This document shows positions 1 through 27,885 of a stretch of DNA of 27,885 nucleotides, one piece after another. The translations under genes were made by a program, and so were the position numbers. This stretch comes from a virus. The stretch lies in the IMG/VR virus record IMGVR_UViG_3300042453_000719, positions 1 through 27,885 of that record. One strand, 5' to 3'. Positions within the stretch are counted from its first letter, which is position 1. Each line of letters opens with the position of its first letter. The notes below the pieces were generated by a model. It did not search any database and was not told the origin of the DNA. It worked only from the letters and a program-made list of their open reading frames with translations.

Positions 1-230
1 TGGAACTCTTCGATGGTGCAAGGGTCAAAGATACGGATGTCAAATGGCACACCATGCTGCTGCTCTCTGTTGAATTGGCGTGCAAGCTGTGCCGATTTAG
101 AATCATACCGCACCATGATGCCCTTGCGTGGACCATCATTGATGATAATTGTCAATACCCCTGCAAGGTGATCATAATGGAAGAACTCAGTGCCCTCCAA
201 ATTTTTGAATAATGTAACTGCTTTTGTCAT
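1..230 (-). CDS. Hypothetical protein, 3' end outside window
   Basis: An open frame starts at ATG 230-228 and runs without a stop to the left edge, giving 76 codons; the C-terminus is missing. The N-terminus reads MTKAVTLFKNLEGTEFFHYD and continues as a mix of predicted strands and helices with no membrane segment and no motif I recognise. It starts 11 bases after the stop of the upstream gene at 242-466, so it is probably co-transcribed with it. A TATCTTTG string inside it (26-33) encodes part of the protein and is not taken as a promoter. Function unknown; that it is coding is fairly likely from the operon spacing. Confidence 0.6.
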   Translation of the reverse strand, partial: MTKAVTLFKNLEGTEFFHYDHLAGVLTIIINDGPRKGIMVRYDSKSAQLARQFNREQQHGVPFDIRIFDPCTIEEF

Positions 231-241
231 GGTTTTTAAAT

Positions 242-466
242 TTAGAAATAAGATTCAATAAGTTCGCCTGTTTCGATGTCAATTTTTTCGGCCCATACAT
301 TAACGATGGCAGGGTATTGCTTGGCCTTCTCTTTGGCATGCTTGAGCTCCTCAAGATCGGTAGGAGGCACATCACGCTCATAATTGATAAAGTCATTCAT
401 TGTCTCATGCCAGATTAAGTTGCCTCCGGCTGCGCTGTAAGCTAAAATTTGAATTTCTGTTTTCAT
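242..466 (-). CDS. Small hypothetical protein, 74 aa
   Basis: The frame stays open up to 538, but I start at ATG 466, which gives MKTEIQILAYSAAGG. The upstream extension is rich in Phe, Asn and Cys and looks like translated AT-rich spacer. The product is acidic, with a central charged helix (about residues 37-50, DLEELKHAKEKAKQ) and a C-terminal strand-like part ending in ESYF. No family recognised. It lies downstream of the hairpins at 547-581 and upstream of the edge gene, so it may belong to a separate transcription unit. A TAATATTTG string about 30 bases upstream resembles a -7 box with one extra base, with TTTG 18 bases before it; this is weak promoter evidence. Confidence 0.55.
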   Translation of the reverse strand: MKTEIQILAYSAAGGNLIWHETMNDFINYERDVPPTDLEELKHAKEKAKQYPAIVNVWAEKIDIETGELIESYF

Positions 467-546
467 GATGTTTTGATTTTGTTCTGCAAATATTATAAGA
501 TTATTTGAAAACGCAAAGCAAAATATAAAATCATGCAAATAATTTT

Positions 547-581
547 ATTAACTTATTGTTAATGAGTGAAATAATTTTCAC
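547..581 (-). terminator. Two adjacent hairpins after the lysis operon
   Basis: Read on the minus strand, the first hairpin has arms GTGAAA/TTTCAC (581-576 and 571-566, 4-base loop) and overlaps the stop region of the upstream gene. The second has arms ATTAAC/GTTAAT (563-558 and 552-547, 5-base loop) and is followed by an AT-rich stretch rather than a clean T run. The position at an operon end supports termination, but the stems are short and AT-rich. Confidence 0.4.
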
Positions 582-1259
582 TTAAGGTGCTGCCACTGCC
601 AGTCCGAAACCAAGCAATGCACCCACTCCGATCTTGAATCCTGTGGTCTCATACCACCTTGGCGGCTTTCTTACCACAAAGTTGCTCATGCCTGTCACCA
701 TCACATTGGGATTATCCACCCTGATGCGCACCACCGGATCACTCTTTTTAATTAACCTATTAAAGAAGCCATCTCTGAGCGTATCTCCAAAGGCCACAGT
801 GTAAGTGGTGGGAATAACTAATGAATCAATCTGGAGGCTCCCTAAACGATTTATCGCACCACCAATTGTGAGATGTTTCTCCTTCTTAAAGAAGGGCCTT
901 GGCAGCTTAAGGTGTGGAAAGGAATCAATATACACCGGATCGGCAAGCTTGATCTCTGTCTTTACAATTGTTTTTGTCTCATACTTCACCACCTCTGTTG
1001 GCTCTCTCATCTCCATCATCTCAATCTCTTCCACCAGAGCCTCCTCCAGTTCGGCATGCTGAATTAATCTGATGCCCTGACTGATTAAGTTGGATGAGTC
1101 CTGTGCTATCCTGCGAACAAGCTTATCTTTATACTCAATCATGGTCTTAAGATCAGCCTCCGCTGCCCTCTGATTTTCACATGATCTAAATGTGAGCAGC
1201 AATAAGATAAGAATTGTCACACCATAGATTGCATGATGTTTAAGTGTGGTCTCGGACAT
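582..1259 (-). CDS. Membrane-anchored coiled-coil protein, spanin-like candidate
   Basis: This 225-residue protein has one N-terminal membrane segment (about residues 11-23, IYGVTILILLLLT) followed by RSC and a long charged helical stretch (about 25-85) that looks like a coiled coil. A middle region is rich in strands. Near the C-terminus is the motif RKPPRWYETTGFKIGVG, followed by a second hydrophobic segment (about 206-225). I recall similar anchored proteins from Bacteroidota phages and prophages near the lysis genes, but cannot name the family with certainty. Its place at the end of a cassette with lysozyme and holin candidates suggests an envelope role, for example as inner-membrane spanin; this is inference. 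It overlaps the 61-aa gene upstream by 20 bases. Confidence 0.7.
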   Translation of the reverse strand: MSETTLKHHAIYGVTILILLLLTFRSCENQRAAEADLKTMIEYKDKLVRRIAQDSSNLISQGIRLIQHAELEEALVEEIEMMEMREPTEVVKYETKTIVKTEIKLADPVYIDSFPHLKLPRPFFKKEKHLTIGGAINRLGSLQIDSLVIPTTYTVAFGDTLRDGFFNRLIKKSDPVVRIRVDNPNVMVTGMSNFVVRKPPRWYETTGFKIGVGALLGFGLAVAAP

Positions 1260-1425
1260 GGCTTAAAATTTCATTAAATTTAGCCAAATAAGTTGACTTA
1301 TCCTTGAGCTGATCCATTAAGATCTGGCTCACAACATTAAGTGGCATGTCACGCTCTATCACATACACCACCAATACCTTAACCAATCTCTCATCGCATT
1401 CAATATCGGTTGCAGGTAGGCTCAT
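1240..1425 (-). CDS. Small hypothetical protein, 61 aa, predicted leaderless
   Basis: The product begins MSLPATDIECDERLVKVLVV and is predicted mostly helical, with acidic and basic residues mixed; no family recognised. The start codon lies four bases after a perfect TATCTTTG -7 box (1430-1437), so transcription probably begins at or next to the A of ATG and the message has little or no leader. The gene overlaps the next one (582-1259) by 20 bases, which suggests translational coupling. It follows the PAS-HisKA gene with only 13 bases between, and its small helical product could be a partner for it, though nothing in the sequence proves that. Confidence 0.6.
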   Translation of the reverse strand: MSLPATDIECDERLVKVLVVYVIERDMPLNVVSQILMDQLKDKSTYLAKFNEILSHVRDHT

Positions 1426-1429
1426 GCAA

Positions 1430-1437
1430 CAAAGATA
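1430..1437 (-). promoter_or_regulatory. Bacteroidota -7 box, leaderless geometry
   Basis: TATCTTTG matches the TAnnTTTG consensus and sits exactly four bases before the ATG of the 61-aa gene. I see no TTG at 17-23 bases upstream, so the -33 part is weak or absent. It falls just before the stop of the PAS-HisKA gene's 3' end spacer, at a gene boundary. Confidence 0.6.
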
Positions 1438-1438
1438 T

Positions 1439-2005
1439 TTAAATTTGTCTTGTGGCTTTCTTAACCAACAATTTAACTACCTCATCAAGCCTGTCCACTG
1501 ATGAAGCGATCATTATCATGATGCCACTCTTCTCCTGCTCGGTTGCCTCTGGATGATCAAGCAGCATTCGCACCAAGCCACCGATTGAAGTAAGCGGCTG
1601 CCTGAGCTCATGGCTTAACATAAATCTGAACTCTTCCAGGAGCACCTTCTGCCGTTCATGCTCATGTGCTGAAATAGATGTCACATCCACAAGCTGAATG
1701 CCAATAAAGTGCAGGCTGTCCATTATTGAGTAAACATTCCACATATTGTATCGCTCAGATCCAATCTTCTGCTTGGTCTTGGCATACACCCTGACAGCAT
1801 CGGGAGTATTCTTTTTTGCCTTCTTTATGGCCCTTAGAAGCTCATCTTTATCGGAGTCATGGGCTGCAATGTCCATGATATTGGATGGCTTGATGTGGCT
1901 GCTATATTCCTTGAACAAATCATTGGAGGCCACTATCTGACCATCCTGGTCACAGATAACATAAAAGAGATCAATAGATGATTCCAGGATATGCAGGCTT
2001 GCCAT
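1439..2005 (-). CDS. PAS-HisKA protein without ATPase domain
   Basis: This 188-residue protein has an N-terminal PAS-like fold (about 1-110: FYVICDQDGQIVASNDLF, then helices, then strands ending in FIGIQLVDVTS). It is followed by a linker helix and a HisKA dimerisation/phosphoacceptor domain (about 118-185). The H box reads FMLSHELRQPLTSIGGL, with His132 as the expected phosphoacceptor. The protein ends at residue 188 with no N, G1, F or G2 box, so no HATPase domain is present. The frame closes naturally and I see no continuation in the other frames, where the next gene starts 13 bases later. It could accept phosphate from a host kinase, form mixed dimers with host kinases, or act as a plain sensor. 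It lies inside the lysis cassette with its own -7 box and leaderless start. The domain call is firm; the role is inference. Confidence 0.85.
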   Translation of the reverse strand: MASLHILESSIDLFYVICDQDGQIVASNDLFKEYSSHIKPSNIMDIAAHDSDKDELLRAIKKAKKNTPDAVRVYAKTKQKIGSERYNMWNVYSIMDSLHFIGIQLVDVTSISAHEHERQKVLLEEFRFMLSHELRQPLTSIGGLVRMLLDHPEATEQEKSGIMIMIASSVDRLDEVVKLLVKKATRQI

Positions 2006-2009
2006 ATCA

Positions 2010-2017
2010 CAAAGATA
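2010..2017 (-). promoter_or_regulatory. Bacteroidota -7 box for the PAS-HisKA gene
   Basis: TATCTTTG lies four bases (TGAT) before the ATG at 2005, the same geometry as at 1430-1437 and 10888-10895. It sits 18 bases past the stop of the upstream gene. The nearest well-placed TTG is 25 bases upstream, slightly long. The predicted message has almost no leader. Confidence 0.65.
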
Positions 2018-2035
2018 CGTTAAGCCAATAAACTT

Positions 2036-2440
2036 TTACGACAATTCTTGCTTGAGCTCATTGAACAATTGAACCCATGATGGAGCACAAGTGACGGCAT
2101 ACTTAGCAGCAACAGCCAACATAAATGTGAAGGTGAGTGAATTGCAGAGTAGATCAATATTCATAGGCTGTTCAATATCTGGCTGATTTCTTACTTCGTG
2201 AATCTCGAATGTATGGTACGTTGATTCACTTAATAAAGATACATCAACAGGTTGAATTGAATCAGCAGGCATGTGAAATATTTTTTTAACCGGCATCACC
2301 TCAGCCATCTCAATGGGCAAGGTATCGGCTGCAATGGTGTCCTGATGGATCACTGTTGGCACTACCTCAACAATCAGCCTCACTGGATGATTAGGGCAGT
2401 GGCCTGGATTGTTGCATTGTATCGTGTCAGTTGGTATCAT
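2036..2440 (-). CDS. Hypothetical protein of the lysis region, 134 aa
   Basis: The product begins MIPTDTIQCNNPGHCPNHP, with C9-x5-C15 and two histidines nearby that could bind a metal or form a disulphide. A long strand-rich middle follows, then a hydrophobic helix near the C-terminus (about 103-118, FTFMLAVAAKYAVT), and it ends with a charged helix. It overlaps the holin candidate upstream by 14 bases, so the two are probably co-translated. No family recognised. Position between holin and PAS-HisKA makes a lysis or envelope role possible, but nothing more specific can be supported. Confidence 0.6.
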   Translation of the reverse strand: MIPTDTIQCNNPGHCPNHPVRLIVEVVPTVIHQDTIAADTLPIEMAEVMPVKKIFHMPADSIQPVDVSLLSESTYHTFEIHEVRNQPDIEQPMNIDLLCNSLTFTFMLAVAAKYAVTCAPSWVQLFNELKQELS

Positions 2441-2630
2441 TGCTGTTGGTTTTAGGGATGTAGCCTGCTGCCACCATTGCTGCTACAATAGCGGCCAAAG
2501 TTTCCACCTCAATCTTTTTTAAGATTAGCATAAAGACAGACACCAGGATCACAAGGGAGCCAATGGTAGGCTTCCAATGTTTCAGAATGATGTTGCAGAT
2601 CTTACGTGCTTTGGTAGGCTTTCGACTCAT
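2427..2630 (-). CDS. Putative holin, two membrane segments
   Basis: This 67-residue protein has a basic N-terminus (MSRKPTKARK), a first hydrophobic segment (about 22-38, IGSLVILVSVFMLILKK), a tight charged turn, and a second (about 42-57, VETLAAIVAAMVAAGYI), then a short polar tail. Size, two-segment topology and position 50 bases after the lysozyme gene fit a small phage holin, whose role is to permeabilise the inner membrane so that lysozyme reaches the cell wall. Holins share little sequence, so the call rests on topology and context. The gene overlaps the next by 14 bases. Confidence 0.65.
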   Translation of the reverse strand: MSRKPTKARKICNIILKHWKPTIGSLVILVSVFMLILKKIEVETLAAIVAAMVAAGYIPKTNSNDTN

Positions 2631-2680
2631 GGCTCAATTTACGAATGATTGGGCCAATGTGTTAATTCAATTCTGCCCCT

Positions 2681-3136
2681 TTATTTACAGAGTGAGAAAT
2701 ACAGATTAGCCTCTTCTCGCCTACGAGTCACCAATCCAGGCAGTACCTTGCCACCACCTCTCACCCACTTTTGGAACTCATCCAATATTGATGGATCAGC
2801 AGGATTGACTTTTGCCTTTTTTAAAAGTGTGGACTTAATGAATGCACCTGTGCCCACATTGTATGTGAATGACACAAGTGCATCAAATTGACATTGATTA
2901 AGGTTGGGTAAATGCCGATTCACAGCAGCCTCAAATGATTGTAAAGAGGCAAGCAATAATTGAGTGGCCTCTTTTTCGCTGCTTAATTTTTCGCCCAGGA
3001 TCACCTTGCGCCCATCAGGATATCTGGTGTTGCCGTAGCCAATTGTGGGCACCCCTGCCGGGCAGAGGTAGCTGCTCAATCTCAAGCCCTCATGCTTTTT
3101 AATTATTGCCAAACCGTTTGCCGATGTGGAGCGCAT
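2681..3136 (-). CDS. Endolysin, T4-type lysozyme (GH24), Cys in place of catalytic Asp
   Basis: The 151-residue length and motifs match phage T4-type lysozymes, which cleave the MurNAc-GlcNAc bond of peptidoglycan. The active-site segment has Glu16 in KKHEGLRL, then Cys25 and Thr31 in SYLCPAGVPTIGYG. Aligned with T4 lysozyme Glu11, Asp20 and Thr26, the Asp position is Cys. The middle motif ALVSFTYNVGTGAF (about 85-98) and the C-terminal GLVTRRREEANLY are typical of the family. There is no signal peptide or anchor, so export through the holin is expected. The start is ATG 3136, two bases after the previous stop. Function is close to certain; the Cys variant is discussed in the findings. Confidence 0.95.
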   Translation of the reverse strand: MRSTSANGLAIIKKHEGLRLSSYLCPAGVPTIGYGNTRYPDGRKVILGEKLSSEKEATQLLLASLQSFEAAVNRHLPNLNQCQFDALVSFTYNVGTGAFIKSTLLKKAKVNPADPSILDEFQKWVRGGGKVLPGLVTRRREEANLYFSLCK

Positions 3137-3138
3137 GA

Positions 3139-3636
3139 TTACAATACTAAATATTGAACGGTGATGTAGATGTAAGAGAATGATCCTCCAGTTGTGGCAT
3201 GAGTCAGATTTATCTTAGCTGTATTATTTACAGTATCTGCCTGCAATCCCCAAGATGTCAAGTCAGCAGGCACATTGTTATAAGCCACTATGCCCACCAA
3301 GTCTTTAACATTGGTAAAGTTTGATGCCACAGGTAGGCTCAATTCAAACTCTGCTTGTGTTTCGGCCACATCTAATGCAACATCTAAATAATATGTGCAA
3401 CTGACCACATCATTAACCCTGCTATAATAGCCAGCCAATGGTGCCACAATCTCATTGTAAGTTTCATTAGATACGGTTGGAGTAAAGCTGCCGCTATCAA
3501 ACTGAGGCATGCCATTAAATATGTTTTGAACCTCAATCTGCTTGGATTGATTGGCTGATGTGTCCACAATGTACATTACATCGGTGGGATCTGCCACCCC
3601 TAATGTGGTTAAGTCGGTTACTTTTACCCCTGCCAT
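3139..3636 (-). CDS. Tail fibre-associated structural protein, 165 aa
   Basis: The N-terminus KVTDLTTLGVADPTDVMYIV, followed by SANQSKQIEVQN, is a segment I know from the starts of Bacteroidota phage fibre and baseplate-decoration proteins, where it may dock onto the tail. The rest is strand-rich (QFDSGSFTPTVSNETYNEIV and on), with a C-terminal part ending in YIYITVQYLVL that looks like a beta-sandwich. It lies directly between the large fibre gene region and the lysozyme. Likely a second, shorter fibre or tip component; receptor binding is possible but unproven. Confidence 0.65.
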   Translation of the reverse strand: MAGVKVTDLTTLGVADPTDVMYIVDTSANQSKQIEVQNIFNGMPQFDSGSFTPTVSNETYNEIVAPLAGYYSRVNDVVSCTYYLDVALDVAETQAEFELSLPVASNFTNVKDLVGIVAYNNVPADLTSWGLQADTVNNTAKINLTHATTGGSFSYIYITVQYLVL

Positions 3637-3654
3637 AATTGGTTTGTTTATTTA

Positions 3655-3682
3655 CAAATTTACAAATTATTTAGATACTCAA
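3655..3682 (-). promoter_or_regulatory. Candidate promoter before the fibre-associated gene and lysis cassette
   Basis: On the minus strand TTG (3682-3680) is followed after 17 bases by TAAATTTG (3662-3655), which fits TTG-N17-TAnnTTTG. It lies at the stop codon of the 74-aa gene, 18 bases before the ATG at 3636. The local AT-richness makes a chance match possible. Confidence 0.4.
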
Positions 3683-3884
3683 TTAAATCAACTGAGCTTG
3701 TGTAGGTTTGACCGTTTATAGTATTCTCAGTCAATGTAAGCAGATATACACCCTGCTCAGTGATCACATGGAAGGTATTGTCATCAACAGTCTCCCACTT
3801 AGGATCAATCAGATTGGTTGATATTATACCACTGGCTGTGCTTACAAATTCAATATGTGTTGATGTAATATTGATATTATTCAT
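3660..3884 (-). CDS. Small hypothetical protein downstream of the fibre, 74 aa
   Basis: The product begins MNNINITSTHIEFVSTASG and is almost all predicted strands and turns (ending in SSVDLIEYLNNL), with no membrane segment and no cysteine. It starts two bases after the stop of the large fibre gene and runs in the same direction, so it is part of that operon. Size and place fit a fibre accessory factor or small virion protein. No family recognised. Confidence 0.55.
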   Translation of the reverse strand: MNNINITSTHIEFVSTASGIISTNLIDPKWETVDDNTFHVITEQGVYLLTLTENTINGQTYTSSVDLIEYLNNL

Positions 3885-3886
3885 GT

Positions 3887-6547
3887 TTACGGTTTTTCAA
3901 TCATGTAAAAACTTCCAAAGGTTACGTCTGCCCCACTTGTATTAAGCTGCAATGCAAACACAATGTATTGCTGCTGTGTCCAGTTTACCGCTGCCGTAGT
4001 GGTTAAATCGTATAAGCCGTAATCGGTAGCCACGCCTAAGCCGGGTGCAAAATATACCTCGGTGTTATTATTAGCAGTTTTAATTGCAAGATGCCTGATC
4101 ATCTGATTAACCAAGAATGATGGTGCTCCTGCATTCTGATGCGATCCAAGCAAGATTGGTGAGCCGCTAAGGTCAGGAGTTGCATTGGCATAGATGCGCA
4201 AGGTCATTGAATTTGCCGTTCCTGTTTTAGCCGTTCTGTAAGTTATTCTTACCACATCACCTGCTGCAAATGTATTGGCAGGAATTAGCTGAGTATATTT
4301 AACAGTGTTGGCTGTACCTGTATGCGTTGCCGAACTTATGGCAGATTTGTAAACTACCGAAGCAGCCGGTATGGTAGGGAAGGTTGCAAGTGTGCCATCG
4401 CCTCTGATGTACTCCGCTGTGGTTCCTGCTCCTGTCACAGCCAATGTTCCTGATGTGGTCACAGGACTATTGGCCACCGTAAATGCAGCAGGCATGGTTA
4501 GGCCCACAGATGTCACTGTGCCTGTTGGTATGGTCGGGAAGGTTGCAAGGCTGCCATCCCCTCTCAGATATTCTGATGTGGTGCCACCAAGCACATTGCC
4601 CAAAGTTCTATTTTTCCAAAGGTTGTTTACACCAGTGGTATAAACTAAAAATTGATTATTGGCAAGTGGTGTGGTAGTGATGTCCACATCTGACAGCTCA
4701 TCAAGCTGAAAGCCATTCTGCACAAATACATAAATCTGACCATTGCCTGCATTGGCCCTTTCCACAATTCCGATCCTGGTCAAGTGATTAGGTGCCAATG
4801 GCAGCACGTTTGTGAGTGCTCCTGCTGTATTGCCTACGTAAAGAGTATCTCCTGCTGTGTAAGCATTTGTATTTATACCATCAATTACCCCTTGAGTTAT
4901 GATGTAGCCTTTTTGATTCGGCCCAATTGAGCTGCTAAAAACTAAGCCAACAGTCTTGGAACTTGTAGCCTCTGATGTATTATTGGCAAGCTTAACAGTC
5001 ATACGATCTCCAGTTGCACCAAAGGCATAGACTGGCTGACCTCTGTTAATAGTCACACTGTCTGCATTGGTGATGTATGCAAACATCTGATTGGGTGCGA
5101 CACCTAAAAGCTGAAAGTTTGTACCATCATAAATGGCAATGAATTGCTGATTTGCAGCAATGTCTCCTCCAATAATTGGCACCACATTATTCTTTGATAT
5201 ATTGACAGCTCCAAGGCCGTTAATATTTAAAGTGGATGCACCTGTGTTGGCATTGGTGAATCCAATGGCATATGCATCATTGGTATTGTAAGAAGTCACA
5301 CCAGGAATTGATACGGTGTAAGTATCAGTGCCACTGGCTGTGCCCCCCTGCATACCTGTTGCTGCTGTGCTGTCAATGGTGAATGATGGATAGGTGCCGG
5401 TCACAGTTATATCTGTGCCACCTGTTATGCTCACCACCTGATCTGGTGCTGTATTATCAATGGTGAAATTTGGATAAGTACCTGATGTGCTGATGCCTGT
5501 GCCTGCCGTTAATGATACAATCTGATCTGGTGCTGTATTATCAATTGTGACACCTGTTATACTTATTCCTGTGCCGGCTGTGAGCTGATCTTGCTTGCCA
5601 TCGAATGTGGCCCAATCTGCCGAACTAAGATAGCCATCAGTGGTGGCATCAGCTTGAGTGATTGAGATGTCTGGAGTAGCACCACCGCTTGAGGCAATCG
5701 GTGCTGTGCCTGTCACAGATGTGACACCACCACCTCCGCCTCCGCCTGGCACATTAACCTGCACCACACCTGGCGAAGTTAATGAGGCAGTCACTCCTGC
5801 CCCTGTGAAGTTCAATGTGGTGGTATTGGTGCTGACATTCACCCCTTCATCTTGCGTTCTAAGTGGTGTGCTGCCTCCACCTCCGATGGCCACAAGTGGA
5901 TCGGCAGGTGTACCATTGCCAGTGATTGTCACCCCATCCACAGCAACCTCTGTGAGGCAAGGTGTGCAAGGCTCGAAGTCAGGGAGTGGAATATCACCTG
6001 TGGCACAGGTATCATAACAGCCATCCTCACTGCCACTCACCACATTAATATCAACATCAATTGTGACAGATGCCCACTCATAATTTGCAGGCAGGCTCTT
6101 GATCTCATTGGTGTACCCATTGGGCACTACCTCATAAGACACCACACCAATGGCTGTCTTAAATTGTGGATCGGTGCCGCTTATTAGCTTGAGCACCCTT
6201 GATGCAATCCAATCCTGTGCATCAGCAGAGTCACATGGCAGGTGGCTCTTGCGGACCACTGCATTGGCAGATAGGCTGTACTTTGTCTCATACATAGACT
6301 TACAGCCTGCCAATCTAAAGGTCTCAATCTTGTTGACTGATATCTTGCCACGCTTGGCCCAGAACAACGTGCCCTGTTTAGCATCGAAATTGGTCACAGG
6401 GATTGCCTGCCCATTGCCGATGTAGTGAATCCATGCTTTGTCATTGCCATCAGCCGCAAGCTCTGAGAGGCCATATATCTGATCAAAGATATTGCCCACA
6501 GCCACACGTTGATTCAATCTGTCAATTATGGTAGATAGTAAGTTCAT
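3887..6547 (-). CDS. Large tail fibre/adhesin with internal repeats
   Basis: This 886-residue protein probably forms the main host-contact fibre. The first 200 residues look globular (a tail-attachment part with cysteines). Then come PGGGGGGGVTSVTGTAP, the LSSADWATFDGKQDQLTAGT segment common in fibres of Bacteroidota phages, a 28-residue repeat (IDNTAPDQ with VSLTAGTGIS and VSITGGTDIT copies), a central strand-rich region, and a pair of modules carrying EYLRGDGSLATFPTIP and EYIRGDGTLATFPTIP about 53 residues apart. The last 150 residues look like a jelly-roll binding head. No enzyme motif seen. It overlaps the upstream gene by 4 bases (ATGA). The fibre call is strong; the receptor is unknown. 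Confidence 0.85.
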   Translation of the reverse strand: MNLLSTIIDRLNQRVAVGNIFDQIYGLSELAADGNDKAWIHYIGNGQAIPVTNFDAKQGTLFWAKRGKISVNKIETFRLAGCKSMYETKYSLSANAVVRKSHLPCDSADAQDWIASRVLKLISGTDPQFKTAIGVVSYEVVPNGYTNEIKSLPANYEWASVTIDVDINVVSGSEDGCYDTCATGDIPLPDFEPCTPCLTEVAVDGVTITGNGTPADPLVAIGGGGSTPLRTQDEGVNVSTNTTTLNFTGAGVTASLTSPGVVQVNVPGGGGGGGVTSVTGTAPIASSGGATPDISITQADATTDGYLSSADWATFDGKQDQLTAGTGISITGVTIDNTAPDQIVSLTAGTGISTSGTYPNFTIDNTAPDQVVSITGGTDITVTGTYPSFTIDSTAATGMQGGTASGTDTYTVSIPGVTSYNTNDAYAIGFTNANTGASTLNINGLGAVNISKNNVVPIIGGDIAANQQFIAIYDGTNFQLLGVAPNQMFAYITNADSVTINRGQPVYAFGATGDRMTVKLANNTSEATSSKTVGLVFSSSIGPNQKGYIITQGVIDGINTNAYTAGDTLYVGNTAGALTNVLPLAPNHLTRIGIVERANAGNGQIYVFVQNGFQLDELSDVDITTTPLANNQFLVYTTGVNNLWKNRTLGNVLGGTTSEYLRGDGSLATFPTIPTGTVTSVGLTMPAAFTVANSPVTTSGTLAVTGAGTTAEYIRGDGTLATFPTIPAASVVYKSAISSATHTGTANTVKYTQLIPANTFAAGDVVRITYRTAKTGTANSMTLRIYANATPDLSGSPILLGSHQNAGAPSFLVNQMIRHLAIKTANNNTEVYFAPGLGVATDYGLYDLTTTAAVNWTQQQYIVFALQLNTSGADVTFGSFYMIEKP
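4369..4588 (-). repeat. Diverged direct repeat in the fibre gene, 159-base spacing
   Basis: Two related stretches of about 60 bases start near 4369 and 4528. They encode the paired modules EYIRGDGTLATFPTIP and EYLRGDGSLATFPTIP. The divergence is mostly at silent positions, which points to old duplication kept under protein selection. Confidence 0.7.
5439..5550 (-). repeat. Direct repeat in the fibre gene, 84-base period
   Basis: A 28-base string at 5439-5466 recurs at 5523-5550 with one difference. The 84-base period is 28 codons and encodes the repeated IDNTAPDQ-VSLTAGTGIS unit; a third, more diverged protein copy ends in IDSTAATG. Such repeats can vary in number by recombination. Confidence 0.75.
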
Positions 6548-7101
6548 CTCTTATTCATTGCATTTATAATCTGTTCGACTATTTGATTGGCATGATCTTG
6601 CAGCATCTCCTCCTGCTCCTCTTTTGTTGGCAGAAAGATTGGCCCATACTTAGCTTCCAATCCATCAATCTTTGGCACCTGATCGGTAGGTATTAAGATG
6701 GCAGCCTCAAGGCCCTCAGTCAATACTTCAGCAGCTAAAAATCCACCCTTTAATTTGCCAGTCAATTCAAGAGGCAGCTTGCGTGATGTGCCTGTCTTTA
6801 ATTCAGCATAACCGCCTGGAAAATATAAGGACTCAATCGGCTCTCCTGTCTTACCCTTCTTATACTTAGATGGTGCTGAGGCCAATGATCTTGGACTTAC
6901 ATAAATTGGAGTAGTGCTGTAAGGCTTGGTAGGTAGCTTATCTCCTGCCGTATTGGTGCCACCCTTTGAGCCAGTGCCAAAGATCCGCTTAAACATGATC
7001 CGTTTCATCTCCCTTACTGCTGAATATAAAGGAGTGAACTTGGATGTCCATCCCTCATAAAGGCTATTCAGGTTCTGTTCGATCTCAGCAGGTGTGGCCA
7101 T
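6544..7101 (-). CDS. Putative neck/tail-completion protein (gpG/HK97 gp10-like)
   Basis: I start at ATG 7101, whose A is shared with the stop of the upstream gene (TAATG), giving 185 residues from MATPAEIEQNLNSLYEG; a longer frame from 7146 would lie inside the neighbour. The N-terminal helices contain YSAVREMKRIMFKRIF. The middle and end carry PGGYAELKTGTSRKLPLELT followed by GKLKGGF, a pattern like the GY-K/R ... DLT-TG segment of Mu gpG and HK97 gp10-type tail completion proteins. These sit at the head-tail joint. Position after two head genes fits. Family placement is by motif likeness only. Confidence 0.55.
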   Translation of the reverse strand: MATPAEIEQNLNSLYEGWTSKFTPLYSAVREMKRIMFKRIFGTGSKGGTNTAGDKLPTKPYSTTPIYVSPRSLASAPSKYKKGKTGEPIESLYFPGGYAELKTGTSRKLPLELTGKLKGGFLAAEVLTEGLEAAILIPTDQVPKIDGLEAKYGPIFLPTKEEQEEMLQDHANQIVEQIINAMNKR

Positions 7102-8147
7102 TATGGGAGTGCAGTTACGTACTTCATGTTTTTGCGGCAATCCCAACAGTGATTGTCATCAGGCAGCCTCATATTCTGGAGCATGGCTCCAAGCTCCTCA
7201 CCGTATCTGGTAGCAGCAATATCTCTGGCAGCCACAATACCCTCAAAGGCATCGGCAGTTGCAAAAGGTTTCTGCCCTCTGTTGATCGTCACTGTGGTGT
7301 TTACCCTTTGATTAGGGCTCACTGTGAGTGCATAGTTGTAAATCTCAACCGCTGTGGCATAGGCTAAAGGTAAAGCCATCAGCCCACCGATGGAGCACAG
7401 CCACCCTTGCCTGTCACAATTTACATTGTAGTTAAGAGACATCCCTCCAGTGTACTTCTGATTCGATGAGCTCAATACATTGGTGCCATCAGTGGTGAGC
7501 TGAATCCCCACTGCATCCACAAATGGGCAGATGTGGCTTTCTCTGACACCACCACCACAGCTCATGCAAGCACCCTTCTTAGTGATAAACTTGGCAGCAT
7601 TCATGGTCATCTCATACACAATGGCAATGTCAAGCTTGCGCCTGGCTGATGTGAATGTCTTACCTAAAAATTGATCAAGGCCTCCCTCTGCATAAGTGAT
7701 GGTTTCAATCAGCTTGCCTGTGATCATATCAAATATCAGCACCGGCACATTGGTATTGGCAGCATCAATGGCAAGATTGATATCTGATAAATAAAAGTTT
7801 AAGAATGCCAAACTATTGGGATCAATCTTTAATCTGATTCCGGCATAGTTACCTGCACCAAGAGCAGTCTGCACATTGGCATAATTGGTCAGCACATGGC
7901 CCACCCTTTTGCCTTCGATCACAGTATCAGACTTCATCATTGGTGTGAGTCTGGTGAGCACATCAGATGACAGCTTGCGCCATGCAAAGGCCCTCTTATC
8001 TTCAAATAGCTGCTTTCCCTGATCGTACTGATCAGTGATGAGCTGCCCCAAAAATGTAGTGTTGATTCCAAGCTCATCAATGTATAAGCCTGTGGATGGT
8101 TCGGCTGCATCACAGCCTCTCAAGCCAAGTAAAGATTCAATGCACAT
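7101..8147 (-). CDS. Cysteine-rich virion protein of the head region, 348 aa
   Basis: I start at ATG 8147 (MCIESLLGLRGCDAAEPSTG); the longer frame from GTG 8186 would include the terminator and promoter. The protein is predicted mixed helix/strand. It carries several close cysteine pairs: C194-x2-C197 with C207 (KGACMSCGGG, HICPF), C244/C251, and C334-x2-C337 (HCWDC) near the C-terminus. These could bind zinc or form disulphides. It lies directly after the major capsid gene with its own -7 box 14 bases upstream, which implies high expression. A minor capsid, decoration or connector protein is likely; I do not recognise a named family. Confidence 0.7.
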   Translation of the reverse strand: MCIESLLGLRGCDAAEPSTGLYIDELGINTTFLGQLITDQYDQGKQLFEDKRAFAWRKLSSDVLTRLTPMMKSDTVIEGKRVGHVLTNYANVQTALGAGNYAGIRLKIDPNSLAFLNFYLSDINLAIDAANTNVPVLIFDMITGKLIETITYAEGGLDQFLGKTFTSARRKLDIAIVYEMTMNAAKFITKKGACMSCGGGVRESHICPFVDAVGIQLTTDGTNVLSSSNQKYTGGMSLNYNVNCDRQGWLCSIGGLMALPLAYATAVEIYNYALTVSPNQRVNTTVTINRGQKPFATADAFEGIVAARDIAATRYGEELGAMLQNMRLPDDNHCWDCRKNMKYVTALP

Positions 8148-8161
8148 CTGCTTGTTTTTTA

Positions 8162-8169
8162 CAAAGATA
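8162..8169 (-). promoter_or_regulatory. -7 box fused to the capsid terminator
   Basis: TATCTTTG begins inside the T run of the capsid terminator and lies 14 bases before ATG 8147. No TTG at the usual distance is visible because the hairpin occupies that place. The same terminator-then-box design occurs at 9448-9482 and 9362-9417. Confidence 0.55.
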
Positions 8170-8196
8170 AAAAAAAAGGGCCGCACATGGCAGCCC
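8169..8196 (-). terminator. Terminator of the major capsid gene
   Basis: On the minus strand GGGCTGC (8196-8190), loop CATGT, GCGGCCC (8184-8178) forms a 7-pair stem with one G-T pair, followed directly by nine T. It lies 24 bases past the capsid stop. Confidence 0.8.
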
Positions 8197-8219
8197 TCTT
8201 TTTAGTTAATCAATCACCC

Positions 8220-9263
8220 CTATGGATTAACAATGCTTACGCAATTCACATAGTTCACACCTGCGAATTTATCAGCAGCCTCATAGATGTCAGTTGGCAA
8301 TGTTACGATCTTACCAGTTGTAGTCAATACAATTGATAAGTTGCCACAGTCATCTTTCATGGTAAGATCAACAGGTACTCCTGCCGGTGTAAACACCAAA
8401 GTCTTAGAGTAGTTGCTTCCTGCCACTGGAGTGATGCCAGTATTCCAATCAGCTAAGTTGAAAGATAGCCACTGGATTGCTCCTGCTGTGGTCACCAATG
8501 CCTTAGACTGAGATCCCTGAGCAGCAGCCAAACGTGCATCGTAAGCAAATCCAAAGCCGTTTTGCTGAGTGATGGCAAGAAGATCAAGGCCATACTGTGA
8601 GCAGCAGCCTGCTGCCATTGCATTAGCATAACGCTGCATGGCAGCACCACCAAATGCCACAGGAGCACCAGGATAGTTGGCCATACGAGTTGCCTGCTGA
8701 ATGTCAGCAATTGCAAATGGATTAGGCTCAGTTGTGCCGTTCATGGTAGCAATCTGCAAGCAGTCAGAAGATACAGTGTAGAAATCTTCTACATCAGTAC
8801 CCCATGCACCAGTCTCAGCAACAGCTTGAGTGGCAGCAGCAGAGGCAACCTTGCGATCAATCACATCCATCAAGCGCATAACTGACTCAAGTACATATCG
8901 AGAATTCTCCTGGCAGTGACGTGCGATATCAGCAGCATTGATAAGCTGTGATGCAACATAAGTATCAGTGGTGTCCACAGTGTAGGTGGTAGTGCTGTCA
9001 CCGTATGTGTTTTCAGAAGTACATGTAAGGATGTCACCACCCTCAGTCACTTCTGTCTCAGGCAAACGCTGAATCCAACGTGCTTGAACGGTCTTAAGTT
9101 TACCACCGCCTGGAGATACCTCAGTGCGGATAAGTTTTGAATTTTCTGGTGAAAGCAAAAACTCCAAAAATGGAAGCTGCTCTCTTTGGCCCACTTCAAT
9201 GAAGAGCTCAGATAATGACATCTGAACATTAGGGCATTCTGAAAGAATACGTGAAATTGACAT
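8220..9263 (-). CDS. Major capsid protein candidate, 347 aa
   Basis: I start at ATG 9263 (MSISRILSECPNVQMSLSEL); the frame extends to 9326, but that part would contain the leader hairpin. Length, place after a scaffold-like gene, isolation between a strong promoter array and a strong terminator, and even, soluble composition all fit the main head protein, presumably of HK97 fold. Visible parts include an N-terminal helix region, an E-loop-like strand region (KLKTVQARWIQRLPETEVTE), a long helix with a basic Arg-rich part (QENSRYVLESVMRLMDVIDR) and a C-terminal strand domain. Eight cysteines are unusual for a capsid protein. Identity is inferred from context, as I do not recognise the sequence itself. 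Confidence 0.75.
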   Translation of the reverse strand: MSISRILSECPNVQMSLSELFIEVGQREQLPFLEFLLSPENSKLIRTEVSPGGGKLKTVQARWIQRLPETEVTEGGDILTCTSENTYGDSTTTYTVDTTDTYVASQLINAADIARHCQENSRYVLESVMRLMDVIDRKVASAAATQAVAETGAWGTDVEDFYTVSSDCLQIATMNGTTEPNPFAIADIQQATRMANYPGAPVAFGGAAMQRYANAMAAGCCSQYGLDLLAITQQNGFGFAYDARLAAAQGSQSKALVTTAGAIQWLSFNLADWNTGITPVAGSNYSKTLVFTPAGVPVDLTMKDDCGNLSIVLTTTGKIVTLPTDIYEAADKFAGVNYVNCVSIVNP

Positions 9264-9284
9264 AGTTAAAATGTAAATGGTTTG

Positions 9285-9307
9285 CCTTAGATTATTAGGC
9301 TCTAAGG
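9285..9307 (-). promoter_or_regulatory. Hairpin in the capsid mRNA leader
   Basis: Arms CCTTAGA and TCTAAGG pair perfectly over 7 bases around a 9-base loop, 22 bases before the capsid ATG. The leader from the 9362 promoter is about 93 bases. With no T run after it, the hairpin is more likely a stabiliser or translation control element than a terminator. Confidence 0.5.
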
Positions 9308-9361
9308 TTCTGCCTACATTGCACAATTAAGTGGGTGCTCACTACATCATCACAGATGGCA

Positions 9362-9394
9362 CAAAGATAATAAATAAATCAATCAAAAAAGCAA
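9362..9394 (-). promoter_or_regulatory. Capsid-proximal promoter (P3 of the array)
   Basis: TTG (9394-9392), 22 bases, then TATCTTTG (9369-9362), extended to TTATTATCTTTGTGC. It lies directly after the T run of the terminator at 9385-9417 and shares the 15-base extended box with P2 at 9448-9455, which suggests duplication. Confidence 0.75.
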
Positions 9395-9417
9395 GGGCCT
9401 GCATCACTGCAAGCCCT
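9385..9417 (-). terminator. Hairpin terminator between P2 and P3
   Basis: On the minus strand AGGGCTTGCA (9417-9408), loop GTGA, TGCAGGCCCT (9403-9394) gives ten pairs with one G-T, then TTGC and six T. It would end a transcript from the P2 box after about 58 bases, with no gene between. Confidence 0.75.
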
Positions 9418-9447
9418 AATCCCTAAACTATGATTGAATCAGATGCA

Positions 9448-9455
9448 CAAAGATA
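9448..9455 (-). promoter_or_regulatory. Middle promoter of the array (P2)
   Basis: Extended box TTATTATCTTTGTGC, identical over 15 bases to P3. The nearest TTG is only 14 bases upstream, inside the hairpin, so the -33 part is poor. It starts in the T run of the terminator at 9458-9482. Confidence 0.6.
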
Positions 9456-9457
9456 AT

Positions 9458-9482
9458 AAAAAAAGCCTGCAATGAAGCAGGC
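9458..9482 (-). terminator. Hairpin terminator between P1 and P2
   Basis: On the minus strand GCCTGC (9482-9477), loop TTCATT, GCAGGC (9470-9465), then seven T. It lies about 42 bases past the stop of the 9524-9796 gene and also about 53 bases after the expected start from the P1 box. Confidence 0.8.
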
Positions 9483-9515
9483 CTTTCAAACACAAAGAAT
9501 GACTAATACACTTTA

Positions 9516-9546
9516 CAAAGATATTAAGGCAGGTCAATTTTTCCAA
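9516..9546 (-). promoter_or_regulatory. Upstream promoter of the array (P1)
   Basis: TTG (9546-9544; TTTG if one base more is counted), 20 bases, then TATCTTTG (9523-9516). The box starts right at the stop codon of the 9524-9796 gene. There is no gene between it and the next terminator, so its product would be a short RNA of about 53 bases unless read-through occurs. Confidence 0.6.
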
Positions 9547-9796
9547 AAAAAGGTTTGTCACTTACAGACCGCCTACCTTCACAGCTCCACAATTGACGAG
9601 CCCACCAATTGGCAGAGCCCCTTGGTGAAGGGATGCCTGCACTTCTGGCACAGTAAGAATTACCTGCATCAGTGCCGGGATTTATACGGTAGCCAGAAGC
9701 TCCAAAGTGAATCTCATTGCCATCATCATCAACGGCCTTGTACTTCTTGCCGTCCCGATCTGAGGCCGTTACATTGTAACCTTCATAAATTGGCAT
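9524..9796 (-). CDS. Small phage protein with GASGY/YCARS/WSCEG motifs, 90 aa
   Basis: The product begins MPIYEGYNVTASDRDGKKYK. The second half carries FGASGYRINPGT, GNSYCARSAGI and WWARQLWSCEGRRS. I recall this GxxGY-PGT-YCARS-LWxCxG pattern from a widespread small protein of phages and large viruses, often near head genes, but its function is not established and I cannot name the family surely. Two cysteines and the many aromatic and basic residues suggest a compact fold, perhaps nucleic-acid or metal binding. The start overlaps the previous gene by 14 bases in another frame. It is the last gene before the capsid promoter array. Confidence 0.7.
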   Translation of the reverse strand: MPIYEGYNVTASDRDGKKYKAVDDDGNEIHFGASGYRINPGTDAGNSYCARSAGIPSPRGSANWWARQLWSCEGRRSVSDKPFFGKIDLP

Positions 9797-9941
9797 GGCT
9801 ATTATTTATTTTATTATCCAAATATACCAATACAATCTCAAGTGCCCTGGTTAAATCATTGGCAGGCACCTGTTCTCCACTCTTGCCAGTCCTCCATTCG
9901 GAGTGCTGCTTGAGGATTTTAAATGCTTGCCTGATTGTCAT
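9783..9941 (-). CDS. Small helical phage protein, 52 aa
   Basis: ATG 9941 overlaps the scaffold stop as ATGA, and the frame ends at TGA 9785-9783. The product begins MTIRQAFKILKQHSEWRTGK, with a second helix TRALEIVLVYLDNKIN. Small proteins with an LKQHxEWRxG start and a following A/L-rich helix are common in phage genomes as unassigned genes. The overlaps on both sides (4 bases upstream, 14 downstream) support that it is translated. Function unknown. Confidence 0.65.
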   Translation of the reverse strand: MTIRQAFKILKQHSEWRTGKSGEQVPANDLTRALEIVLVYLDNKINNSHANL

Positions 9942-10762
9942 TTGCTGAAAAATCTTGGATTAATACCTCTGATTTTTTTATCTGTTTGCGGCTCAAGCTG
10001 TGGGATCACAGGGCTGCCAGGTCTGACCACTCTTTGGCCGGCTGTTGGGTTCTTCATAACAATCCCTGCTGCTGTGGCCTCTTGCAAGAGCACATCAGAT
10101 AAATTCAAGAATGATCCTGCTTTCTCTTTTGACTTTAAACGCTCTCCACTTTTACGGTCCTTCACATACACATTGCCATCCTCTTCTAAGTCAATGGCAT
10201 ACTTCTCACCAATGGTGGCCTTGAATCCCTTAATGGTAAACTCATTAACTGATGGATCAAGCTTGATTGAGGATAGTTCTTTTTCAAATGTGTGGTTTAT
10301 TTTAGATTGCTTCTGCTCCTCTGCAATCTTGATCTTGAATTGCTCAAATTGGGTGATGGCTTCTTGCCTCGCACCATCCACTTCATTCACCTTTTTTTCA
10401 AGGGACTTATATTTTTTCTCCCACTCCTTCACAAGCTCCTCAGAGCCTGACTTATCAGCACGCTGCTGCCACTCCTCTTGCATCTTCTCATAATTATCTC
10501 TTGCCTTTTCAGAGGCCATCCGTAGTACATCCTGTGCCTTTTTATCTTTAAAATCATCCTCAGTAAGGGTCACTCCAAAGGGCTCAAATGCTCTCTTGGC
10601 TACATGGGCAATGGTGCCATTGATCTTGCCAATCTTGTCATTTAGCTCCTTGCTATTGACCCAATTCTCCTGGAATTTCTCCTTTGCCTCCTCGAGGCTT
10701 TCTGTTTCGTTTAGGTTTAGGAAGTTCACCAGTTCCAGTGCTTCCTCCGGTTTGATTGCCAT
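9938..10762 (-). CDS. Capsid scaffolding protein candidate
   Basis: This 274-residue, highly charged protein has a central coiled-coil stretch (about 75-175; EEWQQRADKSGSEELVKEWE and on), a mixed region and a basic C-terminus (GINPRFFSK). Very high Glu/Lys content, long helices and place between the portal/MuF genes and the capsid gene are typical of phage scaffolds such as gp20-type minor structural proteins, which guide shell assembly and are then removed. The basic tail would bind the capsid protein. No protease is visible in the window, so whether it is cleaved or leaves intact is open. The start at 10762 lies inside the previous gene by 110 bases, but a stop just upstream in this frame rules out a longer start. 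Confidence 0.75.
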   Translation of the reverse strand: MAIKPEEALELVNFLNLNETESLEEAKEKFQENWVNSKELNDKIGKINGTIAHVAKRAFEPFGVTLTEDDFKDKKAQDVLRMASEKARDNYEKMQEEWQQRADKSGSEELVKEWEKKYKSLEKKVNEVDGARQEAITQFEQFKIKIAEEQKQSKINHTFEKELSSIKLDPSVNEFTIKGFKATIGEKYAIDLEEDGNVYVKDRKSGERLKSKEKAGSFLNLSDVLLQEATAAGIVMKNPTAGQRVVRPGSPVIPQLEPQTDKKIRGINPRFFSK

Positions 10763-10883
10763 AAATTATAGGTGTGTTAATTGGTTGCAGTTTTAACTCC
10801 CTGGCCCCTTTCTTAAATAGCGATTGAGCCACCACATCGGAGGCCTTGATGATCTTGCCATCTGAAAGGATCAGGTATCTCAT
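10653..10883 (-). CDS. Small protein overlapping the scaffold start, 76 aa, predicted leaderless
   Basis: The product begins MRYLILSDGKIIKASDVVAQ, then a helix (SLFKKGARELKLQP), and ends in a basic, Gly/Pro-rich tail (LPKPKRNRKPRGGKGEIPG). Its ATG lies four bases after a perfect TATCTTTG with TTG 20 bases before it, so it is the first gene of the scaffold-capsid transcription unit. The last 110 bases overlap the scaffold gene in another frame. That overlap is far longer than elsewhere in the window; either the tail is real overprinting, or the gene mainly serves to carry ribosomes to the scaffold start. No family recognised. Confidence 0.6.
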   Translation of the reverse strand: MRYLILSDGKIIKASDVVAQSLFKKGARELKLQPINTPIIYGNQTGGSTGTGELPKPKRNRKPRGGKGEIPGELGQ

Positions 10884-10887
10884 GCCA

Positions 10888-10918
10888 CAAAGATAATGTA
10901 TTGTAAATTCAAAAGCAA
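10888..10918 (-). promoter_or_regulatory. Promoter of the scaffold-capsid unit
   Basis: TTG (10918-10916), 20 bases, TATCTTTG (10895-10888), then TGGC and ATG. Both boxes match the Bacteroidota consensus, with the start codon where transcription should begin. It is divergent from the rightward promoter at 10984-11013. Confidence 0.8.
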
Positions 10919-10983
10919 TGTAAAATTATAACCTACATTTTCAGTTACTTATATTTTTTTTTGCTCTTTTATTTGATTAGGTA

Positions 10984-11013
10984 TTGCACATTCAAATAAT
11001 GTTTGTACATTTG
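10984..11013 (+). promoter_or_regulatory. Rightward promoter of the single plus-strand gene
   Basis: TTG (10984-10986), 19 bases, TACATTTG (11006-11013) fits TTG-N17-23-TAnnTTTG. The ATG follows 28 bases after the box. It is the only clear plus-strand promoter seen. Confidence 0.7.
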
Positions 11014-11041
11014 TCAAACAAAACAACGAAACATAAACGCC

Positions 11042-11236
11042 ATGACAACTGAACAATTCACACAAATCGCAACCGAAAGAATTAGCGTAATAGCTACTAA
11101 CGAGCTAATGACCGAAATTAAAAAATTAACCTTAGACCATTCAGACGCAGCTAATATGGTTTGGGATGTAGCAATGAATATTTTAATGGAGCGTATTTCA
11201 GAAACCGAATATATTGATTTTTGCAATAGCTTATAA
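11042..11236 (+). CDS. Lone rightward gene in the head module (moron-like), 64 aa
   Basis: I start at ATG 11042 (MTTEQFTQIATERISVIATN); the longer frame from 11003 would begin inside the -7 box. The protein is acidic and predicted nearly all helical, with one cysteine near its end (FCNSL), no membrane segment and no motif I know. Its DNA is visibly more AT-rich than the flanking genes. It has its own promoter and a strong terminator and runs against all its neighbours, between the MuF-like gene and the scaffold unit. This is the usual look of a moron, an independently expressed gene picked up by the phage, often acting on the host. Function unknown; defence, exclusion or regulation are all possible. 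Confidence 0.8.
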   Translation: MTTEQFTQIATERISVIATNELMTEIKKLTLDHSDAANMVWDVAMNILMERISETEYIDFCNSL

Positions 11237-11242
11237 ACCAAC

Positions 11243-11267
11243 AGGGCGGCTAACCACCGCCCTTTTT
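11243..11267 (+). terminator. Terminator of the rightward gene
   Basis: AGGGCGG (11243-11249), loop CTAACCA, CCGCCCT (11257-11263) with seven pairs, then TTTT and AT-rich sequence. It begins 7 bases past the stop. The same hairpin could weakly end leftward transcription from the MuF-like gene, which stops at 11270. Confidence 0.85.
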
Positions 11268-11269
11268 AT

Positions 11270-12181
11270 TTAATCAATATACCCCTCAGCCCTTGCCCTT
11301 GCCTTAACGGTATCGGGCACCTTGTTATCTGGCACCGGCACAAGGTAGTGCCTGCAATTCCATCCACCCACTAATGTAAAAATTGATTTACTATCTGTGC
11401 CATCTATGCGACCGGCCCATGTGCCATCTTTAATGTCATTGATGCCTCCGCTATTCTTGCCATCACCCCATGCCTCAATCTCTTTCTTGTGGAAGATCTT
11501 ATCTTCTCTGTGCTTGCAGAACGGCCTTGTTGTATCAATCTCCCCACCAAGATATTCAAACCACTCAAGCCCAAGCTCATCATTAATGGCTGCTGAGTAG
11601 CTGCGATCTGCCACCGCCTGAGCAGTGGTGGCTGTGGTCTTTATGTTAGCAAGCAGCCTGCCATCAGTGGTGTCAGTTCCTTCGACTAATCCCTCCAATG
11701 TCTTAACGGCTTCCCTTAGCGGAGCCCTTGCTGCAATGTTGGTGGTGAGCTGCTCTAAGAATGGCTGAGTGAATCTCTGATCAAGGCCTGCGCCAAAGAA
11801 GGTATTGATGGCATTCTGCTTGGATATCTGGAGCAGTTGCTTCTGCACTGCTGTTGGCTCAAAGGATGCCTCAAACTTTTGCGCAATCTCAGTGGATAGC
11901 TGCACCCCTGCATCAATGGAATCCAAGAAGTCCTTAACAGCAGCCCGATATTCACCACCAGCCAATACCTTCTTGAGCTCATCTGCTATCTCTCCAATTC
12001 TTGCAATGTTGCCCTCGGTTTGTTCAATGTTGCCTGATGCATCCACATCCATCTCATCAAGCAGTGGCCGGATCTTCTTCCATGCCTCTGCCTGAGTCTT
12101 TATGGCAGCAGTCTCAAGCCTCTTTGGTACTTCCTCAAAGAGTCTTATTTTTTCTTTTACCAGTTGATCAAATGATGCCAT
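11270..12181 (-). CDS. MuF-like head morphogenesis protein
   Basis: This 303-residue protein has a helical N-terminal two thirds and a C-terminal MuF-type domain. The domain carries DTTRPFCKHREDKIFHKKEI (Cys222, His224) and WNCRHYLVPVPD (Cys276, His278), the C-H...NCRH arrangement seen in SPP1 gp7/Mu gpF relatives. Such proteins are minor head components that bind the portal and may travel with or touch the packaged DNA; some carry C-terminal toxins, but here the protein ends right after the MuF part, so none is present. It overlaps the portal gene by 14 bases, the standard portal-MuF pairing. Confidence 0.85.
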   Translation of the reverse strand: MASFDQLVKEKIRLFEEVPKRLETAAIKTQAEAWKKIRPLLDEMDVDASGNIEQTEGNIARIGEIADELKKVLAGGEYRAAVKDFLDSIDAGVQLSTEIAQKFEASFEPTAVQKQLLQISKQNAINTFFGAGLDQRFTQPFLEQLTTNIAARAPLREAVKTLEGLVEGTDTTDGRLLANIKTTATTAQAVADRSYSAAINDELGLEWFEYLGGEIDTTRPFCKHREDKIFHKKEIEAWGDGKNSGGINDIKDGTWAGRIDGTDSKSIFTLVGGWNCRHYLVPVPDNKVPDTVKARARAEGYID

Positions 12182-14075
12182 TCAATAACTCTTGCTGTGC
12201 CTGCTGTATTGGATCAAGCTGCTCTCTCACCTTATCCGCTGCGATACGTCTAAGTGCAATCACCTGATCTTGGAAGGGAAGATCAATAAATCTCTGTGCA
12301 TCCTCTGTTGGTATGTGGTTTCTGATAAGCTCCATGATTAGCTGTGGTGCTGAGTGATGGAGTACATCCTGCCACTTCTCAACCGTACCATTGGCAATCC
12401 TTGCCACGATATCCGCACTATTCATCAGCAGCAGCTCATCAGTGTTAATGATCAGATCATAGATTGCAGATGTTTCCTCATCAGTGTAATGGATAGCCCG
12501 GATATAATTGTAAACATTGGAGAATGTAATTGATGGAGGCACCCCTGCCTTTACACCTTCAGCAATAATTGCAAGGTAGTCTGATGGTGTGCTAATGTCG
12601 AATGATGTCGGATAAACTAAATTGACACCGCCAAAGAATTCACCATACCTCATCCGCCCCATTGTCACTAAGCAGAACTCATAAAGATTAAATATCTGAT
12701 CAGATACCGGCTTGATAAAGGCATACAGTGCCCTCAATTTATTCAATGATCCTGTGGCAGTTGATGCCTCTCCAATGGTTCCTGACTCATCAGATGCAGG
12801 CAGGTGCAATATTCTCCTTGCCTTGCTCATCTGCTGCTCAATCTCTGTGCGCAAAAAGTTCAATGTGTCCATTGGTGGACTCACAAACTTCAAGTATTCA
12901 CCAGACAGGCTGCTGTCTCCTTCTGACAATGATGTCTTAGGCTTGATCAACAGCATCCCTGTTGGTGAGAATCTGCTCTTAACACCTGAGCCATTACAGC
13001 TCTGGCAGCTCCGATATCCTCCATTGATTGGATCAAAGATGCGCCCATCTTGGCACTTATTCCCTTCCCGATCCATAAACTCACAGATCTCACCTAATGC
13101 CACCATGAAAGGGAAGGCACTTGTGGCCTTGCTGATCTGAAGGTATGACTCATCAAGAATTACCTGATCAAGCAATGGCACTGCTGTGATGAAAGGACTC
13201 TGGAAGGCAATCTCACCGCCCACCATTTGAGGCATCCCCTCAAGCTTGTGGCATGGCACATATCCAAGGTTATGGCTGAAGTAAAGCACAGGCTCACTGA
13301 ACTCAAGCTCTGACTTCTTGCCTACCTGGTAAATTTTCCAGATATTCATGTCATCATAAATCTCAAGCACAATGCCTGCCTTCTCCATCTTGCTGCCCAC
13401 CTTAACATCTGATCTGTCATCAGTGATCACCATGTAATACTCACCATACTTCTGCCCCACAATTGACTTGCATGAATAGTATTCCGGCATTGGCCTGATT
13501 AGCTCATTAGATACTATCTCCTCACCTTCCTCGTCAATTACGGTGTCAATATCTTCCGGCTCAATTGCAATAATACCATTGGGATCAATGAGCTTTAATG
13601 TAGGCACCATGCTCTTCATGAACATTTCAAGTGAGCCAAATCTTTCAATCTCTGAATTGACAAATCTTTGGAATGTGTCCTCTCCAAAAATTGGCTCAAG
13701 CTCCTCATTGTACCTGATGCTCCAATTCTGATCAGCAAAGGCCCGGCTGATGGTGGCCTTGAAGTCCTCAAATATGCTCAATGTGGTAGGCTTATAATTA
13801 GCCTTTATGTATTCAGCCTGTGCATCGGTTTGGTTTGGAGCCCTCACATTCAATAGGTGTGCAGGGTAAATGTCAGGCCGGGTGTGCGGCAAGATGCTAT
13901 CATACATCTTAGCGGCATAGTTGTAACCCGGCCAATACTCAGGATATTGACTTACTCCAGTGCGTTCCTTGGTTATTGGATTGACAGGAGTCCTTGCAGA
14001 TGCAGCCTCCCACCCTTTGTGCAGGGCAGAAAACTTGCGCACAATCTTGTCAATCTCCTCAATACTTAGTGCCAT
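12168..14075 (-). CDS. Portal protein with inserted four-cysteine segment
   Basis: At 635 residues this is the size of a large phage portal, the dodecameric ring at the head vertex through which DNA passes. The N-terminal part, the strand-rich middle (LYFSHNLGYVPCHKLEG) and the helical part with LDQVILDESYLQISKA and TLNFLRTEIEQQMSKARRIL resemble portals of Bacteroidota phages. Residues 331-360 carry a likely zinc site, C331-x9-C341-x15-C357-x2-C360, ending in SCQSCNGSG. The C-terminal 100 residues are helical and polar (crown-like). The MuF-like gene follows directly. Position and neighbours make the call strong, while the cysteine segment's role is unknown. Confidence 0.85.
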   Translation of the reverse strand: MALSIEEIDKIVRKFSALHKGWEAASARTPVNPITKERTGVSQYPEYWPGYNYAAKMYDSILPHTRPDIYPAHLLNVRAPNQTDAQAEYIKANYKPTTLSIFEDFKATISRAFADQNWSIRYNEELEPIFGEDTFQRFVNSEIERFGSLEMFMKSMVPTLKLIDPNGIIAIEPEDIDTVIDEEGEEIVSNELIRPMPEYYSCKSIVGQKYGEYYMVITDDRSDVKVGSKMEKAGIVLEIYDDMNIWKIYQVGKKSELEFSEPVLYFSHNLGYVPCHKLEGMPQMVGGEIAFQSPFITAVPLLDQVILDESYLQISKATSAFPFMVALGEICEFMDREGNKCQDGRIFDPINGGYRSCQSCNGSGVKSRFSPTGMLLIKPKTSLSEGDSSLSGEYLKFVSPPMDTLNFLRTEIEQQMSKARRILHLPASDESGTIGEASTATGSLNKLRALYAFIKPVSDQIFNLYEFCLVTMGRMRYGEFFGGVNLVYPTSFDISTPSDYLAIIAEGVKAGVPPSITFSNVYNYIRAIHYTDEETSAIYDLIINTDELLLMNSADIVARIANGTVEKWQDVLHHSAPQLIMELIRNHIPTEDAQRFIDLPFQDQVIALRRIAADKVREQLDPIQQAQQELLNGII

Positions 14076-14148
14076 TTAAAATATTGTTAGTTGGTTTTTC
14101 AATGATGTTTGAGCCACAGCTCTTGCTTCTACAATAGTTTGGTATCAT
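14059..14148 (-). CDS. Possible 29-aa peptide gene ahead of the portal
   Basis: ATG 14148 opens two bases after the methyltransferase stop and encodes MIPNYCRSKSCGSNIIEKPT and nine more residues, ending 17 bases inside the portal gene. The spacing fits translational coupling, and the C-x4-C pair is suggestive, but at 29 codons an open frame can easily be chance. Confidence 0.3.
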   Translation of the reverse strand: MIPNYCRSKSCGSNIIEKPTNNILNGTKY

Positions 14149-14150
14149 GA

Positions 14151-14747
14151 TTAACGCTGTATTAAAGAGAGGCCTCTGCCCTCTGATGTGTTCAATGTTA
14201 CTGTGTTGTACTTATAGTGATTGGCATATTCAATCAGCTTCTTTACATCAGCAATGTGGATGGTGTCATGGTAGGCTATCACACCGCCCGGCTTGATCAC
14301 TCTCTCAATCTCTTTGAACTCTGGGAGGATATTCTCCCATGAATGATCTCCATCGACAAAGATAAAATCAAAGTGATCCTCAGGCATATTGGCAAGCACC
14401 TTGATGGATTCACCTAAAATAAAGTTCCATCCTTTGCCTGCCTTGTTGAAGTCAAGCTTTCTGTAATCATTGATGTCAATGCCAGTGTACTTGCCACCGA
14501 TCGGCAGGGCCTCAATCATCTTAACCGATGTCTCACCCTCAAAGACTCCAATCTCAAGCACGTTCTTATAGCCGTTCATCTTAATCAATGAGCCAATGAA
14601 TTGACACACATCAATCTCACTGTTCCAATCGTGTCTGGCTTCCTCTTTAAAGGTGGCAGTGGTGACAATCTTTTTTTCAGCCTTCGGTTTAGTGGCCACT
14701 TCCTTCTTTGGCCTCCCTGCTTTCTTTTTAGCGTTTTGGGTCTGCAT
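14151..14747 (-). CDS. SAM-dependent methyltransferase, class I
   Basis: After a basic N-terminal tail with AGRPKKE (residues 10-16, AT-hook-like) comes a Rossmann methyltransferase domain. Motif I is NVLEIGVFEGETS (62-74) and Asp91 in GIDINDY is the usual ribose-binding acid. Then come FIFVDGDHSWENI (128-140) and KPGGVIAYHDT (152-162). The VDGDHS and YHDT segments are typical of the Methyltransf_24 group, often found in sugar and surface-polymer clusters, with D132, D134, H135 and H160/D161 as possible metal ligands. It overlaps the glycosyltransferase gene by 20 bases, so the two are probably made together; a methylated sugar added to virion protein is the natural hypothesis. The substrate is not shown by sequence. 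Confidence 0.85.
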   Translation of the reverse strand: MQTQNAKKKAGRPKKEVATKPKAEKKIVTTATFKEEARHDWNSEIDVCQFIGSLIKMNGYKNVLEIGVFEGETSVKMIEALPIGGKYTGIDINDYRKLDFNKAGKGWNFILGESIKVLANMPEDHFDFIFVDGDHSWENILPEFKEIERVIKPGGVIAYHDTIHIADVKKLIEYANHYKYNTVTLNTSEGRGLSLIQR

Positions 14748-15681
14748 GTTTATTTGAGATTATACGATGGATAAAATATTTGTGCATCTTGTTTTCCTCC
14801 CTCATCCACGACTTAAGCAGCCTATCAAGCCACTCAATGTAAAAGGCAGGTGTGAAGCCTTGCCCACCATAGTAAGATTGAAGGTAGTACAATTGTGTGA
14901 CTTGTGCATAGTTCATCCCCCTGCGATCTGTGAAGTGGATGAAGCCAATCTCTGCATGGTCATTGCGGCCCACCTCACCAATGGCAGGATCCATCCCTAA
15001 CTTAGCCAAAGCACAGTTCATGTATAGCTCATCTGGCTGCCCACCGCCCCACTTGGTGCGGAGTTTGGCAATCGGGATTGGATTATGGTGGTAGTAATCT
15101 TGAGCCACCTTAAAAAGATTCAATGACTCATTGCACTTCTTAATATATTGAATGCTGCTATTGATGGCAGGCAGTACAGTCTTTTCATCAAAGTTATATT
15201 GACTCCAAATGTCATCAGCCCATGCCCACTGCATGGAGTCAATCTTGCGCCCCTGATCAATGGTGTGATAGCCTACACAATGGCTTGCATACGGTTTGCC
15301 ACTTTGGATCAGCACATCAATCATTGGCTGAATGTCTTTTAAGGCCACTGCATCCACATCCAAATATACGTTGTGTGTGAATGGCAGGTAATAATATAGA
15401 TTAACCTTTGCCTTGCCTGGATCAATCTTTTTGTTGGTGTAAAGGTTCTCCTGCAAGATGGGCCGGATCACATCCACCACCTCATGAAGATCACCACAGT
15501 ATTTATCCACATCCTCCTTGCTTTCAACCAAGCAGGCAATCTGAATGGACTTATTAAACCTCTTAATTGAATAGGCTAAGTTATAAGCAGCCCAATAATA
15601 TTGCGGCCTGCCAAATGCCATGAGCACCACCCCTGTATCAGAGGCAGTGCTGTGGCTTATTTGTTGGCTTGTTTCCATCAT
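14728..15681 (-). CDS. GT-A type glycosyltransferase
   Basis: This 317-residue protein has an N-terminal nucleotide-sugar-binding pattern (GVVLMAFGRPQYYWAAYNLA, then SIQIACLVESKED) and a D-x-D motif, Asp108-Val-Asp110 in HNVYLDVDAVALKD, which binds metal and the nucleotide sugar in GT-A enzymes, here most like GT8-type. Further motifs include GGGQPDELYMNCALAKLG and IGFIHFTDRRGM, where the His probably lies near the metal. No membrane anchor is seen, so it acts in the cytoplasm. Its start shares the A of the upstream stop (TAATG), tying it to the tail-tube candidate. Donor and acceptor are unknown; virion protein or phage DNA are both possible targets. Confidence 0.8.
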   Translation of the reverse strand: MMETSQQISHSTASDTGVVLMAFGRPQYYWAAYNLAYSIKRFNKSIQIACLVESKEDVDKYCGDLHEVVDVIRPILQENLYTNKKIDPGKAKVNLYYYLPFTHNVYLDVDAVALKDIQPMIDVLIQSGKPYASHCVGYHTIDQGRKIDSMQWAWADDIWSQYNFDEKTVLPAINSSIQYIKKCNESLNLFKVAQDYYHHNPIPIAKLRTKWGGGQPDELYMNCALAKLGMDPAIGEVGRNDHAEIGFIHFTDRRGMNYAQVTQLYYLQSYYGGQGFTPAFYIEWLDRLLKSWMREENKMHKYFIHRIISNKHADPKR

Positions 15682-16217
15682 TAGAATACACCTGGAGGCG
15701 CATCATACTGTGAAGGAATATTTTTGTCCCTCCAAGAGAATGTTACCTCATAACGCTGAAGCTCATTATTCTGCTCAGGTATGATGAAGTTGGCAGATGT
15801 GGTAATGCCCACAGACGGATTGATGTAAATCACCTTACCTGAGTCGCAAGCATAGGCCAATATCCAGGCTATCCTGCGATTGTTTACATCATTCCAAAAA
15901 GCATTATTCTCATCTGTCACGTTTGCATCATATAAAGTGGCAGTACGATCTTCATTGATACGGATTGGAGTTCCGCATCCGATTGGTGAATCAACTGTTA
16001 CCGGTGATCCGGCAGGAAGAGCAAAGCGGATATCTTGAATCAATTTAGCAGTGCCGGCTGATATTAAGGCATTGACCTCAGTCTCATCTGAAGGATCAAC
16101 CAATTCAGTACCGCATGCACCCACAAGAATTGCAGAAACACCGCCAAGCTTATAATCATTACAGTTGATCAGGTTGTGGTCAAGCAGCGACGAATCGCAA
16201 TAACTAACGCATCCCAT
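15681..16217 (-). CDS. Candidate tail tube protein, 178 aa
   Basis: The N-terminus is cysteine-rich (MGCVSYCDSSLLDHNLINCN), followed by strands, a middle with RFALPAGSPVTVDSPIGCGT, and a C-terminus ending in YEVTFSWRDKNIPSQYDAPP. The late strand with a VTFSW-type motif and the size fit a major tail protein, which stacks in rings to form the tube. Its own promoter with a roughly 75-base leader also suggests high copy number. Six cysteines are unusual. The place, after the distal tail genes rather than before the chaperone genes, is not the usual one for a tube protein, so a baseplate or decoration role remains open. Confidence 0.5.
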   Translation of the reverse strand: MGCVSYCDSSLLDHNLINCNDYKLGGVSAILVGACGTELVDPSDETEVNALISAGTAKLIQDIRFALPAGSPVTVDSPIGCGTPIRINEDRTATLYDANVTDENNAFWNDVNNRRIAWILAYACDSGKVIYINPSVGITTSANFIIPEQNNELQRYEVTFSWRDKNIPSQYDAPPGVF

Positions 16218-16298
16218 TTTTGTAAGAATTTAAAATTTGGCTCTGGCTCTATTAAATAGGACGAGCAGATTAATCCTACATAGCTGCGATGACTTTCA

Positions 16299-16327
16299 CA
16301 AAGATAATAAATTTATTGCTGATACAA
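16299..16327 (-). promoter_or_regulatory. Promoter of the tail-tube candidate
   Basis: TTG (16327-16325; TTTG with the preceding base), 18 bases, TATCTTTG (16306-16299), extended TTATTATCTTTGTGA. It overlaps the 3' end of the preceding tail gene and leaves a leader of about 75 bases with no clear ribosome-binding site. Confidence 0.8.
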
Positions 16328-17947
16328 ATTAATGTTATTCTGAGTCAATAATCTGTCACCATCCTGCGCCAATATAAACGGCTCAGTGTCCAGATCCAAG
16401 ATTGATGGAAGGCAGTTGGCATCGGCTGCCACACATACTGTTTTGCGCACAAGTGTATTCTTTTTAATCAGATCAATTGTGATGCTGCCTAAATTGTCTG
16501 CATCATTGTACTCAATATCAGGGAAGGTATTTTCGGCCGGTGCATACACATCCCCATTGATGTAAACGTTATCGAAAAAGAAAACAATGGATAAGAAGTC
16601 AAGCACATACTCTGGCATGCGCTCAAAATAGAATGTCCACTTCTTTACAATATCGGCATAAGGTGTGACTGTGCGCCCCGATGCATACCTGAATATGTCA
16701 GAGTCCACCACATACTGAGCCCTAAACTTACGGCCCTGCAATCTGATGCCAGGCAAGAATGATGTGCCATTAAATGCAAGCCCAAATTGATTCTCAGCAT
16801 TGCAGCCCTCAATCTTGAAATACTTGCAATCATCAGAGTAATCTCCAATGTTCACCTCATCAGTGTACTTATCATAGATTGCATGCTCCTTGTAGGCTCT
16901 GGCTGTGAGGTATGTCAGTTCAATACCGCCCGGCACAGTGGCACCAAACTGAGCAGCACTTATTCCAATTGGGCCCGATTGAGTCGGAGTAACATTAAAG
17001 GTGTACGTGCCTGGTGCCGTTATGAATGAGCCATAGCCGAGGCCATCCACCGAAAACTTAAAGCGAGCATTGCTGATGGAGCTCACAATGATAGTGACTG
17101 AATACTCCACATCTTCACAGAACTCAGTGACAGATGTCAAGGTTGCTGCATCTCCCAATGTGGTGAATGTGATATCTGCCTGACCGCCTCCAATATTCCA
17201 ATTGTTGCTGCCGCTTACGATTCCACCAGTCCACCCAATTGGCTCACAGCCGATGCACATCGGATCTCCATTGAAGTATGGATTGTACACATAATACTGC
17301 CCACATGTATTGGTGCAATAGTCGGCAATGGCTAAACGGTAGCAGCCCGGCTCAATAGCAACATCTGCAAGGTTGATGGCAGCAGTCAGATATTGATCAG
17401 ATGTGGTGAGCACAGGATCAAATCTTTCCACCACAGCCAATGTCACCGGATCAACCAATCCAACAAAGAGCCCACCATTAGGCACAGGTACCACTGAATC
17501 AATTACGAATGATCCAGTAAAGGCTCCAAAGAATGACAGGGTTAAAAGATTGGCAGAGCTGTTGGCTGTGCTCAAGTATATCTCATGTGTGCCTGGTGCA
17601 CTGATGGACAGGATCCCACCGCCCACCAATACCACATCAAGTGTGCCTGTGATCTGTGTCACTGTAATGGTGGCCAATACATTCTGCACCACATCGAATC
17701 TGCGATAATATTGAATGTACCCACCTGAGCCACCGGTGGAAGAGATGGTGCTGCCCGATTGAGTCCATGTGCCTTGCAGCAGCTCACTGTCAAATTCCAA
17801 GTTTCCACACTGCCCTGCCTCAAGCTGAAAAAATAGTTGATCATTGAAGTCAATGTACTGATTGTAATCTGTATTACAATTAGGGCATGGCTCAGATAGT
17901 ATGGTATTAAATATTATTGGCTGATTAGGAATGGAAGTGTAGCTCAT
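16313..17947 (-). CDS. Tail structural protein with beta-sandwich modules, 544 aa
   Basis: A cysteine-bearing N-terminus (SEPCPNCNTDYNQYIDFNDQ) is followed by two strand-rich modules (about 45-150 and 235-345), each with the look of carbohydrate-binding sandwich domains (WTQSGSTISSTGGSGGYIQY and NNWNIGGGQADITFTTLGD). Then comes a larger C-terminal domain with QGRKFRAQYVVDSDIF. The gene overlaps the upstream tail gene by four bases (ATGA). Such proteins in Bacteroidota siphoviruses lie between the tape measure and fibre genes and probably make up the tail tip or baseplate; the sandwich modules could bind cell-surface sugars. No enzymatic motif seen. Exact family not recognised. Confidence 0.65.
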   Translation of the reverse strand: MSYTSIPNQPIIFNTILSEPCPNCNTDYNQYIDFNDQLFFQLEAGQCGNLEFDSELLQGTWTQSGSTISSTGGSGGYIQYYRRFDVVQNVLATITVTQITGTLDVVLVGGGILSISAPGTHEIYLSTANSSANLLTLSFFGAFTGSFVIDSVVPVPNGGLFVGLVDPVTLAVVERFDPVLTTSDQYLTAAINLADVAIEPGCYRLAIADYCTNTCGQYYVYNPYFNGDPMCIGCEPIGWTGGIVSGSNNWNIGGGQADITFTTLGDAATLTSVTEFCEDVEYSVTIIVSSISNARFKFSVDGLGYGSFITAPGTYTFNVTPTQSGPIGISAAQFGATVPGGIELTYLTARAYKEHAIYDKYTDEVNIGDYSDDCKYFKIEGCNAENQFGLAFNGTSFLPGIRLQGRKFRAQYVVDSDIFRYASGRTVTPYADIVKKWTFYFERMPEYVLDFLSIVFFFDNVYINGDVYAPAENTFPDIEYNDADNLGSITIDLIKKNTLVRKTVCVAADANCLPSILDLDTEPFILAQDGDRLLTQNNINLYQQ

Positions 17948-19959
17948 GGCAGAAGTTTATTTGATCTCAATTCAAATTGTGTATTCTTGCGCATCACAGA
18001 TTGAATGTTGATATTCTGGATGTATGTTGGTATGGTAGCCACAGGATCATCTTTGCGCCCCAATAGTATTGGCTTGGATGGCTCAGATGCGATGGCATTA
18101 ATCTCTTGCATGGATAGTGGCCTATCAAACTTATAAGTGTAGGCTTTCACATCATTGATGTTTACTGCCTCAAGTTCTAAAGGGACTAATGGCTCACCGA
18201 ACCCTTGGAAGTATGAGTTGAATGTGGTGCCATCAAAGTTTGTAAAGGTAGTCCTTAAGGTTACTGTGGTGGGATTATTATCATTGGCCCTTGCATACAT
18301 ATTGGTGCGCACAAGCTCTCCCTGATTGCAGATAAATTGAGCCTGCACAAATGCCACCAAGAAACCTGATGACAATGCACTACCAGGAATAAATACCACA
18401 GATCCATCATAAGTACCTATTGGAGCACCACCAGAATCAAAGTGTTCAATCACTGCATAGGCATACTTATCCCAAACGGCAGGAGAATAATTTAAAACAA
18501 TCTGCATGCTGAAGGTGTACACTCCAGTGTATGGAACAGTGTAGGTGGTAAGGTTGAAATTGTTGCCGTTATCAGCAATCTCCTTCCATTGCGGAAAGAC
18601 ACCGTTCCATCCTGTGAATGATTCATAAGCCGGCCAATTAACATCAAAGTCCTGAGTCGGGCTGTTAAGTGGAAACATGTCACAATTGAAGAAGGTATCA
18701 ATTGAATTCCAAGGCTGCTCCAAAAATGAATAAAGTGAGTTAGGATATCCACTCAGCCAGTTTGAGCTGACCACATTATTGGCAAAGTTCCCATTGTAAA
18801 CATACTGCCCGATTGAATAAGGATCAAACTGCTGCGACACCAAGCAATCAGGATTGACACCAAAGTCAATAAAGAATGTTTGAATCACAAAGTTGTCAGT
18901 GTCGTAATCTTCCACCGCAAACCTCACCACATCCTCAATGGCATTGGTGTCAAATATAATTGCCGGAGTCTGAAGGTTAAGCTTGGCCGATGTATTGCAC
19001 TCACCTGTGAATCCAAAGGTCTCATTGCGGAAGCCTCTAAAGGCTGTCTGATTGAATGTGCAATTGGTATTGCCACCATCACACTCATGCGCCTCAAGCA
19101 CCACCTCATTGCCAAAGTCCACAGCCTGATAAAGCATAGTCCTGTCAAAGCTCATCTCAATGCCCGGCTGATCATACAGATTGGCTGATGGATTGGATTG
19201 CTGAAAGTATGCAATCGGCTCAATCCTTAGCAGTGGCCTGCCGTTGGCCTGCTTTTCAAAGCCCATCCCCAGATTTAGCTTGGAACGCATGGCAGCATAC
19301 AGGCTTTCAAAGGTTGCTGTCATCTGCTGAATGGTTCTGGTGCGCAGGCTCTTGCCCACAGTGTAGGCAGGCACATTGAAGTCAGGCTTTACAACCTTAA
19401 AATAATCTGACTCAAAGTCCACAAGATTGTCTGACATGCATCCAATCAGATGCTTAAACACATCATAAACAGGATATCCATAAGCACACAGCGCCTCAAT
19501 CACTCCTGTTGGTGGATTGAATATCTCAAGCCGCCTCAAGGTAGGTGGCACAATAGCCTGCCCATTCTTGGTGGTGGTAAGATCAAGTGAGAAAGGGATG
19601 GACTTATTATTGTTGATCTTGGTGCTGAATGTCTCATCATACATCTTTGTCTTAACCTCACATTTATCAAGTAAGAATAAGCACTCAGTCACTATGATGT
19701 AGCCATCCACCAATGGCTCCCACGTTCCGGATGCACACTTGTACTGCACACTTAGCCGCACAAGTTCACAATATCCATTGACCTCAAGCTTGGTGTACAG
19801 GTAGTCATACACATCACCACCAAAGATTAGATCATTGCCGAATGATACCACCCTTGCTCCGATGCTGTCCTCTGTATTGATGGTGATGGCAAACTCTTCC
19901 GGGTTTAATGGCTGGCCACGATCAAGGCCATCAATAACAAACTTTAATTCTACTGCCAT
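17944..19959 (-). CDS. Distal tail/tail hub protein candidate, 671 aa
   Basis: This gene follows the tape measure directly (10-base overlap). The N-terminus MAVELKFVIDGLDRGQPLNP and EFAITINTEDSIGARVVSF suit a distal tail (Dit)-like ring domain, continuing to about residue 130. The middle (GLGMGFEKQANGRPLLRIEP-type region near 230-255) and the later strand-rich domain with TYTVPYTGVYTFSMQIVLNY (a C1q/jelly-roll-like sandwich) suggest a hub with an added binding module. The last part contains KAYTYKFDRPLSMQEINAI. The gene after the tape measure in long-tailed phages usually encodes this element, which starts tail assembly. The call rests on position and fold impression. Confidence 0.65.
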   Translation of the reverse strand: MAVELKFVIDGLDRGQPLNPEEFAITINTEDSIGARVVSFGNDLIFGGDVYDYLYTKLEVNGYCELVRLSVQYKCASGTWEPLVDGYIIVTECLFLLDKCEVKTKMYDETFSTKINNNKSIPFSLDLTTTKNGQAIVPPTLRRLEIFNPPTGVIEALCAYGYPVYDVFKHLIGCMSDNLVDFESDYFKVVKPDFNVPAYTVGKSLRTRTIQQMTATFESLYAAMRSKLNLGMGFEKQANGRPLLRIEPIAYFQQSNPSANLYDQPGIEMSFDRTMLYQAVDFGNEVVLEAHECDGGNTNCTFNQTAFRGFRNETFGFTGECNTSAKLNLQTPAIIFDTNAIEDVVRFAVEDYDTDNFVIQTFFIDFGVNPDCLVSQQFDPYSIGQYVYNGNFANNVVSSNWLSGYPNSLYSFLEQPWNSIDTFFNCDMFPLNSPTQDFDVNWPAYESFTGWNGVFPQWKEIADNGNNFNLTTYTVPYTGVYTFSMQIVLNYSPAVWDKYAYAVIEHFDSGGAPIGTYDGSVVFIPGSALSSGFLVAFVQAQFICNQGELVRTNMYARANDNNPTTVTLRTTFTNFDGTTFNSYFQGFGEPLVPLELEAVNINDVKAYTYKFDRPLSMQEINAIASEPSKPILLGRKDDPVATIPTYIQNINIQSVMRKNTQFELRSNKLLP

Positions 19960-22900
19960 TGGTATCTGTTATCTGTGCCGTTAATATTGATGGTGGTCTT
20001 CTGCTTGCTAACTACCTTGGTAAGTTTATCAAGCTTCTTTTCCACACCCTTTGCATTCAATGTGGCATTAACCTGCACACCTCTGTCTTTCTTGGCCGCA
20101 AAGTCAAGCAAGGCAGGCCGCACATATCTCTGATCAATGTATTTCTTGAATGCATCACTGCTGCGATTCATCGCATCCAGTGCATCCCGGTGCCTTGTAG
20201 CAGATTGCTTATTCACTACGAACTCACCCTTCTCAGCTTCGATAATTGTACCGCCTGCCTCATGGCTGCGACCTCCCACAGGGCCACCCTTCTTGAACTT
20301 AGGCAGCGGCTGTGCCTGGATTGCTGCAAGCTGTATGGCACCACTGGCAGCGGCAAAGGCTGACCAAGGCAAACCAAAGGTGAGTGGTGATGCAGCCACA
20401 GCAGTATTGACTGCCTGAGCTGTCTTAATGATCACATCAAAGATTGCAATGCCTCTGTCAAGTTTTGCCTGCTTTAATTTCTCGGCAGCAATCTTTGCGT
20501 TGGTGCGTTTCTCCAGTGCCTCCCGTTGACGTTGCTTATCAATCTCGCTTTCCAATCCTTTGTTTATATTGTCAAGCTCTGCCTGGCTTGCCTCCTGTAT
20601 CTCAGTGATGCGCTGCTCTGATGCTGCCTTTTGCAGATCGGCCAAGCCTTTAAATAAATCTCCCACCTCTTGCGCTACCTTAAGGGCATTGTCAATTGTA
20701 TCTGTGGTGCTCTTAACACTCTCAGCTCTGATGGCCGCTTGTGTCTCAGCATTGATCAGCTCAATCTGTGCTGCTCTTTCTTTCTCATCTTGGATATTAT
20801 CTTTTGCAGCCTTGCGCCTGCGCTCTGCCTCCAGTTCGATCAGTGCAATCCTGCGATCAAGTGAGCTGCCCTCAATGATCTCAAGCCGCTTAAGGTTCGC
20901 CTCTCTGGTGTTGAACTCTGATTCAATCCTTTTATTATTCTCCTCCTTGATCTCCTCATTGAGCTGCTTATTGAGGCCCTTCAAGATCTCTGCATAACGC
21001 TTTTCAATCTCGGCCTTATCGGCACCTGTCTCATTGATGGCAGCAAGCTCCAAGGCAAGCTGTGCATTGGCAGCATCAATTTGTTGCTGAGTGGTGGCAT
21101 CGGCTTGGGCCTTGGCTGCCTCCAGTGCTTTCTCCAATTTATCTTTGGCAGCTTGTTTATCAATCTCCTGCACTTTCTTGGTGGCATCTTCTTGCACTTG
21201 TATAATCGCTGCCTGCAATCTTTGCTGTGCATCAAGTTCCTGCTGGCTGCCTGCCTTAAATCTTGCCTCTCTAAATTTATTTTCAAGCTCAATGATCTTA
21301 TCATTGGCCTCATTTAGCACCTTTGATCTTTCATCCAGAGTATTCACAAATGCCTCAAGCTCTGCCGCTGCCAGTTCCTCCCTTGCTCGCTTTTGATCCT
21401 CCGCTGCTTTCTTTGCTGCCTCGGTTGCTTTGTCTGATGCTGCCTTGTTTCTGGCTGCCCTTTCCTCATTGAGCTTCTTTTCGCCTGATGATATTATGCC
21501 TGCTTTTTTCTCTTCCTCCTCTACCTGCTTCTGGATGCCTTCAGCAATTGCGAATAAGCGATCTGCCTCAGCCTGCTTTTCAGCAGATACCCTAACTTTT
21601 GCTGACTCCTTTACCGCTGCTGCTCGTTTCTTTTCGCCTTCAGATAAATCCAAAAGCCCAAGAGTTAAGATATCATTAAAGGCGTTACCAATTTTTCCGG
21701 CATAAACATCAATTGTTTCCAATGTGGATAAAGCCTCATCACCTGTTACTGTTGCGGCTTCTGCTGCTAATGCAGCCCCTTCAGCAATTAATGATTGAGC
21801 TGTTGCTCTTAATTGTGCGGCCTTCACATAAGCACCAGATGCCTGAACAAATCTTTTTTCTGCATCGTTAAAATTATTCTGAGTGCCAAGTGATTCGCCA
21901 AGCTTCTCATTGTATGTTAGCAATGCTTCCTCCTTTGATATCACACCTTGCTTTGCTAATTCAAACGCATTGCCTACCTCCTCAACAGTTACTATGGCTT
22001 CTGCTGTTTTGGATCTGCTTTCCTCAATAGCTTTTGCATAGGCTCTGGTGCTGTTGGATGTTCCATTGATCGCATCCTTGATGTCATCAAAATATGCAAT
22101 CAATACTCCAAGCCCTGCCACCAATGCACCTACACCTGTTGCTGCCAGTGCCACTCTAAATGCTTTCAGTACACCTGTTGATGTACCCACCACAACATTA
22201 TAAGCTTTTTGTGCTGCATTTAGCACAGCAAGCTTTACAGCACTCTGCCCTGTCAATGTATCTGCAATCTCCCTCACTCCATTGGCAATGGCTGTCACTG
22301 CTGTGGTTTTGGCAATTACTTCATTGAGTGCCTCTGATTCACCACCGAATAAAGCAGCCGCACCTTGTGCCACCTCAAAGCCTGATGCCAATGTGCTCAC
22401 TGCTCCCACCGCTGCATCAAACTTGAAGGTGTCGGAGGCAAGCACCCTCACTCTTTCCCTGGTATCTCCGATCTGATCCTCAAGCTTTGCGGCTTTCAAG
22501 GTCAGCTTCTCGAACTCATCGCTGTTCTCTTTCCCTGCCTGCTCAAGCTGACTGAGCTCCTGCTTCAATTGTCTGAGCTGCCCGGTGAGTGACTTCTGTT
22601 TTGTCTCTGTCTTATCGTAGGTATCATTGAGCTGCCGTTGCTGCGCATTGACCTCAGCAATCTGGCCCTTGATGGCAGCCTGCGCTGCTGCATTATCTTT
22701 GAAGGCCTTGCTCACCCTATTGCCGGATGCAATCAAATCCACCTGCTCCTCTTGCAGCTTCCTTAAATTGGCAGTTAGCTTGAGGCTCTCATCATTCAAT
22801 TGCTTGAGTGCGTTCTTTACCTGGCTGCTTCCAAATGCAGCAGCAGCAGCACCGCCTATCTTCTTGAACTCATCGGCCACCTTCTTAGATGTGACCTCTG

Positions 22901-23003
22901 CCTCTTTGACTAATACTTCATTGGTTTGGGTAATCTTGCCAACAGCAGCATTGAGGCCCTCTGCATTGGCTTTATAAATGATCTCAACTTCTGCTGCTGC
23001 CAT
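19950..23003 (-). CDS. Tape measure protein, 1017 aa
   Basis: This is the longest gene of the window. The N-terminal third is a coiled coil (about 60-190, with QRQLNDTYDKTETKQKSLTG), followed by an Ala/Gly/Val-rich hydrophobic segment (about 281-305, VALAATGVGALVAGLGVLIA). A very long charged helix region follows (about 480-860, rich in Ala, Glu, Lys). Near the C-terminus is GGRSHEAGGTIIEAEKGEFV, which is typical of tape measures of Bacteroidota phages. It sets tail length during assembly and is later ejected. The length predicts a tail of about 150 nm (inference). It overlaps the frameshift product upstream by 20 bases, the classical arrangement. Confidence 0.95.
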   Translation of the reverse strand: MAAAEVEIIYKANAEGLNAAVGKITQTNEVLVKEAEVTSKKVADEFKKIGGAAAAAFGSSQVKNALKQLNDESLKLTANLRKLQEEQVDLIASGNRVSKAFKDNAAAQAAIKGQIAEVNAQQRQLNDTYDKTETKQKSLTGQLRQLKQELSQLEQAGKENSDEFEKLTLKAAKLEDQIGDTRERVRVLASDTFKFDAAVGAVSTLASGFEVAQGAAALFGGESEALNEVIAKTTAVTAIANGVREIADTLTGQSAVKLAVLNAAQKAYNVVVGTSTGVLKAFRVALAATGVGALVAGLGVLIAYFDDIKDAINGTSNSTRAYAKAIEESRSKTAEAIVTVEEVGNAFELAKQGVISKEEALLTYNEKLGESLGTQNNFNDAEKRFVQASGAYVKAAQLRATAQSLIAEGAALAAEAATVTGDEALSTLETIDVYAGKIGNAFNDILTLGLLDLSEGEKKRAAAVKESAKVRVSAEKQAEADRLFAIAEGIQKQVEEEEKKAGIISSGEKKLNEERAARNKAASDKATEAAKKAAEDQKRAREELAAAELEAFVNTLDERSKVLNEANDKIIELENKFREARFKAGSQQELDAQQRLQAAIIQVQEDATKKVQEIDKQAAKDKLEKALEAAKAQADATTQQQIDAANAQLALELAAINETGADKAEIEKRYAEILKGLNKQLNEEIKEENNKRIESEFNTREANLKRLEIIEGSSLDRRIALIELEAERRRKAAKDNIQDEKERAAQIELINAETQAAIRAESVKSTTDTIDNALKVAQEVGDLFKGLADLQKAASEQRITEIQEASQAELDNINKGLESEIDKQRQREALEKRTNAKIAAEKLKQAKLDRGIAIFDVIIKTAQAVNTAVAASPLTFGLPWSAFAAASGAIQLAAIQAQPLPKFKKGGPVGGRSHEAGGTIIEAEKGEFVVNKQSATRHRDALDAMNRSSDAFKKYIDQRYVRPALLDFAAKKDRGVQVNATLNAKGVEKKLDKLTKVVSKQKTTININGTDNRYQWQ

Positions 23004-23133
23004 TTTTCTGCTGCTTTATGAACAGCTCAAATTTAAGCAAATAAGTTGAAACATCGGAGCTCATCAGTTCTTTGAACTCCACAATGTTACCACCGCAAAG
23101 ATTGATGACTTGCTGCCGTAGCTCATCGGCTAC
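22984..23133 (-). CDS. Frameshift extension of the tail assembly chaperone (T part)
   Basis: This 49-residue segment has no good start codon of its own; the open frame only begins at GTG 23217, deep inside the upstream gene. It is in the -1 frame of that gene, and the two meet at the slippery string A_AAA_AAG. After slippage, reading continues GTA GCC GAT, giving VADELRQQVINLCGGNIVEF and on to SSRS, then stops 20 bases inside the tape measure gene. This is the classical G/GT arrangement of long-tailed phages, in which the rarer fused protein recruits the tail tube to the tape measure. The joined protein would have about 258 residues. Confidence 0.8.
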   Translation of the reverse strand, partial: VADELRQQVINLCGGNIVEFKELMSSDVSTYLLKFELFIKQQKNGSSRS

Positions 23134-23759
23134 TTTTTTCGCCCGGTGTCCAGGTGAGTATTCAAGTGGGTTAGTGCCTGTGTCAATTTTCGTTGTGCCT
23201 CCACGTTGTACTCCCACAAGATCTGAAAGTCTTGTGGAGACATAGTGAGCAAGGGCATCAGTGGATCTATATCCAAGCGTGTAAAAAAATCATGCGATGC
23301 CTCCTTACACATCGCCTCAAATAAAGTTAGCTTCTGCTGATGGATATCCGGATCAATCTGCCCCGGATCCTCATCCTCCCTCACCACCCATGTGGCTGCA
23401 AGGTTGAGCAGCAGATCTCTATGGATCACAGTGTCCTGCCTCTCTCTGATCACATGGATGTATGTGGCCACCACTGCTGCATTCTTTGGATTGGACAGCC
23501 CGGCACTTAAGGCCCTTTCCATGCCACTCAATATCCTGTCCATCTCTGATCCACTTAGCCCTGAGCTTATGCGCTCCATCAATGACATGGACATGCTGAA
23601 TCTCTCAAGTGGCAGATTCAATTCTTTCGGGAATCGGTAGTAAGTATGGCCCTCATGCTTGAACAGCTCCACCATTGGCCGCAGTGGCTTGGGCTCTTTG
23701 CGTTTAATTAACCAACCAATTAATTGCAGTCGCTTTACGAAGCTTGTTAATGATCTCAT
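23130..23759 (-). CDS. Tail assembly chaperone (G part)
   Basis: About 209 residues from ATG 23759 (MRSLTSFVKRLQLIGWLIKR), which overlaps the upstream gene by 56 bases; ATG 23675 (MVELFKHEGHTYYRFPKELN) is a good alternative start without that overlap. The product is helical, with PLERFSMSMSLMERISSGLS, a helix near VVATYIHVIRERQDTV, and a C-terminus ending in HLDTGRKK just at the slippery site. Position directly before the tape measure, a following short -1 frame, and the heptamer in correct register all point to the chaperone that keeps the tape measure soluble during tail assembly. These proteins share little sequence, so architecture carries the call. Confidence 0.8.
   Translation of the reverse strand: MRSLTSFVKRLQLIGWLIKRKEPKPLRPMVELFKHEGHTYYRFPKELNLPLERFSMSMSLMERISSGLSGSEMDRILSGMERALSAGLSNPKNAAVVATYIHVIRERQDTVIHRDLLLNLAATWVVREDEDPGQIDPDIHQQKLTLFEAMCKEASHDFFTRLDIDPLMPLLTMSPQDFQILWEYNVEAQRKLTQALTHLNTHLDTGRKK
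23133..23139 (-). other. Programmed -1 frameshift site A_AAA_AAG
   Basis: In the reading frame of the G gene the codons are CGA AAA AAG TAG, so the heptamer A_AAA_AAG is in correct register and directly followed by the stop. Slipping back one base lets reading pass into the T frame. The heptamer is the one used in E. coli dnaX. A short hairpin just downstream (arms of four bases) is possible but weak. Confidence 0.85.
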
Positions 23760-23985
23760 CAAGATTGTCTTTTACTTTTAGTTCGGTATTATTCATGAGC
23801 ACAATGGTGCTGTGCTCTTCATCATCGGGCTGATAGGCATGACTTATGTCATCTGTGTTAAGGAGGAAGTCAATCTCTTGCGGATTCCGGTTCAGCACCT
23901 CATTGATCTCATCATCGAATCTCAATGCCTTCACCAGTATGAATCCATGTAACATGTCACCAGAGATCAATCGGGCATTGCTCAT
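23704..23985 (-). CDS. Hypothetical protein before the tail chaperone genes, 93 aa
   Basis: The product begins MSNARLISGDMLHGFILVKA and contains RFDDEINEVLNRNPQEIDFL and an acidic middle, DDISHAYQPDDEEHSTIVL. It is predicted mixed helix and strand, with no cysteine or membrane segment. It overlaps the zinc-ribbon gene upstream by 29 bases and the chaperone gene downstream by up to 56 bases, depending on that start. Position between terminase and tail chaperone genes would fit a head-tail or tail accessory protein, but no family is recognised. Confidence 0.6.
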   Translation of the reverse strand: MSNARLISGDMLHGFILVKALRFDDEINEVLNRNPQEIDFLLNTDDISHAYQPDDEEHSTIVLMNNTELKVKDNLDEIINKLRKATAINWLVN

Positions 23986-24166
23986 CCTTCACTCTTGTTT
24001 TGGCAGGCAGGAAGCACCCACACTCCTTACAGGTGTTGGTGAGCTTGATCTTGTTCGGGCACAGGTTGCACATCGGCATCCTGGTCTCCATCAGGTCTCT
24101 GCTCTCCTTGTTATCCAAGGCCCACAGCCACCATCCTTTGTAAATTGATATTAATTTCTTTAGCAT
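23957..24166 (-). CDS. Small zinc-ribbon protein, 69 aa
   Basis: I use ATG 24166 (MLKKLISIYKGWWLWALDNK) rather than the TTG two codons earlier. The second half has MCNLCPNKIKLTNTCKECGC, with C-x2-C at one end and C-x2-C (plus C) at the other, a four-cysteine zinc ribbon, then FLPAKTRVKDEQCPIDLW. Small ribbon proteins of this layout, ending in xxCPxxxW, are common in Bacteroidota phage structural operons. The Trp-rich N-terminus looks amphipathic. It overlaps its neighbours by 7 bases upstream and 29 downstream. A scaffold or nucleic-acid contact role is possible; no function is proven. Confidence 0.7.
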   Translation of the reverse strand: MLKKLISIYKGWWLWALDNKESRDLMETRMPMCNLCPNKIKLTNTCKECGCFLPAKTRVKDEQCPIDLW

Positions 24167-24504
24167 ACACAATCAATTAAGTTTATCACTCCAGTATCAC
24201 CTGGATCAATATTGCTGTTCACCACGCTAAAGCTTATGCAGGTGTATTCCTGCTCACAGATGGTGAAGCTGTCACATGACATCAAGCTGATGGTGTACCC
24301 TTGCAGTGGATCAATCTTTATTTCACTAATGGTGATCATACCATCAACATCTGACTCTGCATAAAAGGATTGGATGCGACCTGTGGCATTGTGCTTAATG
24401 TTTACATTGTAACCTGTCTCTGGTGTCACCACACCAAAGGTGATGCCACTGGCACACTGATCAACAATGATCCCAGAATCAAAGCATGGACTGCATACGC
24501 TCAT
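24160..24504 (-). CDS. Cysteine-rich beta protein after the large terminase, 114 aa
   Basis: The product begins MSVCSPCFDSGIIVDQCASG and ends in VINLIDCVC, with about ten cysteines. The middle is strand-rich (NVNIKHNATGRIQSFYAESD), like an immunoglobulin- or transthyretin-type sandwich. Its start overlaps the terminase stop as ATGA. High cysteine content in a small beta protein suggests a disulphide-bonded virion part such as a tail or head decoration. No family recognised. Confidence 0.6.
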   Translation of the reverse strand: MSVCSPCFDSGIIVDQCASGITFGVVTPETGYNVNIKHNATGRIQSFYAESDVDGMITISEIKIDPLQGYTISLMSCDSFTICEQEYTCISFSVVNSNIDPGDTGVINLIDCVC

Positions 24505-25778
24505 AAGTATCGTTTAAGTATTGCGTTTACAAAGTAACGAAAACAATCTAAAAAGTCAGCACGTTCAGTTAAGTTTTTACGATTGCTTTTGATGATGCTG
24601 CCATTGGCATCACACTGCACCTGCTTGGCATCGAACACAAAGCCCTTGCACCGCTTGCTGTTTACCTTGATGTCCAACCGCCTCAATGCAGCGTTGCAAT
24701 CAATACGGCTGTTGTAGTGAGTGGGATTGGCAGGTATCAAGAATTGGCTGTCTGATAATTGCAGCCTCCGCTTGATCATGGTGTAGGCACTGCTGTTGTC
24801 ACGCTGCTGCACTGTGCCACCTTTGCCCATTGCATCCCCTGTAATCCTGATCAGGCCCATAGGGATGCCAAGTGCAAGCACTGCATCACAGAACGCCTCA
24901 ATGCTTCCTTTCTCAATCTTGATCTCATCCACCACCACCGCACCCCTGCCATGGTGCTGAATCACCAGGGCACACAATGGGTTAATGTTGAAGTCAACAG
25001 ATACGTACACAGGCAGGTTGCTGTTGAGCTGCACACTATCATCAATGTGCTGCTCATCCTTCCACTCATACAGGAATGGATTGGCCACATCATCCATAAC
25101 ATCCCAATCACCCTCCACGAACCTGGCATACTGCACCGGAGGCAGTTCCTTTAGGCTCTCAAGGTATTCAGCAGGGATGTGTGGATTGTCAGTGATCTTG
25201 GATGGGATGAATGTCCACTTGGATGGCAGTGTGCCCTCCTTGTATCTTTCGTAAATGATTGACTTCACCCAATTGTTGGCAGGGTTGCAGGTGGCCAGGC
25301 ACACAATGGGTGGCCTGCCCTCGGCCTTATTCCAGGATCCAATTCTTTCCTGGACCTTGTAAAAGGTTTGCTCCTGCAGCTCATTAACCTCATCGAGTCC
25401 GGCACCGTTTACCTCAAGCCCTTTGAACCTGTTTAGGTCCTTATCCTCATCGTAACTCTCGGCCATAAACATCAGCTCACTGCCATTGATAAACTGCACC
25501 ACCTGTGTGTCTCTGTTCCATGACAACACATAATCAGATATGCCATCGGATAGGATTGAAGCAAAGGATGGGAATGTAGTGCGTTTAAGATCGGGCAAGC
25601 TCTTTCGAATGATCACCCATCTTGATCTGGGATATTCTAAGCATAAGGATGTCAAGGTTAGCAGCAACCAATATGTTTTGCCACCTCGGATTGCCCCTCC
25701 AAATACTATCACTCTGAATTGTCCTGATGTGGCTGCATCAAATGCAGTGGACTGCCTTGCCGTTAATTCGTACTGCAT
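24501..25778 (-). CDS. terL: Terminase large subunit
   Basis: This 425-residue protein has both halves of the packaging motor. The ATPase part has Walker A GGAIRGGKT (27-35, Lys34), Walker B NGAGLDEVNE with Asp129-Glu130, and the coupling motif CLATCNP (about 160-165). The nuclease part has the three expected acids: Asp262 in VYVSVDFNINP, Asp315 in RITGDAMGK, and Asp411 (with Asp408) in ERADFLDCFRYF. It cuts the concatemer and drives DNA into the head through the portal. The start shares its A with the stop of the small membrane gene upstream (TAATG). Length is normal for the family. The packaging mode (cos or headful) cannot be told from this. Confidence 0.97.
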   Translation of the reverse strand: MQYELTARQSTAFDAATSGQFRVIVFGGAIRGGKTYWLLLTLTSLCLEYPRSRWVIIRKSLPDLKRTTFPSFASILSDGISDYVLSWNRDTQVVQFINGSELMFMAESYDEDKDLNRFKGLEVNGAGLDEVNELQEQTFYKVQERIGSWNKAEGRPPIVCLATCNPANNWVKSIIYERYKEGTLPSKWTFIPSKITDNPHIPAEYLESLKELPPVQYARFVEGDWDVMDDVANPFLYEWKDEQHIDDSVQLNSNLPVYVSVDFNINPLCALVIQHHGRGAVVVDEIKIEKGSIEAFCDAVLALGIPMGLIRITGDAMGKGGTVQQRDNSSAYTMIKRRLQLSDSQFLIPANPTHYNSRIDCNAALRRLDIKVNSKRCKGFVFDAKQVQCDANGSIIKSNRKNLTERADFLDCFRYFVNAILKRYL

Positions 25779-25903
25779 TAATCCTCCTCATCATCATAAT
25801 CAGGCATGCAGTCAATCATGTACTTGAAGATCAGATACACTAATAAACCAATCCCCAACAGGATGGAGGCAAACAGTACACTAATGGCAAACAGCTTAAG
25901 CAT
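25778..25903 (-). CDS. Small membrane protein between terminase genes, 41 aa
   Basis: ATG 25903 overlaps the upstream stop by 8 bases and the frame ends at TAA sharing its A with the terminase start. The product MLKLFAISVLFASILLGIGL continues with VYLIFKYMI and ends in an acidic tail, PDYDDEED. One membrane helix spans about residues 4-27, with a short acidic cytoplasmic or periplasmic tail. The tight coupling on both sides is strong evidence for translation. A single-helix protein inside a packaging cassette is unusual; it could be an antiholin, an exclusion factor or an unrelated small membrane protein. Function unknown. Confidence 0.7.
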   Translation of the reverse strand: MLKLFAISVLFASILLGIGLLVYLIFKYMIDCMPDYDDEED

Positions 25904-26207
25904 CTGGCTCCTTTGTTTTGATGATCACCAATGGCTCAGTGGTCTTAAGGTTCTGGTCCACTGTCTGCTTCGGCTTGCCGTAGCCTCTGTCAAGCAGGAG
26001 CTCCGCTGCCCTGGTGTCACCCTTCTTGGCCTTGGCATGCAGTGCCAACAGTATCTCTTCAGCAGCAGTTAGCCCATCCTTATTCTCCTTGCCAAGCACA
26101 TTGGCAAGTAAGATGTGCAAGTCTGGCAGCTTTGGTGGCCGCCCATTAGGATTGCCGCTTTGGCCTTTCTTGAACTTATGTGGTATAATATTCTCTGGCT
26201 TTGGCAT
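25896..26207 (-). CDS. Small terminase candidate (DUF5681-like)
   Basis: The 103-residue product starts MPKPENIIPHKFKKGQSGNP, followed by NGRPPKLPDL, the KKGQSGNPNGRPP signature of DUF5681-type proteins that often sit next to large terminase genes. The rest is helical (LTAAEEILLALHAKAKKGDT, AAELLLDRGYGKPKQ), as expected for a DNA-binding subunit that recognises the packaging site. It lies two genes upstream of terL in the same operon. The role in packaging is inference from family and place. Confidence 0.75.
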   Translation of the reverse strand: MPKPENIIPHKFKKGQSGNPNGRPPKLPDLHILLANVLGKENKDGLTAAEEILLALHAKAKKGDTRAAELLLDRGYGKPKQTVDQNLKTTEPLVIIKTKEPDA

Positions 26208-26224
26208 CGCTGTTTTGTCGCTGT

Positions 26225-26365
26225 TTATTTTGCCCTTGATTTACGGTACTTATCGGCCTCTGCATATGCAATGGCAATGGCCTGTTCCTGTGAATATCCC
26301 TCATTAATGAGTTTGCGAATATTCATTTGAATGATCTGCTGTGAGTCTCCTTGGAATAATGGCAT
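26225..26365 (-). CDS. Small conserved-type phage protein, 46 aa
   Basis: ATG 26365 follows the upstream stop (TGA) by one base. The product is MPLFQGDSQQIIQMNIRKLI, then NEGYSQEQAIAIAYAEADKY and RKSRAK. The pattern of a short helix, EGYSQEQAIAIAYAEA and a basic tail recurs in small phage proteins near packaging genes; I know it only as an unassigned family. It ends 17 bases before the small-terminase candidate. It is too short to be found by length alone, but spacing and motif support it. Confidence 0.65.
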   Translation of the reverse strand: MPLFQGDSQQIIQMNIRKLINEGYSQEQAIAIAYAEADKYRKSRAK

Positions 26366-26366
26366 A

Positions 26367-26744
26367 TCACAAATTTAAAGATATTTTTTCAATTATCGCA
26401 GCCTCCTGCACTGAGTTCACCTCAAAGCCTTTCTTGATCAGCTCTTCATATTGGCTCGAATAGATGGCAAGGTTTTTAAACTTATGGTCAATGTGCACCT
26501 TTGCAGTGAACACATCATTGTCCTGTGAATCCTCTTGTTGAAGCAACAGCCCGAATCGGTACATATCATCATCAGGGTCAATCATCACTTTGTTTGTGGT
26601 GGTGAAGGTATCAAGCTGATGAGCATCAAAGGCAATGGCAATTTCGTATTCAAGGCCCGGATGGGTGAGGTAGCCAAAATAAAAGTTCTGACCATGTATC
26701 TCTGCCAGGACCATCACCCCGGCTCTTAGTCTTTTAGTCATCAT
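26367..26744 (-). CDS. Hypothetical protein, 125 aa
   Basis: I start at ATG 26744 (MMTKRLRAGVMVLAEIHGQN), preceded by a GAGGG-like ribosome site; ATG 26753 and ATG 26741 are alternatives. All overlap the upstream stop, as is usual here. The product has an N-terminal strand region (FYFGYLTHPGLEYEIAIAFD), an acidic loop with DPDDDMYRFG, and a C-terminal helical part (SSQYEELIKKGFEVNSVQEA). No cysteine, no membrane segment, no known motif. Part of the small-gene operon leading to the terminase genes. Confidence 0.6.
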   Translation of the reverse strand: MMTKRLRAGVMVLAEIHGQNFYFGYLTHPGLEYEIAIAFDAHQLDTFTTTNKVMIDPDDDMYRFGLLLQQEDSQDNDVFTAKVHIDHKFKNLAIYSSQYEELIKKGFEVNSVQEAAIIEKISLNL

Positions 26745-26967
26745 AGCCCTCATAAGTTTGAATGTAATACTCCATTGCCTGATCAGTGTGGTCTTTTACC
26801 GGCCTGTTTAATGATTCGTAAACCATGCCATCTGAGAAAGCAGTGGTGATCATCTGTTGCTCCATCTTTTGGATTTCGAGCATCAGATCAATGTTGAATT
26901 GTCGGCCCAACAATATCTGAGAATAGATAAAGTCACTGACCCTTTGGTGTGTTGTGTTAGCAGCCAT
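26734..26967 (-). CDS. Small helical hypothetical protein, 77 aa
   Basis: The product begins MAANTTHQRVSDFIYSQILL and is predicted helical throughout, with EIQKMEQQMITTAFSDGM in the middle and an acidic, Tyr-rich end. It overlaps the previous gene by 11 bases and the next by about 11. No motif recognised. The operon context and overlaps support translation. Confidence 0.6.
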   Translation of the reverse strand: MAANTTHQRVSDFIYSQILLGRQFNIDLMLEIQKMEQQMITTAFSDGMVYESLNRPVKDHTDQAMEYYIQTYEGYDD

Positions 26968-27172
26968 AGTGTTCTTGTATGTGTGTTTTGTTTTGGAATG
27001 CTATTGATGCAAGATAGTCACTGACCATCTTATAGATTAAGTCCTTGTGGGATATGGGCACCCGCAAAGTGATATTGACAGTGGGCTCACCATACTTGGA
27101 CTTCCTCCCTGCCCCTATCCTGGCACCGCCTCTTGTAGATTTAACCTGTTCCATTTTGGCAAAATTAATCAT
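26957..27172 (-). CDS. Small basic DNA-binding-type protein, 71 aa
   Basis: ATG 27172 shares its A with the stop of the upstream gene (TAATG). After MINFAKMEQVKST comes RGGARIGAGRKSKYGEPTVN, an R-G-G-A-R-x-G-A-G-R-K motif common at the start of small phage and mobile-element proteins, often ahead of a ribbon-helix-helix fold. The next part (ITLRVPISHKDLIYKMVSDY) matches that fold: one strand then two helices. It could be a regulator of the late operon, or a packaging-related DNA binder. Function inferred from pattern only. Confidence 0.65.
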   Translation of the reverse strand: MINFAKMEQVKSTRGGARIGAGRKSKYGEPTVNITLRVPISHKDLIYKMVSDYLASIAFQNKTHIQEHYGC

Positions 27173-27408
27173 TATTTGATTGTGTTATGCAATTTGATGT
27201 TATTTTTTTTGAGCACCCTGATCCAATCCAGGCACCTGATAAGGTAGGTGTGCTCTACTGATGATCCTGACCTGGCATGATTGAGCTGCTCTTTGTAGCT
27301 GTCATGTGTCCTGGTGGTGCTGTGGTAGGTAGTGCAGCCATCTATGATCTTGGACTCATCAGGTGCCAGATCATTCATGGCCTTCCTTATTTTTTGCTCG
27401 GTTGTCAT
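27172..27408 (-). CDS. Small hypothetical protein, 78 aa
   Basis: I start at ATG 27408 (MTTEQKIRKAMNDLAPDESK), which has a GGAAGG ribosome site 5-6 bases upstream and starts just after the stop of the upstream membrane-protein gene; the frame stays open to 27429. The product has two helical parts joined by a polar loop with GCTTYHSTTRTHD, and the second contains HTYLIRCLDWIRVLKKNNIK. No known motif. It is coupled to the next gene by TAATG. Confidence 0.6.
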   Translation of the reverse strand: MTTEQKIRKAMNDLAPDESKIIDGCTTYHSTTRTHDSYKEQLNHARSGSSVEHTYLIRCLDWIRVLKKNNIKLHNTIK

Positions 27409-27409
27409 G

Positions 27410-27514
27410 TTACCTTCCATCATTATCATTATGATGTTTGTCTATTATGTAGGCCCATGCAAGGGCTGTGACTATTGTTATTACTGCAATCATGGTGAAT
27501 GTTGGTGGTGTCAT
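27410..27514 (-). CDS. Possible small membrane protein, 34 aa
   Basis: ATG 27514 encodes MTPPTFTMIAVITIVTALAW, then AYIIDKHHNDNDGR: one membrane helix (about 7-24) and a short polar, His-rich tail. The stop lies one base before the start of the next gene, and the AGG before that stop provides part of its ribosome site, a tight arrangement. It competes with a longer frame (27429-27656) in another register, which looks less protein-like. Likely the first gene of the leftward late operon in this window. Confidence 0.5.
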   Translation of the reverse strand: MTPPTFTMIAVITIVTALAWAYIIDKHHNDNDGR

Positions 27515-27660
27515 TGGGGTGAAATTGAGTTTTAAATTTGTTGCAGGCTTGTTGCAGCTTGCAACAAAAAAAGTAATCAAAAATCGGCTGCATCCTTAGA
27601 TGATCAATCGTTTTAGCGATTTGTTGCAACTTGGTCGAAAAAAGTGCCTCAAACATATAA

Positions 27661-27700
27661 TGTGTGTGTGTGTGTGTGTGTGCATGTGTGTGTGTGTGTA
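27661..27700. repeat. Alternating TG tract, 40 bases
   Basis: (TG)11, then CA, then (TG)7, then TA: 40 bases of unbroken pyrimidine-purine alternation. Such tracts can take the Z-DNA form and change length by slippage. Confidence 0.95.
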
Positions 27701-27743
27701 TTACTGTTAATTAATAAAAATAGGGTGTAAGTTGCAACAAATG

Positions 27744-27773
27744 GCTGTAAGGCTTGATGCTGTAAGGCTTGAG
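27744..27773. repeat. 15-base tandem repeat, two copies
   Basis: GCTGTAAGGCTTGAT is followed directly by GCTGTAAGGCTTGAG, differing at the last base only. It lies between two GTTGCAAC sites. Confidence 0.9.
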
Positions 27774-27885
27774 ATGTTGCAACTTAGTTTTTTAAAGCTG
27801 CAACAGTTGCAACAAATTAAACCGGTGTCTTATTGATCAGATACATTGTCACTATTGAGTTTCCACGTCTTTTTCTGTCTTTTTC

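Follow-up and report, generated by a model that had tools for sequence, protein, structure and literature searches.

A PAS-HisKA protein without an ATPase domain holds a fixed place in the lysis operon of a group of Bacteroidota-type phages

The lysis operon of an IMG/VR virus (IMGVR_UViG_3300042453_000719), analysed here over a window of 27,885 nt, encodes a 188-aa protein that joins a PAS fold to the HisKA (DHp) two-helix hairpin of histidine kinases and has no ATPase domain. The same half kinase, of nearly constant length and in the same operon position, is found throughout a large, previously unnamed group of Bacteroidota-type, apparently virulent phages. Domains, truncation and lysis-operon position are direct observations, and from them we infer a function that we favour at somewhat short of an even chance: the soluble PAS-DHp protein would be charged in trans by a host kinase, would be defective as a phosphatase, and would redirect or drain host two-component signalling at lysis.

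The open reading frame (ORF) occupies positions 1439-2005 of the window on the minus strand, with an ATG start and a stop after ...VKKATRQI. A HisKA match was obtained at residues 129-177 (Pfam, E=8.3e-8, 32.6 bits against a cut-off of 26.9), and alignment to solved histidine kinases places His132 (codon at 1610-1612, minus strand; H-box LSHELRQP) at the position of their phospho-acceptor histidine, followed by Glu133 and, at H+4, by Gln136. ATPase boxes are absent, and nothing follows the second DHp helix. The N-terminal half falls below the cut-off by sequence (PAS_9, E=0.05), whereas its PAS fold is clear in the predicted structure. An AlphaFold2 model built from 25 relatives (pLDDT 74 overall, 81-93 across most of the PAS part) comprises a PAS fold at residues 13-107 (1685-1969, minus strand), ending in the invariant DVT motif of residues 107-109, and a two-helix hairpin at residues 113-186 (1448-1669, minus strand) in which helices 113-150 and 156-186, both long, run antiparallel. 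Aligned to PAS-B domains, the PAS part of the model (residues ~11-106) gave Z ~14 over 92-100 residues, with rmsd ~1.9 over ~94 residues (VIA-align). This comparison mainly probes the PAS part, and the DHp assignment rests on sequence together with Foldseek, in which LOV-histidine kinase constructs were among the best whole-model matches. The original prediction, made from the DNA letters alone, had described a half kinase with an intact H-box at His132, a natural stop and no ATPase boxes, all of which was confirmed; the PAS-like domain that it proposed is upheld by structure and remains sub-threshold by sequence.

Scanning IMG/VR recovered relatives in 324 contigs, or 394 with a more diverse query (~390 relatives), from which 214 distinct gene sequences with identity down to 50% were examined. 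Their products are 185-189 aa long. The stop codon follows the same residue in 441 of 443 complete ORFs and none of them encodes an ATPase domain, indicating that the ATPase-less form is the natural state and ruling out a frameshift or sequencing error that masks an ATPase domain. One gene (L151:4993-5576) is broken by a frameshift that separates its PAS and HisKA parts, reflecting either an error or a real loss. A profile search for HisKA was positive in all 25 diverse representatives of the family, and in a 25-member alignment (identity down to 50%) the LLE-FRF-LSHELRQP segment and the DVTS at the end of the PAS domain are invariant. The histidine is present in 446/446 loci with a readable strict motif (FRxLSxE). 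Some of the scans were keyed on the H-box and were repeated with PAS-region patterns blind to it; the relatives found in this way also retain His-Glu. Among distinct genes the H-box reads HELRQP in 202, HEIRQP in five, HELRHP in one and HELLSP in one, the last belonging to the most distant member of the family (L375), in which His-Glu is kept despite changes in the remainder of the box. Pairwise dN/dS was 0.073 across the whole gene and 0.035 within residues 107-145, compared with 0.104 for the lysozyme next to it; the gene is under strong purifying selection and the surroundings of the H-box are its most constrained segment.

The gene order on the minus strand is lysozyme, holin-like, transmembrane (TM) protein, PAS-HisKA, 61-aa protein and spanin-like protein. 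The identity of the endolysin (2681-3136, 151 aa) is certain (Phage_lysozyme, Pfam E=2e-39; PHROG 7 endolysin, E=3e-53), with the putative holin and spanin assigned by topology. The holin-like small membrane protein HOL67 (2427-2630, 67 aa) has a conserved position and a weak PHROG holin match in relatives (E=0.06). It is followed by a 134-aa protein of conserved position with a single C-terminal TM helix (2036-2440), identified by alignment. In the 225-aa envelope protein (582-1259), a hydrophobic segment at the N terminus runs up to an invariant Cys and is followed by a middle part that looks beta-rich and by a hydrophobic helix at the C terminus, a layout resembling that of a u-spanin with a non-canonical lipobox. 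The L375 contig lacks this protein; directly upstream of its PAS-HisKA gene it encodes a 153-aa protein that combines a lipobox (LSSC) with a C-terminal TM helix. This u-spanin layout favours reading the 225-aa protein as a spanin. In some divergent phages a ~250-aa signal-peptide protein is inserted between the lysozyme and the holin-like gene (L320:3486-4245 and L317, ~3476-4250). The 61-aa protein (1240-1425) is always immediately 3' of the PAS-HisKA gene, has an invariant MP turn and no known relatives, and is a possible partner. It was modelled as three helices (pLDDT 87), and a structural search gave no match with E below 6.

Among loci with enough flanking sequence, the neighbourhood of the PAS-HisKA gene is conserved in 321/321 upstream and 296/297 downstream, counts that take in overlapping loci of the same contigs. 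The converse comparison started from the spanin-like gene: all 412 loci with at least 900 nt upstream, drawn from the best 80 or 120 matches per scan, carry the PAS-HisKA gene, and no cassette without it was seen among them. Of 181 distinct loci, 116 show a four-base overlap between the PAS-HisKA stop and the start of the 61-aa gene, an arrangement typical of translationally coupled operons. Random genomic placement is ruled out by this constant order. The original prediction had proposed looking for the gene beside endolysins in relatives and had named random placement, along with a missing HisKA match and a restoring frameshift, as findings that would speak against it; none of the three was borne out. 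Its placement in a lysis cassette was likewise correct, with one amendment: the gene follows HOL67 and the 134-aa TM protein and precedes the 61-aa gene, after which comes the envelope protein.

A Bacteroidota -7-box-like motif, TATCTTTG, is located 4 nt before the PAS-HisKA ATG (2010-2017, minus strand) and is clade-specific. With identical spacing, TATCTTTG-N4-ATG stands before three genes of the window (1426-1437, 2006-2017 and 10884-10895, minus strand), and these sites would yield leaderless transcripts if they act as Bacteroidota-type -7 boxes. Across the family the arrangement was found in 61 of 118 distinct regions upstream of PAS-HisKA genes, so that the promoter motif is not a defining part of the system. 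The leaderless promoter suggested earlier is thus present in the window, and the argument that the gene has a promoter of its own carries little weight, since in most of the family the gene is operonic and often shares the 4-nt overlap with the next gene.

Bacteroidota are the inferred hosts of these phages, based on a single match in bacterial genomes, which belongs to a Bacteroidota MAG, on terminase relatives that include Flavobacterium phage 11b (at best 33% identity), and on TAnnTTTG motifs before several genes. That match, on a 3.7-kb contig (L375), was the only one in genome contigs of 84,980 species, and no integrase was found in 16 related phage records; the near absence of the gene from bacterial genomes and the lack of an integrase in these records make the phages look virulent, and a prophage or host gene was rejected on the same grounds. 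Comparison of the protein with the named phages of INPHARED (tblastn) returned nothing but Listeria kinase fragments at 34%, and the capsid-region protein at 8220-9290 had no match among named phages. Within the structural gene block, glycosyltransferase-like and methyltransferase-like ORFs, judged by eye, adjoin each other (14151-15681, minus strand).

Partner genes were sought by profile in related phage records of 22-40 kb that are not certified complete. Neither HATPase_c nor Response_reg (receiver) domains exceeded the cut-off in 30 such records, and HATPase_c_2 was not found in 16; each search had positive controls in reference genomes (14/14 for HATPase_c). A single Response_reg match below threshold (L250, G029:C1:27355-27537; 15.9 bits against a cut-off of 30.2) is probably due to chance. 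A split kinase with a phage-coded ATPase partner was therefore rejected for the records searched (30 for HATPase_c, 16 for HATPase_c_2), and any partner must be supplied by the host, subject to the uncertified completeness of the records. On the host side, the nearest matches are long PAS kinases (E ~1e-11) with H-boxes of the HDLR[AS]P or HNLRSP type. The idea that the protein acts on host partners, put forward in the original prediction, is a natural reading of a half kinase fixed in a lysis operon with no phage partner found.

Which reaction such a partner would support is suggested by the H-box. In HisKA kinases, the acidic residue that follows the histidine is required for autophosphorylation and not for phosphatase activity, as seen in CrdS, HK853 and two further members; the Thr or Asn at H+4 is required for phosphatase activity only, and replacing the H+4 residue of CrdS by Gln (N375Q) leaves no measurable phosphatase activity (PMC3510030). 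Members of the phage family never vary at His132 or Glu133 and nearly all of them have Gln136 at H+4, which by analogy is the pattern of a DHp domain competent for the kinase step and defective as a phosphatase. The string LSHELRQPL occurs in none of 198 Bacteroidota genomes, compared with 55 of 61 for the control SHELRTPL, making Gln at H+4 a phage feature and not a copy of a common host motif; relaxing the pattern while keeping Gln at H+4 gave matches in 3 of 61 genomes. Since Gln at H+4 also occurs in host kinases of the HELNQP type, the predicted loss of phosphatase activity is an extrapolation from one kinase, CrdS. Taken together, invariant Glu133, Gln at H+4 and the absence of LSHELRQPL from the Bacteroidota genomes searched favour trans-phosphorylation by a host ATPase domain. 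Of the mechanisms offered in the original prediction, pairing with host kinases gains from the invariance of a residue needed for the kinase step alone (PMC3510030), a phosphate sink is possible, and PAS-dependent tuning of lysis timing is compatible with the data.

In the proposed mechanism, the ATPase domain typical of histidine kinases would have been lost from the gene, or would never have been part of it, and the gene was retained as a fixed, late member of the lysis operon. Through its DHp helices the protein would form homodimers or pair with a host histidine kinase, and the ATPase domain of a host kinase would phosphorylate His132 in trans; such phosphorylation of an isolated DHp domain is established for EnvZ. 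With Gln at H+4, the PAS-DHp protein would not dephosphorylate response regulators. It may act as a PAS-gated branch point that captures phosphoryl groups as the envelope is dismantled. Their onward transfer to a response regulator of the host would lock on an envelope or stress output; alternatively, the protein would drain them from the normal host pathway. That lytic phages carry this as a host-kinase-charged lysis-operon device, through which lysis or the envelope response is gated by host signalling, and that it represents a new class of regulator of phage lysis or of host takeover, is possible but should be regarded as doubtful at this stage. The conserved His-Glu pair could instead reflect binding of another partner and not phosphorylation.

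An unlikely, though the best surviving, alternative is a RetS-like antagonist, in which inactive heterodimers would silence one host kinase and block the envelope-stress response to lysis, making phosphorylation of His132 unnecessary. RetS itself, a hybrid kinase-like protein of the membrane, carries a receiver domain and retains its ATPase domain, which sets it apart from the phage protein, and dimerisation alone would not require an invariant His-Glu pair in the most constrained segment. A DHp domain without an ATPase domain is nevertheless a natural dominant-negative partner, no partner kinase was found in the phage records, and kinase-kinase interaction is established for RetS and GacS (PMC12148439).

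About equally unlikely is a lysis-timing switch apart from two-component signalling, in which the DHp helices would bind a neighbour to hold or release lysis in response to energy, redox state or a small molecule sensed by the PAS domain. The gene always lies between the holin-like and spanin-like genes, commonly with the 4-nt overlap with the 61-aa gene, and the DVT motif, which couples PAS to output, never varies. The candidate neighbours are the holin-like, 134-aa TM and 61-aa helical proteins, but neighbours diverge fast (identity of the TM protein between clades falls to 15-25%, whereas that of the PAS-HisKA protein stays at 50-80%), and the switch leaves the invariant His-Glu without explanation.

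It is improbable that the protein is a phosphatase for a host response regulator. Isolated DHp domains can strip phosphate, and a DHp construct of HK853 dephosphorylates its regulator (PMC5727384), but nearly all members have Gln at H+4, the substitution that kills phosphatase activity in CrdS, and the Glu after the histidine is dispensable for that activity yet invariant here. A decayed host gene, carried as a passenger fragment of a truncated kinase, would fit the clear relation to host PAS-HisKA proteins but has a very slim chance. It is refuted as an account of the family in general: selection on the gene is strongly purifying, its length and place are fixed, and no losses were seen.

The protein shares with HisKA kinases (HK853, EnvZ and CrdS) the PAS-to-DHp order, the H-box, the two-helix hairpin and the invariant His-Glu. 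It differs from them in lacking the ATP-binding domain, in having Gln instead of Thr or Asn at H+4, in its length of 188 aa, in its lysis-operon location and in having no cognate receiver above cut-off in the 30 phage records. Spo0B, ChpT and PhyT/PhyP are likewise kinase-derived DHp proteins that carry phosphate between proteins without using ATP (PMC5898713); they are cellular relays that retain a degenerate ATPase-like C-terminal domain, whereas the phage protein is viral and ends at helix 2. The likeness to RetS-type antagonists lies in possible action through DHp kinase-kinase interaction. Full histidine kinases and PAS proteins of uncultured Caudovirales (BFVD), which share Foldseek similarity, also bring signalling domains into phage genomes, but those listed as histidine kinases are mostly longer and none is shown in a lysis operon. 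We found no HisKA-only phage protein, or two-component element in a lysis cassette, described in the literature consulted.

A half sensor kinase always at the same place in the lysis operon suggests that these phages plug into host signalling near the time of burst. If this is correct, a whole phage group would depend on a half sensor kinase wired into its lysis operon, going beyond the view of phage kinases as accessories, and lysis control would be tied to host two-component signalling in Bacteroidota, in which phage lysis has been little studied. The family would also supply a naturally occurring, conserved DHp module, defective as a phosphatase, with which trans-phosphorylation could be dissected.

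Follow-up and report, generated by a model that had tools for sequence, protein, structure and literature searches.

Folded operators are known in phage mRNA leaders, among them those of T4 genes 32 and 43 (PMC3014915, PMC535899). The gene 32 operator of T4 and RB69 is described as a pseudoknotted fold upstream of the start of one phage gene, with a sequence that diverges between relatives (PMC535899, PMC3014915), and in the rpsO/S15 operator a leader pseudoknot is described as controlling translation of the downstream gene (PMC3014915). On the side of transcription, Bacteroidota promoters combine a −33 element (TTTG) with a −7 element, for which the consensus TAHHTTTG is reported in Flavobacterium; in that genus, transcription is reported to start 4–5 nt behind the −7 box, with a −33 element that is less evident than the AT-rich stretches at −18 and −28 (PMC6847099).

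The window analysed here, the whole stretch of 27,885 bases, is one entire virus record, and its minus strand carries a predicted leader of ~94 nt upstream of a capsid-like gene. Like the gene 32 operator, this leader has a likely pseudoknot upstream of the start of a single phage gene and a diverging sequence, but here the gene is capsid-like, the fold has a pair of covarying hairpins, and a predicted outer helix extends onto the start codon; we claim no homology. The rpsO/S15 operator is likened to the leader by its description, and the gene controlled there is that of a host ribosomal protein. The boxes upstream of the leader match the −7 element of Bacteroidota, but here the box is fused to the T-run of a terminator-like hairpin, and the second and third boxes (P2 and P3) have a poor −33 element. 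We give a probability of roughly 0.5 to the reading in which this region controls a transcription unit dedicated to the capsid-like gene, combining insulation with a folded leader that tunes translation. The features of the region are as follows.

9524–9796, minus strand: upstream ORF, DUF5754-like, 90 aa (Pfam E 1.7e-7)
9516–9523, minus strand: P1 box, TATCTTTG, with TTTG 20 nt upstream at 9544–9547
9458–9487, minus strand: hairpin 1 (9487–9460) with T-run, terminator-like
9448–9455, minus strand: P2 box, TATCTTTG, inside a 16-base stretch common with P3
9385–9417, minus strand: hairpin 2 (9417–9394) with T-run (9390–9385), terminator-like
9362–9369, minus strand: P3 box, TATCTTTG, the final box ahead of the capsid-like gene
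9264–9357, minus strand: folded leader RNA, from the predicted start 4–5 nt past the box to the base 5′ of the ATG
9258–9349, minus strand: outer helix P1h of the minimum-free-energy (MFE) fold, 9349–9341 with 9266–9258, weak covariation
9321–9338, minus strand: leader hairpin P2h, 9338–9334 with 9325–9321, covarying in relatives
9312–9317, minus strand: invariant GUAGGC, with a GGC complementary to the GCC in the P4 loop
9285–9307, minus strand: leader hairpin P4, 9307–9301 with 9291–9285, loop GCCUAAUAA, covarying in relatives
9270–9320, minus strand: possible helix P3h of the MFE fold, AAUGUA 9320–9315 with UACAUU 9275–9270, unsupported by the swap test
8220–9263, minus strand: capsid-like gene, 347 aa, no family match
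8162–8203, minus strand: post-gene hairpin (8203–8171) fused to a TATCTTTG box (8169–8162), terminator-like

The gene behind the leader starts at ATG 9263 (MSISRILSEC), a start conserved in relatives, and its protein is 82–95% identical to that of the window in 15 relatives chosen for diversity, the first one being set aside. Its place behind the portal gene, its conservation and its own expression unit make it a plausible capsid. Searches for capsid homology through PHROGs, Pfam, PDB profiles and tblastn of phage records gave nothing useful, and relatives of the protein were found neither in 84,980 bacterial and archaeal genomes nor in deposited phages. An AlphaFold2 model built with 16 close sequences reached a pLDDT of 30 and is unusable. 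Over 84% of its length, the window's portal shares 21.5% identity with the portal of Polaribacter phage P12002L; the virion protein gp17 of that phage did not match the capsid-like protein.

The strongest signal in the region, as judged from sequence comparison, is the leader as a putative conserved folded RNA; it was absent from the sequence-only reading of this DNA. The P3 box and the ATG are separated by 98 nt, and the predicted 5′ end is placed by the start spacing reported for Flavobacterium (PMC6847099). In an alignment of 65 of the 66 distinct leaders (A1; L169 omitted), GTAGT, GTAGGC (GUAGU and GUAGGC in the RNA) and parts of the GCCT...AA loop are invariant, most else is variable, and much of the variation sits in the two hairpins. 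The GGC of GUAGGC would likely form a pseudoknot with the GCC in the loop of P4. The invariant GUAGU might have reflected a minimal upstream ORF (AUG-AUG-UAG), but only 24 of the 65 leaders have one, and this explanation was rejected.

RNAalifold returned no pairs on the 65-row A1, a blank that we think reflects misplacement of the 3′ side by MAFFT, and pairs were therefore counted on two further alignments. A3 is a MAFFT alignment of 15 of 28 core sequences that have like spacing and a gap in one column only. Standard pairing holds in 179 of the 180 hairpin cells, and both sides have changed in 10 of the 12 pairs, with a covariation score of 0.804 against 0.295 (sd 0.037) after shuffling and at most 0.125 when the partners are slid. 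A4, with 28 distinct rows fitted to the model, is 95.1% paired and scores 0.794 against 0.226 (sd 0.026) shuffled; the leader-model sample comprises 38 sources that were picked as matching or resembling the model. Fifteen of the 180 A3 cells are G-U pairs, which would not pair if read on the opposite strand, so that the fold belongs to the transcript strand.

An alignment-free test, in which stem arms were swapped among 13 leaders less than 80% alike, gave a consistent picture for the hairpins. Swapping breaks P4 (z −7.7) and P2h (z −5.6); its effect on P1h is weak (p 0.009), and it lends no support to P3h among these 13 leaders (p 0.36); the pseudoknot pairing is nearly invariant across them, so the swap is uninformative there. 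Compensatory stem changes among relatives, as expected of a structured cis-regulatory leader, are thus present in P2h and P4. In the window itself the P2h pair 9334/9325, next to the loop, is a mismatch, and the MFE of the whole leader lies barely under that of shuffled sequences (z −1.0); of five other leaders folded, four have z from −2.1 to −2.6 and one −0.8.

The predicted outer helix connects the fold to the start of the gene. In the MFE structure of the window leader, 9349–9341 pairs with 9266–9258, a segment that contains the start codon (9263–9261), and the folding prediction gives the start codon a pairing probability of 0.99; the start region of the capsid-like gene is the most paired among 26 gene starts in the window. 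Pairing of the start codon with the first 30 nt at a probability of at least 0.5 is predicted in 38 of 65 leaders, and its occlusion is therefore not universal. Other lineages have different outer-helix partners, for example UAUGGUAGUCG with CGACUAUCAUG, and an outer helix may be present in every lineage. Pairing close to the start codon is reported to accompany lower translation in Flavobacterium, where an A at −3 is reported as a positive signal (PMC6847099); this A is kept in 61 of 65 leaders. We think that the leader controls translation of the capsid-like protein.

The main rival to translation control is mRNA stability, an explanation that we regard as unlikely without dismissing it: the leader would be a compact 5′ end that guards an abundant late mRNA and leaves translation uncontrolled. 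The outer helix of the window does start within ~10 nt of the predicted 5′ end, and the 5′ end is not the main pairing partner of the start codon in 27 of 65 leaders, as a stabiliser would allow; a stabiliser has, however, no obvious need for invariant GUAGU and GUAGGC. We rank translation control over stability because the fold touches the start-codon region in the window and in most leaders.

The leader was followed across relatives with a model (R1) run on the window plus 99 of the 109 distinct contigs. At E ≤0.01 it matches the window and 56 of the 99 other sources, always at the leader position before the capsid-like gene. Among 30 whole records at the same threshold, 18 have one strong match, 11 have none, and one (G028, the record of L024) has two. 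This second leader was considered as marking a second gene and rejected, since two strain versions have most likely been joined at the contig ends, probably in assembly. L239 (266–328) and L240, at the opposite record end, carry two strain versions of the leader and capsid start of that record. Leaders of the ATGGTAGTC type (22 of 65) and the ATGTGTAGTC type (8 of 65) gave no R1 match at E ≤0.01; the invariant motifs and hairpins suggest that they have the same fold. Four of 39 pattern matches (L204, L205, L207 and L233) were set aside as having neither a model match nor a capsid start behind them.

In a sister group (L131, L143, L163–L168, L172, L176–L181, L184, L186 and L189), no TAnnTTTG box was found before the capsid-like gene in 15 distinct upstream sequences, which remain of 17 that are box-less in the slot after L195 (2 nt) and L173 (starting within the leader) were dropped. 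By eye, the leader of this group, which lies behind TAAATTTA, has AGGC / GCCT and a hairpin whose arms change in a matched way.

With respect to catalogued RNAs, the Rfam 15 covariance models gave no match in the whole window at the gathering cut-off; under relaxed settings, the matches in the window, L104 and L160 all stayed below threshold and lay around the terminator hairpins. The putative fold would accordingly represent an uncatalogued RNA, with no family in Rfam 15, and our searches of open PubMed Central papers gave no description of the leader or of a fused terminator-promoter.

Upstream of the leader, the three boxes each read TATCTTTG on the minus strand and match the −7 element TAHHTTTG of Bacteroidota primary-sigma promoters. 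The sequence-only reading had placed three −7 boxes here (9516, 9448 and 9362), alternating with two strong hairpins and T-runs and with no gene in between, and all of this holds: the three minus-strand boxes alternate with two hairpins, and no minus-strand ORF of at least 60 aa lies between P1 and P3. A plus-strand ORF (9472–9948) that overlaps the array was judged not credible on the opposite strand. The P1 box abuts the stop codon of the DUF5754-like ORF. TTTG occurs 20 nt upstream of P1, P2 has no −33 element at that distance and P3 has CTTG at 22 nt; Flavobacterium promoters likewise have a weak −33 element. Across the whole window the minus strand has 11 copies of TATCTTTG and the plus strand 2, and TTATCTTTGT is present 6 times on the minus strand and never on the plus strand. 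The boxes would act as promoters. Their fit to the Flavobacterium −7 element, together with the weak portal similarity to Polaribacter phage P12002L, points to a Bacteroidota host.

Two more TTATCTTTGT boxes lie on the minus strand at 10895 and 16306, ahead of ORFs 9938–10762 and 15681–16217; a hairpin fused to them was looked for at both places and none was found.

P2 and P3 do share a stretch, as had been proposed, and its length is 16 bases (TTTATTATCTTTGTGC) rather than 15. The module duplication drawn from it is plausible given these shared bases in the window, although P2 and P3 differ in the L004–L006 group. The two boxes also change together, both being TATCTTTG in the window and both TACCTTTG in L007–L009, hinting at exchange between the two box copies.

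Both array hairpins carry the hallmark of intrinsic terminators, a G+C-rich stem followed by a T-run, and would presumably act as such. Hairpin 1 has a folding energy of −16.8 kcal/mol (z −4.9 against shuffles) and hairpin 2 of −18.0 kcal/mol (z −4.4). The terminator-box unit that had been noticed 3′ of the capsid gene is confirmed, as a hairpin and box at 8162–8203; the folded fragment has an energy of −19.6 kcal/mol (z −4.6), and the hairpin leads into the box at 8169–8162. Between 7500 and 11500 there are 10 terminator-like sites, against 3.4 (sd 1.9) in shuffles, and the three best paired of the ten are these three hairpins.

The array was compared across relatives from three viral-contig scans, each consisting of the best 80 of 209–227 matches and together yielding 109 distinct contigs; the counts describe these best-80 samples, and the contigs are related and non-independent. 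Of the 99 distinct contigs whose upstream sequence is 320 nt or longer, 85 carry a TAnnTTTG box 75–130 nt 5′ of the ATG, against ~2.5 expected from the box density elsewhere in the loci, and in 69 the last box has a strong hairpin and T-run no more than 30 nt away (7–11 nt in 49). In 4 of the 99 a hairpin occurs only at 94–104 nt, and in 26 none was found, 13 of these having neither box nor hairpin. The finder overlooked hairpins seen by eye (L004–L006 and the L010 group), so that the counts are low rather than high, and its weaker matches include some inside genes. Behind the gene, 96 of 108 contigs have a hairpin and box, 10 a box alone and 2 neither. The hairpins keep their terminator form while their sequences differ. 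The upstream gene is variable, with one terminal motif in 40 contigs, another in 28 and neither in 31.

The sequence-only reading had left two outcomes open, insulated promoters or two abundant short RNAs, and had named alignment of relatives as a check. That comparison divides: the exact order box-hairpin-box-hairpin-box is found in only 5 of 99 contigs, four of them close relatives and the fifth L138, and the spacers are poorly kept, whereas the hairpin by the last box is widespread (69/99). Because the unit hairpin-promoter-leader-gene-hairpin-promoter is constant while its neighbours vary, insulation is favoured over conserved short RNAs on these comparisons; the box in 85 of 99 contigs, the hairpin near it and the post-gene unit in 96 of 108 all support insulated promoters. 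Functional RNAs of ~53 and ~58 nt from P1 and P2 are improbable. Their hairpins are stable (z −4.9 and −4.4), and boxes lie 0–2 nt past the stop codons of two different upstream genes, then followed by a hairpin (22 of 40 contigs with the first motif, 14 of 28 with the second); against this stand the rarity of the three-box form, the missing −33 element of P2, and spacers that between the close group and L138 are 0.42–0.50 alike, compared with 0.62–0.65 for the leader. Such RNAs may be produced from P1 and P2 as by-products.

A further explanation takes the boxes and hairpins mainly as joints for the exchange of gene blocks, with a secondary promoter role for P1 and P2. Different upstream genes do end at the same box, and the box changes common to P2 and P3 in the window and in L007–L009 would fit; a mere homology joint, however, has no need of a terminator form that is kept with differing sequences, and we hold this explanation to be very doubtful. 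That the leader is a small-molecule riboswitch opening or closing the start region is the least probable of all, since its compact fold, with variable stems and with invariant bases that are unpaired or in the pseudoknot, is set against the lack of an Rfam class match and a position before one structural gene only, unusual for a metabolite sensor.

The 3′ end of the gene shows a feature of its own. In most relatives a −1 frame of ~26 codons is kept beyond the capsid-like stop, without an ATG in six examples of that frame; in L194 the extension lies at about 4371–4455, and the window equivalent would be at about 8220–8160. A_AAC_CCN in the final codons and the conserved tail occur together in 70 of 98 distinct 3′ ends and are both absent from 22; each occurs without the other in 3. 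The sequences are related, so that a Fisher test overstates the association. In 39 sequences, pN/pS is 0.32 in the −1 frame and 0.91 and 1.62 in the other two. Programmed −1 frameshifts that extend the capsid are described in several phages (PMC5009743), and a programmed −1 frameshift giving a longer capsid-like protein is probable in most relatives. The window has neither the slippery A_AAC_CCN site nor the conserved tail.

On the reading of a dedicated transcription unit, the hairpin terminators would halt transcription coming from the variable upstream genes, and transcription would restart from the next −7 box, into or near which the T-run reaches. Each T-run falls where a Bacteroidota promoter is AT-rich, and it would therefore probably double as the U-tract of the terminator and the AT-rich stretch of the promoter. 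The P3 transcript would start with the ~94-nt folded leader, comprising the outer helix, two variable hairpins and the likely pseudoknot, and a similar hairpin and promoter unit would close the 3′ side of the gene. Most likely, the fold would hold the start region until opening or binding, and in this way tune translation of the capsid-like gene; the binder could perhaps be the capsid-like protein itself.

A bolder version of this reading, which we consider quite unlikely, places the leader in a new class of RNAs that sense free capsid protein: unassembled subunits would bind the folded 5′ end and shut off their own translation, and the fused units would hand just-terminated polymerase to the capsid promoter. 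Recycling of RNA polymerase after termination is reportedly known from single-molecule work in E. coli. By such recycling after intrinsic termination, a nearby promoter could catch a just-terminated polymerase (PMC6978380, PMC6978322). If this version were true, the output of shell protein would be set by assembly, not by upstream transcription.

The means by which tailed phages adjust the supply of shell protein to assembly are, to our knowledge, poorly known beyond a few models. The covarying leader, attached to a single structural gene across a large group of uncultured phages that probably infect Bacteroidota, offers a concrete candidate for a control element, and the fused terminator-promoter would be a compact regulatory part.
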